Part shown: positions 1 to 44,691 of the stretch, one piece after another
Layout: every line of letters starts with the position of its first letter
Numbering within the stretch: position 1 is the first letter of the stretch
NCBI GenBank assembly: GCA_009602725.1
Contig: WELB01000282.1
Coordinates: forward strand, 101,425-146,115
Origin: Spirogloea muscicola
Taxonomy: Eukaryota > Streptophyta > Zygnematophyceae > Spirogloeales > Spirogloeaceae
DNA length: 44,691 nucleotides
Direction: 5' to 3'
Notes under the pieces: model-generated
The model's database searches: none
The model's input: the letters and a program-made list of their open reading frames with translations, nothing else
What the model was told of the DNA's origin: nothing
Made by a program: the position numbers and the translations under genes

Positions 1-213
1 ACAGAGCCCTCGCTGCTGCCTCTGGCTCTGGCCAGGGGACCCACTTCCAGGAGCCCAGCATCTCCGGTCTGCGGCTGCTTAGCAGGGGTTACTGAGTGTC
101 TCGTAGCTGCTTTGTTTCTGTTTCTCAGCGCTTCCCCTGGCCCCCTTCTCGTACTCTGTTCATTCTTTTTCGGGCTGGTTGTTCCAGCCCCTATTCTCAA
201 TTGGCGAGCACTT
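1..213 (+). mobile_element. LINE 3' end (C-terminus plus 3'UTR hairpin)
   Basis: This is a nearly complete copy of the repeat also found at 12541, 43771 and 44457. It carries the end of the LINE protein (in frame ...LRLLSRGY, stop TGA at 93-95), a roughly 75-base 3'UTR, the hairpin GGGCTGG-N5-CCAGCCC at 172-190 and the tail ending near 213. It runs off the left edge. A few substitutions separate it from the other copies. Confidence 0.8.
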
Positions 214-239
214 TCCTATTATAGAATGCGGCTCTCACT

Positions 240-345
240 TATTGTGCAGGAAGCGCGGCCAGATTGACTGGAGGCTGGGAAAGGCCAGCCCCAAAGGAAT
301 GGACAAGGTCTGAAGAAGCTGGAGTACGAAGGACTAGGACTAAGG
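240..345 (-). mobile_element. LINE 3'UTR tail, tail-to-tail with the previous copy
   Basis: On the minus strand this reads a pyrimidine-rich segment, 'ccttgtccattcc', the hairpin region (ggctgg...ccagcc) and then the tail. It abuts the tail of the copy at 1-213 head-on. Similar minus tails lie at 3955, 34520 and 42895. Confidence 0.6.
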
Positions 346-650
346 TTGCAGCGCTCGCAAGCATTGGCTCTTCATCAACGTGCAGGGCACGCTCTAAGTC
401 AGGCCTCCGGCCTTCGTGGCGGCGCTCCAGCTCCCCAATTTAGCTTGTCGGAGTTGTTTGTGCTCACCCGTGGGTGCTGATGTCACCTTAGGCACCTTAG
501 TTTAGGTCTCCGTATTATGTAGCCCTGTTTAGTTTGCCCTAGACTCTGCCTGAACAATGTAACGGCTTGCATTGGCCTCCATTTCATTTCATGCGCCCCG
601 CGCGCTCTCTCTTGCGGGCTGGCAGTTCACAAACCCCGCCCCCTTGCACG
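346..650 (+). mobile_element. LINE 3' end, subfamily A
   Basis: A reading frame from 346 encodes the family C-terminus (ALHQRAGHAL..., then SLSELFVLTRGC, stop at 478-480). The long subfamily-A 3'UTR follows (about 480-610), then a hairpin-like ggctg...cag element near 616-636. The same 3'UTR is at 32886-33085 and 43494-43690. Confidence 0.7.
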
Positions 651-714
651 ACGTGAGGCGAGGACATGCTTCCAGCCGAGATGGGCATGCCGGCATGCCG
701 GCAGCCTGTTTGTT

Positions 715-890
715 GTTTTTGCGACGTCGTGTGTCAGCCTGTTTGCTGCGAGCTCAGGCTCATGCTTTGCACGAGAAAGCTGGTCGAGCTGTAGCTGGTG
801 GCTTAAGGGCTTGTCAGTGGCCGTGGCACCGGACAAGTGTACAGGACCCACAATTGATTAGCAGCATATGGCTCTAGCTCTAGGCTGATG
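715..890 (+). mobile_element. LINE C-terminal fragment
   Basis: A frame here encodes LLRAQAHALHEKAGRAV, matching the penultimate conserved block of the LINE proteins at 34300 (+), 42780 (-) and 41050 (-). No intact stop or tail follows, so this is a decayed fragment. Confidence 0.5.
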
Positions 891-1530
891 TGGCAGCTTG
901 TATCTGTGCATATGTGTCGCACAAGTTTCCGACTAATTGCCTTCAATCATCAAATCACAGTGTGACCTGCGAAAGTACTACAGAAGAAGGGTGAGGTAGT
1001 TGGCGCAGGAGGGTCAGCAAATGGAAAGGTAGAATGCGTAATTTTCAAAGGCATTGGTGGCCAAGACAGGATGCGAGCCCAGAAGTTAAAATAGAGTTGG
1101 CGAGCATAGCACAGGACGGGAGCGAGAGCTTTGTAATATCCAGAGACTCAGTAAAGGCCAGTCAGTAGCCGAAGGCTGGACAGACTGGCAGCAGGAACAG
1201 TAGGCCCAAGCACTTTGTGGCTGGTGCTCGGAGGAAGGTCAAGAGCCGCGAGTTGACGGCCACGGCCAATGGTCTAGCTACTTAGCAAGTTCTCAAATTG
1301 TCATATCGTAGTGATGTATCAGACCAAGACCAGTCAACAGGAGACTGCATGCAAAGCAACACAACGCGCGCATTTTAGTGGGAAACGTTCACTGCGTGAG
1401 CCATACTAAGAAAGCACCATGACAAGTTTTTTCTGAGAACGTCCGTCAGCGAGCTACATTGTCGGTCATTTCCTGAGATTTCTCTTAAAAGAGCTGCTTC
1501 TACTCGAGATGCAGCTCTTCCTACCGGCCA
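891..1530. other. No gene recognised
   Basis: About 640 bases with no credible coding frame and no clear LINE motif. Base composition is mixed. I see no RNA gene here. Confidence 0.4.
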
Positions 1531-1534
1531 AGCT

Positions 1535-1747
1535 TTGAGTGAGCGCTTTTGCCCCCTTTGTAAGAGCCACATTCTTTCTCCTCAAGACCAAGCCCAGTGG
1601 CGCTTGCAAAGAAGCTACTTGGCTCATTCTCAGCTCACTCTCTCAGAAGCTCGACGTGCTTGGCGGCGTGCAAGTCAAGCAGCGCCGCCGCCGCCGCCGC
1701 AGCGCGCACTGCTGGCGACTGTAGCCGAGCAAGGCTCTATCGCGTGA
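1535..1747 (+). CDS. Possible exon with a CPLC motif, unrecognised
   Basis: A 70-codon open frame begins near a Met and contains RFCPLCKSHIL, a CxxC pair typical of small zinc-binding modules. A basic, Arg/Gln-rich helix-like stretch and a run of five prolines from a CCG repeat follow, then a stop. No second metal-binding pair is visible. It could be an upstream exon of the TLDc gene that follows or a decayed fragment. I do not recognise the family. Confidence 0.25.
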   Translation: MSERFCPLCKSHILSPQDQAQWRLQRSYLAHSQLTLSEARRAWRRASQAAPPPPPQRALLATVAEQGSIA

Positions 1748-1756
1748 GCCGCAAGC

Positions 1757-2986
1757 GTGACCTACTGCAGGCCCCATAGGCTACGCAGCTGCTTGGGCCG
1801 CACTCGCTGCCCAGTGGGCATGGCAGCTGTGGCTTTGGCAGGGCCGCCAACGAGGGCCAGCTTTGACAACGGCGCAGCCACTGTCCTCAAGGCCTGCCGG
1901 CCTGGCAGTAGGCTGGCTAGCCTCAGTCACGATTGCCGCTGCCAGCGCCTCCAAGAGCACAGTCTGCGCTCTCCGGCGCCACCAGCCGGCCTGCGCGGGT
2001 CGTCAGTGCCGCCGCACCACTCACCAAGTCCAGAGGCCCGGCAGCGGGCCAGCGCCCCGAGGAGCATCTTGGGCGGCCTCTTCGGCGGCAGGAAGGGCGG
2101 CAGCGCAGAAGGTGGCGGCTATAACGACACTGGAATCAGAGACGACGCTGCTGTCGGCGGCGTGTTCCACAATGTGGTGCCGCTGTTTCCGCCGGACCTT
2201 TTCGCTGGGACGTTCCTGGAAGGTGACATGGCAGTTCGTGGGCAAGCGCTAGCCCATGCCTGTTGTCCTGCAATGCAACTGCCAAGGCAGCATTCGCTTA
2301 GTGTTTGCCTGGTGGCCAACAACGGCCATGACCACCTTGTCACCGTGCATGCTGAATGCCGAAGAGGCAGTTTGCTGCTAATGCCGGCAGCAGCTAGCTC
2401 CTGACACAGCATCGCCGCGGTGTGCCTATGGCCAGGGCGGGAGTTGCTGTGCTGCTACAGGGCCTCTGTTGACGGCTTCAGCGCTGCACGCTTCCACACT
2501 TGCGTCGACTTCAAGGGGCCTTACGTCGTGGTGGGCATGACCGTCGCCGGCCAGCGCTTTGGCGCTTTCAACCCCGAGGGCCATCGCAGCACGGACGACT
2601 ACTATGACTCCTTCGAGCCTTTTCTGTTCTTCTGGCCAACTACTGCCGGCGCCGAAGTCAGCGCTGGTGGCGCAACCATGCCAGTCATTCTGCGCAAGGT
2701 GGGCGGCAGCGGCGCAGCGCTGTTCGACTATGCACGCGGCGGACCCCACTTTGGCGCTGACGGCCTGCTGGTGGGGCCACCGCTAGCGCCAGTCATGGGG
2801 GGCTTCTCGGGCCCCGACGGGAATGCCGGCATTGGCGACCTGCGCCAGGCACGGTCGCGCCTTGGCCTGTCATACGAGCGGCGGCCCGATGGCAAGGACT
2901 CACTTTTCGGCGACAGCCGCAATGCTGAGCTCACGGAGGTGGAGGTGTTCTGCTGCCCAAAGATTGCGGCCTTGTATTCACAGTAA
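1757..2986 (+). CDS. TLDc-domain protein (5' structure uncertain)
   Basis: The 3' part (about 2406-2986) is one long exon encoding a TLDc domain. It shows CCYRASVDGFSAARFH, then a strand-rich segment (VVVGMTVAGQRFGAFNPEG), LFFWP, a GGPHFGADGLLVGPPLAP block, RLGLSY and a final ELTEVEVFC before the stop. TLDc proteins of eukaryotes are linked to oxidative-stress resistance and V-ATPase regulation; this specific role is inferred. The same frame continues upstream from 1757 through a Gly/Arg-rich linker (LGGLFGGRKGG) and FPPDLFAGTFLEGDM, but a TGA lies at 2402-2404. I therefore expect an intron between about 2240 and 2408, with an acceptor such as cacag at 2404-2408. The N-terminal exon and start are not secure. 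LINE tails flank the gene on both sides. Confidence 0.65.
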
Positions 2987-3220
2987 AACCACGGTGTGGC
3001 CTTTGGCCGCTCGTGCAGAATCCTGAAGCAGGTGATGATCATCGCCGATGCGAATGAGTTGTCTCCCTTGCAATACTACAGCTCATAGCTTCTCCAAGTA
3101 CCAGGCATATCAACAAAGACCACGGGATAACCCCATGAAATCTGAGTGCACGTCAGCTAGCTCTCTTACACGTTGATCCAAGCCAACTCAAGCAGACTGT
3201 CAGGTTCCGCAAAGGTGTCT
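2987..3220. other. 3' flank of the TLDc gene
   Basis: A non-coding stretch between the TLDc stop and the next LINE fragment. I see no RNA gene or repeat in it. Confidence 0.4.
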
Positions 3221-3224
3221 TGCG

Positions 3225-3482
3225 CTGAAGGCCACGTGAACGATCTGGACACATTCGGCCGTGCTCTCGCCGCTGCCTCCGGCTTTCGTCAGGAGGATTG
3301 TTTTCCGCCAGCTAGTCTGTTGGTTTTGAGGCTCCTCACTCGTAGCTACTGAGTGGTCCATCCTACACCCGTTCTGACATAGCGCTTCTGGCCCCTTCGT
3401 CGTTTGGCCCCTTCGTACCTTGTCAATTCTTTTCGGGCTGGCTTCTCACAGCCCTTGCCCCCATCGAGAGAGCCACTTCTCT
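3225..3482 (+). mobile_element. LINE 3' end
   Basis: A frame encodes GRALAAASGFRQ and then LLVLRLLTRSY with TGA at 3350-3352, the family C-terminus. The 3'UTR follows, with 'gcgcttctggccccttcg', a GGGCTG...CAGCCC hairpin at about 3435-3454, and a tail ending near 3482. Confidence 0.75.
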
Positions 3483-3690
3483 CGACCGCGCTTTGGCGGC
3501 GGCGCTTTGGCGGCCTCCGGATTCCATCAGGGCGACGTCTTTCCGCCAGCGAGCTATTACGACTTGCACCTTCTGACTCGAGGTTACTGAGCGTCCCCTT
3601 GCTGATGTCTTAGTCCTTAGCACTCCGGCTCTTTAAGACCTTGTGCATTCCTTTGGGCTGGCCTCTCCTAGCCACCAGTTGATGTGGCTG
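3483..3690 (+). mobile_element. LINE 3' end, tandem to the previous copy
   Basis: This second copy directly follows the tail of the first, head-to-tail. The frame ends YYDLHLLTRGY with TGA at 3588-3590. The hairpin gggctggcctctcctagcc lies near 3655-3673 in a degraded form. Confidence 0.7.
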
Positions 3691-3954
3691 CGGCTTCTTT
3701 TATCTCGACACCTTGTGCAGTATCCATTGAAAGCTAGCGGCTTGGCCGCTTGGATTCTCATGTCTGCCAGATTCACAGCCCAGAATAGGTTTTCAACGCA
3801 TTCCATCGGGGGCGCCAAGAAGGCAATCGAATAGTCCCTAGGCCTTCGGCAGGGCGGAGGGAGTCCAGCAGGCAATGGACCGCAGGAGCTGCTTCTCTGG
3901 AGCTGCTTCTTTCTCTTCTATGACGACGAGCCACATCACTGGCAGGCTATCATG

Positions 3955-4085
3955 CTGTTTGGGGAAAGCGCGGCCACATTGACTGGTGGCTGTGAGAGGG
4001 CATCCCAGAGGAATGGACAAGGTCCGAAGGAGCCGGATGGAGCAGAAAGCAAGGTGCGAAGTGCCAAGACGGCAGGAAGGCGTGA
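3955..4085 (-). mobile_element. LINE 3'UTR tail
   Basis: A minus-strand tail of the '...ccggctccttcggaccttgtccattcctctgggatg...' type with a decayed hairpin. It ends about 75 bases before the start of the SUI1 gene, so it may sit in that gene's promoter or 5'UTR. Confidence 0.6.
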
Positions 4086-4159
4086 GCTCTCTGAAAGCCA
4101 GACTGGACGACTTTCCCAATGGCGGGCGAAACGTGGACAAGTAAAGCCAGAGGAGCACA

Positions 4160-5126
4160 ATGAAGCTCTTCTTGAGCGGCAGCCCACCAGCAGAGCCGGC
4201 GGCCTCGGCCGCGGCTCGCACGCCGCGCCGCCGCCATGGCGCTCGCGGCTGCCCGGCCCGNAGTCGGCGGGCGGCGCCAAGACCCCCGGCGCCCCGCGGC
4301 CGCCACCGCTGCAGCGGCACCCGCCGGTGAGCTTCTGCCTGGCTTCTTCCAGCCAGCGCCCCACGCTGAATTGCCGTGCTAAATTACCAATATATCTAAT
4401 TCATCAATCTATCGACGATCAATTCATTACCTCGTCCTCCATTGACCTGGCAGTGCTTGCGCACAAGTGCAACGTCCAGGATCAATAGACATGGGTTTGA
4501 TGCTCTTGATGGATCACAACCTGTATCTGTCTGAGCTGCCCTCTGCGACCACTATATTGGCGGCATTCAGGTCGTTAAGGACGTGGCGCCCGAGCAGCAG
4601 GCGCCCATTGTGGAGGCGACGAAAAGGGGGAGGCGGGGCAAGACCGTGACCGTCATCAAGGGGCTGCAACTGCAGGAGGAGAGCCTCGAGGCCCTCCTGA
4701 AGAGGCTCAAAGCCAAACTGGGCGCCGGGGGCGCTCTCAAGGGCTCTGAGATCGAGATCCAGGCATGGGTCGACTCTCTAAGCACCTTCACCCCATACCG
4801 TGCAGTAACAAATTTTGATGCTCCTCTGTGTACCCCAGCCTCTGACATTGTTAGGAGTAGCTAGCTGTATTCAGCCCCTTTGGGCACCTCGCAGAGGGGT
4901 GCAAGTAGAAGAGGAGGATCCAACACGTTCTGCTGACAGTCCTGTTTTGCAGTGTTGCATGTGAGCTGGAAATACAACATGCGCTCAATGATGTGAACGT
5001 GCATAGTCATACAGGTTTAGCTCTGATGCAAGGTCAATTCTGTCCTGTAAGCAGGGTGAGCATGCTGTGAAGCTAGTGGAGGAGCTCACCACTATGGGAT
5101 ACAAGGCAAAAAGATCGGGAAGGTGA
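4160..5126 (+). CDS. SUI1-family (YciH-like, cyanobacterial-type) translation factor
   Basis: Four exons fit by phase: 4160-4326, 4480-4522, 4571-4762 and 5055-5126, giving about 157 residues. The C-terminal 80 residues are a SUI1 fold: KRGRRGKTVTVIKGLQLQ, LLKRLKAKLGAGGALKG, EIEIQ-GEHA, MGYKAKRSGR-stop. This resembles the short bacterial and cyanobacterial SUI1 proteins, which bind the small ribosomal subunit, more than cytosolic eIF1. The first exon is rich in Ser, Ala, Pro and Arg and nearly free of acidic residues, like a plastid transit peptide; plastid action is inferred. The junction after EIEIQ uses donor CAG|gc, so this intron is GC-AG; the nearest GT donor would insert Ala-Trp into the most conserved loop. 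One N at 4261 lies in exon 1. The start ATG at 4160 is chosen because it gives the only phase compatible with exon 2. Confidence 0.75.
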
Positions 5127-6108
5127 TTGAGCTGATTGAGCAGAAGGTACTAGGAGGCAAGTCGCTGAACAGCCTACATTGAGTTTGGTAAGTGAGACCT
5201 TTTGAAAGTTGCTAAGACTTCAGTATTGCAAAGCTTCAATGACAAGCTGCCATGCAGGTCATAGGTGTATTGGAAAATATATGGAGGAAGCTCTCATGGA
5301 ACACCAAGTGATCTGAAAGTCAATGTCTGCTGGGCAAGCTGTGAAAACGACAACATCAAGAAGACAGACAGCACATGTGTTTTTTGGTCGTGCTTGCAGA
5401 TTCCAGCTCCAGGTCACCATTGCTAAGTGTACAAATGCAGACCCCAGTAGGACCGGCTTTGGCATCCTTTCCTCGGAGCAGCCCTTCATTGCAGAGTGTG
5501 AGGTTCGGTAGAACAGATACTGGGAAAGAGGAGCAACAGCACGTTGTCTAGCTTGCACAGTGAACAGCCTGAAAGGTTTCCCGGTTTTCATCAAGAAGGC
5601 TTTTCCAGAGAAAGCTTGCAGCAACACCTGTTACACCCTTTGCATGCCTAAGCATGCAAGGCTTGTCCTCTGTAGCAGGTTTGCATAAAATCTGTCCAGA
5701 AGGCCAACTACAGTGGCAGGTATGCACCAATTACTTTCTAGCACAGGGCATTCAAGTGTTGAAACAGCCAGGAGCATATAGACATGACAGCCCCTGATTG
5801 CTTGCGTGCCCATGTATAAGCTTTTGTGACGCTAAGCCAAGCGGCTTGACAAAGAATCAGTAGACATGGCACCATTCTGTGATCCAACAACCACAATTGC
5901 TCCCTCGCATAAGCATCAGGTTGCCAGGTTGTTGCATCTTCATTGTTTCATAGCTAAGAGCAACATAGCAGATCCAGGCGTGTCTTGGAAAGTGTACTGA
6001 AAGCAAATAGAAAAACCTGTAAAAGTCTGCATGCTCGTATTGAAATGTGATTCCCGCATAATTGTATGCAGGCACTCTTGACACTATTTGAAATGTATTC
6101 ATGAAACT
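5127..6108. other. SUI1 3' flank, no further gene seen
   Basis: The GC content falls here and open frames are short. I find no recognisable protein or RNA gene. Confidence 0.4.
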
Positions 6109-6428
6109 GAGGAAGTGTAAAGTATACAGTCGTACTAGATTATACTGGCGTAAAAGAGCCACAGTCAACAACTGTGGTGAGCAATACATGGTCATTGCTT
6201 ACGTCAGACCACTTACAGCTAGACTTGCTTCAATAATGAAAGAGAAGTTGCAGTTCCTAGCATTGCTGACTTTGTCGATAGCGCTGAGCCGTTGAGAATT
6301 CGAAAGTCTGGCTGTAGGTGGTTCTGACTTAAGCAATGACCATGTATTGCGTACCACAATTCTTGACATCTAGTGAACGCTTTCACGCCAGTATAATCTA
6401 GTATTACTGTATTACCTACACTTCCTAA
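6109..6428. repeat. Foldback element: about 120-bp inverted repeat
   Basis: The left arm (about 6109-6226) and right arm (about 6303-6428) are imperfect reverse complements around a spacer of about 75 bases. Perfect blocks include 21 bp (gcaatacatggtcattgctta at 6181, with its complement near 6330) and 18 bp (actagattatactggcgt). The outer ends read ggaagtgta...tacacttcc. It could be a MITE or a long hairpin RNA source. It lies downstream of both flanking genes and has no coding potential. Confidence 0.85.
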
Positions 6429-7000
6429 GTTACATATATTATCGGAATCTCAAGTAGTGTCGAGAGTCCATGCATACATTCCAATACGTGCATGCAGTCC
6501 TTAAAAATTTGCTCAGACATCTTGCTACTAGTCATCTGACACTTTCTAGAACAACCAAAAGCGTCGGCAAATATGAGACAGCGCTTCTACTCCTGCTTAA
6601 GTCAAATATGCTGTAGTCCCGCTAAAAACTAGAAGCTAAAAGAAAAAAAGAAAATCCAATTCAATCTATGCTTTCAACTGCTGAAGCTTGGATTGGATAT
6701 TGAGAAGTGCGGGCTTGTACCTGCACGAACACCCACAGCAAGATGAATTGGGTGGCAGTCAGTTATTCTTGGACTGGACAACCCCAAGTGATTGATAATG
6801 TACCAGTACGAAAATGCCCAGGAAGGATGTAACAAAGAGTCAGATGCAGACTAATGCAAGCTCGTGTTGCAGATGAGGAATGAGCATGATAAAGTTGCCA
6901 ATATGACAAATTTATGAGCTTTAGATAGGTCCTGTTGCAAGTCTGAATAGTTGCGACGCGGGATTCCAGAGCTGCAGTCTTTGAGCTTGACGACGATTTC
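6429..7000. other. AT-rich intergenic stretch
   Basis: This separates the foldback element from the stop of the minus-strand coiled-coil gene. It probably includes that gene's 3'UTR. No other feature is seen. Confidence 0.4.
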
Positions 7001-10000
7001 TCACAGCCGGCTGAGACTGGTCAGACATTGAACGGCGTGGATGTAGTCTGCCGACAGCTGCGCAAGCTTTCCCTCATTGTCCTCTGCCTTGGCGAGTGCT
7101 TGAGCCAATTGCACCTGAAGCAACTAACTGTGCAATATAAGCAACTTCGTCGATTCCTGAAGGACCTCTGCGAGACCTGACGTCCAACAAAAAGGAATGA
7201 CAACCACTAAAAGATGAAAGAGCTCGTGTCAGTCACAACTAGTCACATCCCGTAAGTACTATGAACGATGACGATCGCAATTTAGACCTTGAGTTGAGTG
7301 TTCTCCTCCACCGCCGTCACTGCTGCATTCTCATCTGCAACCATGCGGGTGCCTTGTCCTTCGTCTAGTGGTGTAGAGCCCTGCTCCCGAGCTGGTGTCA
7401 ACTTCCCAGCTTCAACGAACTGGCTTTCCTCCCGCAGGTGCACAAGCATTGACCGCAGGGCAGCATTCTGATTCAAGCATTCTTGCACCTAAGCACAGCA
7501 GCACCACAAGCTCTTGAGCATGTTTCGGCACTGGTACTGACATGATTGAACATTCTCTGCGATGTTGCCTACTAATGAGGCTTGGACATGTAATAGGTGC
7601 TTTGATAGCCTAGATCAGCACATCTCTCTAGCAATCCTCTCTATCCAGTATTTCCTCAGCACTGATGCTTCCAAGACATGCCCTTTGCTACAGCCTAATC
7701 ATTATATAGGATGAAGGATTTAACGTGCATTTGTAGGTCCATGTTATAATCATCCTCTAGGCAATGAAACAGGACTTCAGTATCGGGTTGCTACTTCTCC
7801 CTGGACCTGCCTTTTTGTTGAGATCTAGGCAAATGCACTTGATGTAGGTCATGTGAATGGTCCTGTGATATACCTGTGCTTCCCATTGGGACGAGAGGAC
7901 TGAGGCTTCCTTCATGCCCGCAGCAAGGCCCGCATTCTCAATGAACAGGCGCTCAATCTCCGCTGATTGCTTGTCAATCTGCGCTCACAGCAGGCAACAC
8001 CAAATCTGAGCGCATAATCAGCTAAGATAGGCATAAATTCTAGATACTTTGACTTTCGAAATCTTATTATCAGCACTGGTGACCCTTGTGTGGCAATTCC
8101 AAGGAGTAGACTGCTTGCTCTCTTCACTGGACGTCTGTTCTGCCCATGCTAAAGCACTCCGCTCTGCAGCCTGTCCAACCTCAGCAAGGAGTCGCTGTCG
8201 ACCCTTCTCCTGTCGCTCCACCATCACTGCCAACTCCCTGAGCTTCTCATCTGACAATTTCTTCTCATCCTGCATGAAAGTCTCGTCGTGAAATTGTGCA
8301 GAGAGTGGAGTATATCTATACCTGCCTTAGAGCCTTAGCAAGTTGCTTCAATGCCTCAGGCAGTTCTGCATTGGCGTTCCAGGACCACCATACAAGATTT
8401 GCCCTTCATCTTTTGAAAGCAATTATCTGTTACAAGTGAAGTGAGCAGCGACCTGCAATTTCTCCAATGAGAGCTGCAACCCTGATGTAATGTCCTCCAA
8501 CTTATTATCCTGCAACGCCATGCATATCACTTGGGCATAAGCAACGGTTGTTGCAAGACGTGAGTATAAAAACCACAACAGAGGCAATGGGACCCCTCTC
8601 CATTTCACAATCAACTCCCAGAAGGCTGAGTGGATGTTCATAGATATTGGGTGCTAGTGAAGCTGCAGCAAATATCATACAGAGGCTGATATTGTTGAAG
8701 CAACTGCAGTTTCGCTTGTTGCATCTGCCTGCACCACAGAGGAGCCATCTGTAGGTCAAATCACGAACATATGCGAGCATGTGAGACATACATGCAAATC
8801 ACGTCGCTCGTAAATATATTCAGGCTGCATTTAAGAGTGTCATTGACTAGAAGATGAGCACAACAGCAGCAACAAACATGTCCAGATGGTTTATCATAGC
8901 GAGACTACCACTTCTGATATGTTCTTGTGTGGCTCAGTGGCAACAGATACTTCCTCAAGTGCCACCTATTGCAAAGATACATCTGTTCAAAAATCTCAGA
9001 CTACTGCAGATGGAGCACATAAGATCGTCCCAGGCAGATATACAGTCTGCAAGCAATTTGATAAATTAGACAACAATGATGCGATTGACCCCTGAGAAAC
9101 AGCTGCAATTGCGTGAACTTCAGATGCAGCCTGGAGCTGCAATTGCCTGATCTTCAGATGCAGCCTGGAAGCATAAGGCGGTACGATAAGTACCTGGAGT
9201 TTAGCCTTCGCTTGCTCCAGCTCTTGCATTTCAGCTTTTGCTTGTGCCAGCTCTTGCTCAATGCCCTCCTTCTCTACCGTCAGAACGACATATCGTTGTC
9301 GCTCAGATGCAGTCCTTTTCTGCTCGTTCTGCAGCTTGTACAACGCGTCCTGTACAAAGCAGGTTGCACAAGCAGTGGCACACATTGCAACTTTAGAAAA
9401 GTCAACATGACTACCTCAGAATCATTTTGGAAAAGAGGAGCAGGATTGTAAAATTACAATCAAGTGACTGCACGGTCAGAATGATGTGAGTGGCACAGCT
9501 ATGCAACCAATGCAGGTGCAGGTTACCTGCACCTCCACCTTCAAAACATCAACAGCCTGATCAGCCCGCCGCAGATCCTCAGACGTGTCCGCTGCAGATT
9601 TTAGCAACTGTTGGCCACTCTCCCTGTGGAACTTTTCCAACTCAGCCCGGAGTGCAGCTGTGTCTTCTTCAGCCTGAAGGATGAAAGTGGTGTTGTGTTA
9701 CTCCTGGTTACTACAAAGTTAATGACCCGTTAGTTCCTCAAAATAGGTGCATGCAGTATGTGAGGATGTGTTTAACTTAAATACACATAAATAGGTTGAG
9801 ATAACATGGAGAGTCCTACTCTTAGCTGCTCTTCTTCAGCTTCCTGCAGGCGCCTTCGATGTATGCGAAGCTGAGTGGCCAAGTCTTCCTGCCATATGAC
9901 CCATGATAAGAACGATTTGACATCCAAACAAAAGGCTCATAAACTGTGGCGGGTCATGTGCAAGACAATGGAAACAGACACTTACAGCAAATGGCAAGAA

Positions 10001-11841
10001 GGTGTGGCAGCTGCACACTCCTGGTAAAAGGACGACTGGAAGAAGAGAGTGATTGAAGTCAGTCCTACCTTTGCCACAATTGCTGCATCCCTCTCCATGG
10101 TGATGCTGCTCATATTCTGCTGTAAGCTGCTATTTAGTGCCTCTACCTGCCAGACACAGGTTGTTGCAATCAGCAACCAGGAGGCCACCCCAGCTAGGAA
10201 TGGACGAAGCTGTAAGCATAGCCTGCAGACATTCAGTCACAAGATACAATCTGCTGAGAAACAATATGTACCCGTGTCAATCAGTGACTTGCAGCGTGGA
10301 CTTCTCTGTTGCTTACAAGTCTGTATAGCACTCTACACTTGATCAGGTGCAAGAGTGCTACCTTCAGGAGGGCCTCTTGGGTGTGCTGGAGTTCCTGCGA
10401 CAGAGCTCGGGCTTCCGCCGTCCGTGTGTCCTGCTCTCTTGCCCAGCTCAAGCGCTCCGACTCAAAACCTGCAACCTGCAAATGTGCTCAAGCGTTCACC
10501 ATCAAAGGAACCAATGAAATGAAAATAAACTCAGAGTGTAACTGTGGGCAACAAGAGATGACTGCATTGTGCTGCACAGGCAAGCTGCACAACAGAGTCT
10601 TTCAGCGCCCCGTGGCGATGGCAGCCTTTGAGTGCAGAGGTTGAGGTCCACCTCGCTTGCAAGGGAAGCACTTCGCTGCTGCTCATACTTTGCAGCTGCT
10701 CGAAACTGAGCAGCTTCTGCACGTGCAGAGCGCAGCTCCACCTGTCAGGCAATCGCATTGAGCTTTCAGGCCCGCATCCACTGCAGCGTGGCCTGAGCTG
10801 CAGCTTATCGCCATGGGGGACGAAGGAAGTGAAGGATCTGGTACGAGGCTTTGCGCATGCGCAACCACACATCAATCTACACACTGTCTGTCTCCAAAGC
10901 CCAGAGCAGCCTGCAGCACGCTTGGAACCATCTAGCAGAGCATCCTGCCGAGCTGAAACGATCGACATGTCACAAGCATTGACGACCAGGCCTCTCAGAT
11001 CACCTGTGCAGCCAAAAGGGCTTTTGGTATTAAAAGTCTAAAGACTGCAGGTTTTGAGATTGAGGTATAGCAGGGCTGCACCTCGAGGTTTTGTATCCTG
11101 TCCCACAGTGAATTGATGCCACCTGCCGAGGCCCCGTGGATTGCCAGCCCTGGCAGGGCAGCGGCGTCCAATCAAAGAATAATTGCGGCGGTCATGATAC
11201 ATCCATTTACTGATTGTGTATTACCAAACAGGGTGTGCCAGAGCAGGCGCTGCCGAGCTCGGGCAAATCTGCTGTCTGGAGGATCGATTGAGACACACCG
11301 GGCAGGGTGTGCAGCTCACCGGCCGCTGCCTCTGCATGCGCCGCTGGGCCAGCGTCCCCGAGATCGTCGCCAGGCATTGCCGGCGTGCCAGGGCGAGACG
11401 TCGCCGGGGAGCCTTCTCTGGACATCGCCGGGCTGGCGGCCGGCGCGAGGCCCTGCGCCGCGGCGGCAGCGCGCCTCTGCCTGAACTCCTCGAGCTGCGC
11501 GCGCCGAGCCAGCGACGGCGGTCAGCGGGCTGCCAGCCGACACTGCTCGATGGCAATGGCCTCCGGCGGCCATCCGAAGGCCTGCCGATGCCTTCGCCGA
11601 CGGCGCCTTCGTAAGATGGTGGCCCGCCATCGCTGGAGGTCCCAGCCTGCCTCAGCAAGGGCTTCCATGGCGACGCTGAGCCCCGGCCGAGCCTCCATGG
11701 CAGGACCACGAGATGGAAACCGGGGGCCGGAGGGCCGCTGCGGACCTTCTTCCTGGCCGCCGCGGACGCCTGGCCGCTGCCCTTCTTCTCCGCCGGCGGC
11801 GGCTCGTCCCCGAGCGGCGGCCGCGCCGCCATCGCGGACAT
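7001..11841 (-). CDS. Multi-exon coiled-coil protein, function unknown
   Basis: Fifteen exons fit on the minus strand: 11841-11746, 11494-11320, 11275-11225, 11149-11082, 10741-10652, 10475-10362, 10146-10069, 9888-9820, 9673-9539, 9349-9194, 8728-8681, 8509-8453, 8269-8084, 7978-7874, 7488-7288, then a final exon 7114-7001 with the stop. They give about 580 residues. The first exon joins the second to read AAARKKLEEFRQRRAAAA, an opening seen in some plant coiled-coil proteins such as BLISTER; a Ser/Pro/Gly linker follows. The rest is almost all heptad-like (for example EQELAQAKAEMQELEQAKAK and LRAELEKFHRESGQQ). There is no transmembrane segment or catalytic motif. A scaffold, golgin-like or chromatin-associated role is possible; I cannot choose. 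A further short exon near 8330-8390 (LKQLAKALRQ) is possible but has no clear acceptor. Confidence 0.7.
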
Positions 11842-11999
11842 GGGCGTGCGCGCCCGCGGCGGCGGCGGTGGCGTCGGCGGCGGCGGCGGGGGGCGAGCTT
11901 CTTGGTGTCACCAGGCCGCGGAGGTCTGTTCACCGTCAGCTGACTCTGACTAACCCCTTAGCGATAACCTCCTACCAGCAGCACCCCATGTGGTTACTG

Positions 12000-12172
12000 G
12001 GGCTTTGGGCGCTCAATACTTGTGACCTTGTCCTGGTAGTGCCGCTCCTTCTTGCGCTCCGCGCTGGACGTGGCCCAGCCAGACACGGTTGACGTTGGTG
12101 CGCCAGCCTTGTATGCGTCGATCAGTACCACGTCCAAGAGCAGACGAGGCCCACCGCCCCGCGGGGTAGCGA
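12000..12172 (-). mobile_element. LINE endonuclease-like fragment (minus)
   Basis: The minus frame reads GGPRLLLDVVLIDAYKAGAP, then AERKKERHYQDKV. A related sequence (PRLYLDVVLIDAFQSGAP...AETRKERLL) is at 37492-37330 (-). The pattern of a hydrophobic strand ending in Asp, then a Lys/Arg helix, fits the C-terminal restriction-like endonuclease region of RLE-type LINEs; the assignment is inferred. Confidence 0.5.
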
Positions 12173-12194
12173 GGGGGTAGCAAGGGGGAAGGCC

Positions 12195-12765
12195 CAGCCC
12201 AACGAGACTGTTCCAGTCGATGCCTATGACCGCTCACACCCAGCCAAATGTGCCACCACGGCTGGGTATGCGGTCGCCTGCGCTGCTCGGGCCAAAGAGC
12301 TGAAGTACGCGGATCATCCGCGGGAAGACGAGTTCTTCCCGTTGGCCATCGACACACATGGGGCGCTGGGCGCTCGGTGGCTCGAGCTGCTCACCCAGCT
12401 CGCCCGCCACACCATCGCCCGGCGCTTCCATGGGGAGCCGGTTGACTTCCCTGCAGCCGGGTCGCTGGCGCAAGTGTATCGAATGCGCCTGGCCGTCTCG
12501 CTGCAGAGGTCCATGGCCCGGGCGCTGCACCTTCGTGCCGGCAGAGCCCTCGCTGCTGCCTCTGGCTCTGGCCAGGGGACCCACTTCCAGGAGCCCAGCA
12601 TCTCTGATCTGCGGCTGCTTAGCAGGGGTTACTGAGTGTCTCGTAGCAGCTTTGTTTCTGTTACTTAGCGCTTCCCCTGGCCCCCTTCTCGTACTCTGTT
12701 CATTCTTTTTCGGGCTGGTTATTCCAGCCCCTATTCTCAATGGGCGAGCACTTTCTTCTCCAGTC
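12195..12765 (+). mobile_element. LINE C-terminal domain plus 3'UTR
   Basis: One open frame runs from about 12195 to the TGA at 12633-12635: VDAYDRSHPAKCATTAGYAV, ARAKELKYADHP, FFPLAIDTHGALGARWLELL, then SLAQVYRMRLAVSLQRSMAR and finally LRLLSRGY. This order (Asp-containing strand, Lys-Tyr helix, 'F.PLA...G', helical C-terminus) fits the end of an RLE-type LINE protein. The 3'UTR hairpin is at 12714-12732 and the tail ends near 12765. It is the longest intact 3' end in the window and serves as reference for the others. Confidence 0.75.
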
Positions 12766-12845
12766 GAGGGCGATGGCTGCCAGTGGCCGGCCAAGAAAGA
12801 ATACTGCACAATATTCGAAGGGGCCTGAAAAGCGCTAAGACGGGA
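12766..12845 (-). mobile_element. LINE tail, tail-to-tail with the previous copy
   Basis: On the minus strand this reads 'gcgcttttcaggccccttcg', then the hairpin region (ggccggccactggcagcc) and 'cctcgactgg'. It meets the plus tail of the preceding copy at 12757-12770. Confidence 0.6.
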
Positions 12846-13182
12846 AACTTGTTTAATTTTTCTGGCTATCCACAGCCCCTGCCATATCCAGGATGAGCTG
12901 TTGCTCCGAAACTGGGAGGGAGGAGTCTGGCTTTTGAATATGCCTCGGTGCTGTCTTGGCAGCAATTGCAGGTGGTTGACAGTCATCGCTTTGCAGCCAC
13001 AGAAGTGGTCGCCTGTGGACCGTAGTAATGTCCGGCCAAATTATGTACAGAGTATACACAATTACTGATACACAGAAACGGCTAAGGACTTGGGAACTTC
13101 CCAGCTGAGCGAGTGCTCAACAGTAGCCCAAGCTGACCCCACATACAATAGCACTGCGCTTTCAGCAACTCTCTAACCCAAA
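12846..13182. other. REV3 3' flank
   Basis: About 340 bases between the LINE island and the REV3 stop codon. No gene or repeat is seen; it probably contains the REV3 3'UTR. Confidence 0.4.
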
Positions 13183-16100
13183 TCAGTGGGGGAGTAGGGG
13201 GTAGCTTCCCAGCTGAGCTGCCACTCGGGCAGTTGCCTGGAATTCGGAATGCGTCTTCTTCCTCTCGAAGAAGACTCTGCAGTCAAGCGAGATGCACGCC
13301 ACACCGCCAACTGAGCCCGCCCAGCCCCCACAGTGTTTACACAGCTGGCAAATGATAACAGCAGCCAAGAGAGAGATCAGTTGCATGGCATCTCCCGGCA
13401 ACCTCATTCACTGGCTTTTATGCTGAGATCTGGCCGTGAAACCATCATAGCTTGTTACGTGCCGGTAAGCAGTATGACACATAAGATGCCTACAGATGGG
13501 CTGCAGCATTGCTTAAATACGTGTTGAATGCATGTGCTGGTGTTGCGCTCTGTAGCATCAATACTGGACTGTGTATCAAGATTGGACCGACACCGCAGTG
13601 TTCAAACAGAGCCTTGCGGTGCACAGCCGAGCTGGAGGGGATGAGAGGCCTCACAGCAGCAAGATGAGCATACTCCCGCTCAAGCTTTGCCGCACGCCCG
13701 GTGAGAATGGCGGCCACAATCTGCGGCTCGCTGCGGCAGCTGCTGCAGACCTGCTGACTAGCTCGTGTCAGCTCGGCGCACGTGGCACAGCGCCGCGACA
13801 GGTAGTACTGGTCAATGGTACTCTTGGCCCTGGCCGGGCCCTCCTCGCCATCGCTCTCCACGTCCGCCTGTCCTTCCTCGTCGCCCTGCTTCCACCAGGG
13901 TAGTCTCGGCCGCGGACCCTGGGGCCGCTTGGACGACGGCGGCCGATAAATCCGTGGCATCTCGGCGAACCAGGCGCGCAGGTCGGCCCCAATCAGCCCA
14001 AGGATGCGCTGGATAGCGGGCAGGATCTGCTTCGTGATGTAGTAGATTCCGTGAAGCCGTAGAGTTCCCGCACTGCAACGTGACATATGTACAAATAGAG
14101 CATGAGATGTAACCTTAAGATAGATGATGAAGAATGGATGTATAAATGCAAATGGCATGAATCAAGCATGTTGTGGTAGCACAGTGGAAATGAATCTTAG
14201 AATCTTAGAAGTGTTGGATCCAAACCAAGTCTGCAACTGAACGTGCATGACAAGACAGATGACCAACTGCAGGAGCTTGGCAGCAACGAAGGCCTCTTAT
14301 TATGGGTAAGGCCCTGAACCCTGTACCTGTTGACGAGGACATGGGGGTCAACCACCATGTCCACCAGTCTTGCGCCAGGCTCACCATACACGACCACGTA
14401 AGGAATGCGCTCGGCATACCTCGGCTCCGCTCGGGGGTCCACCACCATGGCTTTGGAGGCCACAATGGCAGCTGGGGGAAGGACTGCCGCATTCAGGCTG
14501 TAGCTCCCCAGCCGTACCTCCTTCGCGAATACAAAGTCGGCAATGGAAACTCTACCACCCAGGATCTTGCCCCACTGCCGCTGCAAGTAGCGCTTGACCT
14601 GATCCAAGCACAAAAGCAAATCTCACATCCTGCTCACACAAGCCATAAGCCTGATCGAGCGCGGGCATGTCAGCAGGATAGCTGCTGGTACAGTCAAGGC
14701 TAGGGTGCAAGGTGATGCACAAGTGAGTGTGGCAGCTTGCCCCTGTACCTGAGACAGATCCTTGGTCTCGAACATGAGCCGGAGTGAGCGCTCCATGCAC
14801 TTCACGACCACCGCACAGCTGTCGCGCCGCACCGTCTCGATGCCCTTGGCATCGAAAGCGGGCCTGGCCTGGCCGGCGCTCTCGTATGCATAACCCACAT
14901 AGCGCTTCTTAGTGAGCAGGAAGCACGGGTGGTAGACCTTCTCGAGCTTGAGCACGATTGGATCAGGATTGGCCGCCGTAATGGCTGCTGCAATCTCCGC
15001 GCCAATCCTAAAGGCGTCGCTCCTGCTCCTCCCCTCTACAAGCACAAACAAGCTGCCACAGGAGTAGAACATGATGATTCAGGGTCAAGGAGCAAAAACG
15101 TTCTCGATCTGAATTGGACTTGGTCATTCTCTGCCCATAACGACCAATCACCCAGCTTGTCATTGTCATCATTGTTACACATGGCTGTAGTTTCTGGAAA
15201 CAGGACACTGCAGCCCACACAAACATGTTCACCAACTTGCCCAACAACCTGAGCATAGACTGCACATATATACACAATATTGTGTAGGCATCTTCACGAT
15301 GTTGCCCCCATTGCGGGTTATCATTGGGCACCTGTCAGTGTCTCCATAGACCACACGCGCACCCCATTTAGCGGTGGTGTTGACAGCATCAATAGCGTTC
15401 TCCAGGACCAGCCTGCCTTGCTGTACAATTAAGTCAGCGAGCTCCGCGCAGGGCATGCGGCCACTAAAGCCCGCCGCAGTGTACCCGTACGTCACATTTG
15501 AGATCAGCTTCAATGCAAGCTGTCGTGCATTCAGGACCTGGTGAGCCCATGCGCAAAATGTTATGGCTGATAGATTGCCTAATACACATCCAGTCGTGGA
15601 AAGATTTGTCATAGCATGGTTAATGACAACTGAGACCACAAATTATGTCCCCAACTGAATTGACTGGAAGGTGTACAGACAACATGCTGCTATGCAATAC
15701 AACAAGTACCAGCTTGCTGGGCACTCATTGGCAGCTCCTCCAGGCTCGTTTGGAAGCGAGGATGCTAGTGCCTACCCTGTAGAGAACGCGCTGGGAAGAG
15801 GGCAGCTTCTTCATGGCTTGCTTGACCATAACGCGAGTGACTAGGATCTCCCGCAGAAGCCTGGGAAGCAGCCCTGGCCTCACCTGCATTATCTTGAAAC
15901 CAAGCACATCAAAAAGCTTTGTTGCATACAAGGAACGACTTGGGAGCAGCTGTACAGAGAGCTTGTCGGTAGGTAAGCTGGGCACAAGCGAGCTGCCCAT
16001 AGGATAAGGTAGACCTCCTCAGCTCAGAAGCTTTCAGAATGAGGACTTGAATGCACTGACATGGGGAGGGGTGTACATGACTGCGTTGGGAAGGAGCAGC

Positions 16101-19100
16101 AAGCAGTCGTGGAGAGCTGACAGTGCCCCTTTTGCTAGCGAGAGCGTCGAAACCCCCAACTTCTTGGGTCCGTCGGACCTTGCAATCTTGCCCAGGCATG
16201 TGGAGAAGCAGAGGTTGTAGGCGATGATGCAGGACGGGTAGAGGGACTGGAAGTCGAGCACGATGACGGGAGAAGTATAAAACCTGGACTCTGGCTCCAT
16301 GACGAGGGGAAGCGCTTCCATAGCAGGCTGCTGCTCCACCTGTGGGGGTGAGGCACTTTTTCGGATTGAGGCTGAGATTGTAGTCATTGCAATGAGCTTC
16401 TATACTTGTACAATTGCTGTCAAAATGTCAATGACTGTGACAATGCCCACTTAAGCTTGTCACCTAGAGGAGTATTGCTGTGCAAAGGTTTACTAGCAGG
16501 CAACCAGCCAGGAGTACGAAGCTGAGAAGACCCATATGTCACCAAGGCATGAATGAGTAAGCACAGCACCAGCAGCAGGGTGACATGCATACCTGCTGCC
16601 TAGAGGGAGCCAAGAGAAGATAGTTCTGTGTGTGGGCAATGCGTAGCAGCATCGACTCAACCCGGTACTGGGAGCCCCGCGTGAGGACCGAGAAGAAGTC
16701 GATGCCGAAGACCCTAGCCAGCTCCCCAGTTCGACTGACCTGTCAGACCAGCAGTACCAGAGCAAACAGCCAACAATTTACCACTTCCTGCAGCCAAACA
16801 AGCCCAAGACCTGGATCTCATGGTCCTTCTGATACCTGGTGTCTCCACAAGAGAGAATGATAGAGAGGTGAAGAGCATTGAGTCAACGATTCAATCAAAT
16901 ATATTTCAGAAAGCCATTTAGTGTTGAACTTACTAGGTCCAGTTGGTTCATTATCTGGATATTCAGCTTTGCCTGCTCGATGCAGTGGTCAAGCGCACGC
17001 CATCGGTCGGCGCGGCTGCGCAGCCACGCCGTGAGCTGCCGGCAGGAGAAGCGAGGGACCTTCCGCCTCAAAACCGCCTCCGCCACCGCCTCAAGAGTGT
17101 AGATGTTCAGCTTCATCTCGCCCTGGACGATCCGCCAGAAGTTTAGGACGACTCGTCCAGTGACATGTATCCCACTGCCGTGGGTTCGCCCCCACTCGTC
17201 CTCGATGATGCTGTCGGCCAGACCGAGCGCGTCCACTGCCGCCTCGACCCCTGCCGCAGACAGCTGCTGCTGGTTTGGCGCCAGAGGTTGGCTGGCACCA
17301 GCAGGGACCTCGACCAAGGGATTCACGACGTCTTTCAGATCCACACCGGCTCTCCGACCCACGTGGCTTGCATCTGGTCCCTCAGTAGACTCCATTGCAG
17401 CAGGAAATGCGGTCGCTGCTTGAGCGTTGCCTGGTTTGACAGGATGAGTACTTGCAGGCGGCGTCCGCGAGAGCAACTTGATAAGTGGCACGCCGAGGTT
17501 GGCGGCCCTATCAGCAATGAGCCCCAGTGAAGCACCCTGAATCTCCCACCCAACAAGCATATCTGGGTCGAGGTCCGATACGAGCGCGCTGAAGCGGTGG
17601 AGGAGCGTGACTTCGTCTGGTTGGTACAAGATTGTGCAGCCGGACACAGCATCCCTGTCCCTGCCACCACAAGCGTTCGTGATGCAAGGCAACTCAGATG
17701 GAGTTCGTCCAAGACAGTCGAGGCACGACAAGGCAATCCGTTGCCTTCTTCACATAATGCTGTCATGCTTTTCAGGGCAAACAACTCAGCTTTGCAAACA
17801 GCTCTCTCCCACTCGGTTGTTTTGGGTCTTTAGCAACAGCCTGTTTTGACTGGGAATAAGAGATCTTCTCTGTTAAGTTACTGATCTGAGAGGCTCATAA
17901 CACCAGAGCAACTAAGGGCAAGGAGTCCAGGCTCTGTACTTCTGAGGAGCAGAAGAGTGCAGCTGCGCATCCACGACAAGTGCCAGGCAGGCATACGCAG
18001 GAAAGTCGGCCTCTGCCACAAGCCTATCGTCCTGCACACTCAGCGCAATGCACGCGATGGCATCGTACCGCGGGTCCGGCTTGAGGTCCCCCCTGCTTTC
18101 TGCTTGCACCTGCATAGTCAGCAACTTGAAGACTTTTAATGGGACACTCCTGGACAAGTAAAGATCTCCAGGAAAGCTCCATAAGAGATACACTCCAGTA
18201 CGTTCTACATGTATACTATTATAGTACAATAGTGGCATGTGGACCGCTACAGAGGCGCACGTATATATATCTATATATCAACATGTACAATACAATGTAG
18301 CCATCACCTTGCATGAAAACCACTTGTCATACAGCAAGTAGTAGCCAAGTACCTCAATGCTCATAACTGTGACCTGCTGTGCGGCGGCTGTCAGACCATC
18401 CCTGCTGAATCCAGTCTGGCTGCTGGGCGTGGCGGGCCGATCCTTGGCGGGCGACGGCGGCGTGATCTGTGAGACATTGCGCCACTTGCGCTGCATCCTG
18501 CGCATGCCGGCCGTGAGATGCATGTCTAGCGACACCGCCGCTTGCACTGGGGTAGTCCGAGCCGCCGTTTGGACAGCCTCCTGCGACAGATTGGGCAGAA
18601 GCCGCTTAAGCCCTTCGGCACTTCTGGCGAGCTCCTTGGCTGCTGGTGGCACCACTGCTGCAGGACTCCGTGACGTTGGCACAATTGCCAACGTACTCAT
18701 GCGGCACTGACCCGAGCGGCTCCCTGGTGAGGAGGACGCCGCTACCGCTCTCCTCGTTGCAGTGCGGCCAGAGCTGTGGGGCGATGCCACTGGCAGGAGC
18801 GTGACCATCTCGTCATACTTGGGGGACGCCGGCCGCTCCAGGGGCAACGCAGGCTCCTCCTCGCTAAGTATGCCCTGGCTGCTGCCGCCCTGGCTGTGGC
18901 CGCTACTGGCGTCAACAGGAACAAGCTTCCCCGTGTTTGCATCGACTGTGAAGAGTGGCCCGCCCTCCCGCTGCTTCGCTGGCGAGATGCTAGACACAGT
19001 AGGCAGGTGCTTCTGAACCCAGGCCACGACAGCCGCCCTTGGCGGCGGCGGCCTTGCAGGCGAGACAAGGTACGTCGCCTCGCCGCGAGCATTGAAGCTC

Positions 19101-22100
19101 AGCGGCACACCAGCCACTGGATCTGGCAACACCTCAGGGACGTGGTGGCTGCCGCCGTATGGCCGGCCATGTTGCGCATGCCATGCGCTCTTGCCTCTGA
19201 ATGCTGGCGGCAAGTCCACGGCTTCATGTGACCGGACTGCCAAGATGGTAAAGCAAGGAATGTCAGTAGTGGGCTTTAGGAACAAAAGGGCCCAGCAACT
19301 GCATAATCAGCAACCAGAGCAGATCTTGATCGTTCCCCATTTTAAGAGCGTGACATTGGATGTGGATGGTCCTTCAGTCCTGATTGTCAATAGTCTGGCC
19401 AGCATGAGTAAACACGCACTCCCTCCATATTTTCATCATAATCAAGCAACCCCTTAGTGCACACAATTCACCTGGCTTCATTCAAGCACTGACTCCAGGA
19501 AGGTTGCAAATGTTCTAATAACCCTCCGACCACGAGTATCTAAGACCTGCCTAAAACCAGACACATGTTGGAACTTGCGAAGCTTGCAGAAGGACCTTGG
19601 CATACGTATAGGGCTCGAAGCTACGGTGGTCAAAATGTGGAATCCAGATGGAAAAAGAGCACAAGGGAGAGCATGCACACCCTTAAATTTCATGCCCCCC
19701 ACAACGACGGGCCGCTCGGGGACATCGCTTGCTGTGCTGTAGAAGACGCCTCCGTGGTTCACGGGCTGGAGACCGTGGAGCGCCCAGCTGCCCTGCAGCT
19801 CCGCTGGCCTCGGCGGCGGCCTGCGGAACCTCAGCACCACCATGCCGTCTCGGTCTTGCGGCCTCTCAGGGCCTGCTGCCGCTGCAGAAGCGCCTCCAAG
19901 CGGCTCGCATTCTGGATCCAGTTTTGCAACCTCCTGGCGCCTCCTCTTGAGAGGTTGAGATGTGTTAACCACCTTCTGACTCTGCCTCCGATGCTTGCAA
20001 GCGGTCAAAGTTTCCACATCAGAAGCAACATCTCGTGCTTCTTTGGGACTGTCGCCAGTGACAAGTCTGTCCCTTGTAGGAATCTCATTGCCTCCTTCAA
20101 TGACCTCCGCGGCAGGTCCTGGTTCACGCAACACCTCACTCTTTGTGCCAGCAATGTCCGGATTGGCAACTTGGACACCAAATCCTACACTGCAAGTGCT
20201 TATGTCTGCCGTCTCCCCCATCTTGGGCAGAACCGTCCTCTTTGCAGGCCCTGCATTCAAGTCATGGTATCCTCCGCCACAGTCTCTATCGTCCCCGACC
20301 ATTGCTGTGAGCACCTCTGCGCCCAGCTGCGCAGACAGGAGCCTGGTGCTGTCGTCCTCTGCCTCGCACCCTCCTGTTGAAGAAGATGGGCGGCTGACAT
20401 AGTGCAGCCCCAGTGAGGATTGCCCAGCACCTGTGCCGCTTGTGCCTCCCGATGATAACGGCAGCGCTCTGACCCTTGCCCTCTGGTCTTCCCCTTCCGC
20501 TGCCGCCCGCCGCGTTGCTGGCGGCTGCGCATCGGGCCTTCGTTTGCTCAAGGCCTGTAGCTGAGAGTTGCGCGACTTCGTCTGTCCAAGTAGCTCCCGG
20601 CGGGCCGAATATCGTCCCGGCTTCCGCCGCCGTTGCATTCGCATTCGGTCCCGCAACGATACCTCCTCTCTTTGCCGCTGCCCGTCGTGACAGCTGCCGC
20701 TCGACTTCACAGACATGCACCCGCCGCCGCCGCCGGTCCAAGCTGCCTCTTCTGTGCTCTCGCCGCCTCGTCCTCCCCTCATGCGCAGTACTTCGCTCTC
20801 GTCTTCGGCGTCCCCGTTCGCTTCCTCGTGGCCATGCCACACGTTCTCCTCACCGCAGTCTAGGATTGCGTCGCACTCCCGCTGGGAGGCGGCCTCATAC
20901 TCACGCATCGCAGCTTGAAGCGCCAGCTCAGAGCTTTGCGCCCTCGCCAAACGGCGCTGCGTGGTGACGGCTTGAGCCTCAGGCGGCTTGCCATCGTCCT
21001 CGTCATCACCATCTCGAGGCGTTGCGCCCATCCACTGCAGCAGCTCCGACAGCTCCATATCGGCATCCTGCTAGATATAACTGAGTGAGAATCAGCAAAG
21101 CCGGTACTTGACATAAAGACATCATACCTGAGATGTATATTCACTTGACAGTGTTGACTAAATGGTTCAAGATTTATGCACTGCAGACTTGAAGATCAGC
21201 TTCAACAACCATTTTTCCGTTCACTGAAAAGGGTCCTTCAAGGAGGACCTTTGCGAGTCCGTCTCGTCCGAGCTGGGTCACCGCCTCCACATCCACAAGG
21301 TCGTCGGCACTAGCCTCGCCCTTGCAACCTGGATCCACAATCTCATGCCCAACCTCGGAGCTCGCGGCAGATGGCCCCACTGAGCTGCCAGCCACCAGGT
21401 TGGCTGGCTGGGAGCTCTGGAAGAGGCCGCACTCGTCCCGCTCCTCCTCTCGCCCCTCGTTGATGCGCAGCCCAGCCTCGTCCTCTGCAGCCAGCGCTCG
21501 CACCGCCTGCCGCAGGGTCTCGTCGAGCTCAGATGGTGGGGGCCTCTGCCGTGGTGGGGCAGTGGTGGGCGCCTGCACGGCCTCGGCAGACGCCGTCATG
21601 CCGCTCCTCCTCATCTCGTCCTGTACACAGGAGCAAGGCCGCAGGCTGCCCCTCTGTGAGTCTACCAAGTTGTGTACCATAGGACTAGCGTCAACGACAA
21701 GGACCCCTACGACAGAATCTCTTACTGCCCGAAGATCCAGGCAGAATATTGGAGATAAGAAAGCCTGGCAGATGCAGCATGCGAGAGATTGGAAAGCAAG
21801 CGCAGAGTACAGAGATCATCAGGTAGGAGTGTTTAGAGGGGGGAAGAGCATGGACCTCCCAGATCGGTATGAGGGACTGGACAAGCTTGATCTCTGGCCC
21901 TGCTTGCTCCAGAGGCACGGACAAGAGCTCCCGACGATTCAGAATATCTGTGGCAGGCAGAAGAAGCAAATAACATCAAATGACTACAACATATCGTCAC
22001 TTGCGCTGCAGACAAACAATGTAGAGTAGTTCAGTAGATTGGTGTATAAGATGTGGGCACCTTCAACGTTGCCATCAGCCTCCAGCTCGCAGCAACTTTG

Positions 22101-24443
22101 CCGAGCAGGAATGTCAGATCGCGATGCTGCAGCCTTGCCACTATGCTCATCAGTGCCACTTATCCACTCAGCCGGCACTGTTGACTCGGTGAAAACCGCT
22201 GCCGACCACGACCCTGTCGCGCCCTCAGAGCTGCTGTTGCCGCTACCGCCTGCACCGTCGCCACCGATGCCGCGGGCTATTCCTTCTGACTGGGGGCTCG
22301 CTCGCAGAGCTGGAGCAAGAGCAGCATTGCCGGCAGCGGCGGTGGCACTTGCTCTGGCAATGGGCTCTGGCATGCCACATCTGCTCGAGTCTAGAGCTTG
22401 GAGCTTCGCAAGGAGATCATATGGCTGCAGTGGGAGGGGCGGCCGGAAGTTGACCTTGGACAGGTTCACGTGCGCCATTCCTTGCAGATTGTAGTCAACC
22501 TATCACATGCTCATATGCCACAGATACAATCAGAACCACCATGTGAGGTAAAATTGGTGGCCTAGCTGCGATGGCCTAGCTGTGGTGTGGACGCGAATCA
22601 AGTAGTCCAGCAAGTAGCACGAGCACATGAAGCTCTGCTTGTGCAGGGCTGGTTGTGAAGCTTGACTACAACAAGCAAGTGGGTCAAGAGGCCATTCATG
22701 TAAGCATACATCTATATCTACTTCATGGAGATCTGATCAGGAAGCGCATTCAAGCATCACATGACAAGGTTCAGGGCTTCTAGCTGTGAGCCTGACGCTT
22801 AAGCGAGAAAGACTTACCAAGAGTTGCAGCAGGAATGGGAAGTGAGCCTCGTATGGTTGAAATTTTCGATTCAAAATTGCTCCACTCTGGGCACACAGAC
22901 TCTGAGATCAGATTAGCACGAAGCAATGCTTCCTCCTGTAAAGCGTTCAAGAGGAGGCCTTGTCTCATTGTTTTGTCATTGTGCATGGCACTCCTAGAGC
23001 TCCTATAGAGCTGTATTACCCTGCCTAACAAGGACATTTGACAAGGGGTTGGGTAACATGTTACCAAGCACAAGAAAGACAAAGCATAAAGACACGGACA
23101 TGAGGAGACCCTGGACTCACAAGCTGCCCCCACATGGACACCACACCATCTACTCTGGTGGGACATCTTCATGCCAAGCATAAACCTGTGGTAAATCACC
23201 TAATAACTACAACATTCACTACAGCCCAGGTCAGCACCTAGAATGTGGGCTGCAGCAAAGGGACTATGAGTTGTGGACCAGGAAAAAGTCAAGAGAGGCT
23301 AACCTGCAAAATTGTTGCAATTCTCTTCACCTCCTGAGGATGGTACCTTCAGACATGCAATGAGCCCCAAGCTTATTGGCACATGCAATGCTGATGTATT
23401 CCTCACAATGAAATATTCGACTGGGTCACAGCCAGTACTCTTGCTCGTCCGCAAAAGCGTTGAGATGAGATCTGAGCCCCTGTCCTGAGCATGTGCGTTC
23501 AGGTGGGATCCAGGAGAGGGGAAGCTCACAGAACAATCTTGGCAAAGAGCCTCTCCTGCGGGTGGAAGCCGTACACAGGCCATGAACGCACGAGGCTGCA
23601 GCTGTGAACGTGCTGCCGCCGCCCGCCCACGGAGCTGGCAAGCTGACAGTGGGTGCCGCCTCAGATTATGCAAATCTCCAGATATGAGCTAATTGTTAAT
23701 GTAGATAACTCGCATAGCATAGCTGATGTCCATGCTCCCTCAGGTTGATGTCCCAACTGGCTCCTTCTTAGACACAGCAAAGTTCCAGATGGCCACATTC
23801 CATGGCTTATTACAGCAACGCAAGCCAGCGGGAAAGGAGAGGTGGGAATTGCAGTGGAATGGTGTGGAGTGATCTGGAAAGGCTTGGTAAGGCTGTAGTG
23901 CAGTTAACGATAACAGAGATAGGCTGCGCTCATCACCTTCATGGCAAGCTCAATGCCCGTTGCGAGCTTCCGCACGAATATGAGCGCTGATAAACACAAC
24001 GAGGACGGTGTGATGAGGCAGTCATGCAGGGAGGTTGGCCGCAGCCTCCTAGCTGCGGCCAACCACAGCCCAAGCAGCAAATGGCCCTGATCCCACATCC
24101 TGAAACCTTGCACGGAAGGACTTGCGGCCAAGGTGCGGTCCTCGAGCCTACCTTCGTCGAGGTCCTGCGGCAGGTCCTCGTCGTACAGAACATACAAGTA
24201 CGGAAACGCCTGCACGCAGCTCCCGCCCCGGCAACGTCCGATGAGCACACGCCGCCAGCGGACTCACGGGCCTCAAACAACCGCTGTGCAGCTTGACTGA
24301 GCGCTTTAATCTCGGCATGTTGCCGTTTAGGTAACGGCAACGTCGTGTTTGCCTTGTGCAGGTGGAGGCAGGCCTTCTGGCCCGCCGGCGTGGAGCCGAA
24401 CACGCGCACCACGGGGACCAGGTCCACCTCCCGGCCTGCGATA

Positions 24444-24483
<40 letters not shown>

Positions 24484-24759
24484 GAGCTGAGTGATTGATG
24501 GCCTCCAGCCGAGCCGCCTCATTGTCTCACTGTCTCACTGTGAGCAACGCTGCACCAATATGTAGAATCGTCATTCTGTTCTCAAAGTTTATTATCATAC
24601 TATTCTCCATCTCATTCTGCGCACCCTGGAAGGCGGAGTGGGCGTCGTCCAGCCCCGCCGACGGCGGCGCCATGTAGAAGTCCACGCTGACGACGCGCAA
24701 GCTGAAGACCGGCGGCGCCGCCCCGCCGCCGCCGCTGCCGCTGCTGGCGGCGGCGGCGG
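13183..24759 (-). CDS. REV3: DNA polymerase zeta catalytic subunit (REV3), 5' end in the gap
   Basis: This is the family B polymerase of translesion synthesis, acting in the nucleus with REV7. Exons fitted in order: >24759-24625, 24435-24353, 24209-24152, 23986-23937, 23642-23530, one unresolved short exon, 22901-22818, 22499-22061, 21947-21856, 21620-21249, 21067-19681, 19236-18353, 18109-about 17945, about 17750-16934, 16739-16593, 16339-16061, 15883-15776, 15537-15332, 15052-14749, 14598-14327, 14072-13655, 13344-13183; about 2200 residues. The N-terminus shows [11 protein letters not shown] and [16 protein letters not shown] disordered middle precedes [19 protein letters not shown] and the exonuclease-like region (LVGWEIQG). 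Motif A is DFQSLYPS, motif [15 protein letters not shown], motif C YGDTD|S, split by an intron. The C-terminus has CysA (CATC...CSSC) and CysB (CKHC...CISLDC), the latter expected to hold the Fe-S cluster. The second intron uses donor AAG|gc. The start Met lies in the gap. Catalytic residues are intact, so it should be functional. Confidence 0.93.
24447..24480. repeat. (GGC)n microsatellite
   Basis: Eleven or so GGC/CGG units lie inside the first REV3 intron, close to the acceptor of exon 2. Confidence 0.9.
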
Positions 24760-25146
24760 NNNNNNNNNNNNNNNNNNNNNNNNNNNNNNNNNNNNNNNNN
24801 NNNNNNNNNNNNNNNNNNNNNNNNNNNNNNNNNNNNNNNNNNNNNNNNNNNNNNNNNNNNNNNNNNNNNNNNNNNNNNNNNNNNNNNNNNNNNNNNNNNN
24901 NNNNNNNNNNNNNNNNNNNNNNNNNNNNNNNNNNNNNNNNNNNNNNNNNNNNNNNNNNNNNNNNNNNNNNNNNNNNNNNNNNNNNNNNNNNNNNNNNNNN
25001 NNNNNNNNNNNNNNNNNNNNNNNNNNNNNNNNNNNNNNNNNNNNNNNNNNNNNNNNNNNNNNNNNNNNNNNNNNNNNNNNNNNNNNNNNNNNNNNNNNNN
25101 NNNNNNNNNNNNNNNNNNNNNNNNNNNNNNNNNNNNNNNNNNNNNN
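24760..25146. other. Assembly gap (387 N) inside a CGG/CCG tract
   Basis: Both sides of the gap are CCG-rich. It removes the REV3 start codon, the COV 5' exon or start, and the shared divergent promoter. The N run may not equal the true missing length. Confidence 0.95.
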
Positions 25147-25212
25147 CGCCGCCGCCGCTGCCGCCGCCTGCAGCCGCTGACGAGGGGCCGGCGCCGCCCG
25201 CCGCCTCTGCAG

Positions 25213-27178
25213 GCCTTCCTGGCGGTCGTCCAGAGCTGGGCCTCCAAGAAGTTCATGAGCGGCTTGTGAGCTAAAGCCCCTCCAAGCATGTCCCTCCCTC
25301 CCTCCCTACTCTCTCCCCCTCCTCCTCGCCCACGAGCCTCCGACACTGACGGGCCGCCGTGCCCAGCAGCCGGCGCCCGCTGCCAGACGCCACGCCCCCC
25401 TGACGGCGGCGGCGGCGGCGGCTGCAGTGTCATCCTCTTCCCCATCGCCGTCACGTACTACATCACCTCGTGGTTCATCGCCTTCTTCGACTCCTTCTTC
25501 TCGCCCCTCTATAAGGACTTCCTCGGCATCGAGATCCCAGGTCGGCCCTCCGCCGCCGCCGCCGCCTTTGCCGCCCTGGCCCTCCATCACAGGTAGACAG
25601 GGAGGCAACGCAGAGGCTGACGATGGCCCCGAGGCGTCGGTGGTCGCAGCACCACAAGCAGGCCACTATTGGGCTCCGTTGTCTGCACTGATCCGCCTCG
25701 CCGCCGCCCTGCTGTGCAGGCCTCGGCTTCCTGACGTCCTTCGTCTTCATCTTCTTCGTTGGCGTGTTCGTGTCGTCGTGGGTGGGGTCGTCCGTGCTCT
25801 GGGTTGGCGAGTGGCTCATCAAGCGCATGCCGCTCGTGCGCCACATCTACTCCGCCTCCAAGCAGATCTCCGTCGCCATCTCGCCAGGTACCATCGCGCC
25901 TACGATCTGAACAAGAGCCCAACTCAGAGTTCCTGCTTTAACCACAGAGCCCTCCTAATACTAACCGCAACACTTACTTGACCCGAAGCTCTGATGCGAG
26001 CTTTTGGGGTGGAGCACCGTAACTGCTGCCAGAGTCAGCTCCTCGACTCCTTGTCTGTCCTCCTCACTCTGCATACAAGTTCCACTCTTGCAGACACGAA
26101 CACGCAGGCGTTCAAGGAGGTGGTGATTATTCGTCACCCACGGCTCGGAGAGTACGCCTTTGGCTTCATCACCTCCAGCTTCACGCTCCAGGTGCGCAGC
26201 CTCTTGAGACTCCTGCGGACCTGACTTGCTCGACTTCGGTCCACAGCTTGTGACCCACATATTGCAGCGGTGCCCCAGTCTTGGCTGGGACGTGGCATAT
26301 GACAGCCGTGCTCTGCAACACAGTGATTTTTGCGGTTTTGTTGTTTGGAGTTGAGACATGATGGCCCCTTTGGCCACGGCGGCAGCACACTTTATAGAGG
26401 GGCAGGTGTCGTACAAAGCCGTCCAGGCTTTTAGCGGTGCTGGTGCAGGCTCAGGAGCTGCAGAAGCTCCTCTGTTGCAGCACCTTGCTCGATTGTGTGG
26501 ACTGCATATAAGCTGTTTCAAGCTGATCCTGGTTAAGGAGCTTCACTTGCTCTTGCTCTCCTCCTCCTTTGACTAACTGCTGCAACGAATGCTGGCTGGC
26601 AGCACGACAACGCAGCGGAGGAGCTTCACAGCGTGTACGTGCCAACCAACCACCTGTACATCGGCGACATCTTTCTCGTCAACGCCAAGGACATCATCCG
26701 CCCCAACCTGTCAGTGCGCGAGGGCATTGGTGAGTGCGCCGCCTGCAAGCCTCCCACCTCTGTATTTACAGAGATGGGAGGTAGATACGATGATGTTGAG
26801 GCGTTGACACCACAGTGTCGCCTGCTCAGTGGTGGGTGTTGTAGGCCTTACCATTCACTTTCAGGCCTCACTCGTCATGAGAGGTCAGACGTAGCAGTTT
26901 CCATAACATACATCAAAGACACAATCTAGAATCGTAAACCCAGACGTCCGAACCAGAAATGAAAACCTGGAAACAGCTCACAGGCCAGGTGCTTGCCCTC
27001 ACGCCTGTTACTTTTCTCTTCTCGTGAAAGCAGTCTGACTTTTCTAATCGCAGAGGCTGTTGACAATCTCCTCCATGCAGAAATAGTTGTATCTGGAGGC
27101 ATGTCCATGCCGGCCATCATCCACCCACTGGACGAGCGGGCGGCACGTGCCGCCCACAGCTCCGTGGGCGTGCTATAG
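25213..27178 (+). CDS. COV/LCV-family (DUF502) membrane protein
   Basis: Six exons fit: up to 25265 (acceptor at 25212 or further 5'), 25428-25540, 25720-25887, 26094-26191, 26603-26729 and 27081-27178; all phases close. The protein matches plant CONTINUOUS VASCULAR RING / LIKE-COV proteins throughout: QSWASKKFMSG, then a first membrane helix (ILFPIAVTYYITSWF), DSFFSPLY, a second helix (FLTSFVFIFFVGVFVSSW), GEWLIKRMPLVRHIYSASKQ, EVVIIRHPRLGEYAFGF, VYVPTNHLYIGDIFLV and VVSGGMSMP near the end. In Arabidopsis this family affects vascular patterning and is found in endomembranes; an alga must use it differently, probably in trafficking. It is divergent from REV3 and convergent with the phosphatase gene. 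The N-terminus is missing because of the gap. Confidence 0.9.
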
Positions 27179-27806
27179 GGCACGAGCCCTCTGAGCTTGA
27201 GGTGTACACGAGTGCTCACTCCTTGGGCTCTCTCTCTCTCCTCCCTCCAAGCGAAGAACTCAGTGGACCCATGTCCGGCTGGCGTGCTATCCCCAGCTGC
27301 CTGCTTACAGGTCCCCAGTTTGGCACCGCTGGCACACGCAAGGGTCCATCTCAAGCTCTGGATGAAGTAGGTGTGTACAGTGTTGGAGCTGGCGCCCGCA
27401 GGATGCTTGCAAGAATCACAACATTCCTCCTGCCAGTGCTGGCGCTTAGTGCAGAGGCACAGGTTGAGCAGCAGGCTGGCCCTGAGGTGCCCGCCTGGCT
27501 TGCCTGCAGCTATGTACACTTGTCGGCTATAAGCCGGAGTTGGATTCGGAGCAGCTGCATCAAGAGTCGGCCGCCATTCTTCTGCTTCGTGGCTAAAGCT
27601 CTGATGCCCGACACGCGAACTCGCTTGGAGGCTCCCATTGAGGTTGCCACTGCGCTCCAGGCGTGCAGTCACCATGCAGCATGGCTCTCAATAAATGAGG
27701 GCAGACTTTGGTAGTAGCAATTTGGGTCAATTGTTAGACTGTTCGTCTGTAAGTGAGGTGACGCTTTAGATGCTTTGGTGCTTTTTGCCATGGTTGCCTG
27801 GTTGCC
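27179..27806. other. Intergenic region between convergent genes
   Basis: About 630 bases separate the COV stop from the phosphatase stop. They should carry both 3'UTRs. An open minus frame across 26926-27675 has no family resemblance and overlaps the last COV exon. Confidence 0.5.
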
Positions 27807-28552
27807 TTAGTAGCCCTCGTTGGACGAGGAGACGGTGTGGAGGGGCAGCCATCGGCGGCAGAGGACTGCGGCAGCGCAGTGGTCGGCGCGGCCGTACGCC
27901 TGAGAGTAGCCGTAAATGTGCAGCCGCCGGTCCTCCGCTTCGTGCTCCATCCTCCCGCCTCCCAGCGGCTCCACCTGACATAAAGCACGCAGCAGCCATG
28001 GTTTGGTTCTGTGATCTGACAATGAGCAGGCCGCTACGTTGGCCCTTCAGCTTGAAGCATGACGTGACCCAGCTGAAGGTGGGAATGTGTAGAGGCTGTA
28101 GATCTCACTCAAGAGCTTATGAATACGTTACACACAATCAGTCACCTTGATGCCGAGCAGACTGGCTGCTCTCTGGGTGGTTGCAAAGACGTCCATGTGG
28201 TATGGAGCACTTGTGTACCCTCTCACAATCTAAAAGCCAGTTGCAAGTAGCCAATTCTCAGAGCTTGAGGCATTTTCAAACATGTATTTGTGCTTGGAGT
28301 GACCAGATCTGCACTAACAATTTCCCTTCACTGTATTTGGCTTCTGACCTCTCACATATACAAAGCTTGCTGGTAGTGGTAGTGATTGAACCGTGAAACC
28401 TTGGACATCTCAGTGTGCCAAGCTCAGCAGAAGGTGAGATTGGGTAGGAACAGAGCAAGTGACGCTCAGACAATGCCACGTCTGGTCAAGCCTCACCAGC
28501 TTGCTGTTGCCCGAGGCGTCGCTTGCGCGCAGCAGCACATACTTGAAAGTAC
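27807..28552 (-). CDS. Phosphohistidine phosphatase (PHPT1/janus family)
   Basis: Three exons fit: 28552-28497, 28229-28146 and 27974-27807. They read GTFKYVLLRASDASGNSKL, then IVRGYTSAPYHMDVFA...LLGIK, then VEPLGGGRMEH, RLHIYGYSQAYGRADH and a terminal SSNEGY-stop. These are the PHPT1 signatures: the His in PYHMDVF aligns with the catalytic His53 of human PHPT1, and GGGR plus YGYSxxYG line the phosphate site. The family removes phosphate from histidine (and lysine) in proteins. The first exon with the start Met is not resolved; an ATG near 28690 (MKSSPAAEVLK) does not match the required phase. The gene follows the NudC gene on the same strand after about 200 bases or less. Confidence 0.85.
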
Positions 28553-28760
28553 CTGACAAACACATCATCAAGCACCACAAATTTCTCATTTCAAACACAA
28601 ATAGAGCTGCTCGTCTGATCAAGTCGCGGGCAAGGGCGGTGAGCTTCCCTCACTTTCAGGACTTCAGCAGCAGGAGAGCTCTTCATTACATGTCCTGAAC
28701 CACCTCTACTCATTGAGGTGTCGGCTGATCTCTGAAGCTCTTCACAAGTCACGCTTGGAG

Positions 28761-31700
28761 TCACGCTGCAATACCTGTGTCAATCTCGACAGTGGGAAGC
28801 TCATCGCCTGGCCGCGGTGAAGACTCTGAGATCGGCGTGCAAGCCCACCTCTCCAACAATACCCGCGCGATAGCGTACTTGCCAGGCACGAAGAAGTTGG
28901 TGCCTTGTGGCAGCAGCGCCTTATTGTCCTGCACAATTGCTCGGATGAAGTCTTTGTGCACCCACCTGGCATCCTGGAAAGAGCACAGCGCAAAGTTCAC
29001 GTGAGGAAGCAAGCTTGACTTGATGTTGATCAACTAAGCGTGCAGAAGGCAAGCGGTCAGAGGCAACAGCAAAGCAGGCACAACAGAAGGCCCTACAAAA
29101 TGAAGGAAGCCCTAGATTGCCTTGGATGAGTATGCCATTGCCATATTTCGGGGCAAAATCTCTACACAAGCTGACACCATATGAAGGACATGCAAGCGCT
29201 TCGCCTGTGGCCTCCTTGGCAGTCGTATCGGCCATGTATGAAACTGCCGACTTTGAGACGATCAAAAGAATGACCTCAGCAGGATGGGCAAGTCAGGACC
29301 TCCAGCTCCTTCTTGTCGGCTGAGACGGCCGGCAAATGCTCCTCCGTCAGCAGCTCTGCACTCTCCGGTAGCTCGATGGTATCGCTGCTGACCAAGGACC
29401 CATTTCCGCTGCGCGGCTCCTCGCTTGGCCCGCCCATCACTGCCTGGCCCGTGAAGCCAATCATGAGGGACTGCGGGAAAGGCCACGGCTGGCTCTTCTC
29501 GTACCTGCCAGATGTGGGGAATCTTTATACGTCTGACACTAAGTAGTTGAGACCAGCCCTGCAACTGGATGCTGAGTCCGCTGAAAAGCAGGACAACTGA
29601 TCTTGGCAGTAAGAACAAAGCTTCCAGTAAGCAGAGTCATGAGAAAGATATTGCAAGCTTAGACTTCTGCTGTGACAGATCTTGTATCATACCCCTGCCA
29701 GTGTGCATCATCTGATCATTGCATCCGAGAAATGTCTGAGTCTCGTTCTTTGCTGCAGAAGTTGCCCATTAGGCACATGCTGATATACAAACGTAAGCCA
29801 GACAACATAAGCTGCTCTTGCAGAGGTGGCTAGTCCAATAGCATAGCTGAAGTCGAAGGCGTCTCCTTGAGCTGTTGTTTGCTATTCTCCATTCTGTTCT
29901 TTCCCTTTCTCCCCTTGCGATGCCCAACATGACACTGGTCTGACGCCGAAGTACGAAGGCAAGGGCAGCCCAGTAAGTTGCTGCGACAAACGAAGGTGCC
30001 GTGCATGGTTGTACCTTACGGACGCAATGTCCACTTCCACGCCAGCCTCCTCCTCCACCTCCCGCTTGACCGCCATCTCAAAGGTCTCGCCAATCTCCAC
30101 AAAGCCGGCAAGGAGCGAGTAGCGGCCCTTTTCCCACCTTGCCTGCGCAAGACGGCAAGGACATTGTCCAGAGCACAGTCACTGTAATTCTCTACTTGCT
30201 ACCAGACTATTATCTAGATTGAGAGTTCCTTGTGAACTGTTCAAGCAACACTTGCTGAAAAAGCTTTGAGCTGAACGACCGAAGCATACAGGACGTATAA
30301 GGCAGTGTGCCTGACCTGCCTCCCCAGGAGGACGTGGTTGCCAGCCGTTACGAGCATGATGACTGCTGGATCCTGCAAAGCTCGGCGGCCGAGTTGGTTA
30401 CAAGCAACTGAAGAATTGTGAATCATGTGGTCAACGGCATGAAAAGAAATGAGCATAGCAATTACACATTAAGCTGCACTGCGCAGACTCACTGGGCAAA
30501 CAAGTGACAGGTACGTTCATGATAAGAAAAGCCTTAACATGGATTGTCAAAAAACACTTGCACCATAAGCAACACATGCACCATATGGCAACTTTGACTT
30601 GATCTAGTGATGTAGGAATAGAACTGTAGTCGTCGTTGCAGGCCCAGAAACTGACTACCGGAAATAGGATCGGCTGTTGAATTCTGAAGCAATGAAAGAA
30701 TAAGGTGAGATAGCGAAGTACTTGCCAGACGGGGATACGTGGAGGCAGCACAAGAGGTGTTAGTACACTTGAGAGCGTGGCCGCTCTCCCGAGCTTCATT
30801 TGTCGTACCGCAGCGTGAGCAGAACCTCTGCTGCCAGCCAATGCTGCCGCACGCTTACAGCATGGACCTTCACTAGCTTGCACTGACATAAAAGCTAAAA
30901 GCTTACTGCTGATCACTGAAGTCGAGCCTTGGGCTAAGTATGATGGATGAGGAGCTTGAGATTTCAAGTTGCACTTGGGGGTTGCTTTGAGGTTCTTAGC
31001 ATGCAGCTTTTAGCTTTGTATGTTGTGATTGCGTACATGGCGGGCTTGCCACTCGACAAGGCCCCGCGCATAGGCAAGCAGGCCGGCGTCACGCGCTGGG
31101 AGGCTGGGCCCCTCTCGCCGCAGGTCCACCCACCGCGCCCCCGCGGCGAGCGTCGACGACGTCTGCTCCTGTGCGCTGTGAAGCAGGCAAGGATGGGAAG
31201 CGCCGGGCCAGCCCATCTGAGACAGAATTGCAAACCATCTTTGGATCTGCTAAAGTATGCAATTTGGGTCTGCTAAACATGCATAGTCGATCTTCATTGT
31301 GTACGTTGCAATGTCAGGGATTCAACTTCTACCAGCTCTCATCTTCGTCTGCTGATACGTCAACGGCAAAGAGAGGGTAGCCGCCGCCGCTGCCGTCCAC
31401 GTCGCCCTCCGCAATGCCAAGGATGATGGGGCCCCCGGTTGCCGTGGCCAGGGACTTGGCGACGGTGCTGGGCTCGAGGAGCACAGCGCGGCCGTCCCGC
31501 ACGAGGCTGCGAGTCCGCCACACTGGCACCACCTGCCGCACACGCTACCCTCACTTAGATGCATTGATAAGCCCCATCCTAAGCGAGTTTATGAACTACT
31601 GTGGCTACCATATCAAGATTGACGTTGAGAGCCTAACATTGCAGAGCTTCTTCAGTGACACTCCAGCACTCAGGTCTCCCGCGCCCAGTGCGCTTCAGTT

Positions 31701-31920
31701 GCTGCCGCTCACCCTGGCGGTTGGGCTGGCCAGCTCGGCCGCCTGCCACTCGGGCTGCAGGCGGTGCTCCGCACACCGCCGCAGGCCGGCATCCGCATAA
31801 AATATGGCCTGCACAATGTGCGAGACCCACTCAATCGACTGACTATATTATGGGTGACATGTTCTGAATGCAGGCTTCGACTTTGAGCCACAGCTCGGGA
31901 AGCTTGAGCTGAGCGGCCAT
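28761..31920 (-). CDS. NudC-type Nudix NAD(H) pyrophosphatase
   Basis: Exons fit as 31920-about 31880 (start tentative), 31808-31713, 31532-31333, 31175-31037, 30827-30726, 30372-30316, 30142-30015, 29504-29300 and 28973-28761. The order is that of NADH pyrophosphatases: an N-terminal domain ([11 protein letters not shown]), [11 protein letters not shown], a zinc ribbon FCSRCG...KCTNTSC, then [19 protein letters not shown], the Nudix box [20 protein letters not shown], the NudC marker SQPWPFPQS, and [17 protein letters not shown]. Such enzymes split NADH into NMNH and AMP, and some remove NAD caps from RNA. All four zinc Cys and the Nudix Glu residues are present. The C-terminus (VEIDTGIAA) is not a PTS1 peroxisomal signal, unlike the plant peroxisomal homologue. 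The intron after YPRL has a GC donor (CTG|gcaagt). The first exon is the least certain. Confidence 0.88.
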
Positions 31921-32840
31921 GCCACGGTGACCAGAGCTGCGCCGAGAAGCAATGCCCATGCAGCTAATTGTCAAGACTATTAAAGTGTGCAACCAGAGCA
32001 GCCCATTGAGCACCGCAGCTGAGCAAGACAGGTTGTGAGACTGGCAAAATAATCTGTGAGTCGTTATCGAGATTAGGGGTCAGTATTAGGGTTCACATCC
32101 CCTCAGCCTCTGGGGTTCTTGAGCTGCGCAGGCCATGCGCCGAGGACCGGACTCACGCCGCGAAGCATTGCCAGGGACGCCGTCACTATTGAGACACTTA
32201 AGACTACCATCACTTTGACCGCAGAATACTGAAAGGCTGCCGGACGTGCTGCAGGCACCCTTAGAGCAGCCTAAACCCAACAAACACTAAATAATCAACA
32301 CTAGACAGTAACAACTCTACACTCTAGACTAAACACAACCACTAAGCACTACATACTGGACCCAATACTGGCACTGTGCCACGCACCGGCTCGGTCGCCA
32401 AGTCCAGCGCCGGCGGCGGAGCGGCCGCCGCGGAGGCGCCATGAGAGCTCCGCAAGATAAGCTGGCGGCCCTTAGGCTGCGCCGGCCTGACAATTCGGAT
32501 CGGCGTTCGAATCCTCCGCAGAGCCGGGCCGTCGCCGCCGCCTTTGTGGGCAGCTCGCTTGGAGGAGGCCGCCCAGAGGCTCGCGATGGCGGGCGACCGT
32601 GGGCGCACCGCCATCACGGCGGCTCGCAACACCATGACTGGCAGTCGCTCAGCATTCTCCGCCGCCGCCGCCGTCGCCGCCGCCGCCGCCGTCGCCGCCG
32701 CCGCCGCCGCCGCTTGCGCCGGCCATCATGGCGACCGCTCAGTACCTCCTGGGATTCCCAGTACCCACAGTTCAGACACTGGACCACTTCCCAGGGGGGT
32801 TTAAGGCTCCAGGGTTCAAGCCTTCTGTGTGGAGACCAGT
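31921..32840. other. Transition to the LINE region; CCG-rich fragment
   Basis: The first 400 bases show nothing recognisable. A GC-rich block at about 32395-32730 has short open frames starting at Met (for example at 32586, MAGDRGRTAITAARNTM) and a (CCG)n run. It looks like the 5' end of a host-type gene without its remainder. Confidence 0.3.
32658..32713. repeat. (CCG)n microsatellite
   Basis: About 18 CCG/CGT units. Similar shorter runs are at 11855-11890, 25400-25420, 34090-34115 and 41685-41735, mostly at or near gene 5' ends. Confidence 0.9.
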
Positions 32841-33130
32841 ATCCTGCTTCTTGCGCCATCCGGCCCTTTCAGACCTTGTCCATTCCTTTCGCGCTCCAGC
32901 TCCCCAAGTTAGCTTGTCAGATTTGTTTGTGCTCACCCGTGGGTACTAATGTCATCTTAGGTACCTTAGATTAGGTCTCCGTATTATGTAGCATTGTTTA
33001 GTCTGCACTCGACTCTGCCTGAACAATGTATTGGCTTGAATTGGCCTCCCTTTCAATTCATGCGCCCCGCGCGCCTTCTCTCTTTTGGGCTGGCCTCTCA
33101 CAGCCATTGCTGTCACTTTGCAAGAGCTGT
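32840..33130 (+). mobile_element. Chimeric LINE 3' end (tail joined to subfamily A)
   Basis: A 3'UTR segment (ccggccctttcagaccttgtccattcc) breaks off before its hairpin and joins a subfamily-A end (SLSDLFVLTRGY, stop near 32946), its long 3'UTR and a hairpin at about 33088-33108. It is nearly identical to 43494-43690 over about 190 bases. Confidence 0.7.
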
Positions 33131-33764
33131 TTTCCTTTGTTACTCTCCGACGTTGTGCTGAGAGGGCCTAGGAGTTGGTGGGACGTGGTGGACGCTATGT
33201 GCGTGACAAACCAGGTCAACAGAAGACTCATCGAAGCTGAGGTCAGGAATCAAGCCCACGTGCTTGATTCTTGATGCAGATCAAAGACGTGTCTTGACAC
33301 ATTCTCGACACACCATTATTCTGTTCTAGAACTAAGGACTAGTCTAGCGTTGAGAATTGCCAGAACAAGGCAACTTGCCAACTTCACAAGCTCACCCCGC
33401 AGCTCGTCAGCACATGCCTCACAGCTTGGGATGCCCACATATCCATGTCCAGCCCCTATCCACATATCGAGCTGCTACTCTCACGTTTGCACCGAAGCAC
33501 TGTGCATCGACTCTCTACACGCTAATACGCTATACACAGATTCAAAGAGCTGGCCACTCGCTGGCGGGGGCTTACCTTTTACATCATGAGCAGCGCGGTG
33601 CACCGCTGGACGTCTGCAAGGGTGTGGAGCTGAGGGAGTATCTAGTCCTCCTTATAAGCAAGAAGTTGCGGTGACGAGCAAAGGCTGCAGATTGTTGTAA
33701 AGCTCCTCACCCTGTGCGGGTCCAGATGCTCACTCCTAACAGAATCGTGGAGATAGCCATTGCT

Positions 33765-33905
33765 CTTGGTGGGCGATGGCTGTCCTTGGACCTTGTCCAT
33801 GCTTTTTGGGCTGGCCTTTCCCAACCCCTAACTTAATTGGGAGAGCCACTTTTATAATTATCCTGACTTGCTGTGGTTGGCCAGCCCAGAAAAATACACA
33901 GAGTT
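33765..33905. mobile_element. Tail-to-tail pair of LINE 3' ends
   Basis: A plus tail (gaccttgtccatgc...gggctggcctttcccaacccc, ending near 33855) faces a minus tail (hairpin side ctgtggttggccagccc at about 33870-33893). Between them are only a few AT-rich bases. Confidence 0.6.
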
Positions 33906-34043
33906 GTGGAGGAGGAGATGTGGTTTTTGTGGACAGGCTCTCAGGCAAGCCTTGCAATAAGCATGGAGCCAAGTATTTCTGACATAAAATATAAGATATA
34001 CTGCAACGCCCTGCGCGAGCTGCCTCGGATCAAACTATCAACC

Positions 34044-34205
34044 ATGGCTGGCGTGACAGAAGGTAACCGGAGGCAATCGGGTTTAGGGGGCGCCGCCGCC
34101 GCCGCCGCCGCCGGGCCCGCGAGGCGCCGCAGCGATGGCGTGGCGCAGAGGCGGGCCGGGCGGAGGCGGCGACGTGGAAGCTTGGCTGAGCTGCGCCAGC
34201 TCTGA
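34044..34205 (+). CDS. GC-rich ATG-led fragment, unrecognised
   Basis: From an ATG in a good context the frame reads MAGVTEGNRRQSGLGG, a poly-Ala run from CCG repeats, then an Arg-rich tail and a stop at about 34203. It resembles a host gene's first exon and has no continuation: a LINE C-terminus begins at once. It could be a captured or truncated gene start, or chance. Confidence 0.2.
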   Translation: MAGVTEGNRRQSGLGGAAAAAAAGPARRRSDGVAQRRAGRRRRRGSLAELRQL

Positions 34206-34214
34206 AGGCAGCTT

Positions 34215-34497
34215 GTGTACTTCCAGCAGAGATGGGCTTGTCAGCTGCATATCTGCATATCTGCATATCTGTCTTGCGCCATCGAGTGCAGCCTGTCTGC
34301 ACCGGGCTCATGCTCATGCTTTACAAACCTTTTCCTGGGCTGGCCGATCACAGCCATCGCCCTTCTGCTGAAAGGGTTTTCATTCTTTGCATCAGAACGC
34401 TGGGCGAGCTCTAGTCGGTGTTAGAAGGGCTTCAAATTTGCCATCTGCTATTCAGGCAACGATCAGCGACCTTTATTTGTTGACCCGTTGCTACTGA
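34215..34497 (+). mobile_element. LINE C-terminal fragment, subfamily C
   Basis: Homologous base for base to 41120-40925 (-). The frame ends TISDLYLLTRCY with TGA at 34495-34497. A hairpin (gggctggccgatcacagcc) lies inside at about 34343-34361, showing that another tail is nested here. Confidence 0.65.
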
Positions 34498-34519
34498 GCG
34501 GGCCAATCTGAACAGCGCA

Positions 34520-34930
34520 TCCAAATTGACTGGTGGCTGTGAGACGTGTGAGAGGCCAGCCCAAAGGTATAGACAAGGTCTGAAGGGGGCCAGATGGCGC
34601 AATAAACAAGATACTACTCGCTAAGATGGCAGCAAGGGGGCTCTCAGTAACCTTTAGTCAGTAAGTGCAAGTCTATAGTGGGTAATATACGTCATTAGAT
34701 GTACTTGCTGTTGTACTGGCCACGTTGGTCTGCCATTATTTCAGAACACGCAAGTATTCCATTCAAGGAACTCTTCCAGTGGAGGGCGATGGCTGTGATT
34801 GGCCCAGAAAGAGGTATGAACAAAGTTGGAAGGGGCCAGAAAGGCGCTGAATAATTTTGAAACAGCTCTGTCAAAGTAAGGCAATGGCTGTGGGAGGCCA
34901 GCCCAAAGGAATGTATAAGGTCCAGCTAAA
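34520..34930 (-). mobile_element. Three minus-strand LINE tails
   Basis: Hairpin-bearing tails in minus orientation lie at about 34520-34625, 34765-34860 and 34863-34925, each with the '...ggctgtgagaggccagccc...' form and the 'accttgtccattcc'-type segment. Between the first two is a subfamily-C 3'UTR piece (about 34695-34735). Confidence 0.6.
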
Positions 34931-35129
34931 GCATACAGCGACTCAAGTGGTCATTGGGTGCTCAACATCCCCAGTTTAGCAGCTGCGGGTCAGAGAAAGT
35001 GAGTGCTGTGGAACTGTGGCCGAGCAAGAAGACAGCGAAGGGCGCGCAGTGCACATGACACAAAAAATACCGCGATCAATGAGAGTGTATTGGGAAGGGA
35101 GGCCAAACCAAGCAAGTACACTACTTACT

Positions 35130-35240
35130 CTTCAGCATGTTGGGCGCGCTCCAAGTCAGGCCTTCGGCTTCTGTGGCGGTGCTCCGGCTCCCCAAGTTAG
35201 CTTGTCGGATCTTTATGTGCTCACCCGTGGGTACCAACGT
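35130..35240 (+). mobile_element. LINE C-terminal fragment, subfamily A
   Basis: Contains the 'ggcgctccaagtcaggcc...ggctccccaagttagcttgtcgg' block and ends in a frame equal to LYVLTRGY, with TAC-CAA in place of the stop. It is cut off within the 3'UTR. Confidence 0.6.
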
Positions 35241-35252
35241 TAAAAAGTTAAC

Positions 35253-35835
35253 TCGCGGACATGGTGACTACCGATTCCGTCGACTCCGCCAACTCCATCA
35301 ATCTGGCAATTGAAGCAGGGCACGCGGTTGGCAAGGCTGCCAGCCGAAAACAGCGCAAACATGCGAATCACGTTGCCGCGATGAGTCTGTGGTGCTGGTG
35401 AGGACGTGCACATGGCATTTGCCAGTCAGTGGGTGGACTTTCCGCAGCGGCTTGCACAACGGGCCATCGATCATTGGCAGGGACAGCAAGTTGATATGCC
35501 CGGCTTCAACGCCGCTGGGTCGCTTGCCCAGGTGTTCCGCATGAAGATATCCAATTCCTTTGAACGGTCCCAGGCTCACGCAGCATTTCTGGGTAGGTCC
35601 AGGCCCAGACACTTGCGCTTTAGCTGCTACTTCTGGGTGTCGCCTGTGCCTCTTTTCGAGCTGCAAGTCACACCGACTTGCGGCGGCTGACTCGGGTTAC
35701 TAAGCTCGCTTTCGCTGTGGTCTCGTGTAGTGCTGTGTTGTTTTGGCGCCTTCTGGCTCTTTGGACCTTATCCGTTATTTCTGGGCTGGCCATTCACAGC
35801 CCCCGCCCCCTTCGGAAGAACTCACATCTCTAGCA
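35253..35835 (+). mobile_element. LINE endonuclease-like domain with 3'UTR
   Basis: Reads DSVDSANSINLAIEAGHAV then KAASRKQRKHANH, a stop and frame change at about 35399, then WVDFPQRLAQRAIDHW, SLAQVFRMKISNSFERSQ and a shifted LRRLTRVTK. It is collinear with 12195-12635 and so the same domain. A 3'UTR follows with a GGGCTG...CAGCCC hairpin near 35783-35802. Frameshifts show that it is dead. Confidence 0.65.
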
Positions 35836-35854
35836 GCTCCGGAAGCAGACGCAG

Positions 35855-36690
35855 GATGGGTCGACAAAGCCCCAGTCGGCATGGCCTCCCCCGCTCCGTG
35901 GCAAACGCGGCTGCAGGTCCTGCCCCTTCGGCCACCTAGCCCCCGATGTTCCCCCAGCTCCCTTGCCGGCTCAGTGGCGTTAGGCAAGGCTCCTATACTC
36001 ATTAGATGCTGTTACCTTGCCCGAGCTGCCCAAGCTCTAGATGCAGCCACCCCAGCACCCCACAACGCAGACACCCTTGCCGCTCTCAGGACCCTCCACC
36101 CCCCTGCCCCAAGCCCCTTACCCCCTGGCTCGAGGAGTTCCAGCCCCTGACCCTGGTGGACCTTGACCCAGCAGCTCCTCGGAAAGCGTTGGACAAAGTG
36201 CAGAGCCGGAAAGCAGCGGCTGGCGGGCCCTCGGGTATGCTCTTTGAGCACCTTCGAGAACTCTGGCTCGACGACAAGGCGGGCGACTTCGGTCTGCTGC
36301 ACACAGCGTGCCAAATTGTGGCGCGCGGCTTCCTCCCTTTTTTTTCTTCTCCCAATCAAGGCCCGGGCGGCACTCATCAGCAGCACCTTGCTCGCGCTCT
36401 CCAAATCAATGGGAGGCGTACGACTGATTGCAATGGGCGAGGTCCTCACCCGCCTGGTTTTTAGAATCCTCTTCCAGCAGCACCGAAAGGCGGCGCAGCT
36501 CCTCTCCCCACCATTTTGGCGCAGGGCTGTCTGCGGGTGCAGAGAGGGTGGTACATGGCCAGCGTGTGGCCCTAGACTACAAACCCGACTGGATGGCCTT
36601 ACTGGAGGATGTGAGAGACGCACTTAACAGCGATGACAGAGTCGTCATCGCTGAGGAGTTGCGCCACACTTTCCCTCCCTAATCCCCTTC
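35855..36690 (+). mobile_element. LINE fragment: 5' region to reverse transcriptase fingers
   Basis: Three frames together carry a 5' segment (VDKAP...RLQVLPLRPPSPR), then KALDKVQSRKAAAGGPSGM, FEHLRELW, ISSTLLALSKSMGGVRLIAM, GEVLTRL and VALDYKPDWMALLEDVRDAL, all typical of the first half of a non-LTR reverse transcriptase. At least two frameshifts and the loss of the catalytic half (it ends near FPPLIPFFW) make it a pseudogene. It is cut by a subfamily-A end at about 36700. Confidence 0.75.
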
Positions 36691-36699
36691 TTCTGGTGC

Positions 36700-37100
36700 G
36701 TAGTGGTGCTCTGGCTCCTCAGCTTAACTTGTCGGACATTCATGTGCTAACTCGTGGGTACTAGTGACCCCCTTAGACAGCTTATTGCTCCATTACCAGG
36801 ACTTTGTAAGGCTGGGAGTGGCCTCCATAACATTTCATGCTCACAGCGCACCTTTCTTTTTTCTTCTCTCAGAGCGATTGCCCGCCTTTCGGCTAGCTTT
36901 CTTTTCCTCTTCGGGAAAGAGAAAGGCGCGCTTGAAATGAAGCGGAGGCCAATATGAGCCGTTTAAAGTTCTGGTAACAAGGCAATCAGCTGTCTGAAGG
37001 GGTCACCAGAAACCACGAGTGAGCACATGTCACGAGCGAGCACATACATATCTGACAAGCTAAGCTGAGGAGCCAGAGCACCAACACGCAAGCCATTGGC
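36700..37100. mobile_element. Tail-to-tail pair of subfamily-A LINE ends
   Basis: A plus end (C-terminus to the TAG near 36763, tail to about 36880) faces a minus end (36885-37090). The two tails form an inverted repeat around 36845-36925 (agcgcacctttcttttt against its complement from gaaagagaaaggcgcgct). Confidence 0.65.
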
Positions 37101-37264
37101 GCCTGGCTAGTGTGGGGTCCAGCACGCTGGTGTATTGCGAGTGCCTCGGAGCGGTGCAGACTCAATGAAAGCCGCAGTTTATAGCCGGCAATGCTTTCGG
37201 GACGCTAGAATTACCTAAGCTATCTGCCTGACTACGACGGCGAGCATCGACAAGCGGTGCCAGG

Positions 37265-38060
37265 CTACGGAGGAGGGCAGAGCACTTCATACAGTAGCCG
37301 CCATACATGTCCATGGTGCACGGAAAGAATTGTCGCCCTGGGGTTGGTCCTTAAAAGTCGCTCCTTCCTCGTCTCTGCGTAGATCATAGCCAAACCTGGC
37401 ACAGGCGGCATGGGTGCCCCTGATTGGAATGCGTCGATGAGGACAACGTCGAGATAGAGACGGGGCTCACCGCTCCAGGGAGTGGCAACCACATCCAGAC
37501 GCCTGATGTAAGAATTGCCGCGCTTCTAGAGTACCAGCATGACGCCTGGCACCTCCATGGCCAAGTGGATTTTAGGATTATAGTTTAGCGAGGGAGCTGG
37601 GGGAAGGGGTGCCGGGGCTGGGGTGTCGGGCTGCCGTCGTCGGAAAGAGGCCTCAGCGTGGGCTTGAACCGGCTACGTGGCGCGAGTTGCACTCCTTGAG
37701 CAGTGGCGCTCATGTCTGCGAACGCTCTGCAGGCTGGGCCAGGGCTGCTGGCAGGACTGGCACTTCCATGGGACAGCTGGTGCGGCAGGGCGTGTGGTTG
37801 GAGCTGCAGCTGCAGGGATAGCGGGATAGTGGGAAGGAGGGCGTGAGGGCTGGGGCCATCGGGGGCTCGGTGGCCGAAGGGGCAGGACCTGCAGCCGCAT
37901 GTGCATGGAGCGGGGTGCCGATGGGGCCTTGTCGACCCCTCCTGCGCAAGTTTTGCACAAGTACAAGGACCACCCGGCGGGGCGCAGCACTTCCTGGCGA
38001 AGATAGTGTGCATTTAAGTGATGGAGGGCCAGTGTGGCCAAGTACAGAGGTAAGCACATT
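37265..38060 (-). mobile_element. Internally deleted LINE: zinc finger region to endonuclease-like region
   Basis: On the minus strand it starts with VDKAP...RLQVLPLRPPSPR (about 37920-37850), shared with 35860 (+). A C2HC-type finger follows (CQSCQQPWPSLQSVRRHERHC, C-x2-C-x12-H-x3-C, about 37775-37710). After a short link come PRLYLDVVLIDAFQSGAP and AETRKERLL (37460-37350). No reverse transcriptase lies between, so the middle is deleted. N-terminal fingers are usual in RLE LINEs. Confidence 0.6.
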
Positions 38061-38450
38061 GACGAATGGACATCACCAGCTGCTAAGCTGACCCGCTCAG
38101 TAACCACGAGTCAGCACATAGAGGAGTGCGAGGCAGCAGCAGTGGCAGGAAGGACGACGGGTGGGGATAGAAATGCGGCTGCTGATACAAAAGGATCGGC
38201 TGTAAACTGCCAGCCAGATGCATACAGGTGTTCATGACGGAGCCAAAGGCCAGGCAGACGGCGCCCTCATTACCCCGTGTCAGCAGTAGGAAGTCAGATG
38301 AGCTGAGGGGAGGAAGAGCAACCCCGCTGCGCAGACCGGAGGCTGCTGCAAGGGCGCGACCAGCCCGGCGATGCAAAGCAATCGCCTGGGAAAAGGAGGG
38401 CTGGAGGTGCCACAGAGCGGGGGGAGCCGTGCCGCTGGGAGCCATGTCGA
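38060..38450 (-). mobile_element. Two minus-strand LINE C-termini
   Basis: One ends YVLTRGY with its stop at 38097-38099. The other (about 38445-38265) reads ALHRRAGRALAAAS..., then SSDFLLLTRG, with the final Tyr and stop mutated (Asn-Glu). A subfamily-C 3'UTR (ttggcc...gcttgcc) extends to 38030. Confidence 0.6.
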
Positions 38451-38514
38451 CTCGACCTGCGCCACGACCACCTCCTGGAGGCTCGGTGCCTTTTGGGTCT
38501 TGTGTCCTGCTACC

Positions 38515-38760
38515 GCATGCGTTTGTCTATGTCCCTCCAGCGCTCCCAAGCGCTTGCTTTGCACCGCCGCGCGGGTCGCGCCCTTGCAGCACCCCTGGCT
38601 TGCGGAGCGGGGTTGCTCTTCCTCCCCCGAGCTCATCTCACTTCCTACTGCTGACCCGGGGGTACTAAGAGCGCCCTGTCTGCCTAGCCAGTGGCTCCTT
38701 CATGAACACTGCATGCATCTGGCTGCTTTCACAGCCGCTCTTTAAATGCAAGCAGCCGCA
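38515..38760 (+). mobile_element. LINE 3' end, subfamily C
   Basis: The frame reads RSQALALHRRAGRALA and, after a shift, SSHFLLLTRGY with TAA at 38666-38668. The 3'UTR has the subfamily-C segment (tgcatctggctgctttcacagcc) with its hairpin near 38720-38740. Confidence 0.65.
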
Positions 38761-38889
38761 TTCATTTCCTGCGTCCACTTCTGGAGCTGCTGGAGGAATG
38801 GGGGGCAGCAGCAGTGGCAGGAGAAATGGAAAGAAGAATGCAGCTGCGCACATAGATGCGGCAGTAAAAGCCAGCTAGCCGCTCTCCAC

Positions 38890-39125
38890 TTCAGCTACCA
38901 CCCGCTCCATGGTGCGGATGCCGTGCGCTTGGAACCGCCGGCTGATGGGTGCGGCGACCTGGGCCCAGCTGCCCAGGTAGGCGGCCTCGCAAACGCGGGC
39001 GACTGGGCGGCAGCCCAGACCGCCACGACTGACAGGCAGGCTGGCCTGGAGCATCGCGGCTGGTGTGGTGAGGAAGCCGGGGTGTTGCAGGAGAGAGGCC
39101 GCGCTCGCCAGAACGCCGGAGTCAA
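38890..39125 (-). mobile_element. LINE linker region (after the reverse transcriptase)
   Basis: The minus frame reads SLLQHPGFLTTPAAMLQASL, RGGLGCRPVARV, EAAYLGSWAQVA. The 'GGLGC...AAYLGSWA' arrangement is a common feature of the thumb/linker part of LINE proteins. A single N is present nearby at 39141. Confidence 0.6.
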
Positions 39126-39253
39126 AAGCCGCGTACGCCGNTTCAGCAGGGGATCAGCAACATCACCAGAGGACACAAAAGAAGCTCCGAGCTTCTGATG
39201 AGGGCTCCGTGCCGGCCTCTGTTGGGTCAAGCTTGACGGCAGCGTGCACACAA

Positions 39254-39454
39254 TCAATGCTTGCGGCAGGGGATTGAGATGGAGAGGCAAGAGAGCTGGA
39301 AACGACCTGGCGTGGCTCCCCGGCCATGAAGCAGAGCCACGACGATGAGCAAGGTGGCGGCGGTGGCGGTGCAGGCAGCCAGGCCGGTGTTCAGCCGCCT
39401 GCGGAGGAGCAGGGGCCGGAGCGGGCCGGGCGCCTGCGCCTCGACGTCCGCCAT
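39254..39454 (-). CDS. Possible truncated membrane protein N-terminus
   Basis: From an ATG at 39454 the minus frame reads MADVEAQAPG, a basic stretch (LLLRRRLNTG) and a clear hydrophobic helix (LAACTATAATLLIVVALL), then 20 residues and a stop. This is the shape of a type II membrane protein or a retained signal anchor. It stands alone between LINE pieces, so it may be a gene's first exon cut off by insertions. The family is not recognised. Confidence 0.3.
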   Translation of the reverse strand: MADVEAQAPGPLRPLLLRRRLNTGLAACTATAATLLIVVALLHGRGATPGRFQLSCLSISIPCRKH

Positions 39455-39554
39455 GGCGGCGCGCACTCGCGACGCCGTTGGCCAGGGGGCGGCAAAGCCT
39501 TCAGCTGCTGCGGCGCGGCGCGGGGCGGCGCGGGGCCAGGCAATGCGGGGGGGT

Positions 39555-39870
39555 CCCGCCGCGTTGTGCCGAGGGGGGGGGGGGTTCCCTGGCGGGCCCA
39601 CTAACTGTCCGTGGAGGAGGAGGGAGCGGCGCGAGGTGCGCATGAAATGAATAAAAAGGCCCGATTTCAGCCAATACTTTGTTCAGGCAAAAGCTAGTGC
39701 AAAATGTGGGGCTGCATAAAACGAAGCCGAGGGGGGGGTTCTAGCGGGCCCACGAAGTGTGGAGGAGGGCGACGGCGCGCGGTGCGCATGAATTGAAAGG
39801 GAGGACCCCTCTCAGCCAGTACACAGTGTTCAGGGAAAAAGCTAGTGCAAAAAAAAGAGAAAAAGTGGGG
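39555..39870 (-). mobile_element. Tandem pair of LINE 3'UTR tails with poly-G runs
   Basis: Two units (about 39568-39712 and 39730-39860) share a G8-12 run, 'gcgggcccac', 'cggcgcg', 'ggtgcgcatgaa' and 'aaagctagtgcaaaa'. On the minus strand these match the subfamily-A 3'UTR (caattcatgcgc...cgcgcg). A third diverged unit is at about 40430-40515. Confidence 0.6.
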
Positions 39871-39934
39871 CTACCTATGATTCCCAGCCACCAGTCAATC
39901 TGGCCGCGCTTCTCTCTATGATAACAAGTTTGTG

Positions 39935-40530
39935 TATTCGAAACAAATGAAGGCCAAATGGCCGAGTACAAAGGCAAGCACATCTCAAGACCCACATGAC
40001 TTACAGCAGATTGACCCGCTCAGTAACCACGGGTCAAAAGCAGAAGGAAGAAAGTGCTCGCCCATTGAGGATAGGGAGCTGAAAAAGGAAGAGCTCGCCC
40101 ATAGAAGAGAGGGGCTGACAGAAGCCAGCCAAAAAAGTTTTGACAAAATCCAAAGAGCTACAACAGGTGCCGGAAAGAAGGGAAACACACAGCTAGGCAT
40201 CTAGACAACTAGACATGACGAATCCACAGGAAGCTCAATATCCGCGGGTGAAAAAGCCAGCCCAAAAAAGAATGAGCAAAGTAAGTAAAAGGGGGGGGGT
40301 GGCGGCCGGAGTGGGGGAGGAGGCGCCCGGCGCGGGTGCCACATGTCCGCTTGACACTTGGCGCGGCTAGGAAAGGAAAGCGCGTGGCCGTTGGGATAGA
40401 GCGGGTCACTCTAGTTACCGCGGCTGCATCCGGGCGGGGGGAACTCGCGCACGGTGCGCACGACATGGGAGGCCAGACCAAGCCAATGCAGTGTTCGGGC
40501 AAATGCTAGTGTATGAATGCTAGAGTGGAA
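39935..40530 (-). mobile_element. Nested minus-strand LINE tails
   Basis: Successive tail pieces include a subfamily-C 3'UTR with a stop context (ctcagtaaccacgggtca at 40019-40036), two 'gctcgcccat' tail ends (about 40058 and 40094) with decayed hairpins, and a third near 40250 ending in a G9 run at 40290. Order and overlap suggest repeated insertion of tails into tails. Confidence 0.55.
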
Positions 40531-40599
40531 CTTTACTTTTTTTGTATTGGGGGGTGAGTCTAACGCGGGTTCCCCTGAACGCGGTATTTTTTTAATGTA

Positions 40600-41140
40600 A
40601 ATCTTTAGATGTGCTTGCCTTTGTACCTGGCCAGTTGGCCTATATCTCTTTCTAATACACGGTCTTCCCCCTGAACGCGGTATTCAGGGCGGCGGCTAAC
40701 CCCGTGAGACCCACATCAAAAATTCGAAGAAAAGGAAGATTGCTGCTGCTGATATTGAAAGAGCGGCTGTAAAGAGAAGGAAGGGCTCGCCCATTGAGGC
40801 TGTAAAAGCCAGCCAGGTGCATACAGAGACTTTCGTGTATTTGAAACAAACGAAGGCCAAATGGCCAAGTACAAAGGCAAGCACATCTAAAGACCTACAT
40901 AACCTACAGCAAATTGACCCGCTCAGTAACCACGGGTCAAAATATAAAGGTCACTAATCGATGCCTGAATACTAGATGTCAGATATGAAGCCCTTCTGCC
41001 ACCAACTAGAGCTCGCCCAGCTTTCTGGTGCAAAGCATTAGCCTGGGCACGCTGCAAACAGGCCGATACTCATCGTCGCAAGAATGACAGATATGCAGCT
41101 GGCAAGCCCATCTCCGCCGGAAACACATCTGCACGACGTA
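40600..41140 (-). mobile_element. LINE 3' end, subfamily C, with inverted 3'UTR copy
   Basis: The minus strand from 41140 carries the C-terminus (ALHQKAGRALVG..., ISDLYILTRGY, stop at about 40921), then a 3'UTR (agatgtgcttgcctttgtac at about 40890-40870) and a hairpin (ggctggcttttacagcc, about 40818-40800). A plus-strand copy of the same 3'UTR segment at 40604-40645 makes an inverted repeat. Confidence 0.65.
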
Positions 41141-41329
41141 TGTAGCCTACATTGGCAATATTCTGGAGAAGTGTATGGAAACGAGGACCCAGACAGCCAA
41201 AGATGTCGACTGCCGCTGGCAGGAACTGATCGCATTGGGGGTAATCGGAGTAGTGCCGCAGTGCATACAGAGGGTGTTCAAGACCGCATAGCCGCGCCCG
41301 CCCAAATCAGTCACCGCCCGTTGGAACAG

Positions 41330-41640
41330 GTGTTCACAACGCGGCAGGCTCGCTCGCCCAGGTTCGTTTGCGCCTCTCAATATCGCTGCAGCAATCATTG
41401 GCACACGCCTTGCATCTGCCTGCCGGTCGCGTTTTGGCTACGGCCTCTGATTGCATACAGGGGACCCGCTACGGGGAGATTATTTTCACTTACCTGTGGC
41501 TGCTCACGAAGGGGTATTGAGCACCCAGTGGCCACTTGGTCGTTGTGCTTTAGCGCTTATTTGGCCCCTTCGAACTCTGTGAATCCTTATTCTGGGCTGG
41601 CCAATCACAGCCATTGCCCCTCTACGACGGGGTCGGCGGC
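41330..41640 (+). mobile_element. LINE 3' end
   Basis: The frame reads AHALHLPAGRVLATASDCIQ and ends WLLTKGY with TGA at 41518-41520. The 3'UTR contains 'gcgcttatttggccccttcg', and the hairpin gggctggccaatcacagcc is at about 41596-41614. Confidence 0.7.
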
Positions 41641-41647
41641 GCCCGCC

Positions 41648-41815
41648 ATGGGGTCCGCGGCGGCGAGCTGGCCCCCTCCCGACCCGGCCCCCGCGCCGGC
41701 CCCCGCCGCCACCGCCGCCCCCGTCGCCGCCGCGCCTTTCATAGCCTTCGCCCCTTTGGACGAGCTGCTTCACGAGCTGCAGGTCGACAGGCCTCCCCGC
41801 CTGCAAGCCCTCCAC
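41648..41815 (+). CDS. GC-rich ATG-led fragment between LINE pieces
   Basis: An ATG eight or so bases after a LINE tail opens MGSAAASWPPPDPAPAPAPA, then FIAFAPLDELLHELQVDRPP, which looks like a host protein start (low complexity, then an amphipathic helix). The frame then runs into a LINE C-terminus. Function not recognised; capture or truncation is possible. Confidence 0.25.
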
Positions 41816-42205
41816 CTCCCTCGGGGTTGCTCATCCTCCCCTCAGCTCATCTGACTTCCGATTGCTGACACGGGGGTACTAAGAAGAAAGACGCTACCAG
41901 TAGACGGTGATGGCTGTGACTGGCCAGCGCAGAAAACACAGTGAACCAAGGGCGAAGGGACGAGAAAAGCTTAAAAGCACACAGCGACTTAAATGGCCAC
42001 TGGGTGCTCAATATCCTCTGAGCAGCCGCAGGTCAGAGAAACTAGTCTCCAGGTAGCGGGTCCCCTGGCTATAGCAGAAGCTGCAGCCAGGGCACAACCG
42101 GCACGCAGTGCAATGCGCGTGCCATTGACCGCTGCAGCGATACTGACAGGCGCATGCGATATACCTGGACGAGAGAGCCTGCCGCGTCTTGTCTGTATGC
42201 CTAGC
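41816..42205. mobile_element. Opposed LINE 3' ends
   Basis: A plus C-terminus (SSSDFRLLTRGY, TAA at 41879-41881) meets at once the tail of a complete minus 3' end. That minus copy has its C-terminus at about 42205-42007 (LRLLRGY-stop), and its 3'UTR and hairpin (ggccagtcacagcc) to about 41885. Confidence 0.65.
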
Positions 42206-42239
42206 CTGTGGCTCGCTACCATAGTTTGAAACAGAAGAA

Positions 42240-42820
42240 GGGACACTCCCAGTAGAGGGCGATGACTGTGAGTGGCCAGCCCAGAATAAAGCTTAACTGA
42301 AGTTGGAAGGGGCCAGGAAAGCGCTGAAGGATGCAAAAGACACCAGCGATTGGGAGCTCAGTGTCCCCGAGTCAGCAGCCGAAAGTTGAGTGACTTGCAG
42401 CTGGAGAAGAGAACAGCGCTAAGTAAGCGTGTATGCCAGCCAGGTGCATACAGGCGGTGTTCATGTTCATATGAACGAGCCACAGGCTAGGCAGACAGGG
42501 CGCATTGTACTACCCCAGCAATAGGAAGTCAGATGTGAGAGTGGAGTGTGTACAAAGTAGTGGAGGGCCTGTGTCGCCGAGTACTAAGGCAAGCACATTA
42601 TCAGATGTACATCACCTGCTGCTAAGCAGGTGCTGACCTGCTCAGTAACGACGAGTCAGCACATAGAGGTCTTTAACTGATGTCCGAATATTGGACGGCA
42701 TTTGACAAGCTCTTATCCCGCCAGCTAAGGCGACCAGCTTTCTGGTGCACAGCATGACCTTGAGCTCGCGCAAACAGGCTGACACGCGACGTCGCAAAAT
42801 TGATAAGTAGGCTGCCAGCA
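42240..42820 (-). mobile_element. Two minus-strand LINE 3' ends
   Basis: From 42820 a C-terminus (LFARAQGHAVHQKAGR, later SVKDLYVLTRRY, stop near 42650) and a subfamily-C 3'UTR lead to about 42430. A second end (LLTRGH-stop at about 42370) then continues with its 3'UTR and hairpin (ggctggccactcacag) to 42243. Confidence 0.6.
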
Positions 42821-42894
42821 TGCCATCTGGGTTGGAAGCATATCGTCATGTCGTGCATATCCTAGACTTATGCGATGTTCTCAAGTAGGGTTAA

Positions 42895-43020
42895 GAAGAA
42901 AGAAAGCGCGGCCAGATTGACTGGTGGCTGTGAGAGGCCAGCCCAAAGGAATGGACAAAGTCTGGAGGAGCCGGATGGAGCAGAAAGCAAGGAGCAGAAA
43001 GCAAGGTACTAAGTGCAAAG
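42895..43020 (-). mobile_element. LINE 3'UTR tail
   Basis: A well preserved minus tail (cctttgggctggcctctcacagcc on the minus strand, about 42945-42922) with the 'ccggctcc' and 'tttgtccattcc' segments upstream. Very similar to 3955-4075. Confidence 0.65.
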
Positions 43021-43059
43021 ACGGCAGCAAGGGGACTCTCATAGATGCAAATCAGAATC

Positions 43060-43372
43060 GCTAGCAGGAAGCGAGGCCCCAAGGAACTCACCGCAACAAC
43101 CGCGTAGTCCCCGCAGACGGCAGGCTGCAATGTCATTCAACAACCGGGATCACCGTCGCTCGACCGGCTCACCTCGAATAATGCCTCTCGCCCAGGCCTT
43201 GTATCTGCGTGCTGGCCGCGCTCTGCTAAGCAAGTGCTCGCCCATTGAGACTGCGGGGCTGGAAAAACCAGCCCGAAAAAGAATGAACAGAATACGAGAG
43301 GGGGGCCAGGGGAAGCGCTAAGAAACAGAAACAAAGCAGCTACGAATCACTCAGTAACCTCTGCCGGGATGT
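43060..43372. mobile_element. LINE C-terminal piece (+) and opposed LINE tail (-)
   Basis: A plus piece (MPLAQALYLRAGRALLS, to about 43222) meets a full minus tail. Read on the minus strand, the latter has a stop context near 43360, the 3'UTR, hairpin GGGCTGG...CCAGCCC at about 43272-43254 and the tail end at about 43230. Confidence 0.65.
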
Positions 43373-43493
43373 CATCGCTGAGGAGCTGAGGGCGGCCTTC
43401 CCCAGCCTCCTCCCCTTCTTCAGGCTGGGATATGGTCAGCCAAGCGACCTGCTGTGGCGGACAGGGCATGGGGCGGTGGAAGTCCTCCTTTCC

Positions 43494-43690
43494 GGCGGCG
43501 CTCCAGCTCCCCAAGTTAGCTTGTCAGATTTGTTTGTGCTCACCCGTGGGTACTAATGTCATCTTAGGTACCTTAGATTAGGTCTCCGTATTATGTAGCA
43601 TTGTTTAGTCTGCACTCGACTCTGCCTGAACAATGTATTGGCTTGAATTGGCCTCCCTTTCAATTCATGCGCCCCGCGCGCCTTCTCTCT
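43494..43690 (+). mobile_element. Subfamily-A LINE 3' end inserted in the reverse transcriptase
   Basis: Carries SLSDLFVLTRGY-stop and the long subfamily-A 3'UTR up to the pyrimidine end. It follows ctttcc (43488-43493) and precedes another ctttcc at 43691. Nearly identical to 32886-33085. Confidence 0.75.
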
Positions 43691-43698
43691 CTTTCCTC

Positions 43699-43985
43699 GA
43701 AGTGTATCGAATGCGCCTGGCCGTCTCGCTGCAGAGGTCCATGGCCCGGGCGCTGCACCTTCGTGCCGGCAGAGCCCTCGCTGCTGCCTCTGGCTCTGGC
43801 CAGGGGACCCACTTCCAGGAGCCCAGCATCTCTGATCTGCGGCTGCTTAGCAGGGGTTTCTGAGTGTCTCGTAGCAGCTTTGTTTCTGTTACTTAGCGCT
43901 TCCCCTGGCCCCCTTCTCGTACTCTGTTCATTCTTTTTCGGGCTGGTTGTTCCAGCCCCTATTCTCAATGGGCGAGCACTTTCTT
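43699..43985 (+). mobile_element. LINE 3' end inserted beside the previous one
   Basis: Begins at aagtgtatcg, an internal point of the copy at 12481, and runs through the C-terminus (stop now preceded by TTC instead of TAC) and the hairpin at about 43940-43958 to the tail. The 8-bp ctttcctc is on both sides (43691-43698 and 43986-43993). Confidence 0.8.
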
Positions 43986-44211
43986 CTTTCCTCCACGGGC
44001 GCACGCCAAGGAGATCCGCTGGCTGGCCTCAACTACGCACTGGCTCACAACAGTGCACTGCTGGCCACGGTCGCGGCTCACCCGGGCGTCCACGCCCCCA
44101 CGTACGCCGACGATACAACGCTGGTGGGGCCGCCAGAGGACGTCGTGGCAGCCTTTGACACCTTCAAAGTGCAGCTGGCTTCGGCTTGGGCATCCGCGCA
44201 GCCAAGTGCAG

Positions 44212-44289
44212 TGGCCCTCTTTGTTCTTTGTTCATTCTTTTTTGGGCTGGCTTGTCCAGCCCCTATCCTCAATGGGCGAGCCCTTTCTT
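44212..44289 (+). mobile_element. 78-bp LINE-tail insertion
   Basis: Only the 3'UTR end: gggctgg-cttgt-ccagccc hairpin at about 44244-44262, and 'ctcaatgggcgagccctttcttc'-type tail. It is flanked by the 9-bp duplication caagtgcag (44203-44211 and 44290-44298). Confidence 0.85.
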
Positions 44290-44456
44290 CAAGTGCAGCG
44301 CTTGGTCTCCCCAGGGCCTGCCAGCCCTCCTGCACCTGCCCTCGGGCTGTCAGACACCAGCTGGGGGCTTTATCCTCCTCGGCGCCCCCATAGGCTCCCC
44401 AGCCTTTGTGGTGGAGCAGCTCCAGGCTCGACTGCAGGAGCACCTCCGGCCGGCGG

Positions 44457-44643
44457 GTGGGACCCACTTCCAGGAGCCCAGCATCTCTGATCTGCGGCTG
44501 CTTAGCAGGGGTTACTGAGTGTCTCGTAGCAGCTTTGTTTCTGTTACTTAGCGCTTCCCCTGGCCCCCTTCTCGTACTCTGTTCATTCTTTTTCGGGCTG
44601 GTTGTTCCAGCCCCTATTCTCAATGGGCGAGCACTTTCTTCTT
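44457..44643 (+). mobile_element. 187-bp LINE-tail insertion
   Basis: Contains the last 17 codons of the LINE protein (from THFQEPSISDLRLLSRGY), the 3'UTR and hairpin, ending gcactttcttctt. The 8-bp gccggcgg flanks it (44449-44456 and 44644-44651). Confidence 0.85.
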
Positions 44644-44691
44644 GCCGGCGGACCGCCTCCACATGCTGCAAGACATGCAGCTGGCGACCGC

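Follow-up and report, generated by a model that had tools for sequence, protein, structure and literature searches.

A 78-bp insert in a Spirogloea muscicola reverse-transcriptase gene, read as a severely 5'-truncated LINE copy

Background

Does a very short LINE insert indicate that a very short RNA was enough to be copied? The question is raised by 78 bp that interrupt a reverse-transcriptase gene in the genome of Spirogloea muscicola, within a stretch of 44,691 nucleotides (hereafter the window; contig WELB01000282.1, positions 101,425 to 146,115) whose initial annotation took the insert for little more than the hairpin and tail of a LINE 3' untranslated region (UTR) and suggested that this end may suffice for copying. 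Copies of LINEs truncated at the 5' end are known from human L1 and zebrafish L2/Nimb, where the length of the target-site duplication depends on the element (PMC4245944).

Insertion into a relic reverse-transcriptase gene

The 78 bp (44212-44289 of the window, on the forward strand like the other features described here unless stated) lie within a LINE reverse-transcriptase gene, bracketed by perfect 9-bp repeats, CAAGTGCAG, at 44203-44211 and 44290-44298; coordinates, repeats and intervening length are exactly those first annotated. A search with the joined flanks returned 244 candidates, of which 40 were scored, and all 40 cross the joint without the 78-bp gap. In the best six of these (L082-L087, 96% identity) CAAGTGCAG occurs singly and the joined form, CAAGTGCAGCGCTTGG, is found once in each. 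Removal of the insert and one repeat had been predicted to rejoin Lys-Cys-Ser, and the open reading frames (ORFs) through the joint indeed read AAKCSAWSP in five of the six paralogues (L083-L087), no frame of this kind being given at the joint of L082. In an alignment with the full-length paralogue L092, host positions 3575-3807 correspond to 43983-44211 and host positions 3799-3965 to 44290-44456, so that the two host halves overlap by exactly 9 bp. The uninterrupted paralogues and this overlap together establish that an insertion took place, the empty sites being paralogous and not allelic. A coincidental 9-bp repeat in DNA present from the start, or a segmental duplication of a pre-existing site, would be in keeping with a similar 9-mer, AAGTGCAGC, that lies in the host gene 45 bp before the insert; however, the six paralogues are uninterrupted at the exact joint, which rules out the chance repeat and leaves this explanation as a whole with a negligible probability.

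The host is itself the relic of another LINE's reverse-transcriptase gene (43364-44691), 96-100% identical to L092 and preserved in four blocks (43364-43493, 43983-44211, 44290-44456 and 44644-44691) with LINE tails between them. The window copy differs from its paralogues just upstream of the joint in a way that alters the frame, and was therefore decayed irrespective of the insert. The first interruption (43494-43984) is a composite of a tail from another LINE family (approximately 43494-43698) followed by a 286-bp tail of family A2 (43699-43984, with repeats TCTTTCCTC), while the third, a 187-bp family-A2 tail at 44457-44643, is flanked by an 8-bp duplication, GCCGGCGG (44449-44456 and 44644-44651). 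With the 78 bp between them, these amount to at least three insertion events in about 550 bp of host sequence, for which the overlaps against the intact L092 are 9 bp (with one mismatch), 9 bp and 8 bp, respectively. A further tail lies in reverse orientation just upstream of the host (43255-43364), and the window contains additional LINE tails of this kind.

A dispersed, high-copy LINE family

Over its full 78 bp the insert matches the 3' terminus of a LINE family, here called A, in its CCCTCTTTG variant. The exact 78-mer was found at five places, the window included, among the 40 scored of 1,053 candidates, and the other four (L002-L005) all run on upstream into family sequence. The insert closes with the terminal tail of the family (44263-44289, ending in CAATGGGCGAGCCCTTTCTT), and its last 34 nt occur at 1,563 places (780 + 783) with at most one mismatch, compared to none for a reversed control. 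In longer copies of the family a reading frame ends in SDLRLLSRGY and a stop codon and is followed by the same 3' UTR and tail; the frame at L090 matches the reverse-transcriptase family RVT_1 (E 1.8e-13). Several relatives at about 91% identity retain open frames of more than 1,300 aa (stop to stop), which makes it plausible that enzymes able to act on such tails exist. Among the titles listed in literature searches on such LINEs in green algae, none names this family.

Since SINEs that share a LINE tail are known in Chlamydomonas (PMC3747384), the insert might instead belong to a SINE or other non-autonomous element that borrowed the tail. The resemblance to the RandI/Dualen and SINEX elements of that alga extends to green-lineage LINEs with 3' repeats other than poly(A), one SINEX ending in (CTTT)n. 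However, the match of the whole 78 bp to the LINE 3' end and the continuation of the four identical 78-mers into family sequence both speak against a borrowed tail. Moreover, unlike in Chlamydomonas, no tail-sharing SINE was found among the 59 copies compared (58 sampled and the window copy): their upstream flanks show no clear fusion to a fixed non-LINE 5' region, and likeness across the junction is seen in just three pairs, formed by three copies (L037, L046 and L053), which we read as insertion beside the tail of another family. We consider a SINE origin very improbable. At these three loci the tail adjoins or sits within another LINE family's tail. The search with the RVT_1 family also brought up identical polyprotein pieces (protease-RT-RNase H-integrase) at L013, L014 and L018, which we take to be Gypsy-like.

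Distribution of 5' ends and target-site duplications

We read the flanks of the 100 listed exact matches to the 34-mer, of the 1,563 places, on contigs C1-C15, three of these loci having come from the 78-mer search. Anchoring on exact 34-mers means that the sample consists of copies of at least 34 nt with little divergence and that their common 3' end is a product of selection; we placed the 5' ends by anchored alignment, with an accuracy of about 10 nt. Copy lengths start at about 36 nt and extend past the stretch read, with a median of 153 nt over all 100 copies; the 5' end is measurable in 93, the seven that reach the limit of the stretch being left out of the duplication count. In four copies (L029, L054, L073 and L098) long runs of N lie upstream, and the 5' ends may be cut by gaps. 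In the combined count N never matches and the reference set is partly different, whereas earlier counts let N match N; the recount shifted five copies by more than 10 nt (L032, L052, L054, L073 and L098), raised n from 92 to 93 and left the observed duplication counts unchanged.

Repeats of at least 6 bp are present at the estimated 5' end in 44 of the 93 copies, compared to 5.9 expected from swapped 3' flanks, and repeats of at least 8 bp in 20, compared to 0.63 (every copy served as donor in the combined count, every third copy in earlier ones). The remaining 49 have no 6-bp repeat, and it is not possible to distinguish among decay, blunt joining and a wrongly placed 5' end as the cause, since the ends are placed to within about 10 nt and the flanks are often themselves LINE tails. 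The sites into which copies are inserted are many and differ from one another. The base following TTTCTT is C in 67 of the 100 listed copies, and the first C of the right-hand repeat at our locus could thus be derived from the element; CTT follows in 21 of the 100, and base pairing between the end of the RNA and the target may account for this pattern. We also looked for duplications of the sort left by chimaeric inserts: a distant upstream match of at least 9 bp occurs in five of 59 copies against 1.2 expected, a small excess comprising the window's own host 9-mer, L046 (14 bp, in nested tails), L051, L063 and L075.

A short insert flanked by a direct repeat of target DNA could also be the remnant of a DNA transposon or a MITE. 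Terminal inverted repeats are nevertheless lacking, as first noted (a search for inverted repeats of at least 12 bp joining the insert ends found none), the 5' ends vary from copy to copy, and the direct repeats, in the 32 copies where they reach at least 7 bp, range from 7 to 15 bp, so that an origin of this kind is exceedingly unlikely. 5' ends that vary while the 3' end is shared, together with duplications, instead characterise target-primed reverse transcription with an early stop (compare PMC4245944). With a probability of roughly 0.94, we therefore regard the 78 bp as the 3' end of a non-LTR LINE that is dispersed and present in high copy number, truncated at its 5' end and placed by target-primed reverse transcription with a 9-bp duplication. 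A severely truncated copy made in this way had been proposed from the window alone, and the variable 5' ends, the duplications, the absence of terminal inverted repeats, the empty paralogous sites and the longer relatives that carry a reverse transcriptase all uphold it.

Among these 5' truncations, 78 bp is a single value out of many: the ends scatter, other copies do not all extend upstream in the same way, and 22 of the 93 measurable copies are shorter. We considered a special length class at 78 bp and rejected it; the excess is mild, and weak in the second batch of copies. The densest bin, 72-84 nt, holds 10 of the 93 ends (0.83 per bp, compared to 0.50 and 0.31 in the adjoining bins), of which seven fall among the 58 of the first batch and three among the 35 of the second; the window copy, set to 78 by hand in the first batch (n = 59), is absent from the combined 93. 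The narrower interval of 76-80 nt holds 5 of these 93. In the first batch with the window copy included, 7 of 59 ends lie at 73-78, and in the second 2 of 39 lie at 72-80 and 3 of 39 at 60-71.

The hairpin and the length of the template

The insert contains a potential hairpin, GGGCTGG-CTTGT-CCAGCCC (44244-44262). To call it hairpin-only, as in the initial annotation, is loose: it is a LINE 3' end, as was said, but the 19-nt hairpin makes up a quarter of it, 32 nt preceding the hairpin and 27 nt following it. The core of the stem, GGCTG/CAGCC (GGCUG/CAGCC in the RNA), is fully pairable in 11 of 14 distinct related tails, a count that says nothing on generality because the 14 were chosen by hand for having such a hairpin, and other families with no such hairpin by eye (for example those ending in SLSDLFVLTRGY or DLYVLTRGY) were left out. 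No stem pair has both sides changed in the 15 rows representing these 14 tails. The minimum-energy fold predicted for the RNA of the insert itself is a rival pairing rather than the hairpin; in the 80-nt tail of L041 the hairpin appears in the predicted centroid and is absent from the minimum-energy fold, and for L092 and L093 the predicted fold of the tail encloses it in an outer helix, the support for which is not above that of shuffled sequences. The tail resembles those of the stringent-type elements UnaL2 and ZfL2 (PMC4176376) in having a possible short 3' stem-loop followed by a short CT-rich tail, and differs from them in that compensatory changes are absent and the structure is putative. 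By analogy with UnaL2-type tails, the enzyme may recognise the hairpin (PMC4176376).

Several LINE families share a C-terminal motif resembling DLxLL(S/T)RGY before the stop codon, with examples in the window at 12472-12760, 32879-33086 and 38608-38670. There are 69 matches to it in the window and the loci together, many from copies of a single family, and some but not all of the families with the motif carry a comparable short hairpin in their 3' UTR.

A short RNA of hairpin and tail could itself have been the template, the tail then being a minimal self-sufficient substrate. Both the 22 of 93 copies below 78 nt and the 10 ends in the 72-84 nt bin are compatible with this proposal; against it, the 5' ends are spread rather than fixed, the excess in the bin comes mainly from the first batch (7/58, compared to 3/35), the 59 copies compared revealed no common non-LINE 5' part, and copies without half of the hairpin in their DNA look no different from the rest. 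Among the copies below 46 nt in the first batch, several have the 5' arm of the hairpin partly or wholly missing and still carry repeats: L078 (35 bp, with the 10-bp repeat TTTGTACTTG), L019 (39 bp, CATGAG), L063 (42 bp, GGGAGT) and L060 (43 bp, CTGTTGG). Since L078, L019 and L063 keep duplications with an incomplete 5' arm, the length of the DNA is silent on what is required of the RNA. That so short an end may suffice for copying does not follow from the insert, because truncation in the DNA marks where synthesis or joining stopped and not how long the RNA was. We think it improbable that the template was so short, and give as little credence to the broader proposal that the last 40-80 nt of the LINE RNA are self-sufficient and that short tail RNAs were copied, so that many of the 1,563 tails would have begun as minimal retroposons.

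The preferred course of events, target-primed reverse transcription of a LINE RNA, would begin with the LINE enzyme nicking the host gene at CAAGTGCAG, presumably followed by reverse transcription primed at the 3' end of the RNA. The cDNA would then have stopped, or been joined, after 78 nt, and repair of the second strand would have duplicated the 9 bp. We infer an RNA template that probably exceeded 78 nt by far.

The LINE protein

L092 and L093 each have a single long ORF, of 1,130 aa and 1,338 aa (both stop to stop), and these match RVT_1 with E-values of 2e-11 and 3.3e-16, respectively. A C2H2-like finger match at the N-terminus of L093 (E 0.087) is below the Pfam cut-off, and none was seen in L092. 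The Cys/His motif, read by eye, has the spacing CX1CX12HX3C and not the CX2-3CX7-8HX4C published for the CCHC knuckle of R2-type elements (PMC5678591). A search of the PDB with a single sequence gave nothing at E 1, whereas the only matches of a three-sequence profile at that threshold were two R2 proteins (E 0.0034 and 0.0044). The C-terminal region (261 aa) had no match of note in sequence searches; its model, with the order helix, three strands, helix, strand, is weak at a pLDDT of 44.5, and that of the whole ORF has a pLDDT of 33.6. The best Foldseek match to the weak C-terminal model is R2Tg (9dou; E 2.9e-3, TM 0.26), which may be meaningless; two more R2 chains stand at ranks 7 and 11 with unrelated folds between, and no match reaches E 0.001.

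The LINE shares with R2-type LINEs (PMC5678591, PMC4640811) a single ORF, a possible finger-like motif, a reverse transcriptase, a Cys/His motif and a C-terminal domain, and differs from them in that its copies are dispersed instead of site-specific, the Cys/His spacing deviates and the endonuclease is putative. Because of the dispersed copies and the deviating spacing, we have not filed it as R2. Dualen of Chlamydomonas reportedly carries both kinds of endonuclease (PMC4640811), whereas the ORFs here have no match to an apurinic-type endonuclease in Pfam at E 1. The likeness to human L1 and zebrafish L2/Nimb (PMC4245944) lies in the variable 5' truncation and the target-site duplications; by comparison, the present case concerns a dispersed family in a photosynthetic eukaryote, with one long ORF, a weak likeness to R2 and many very short copies. 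Consistent with photosynthesis, the chlorophyll-binding family gave 68 matches.

Conclusion

The 78-bp insert is an ordinary truncated LINE copy, and a clean example in having empty paralogous sites. As a single case it alters no view of the LINE mechanism. The family to which it belongs, with 1,563 tails of which some are nested in other LINEs, would be convenient for studying what determines where the 5' stop falls and which stretch of the 3' end serves for recognition.
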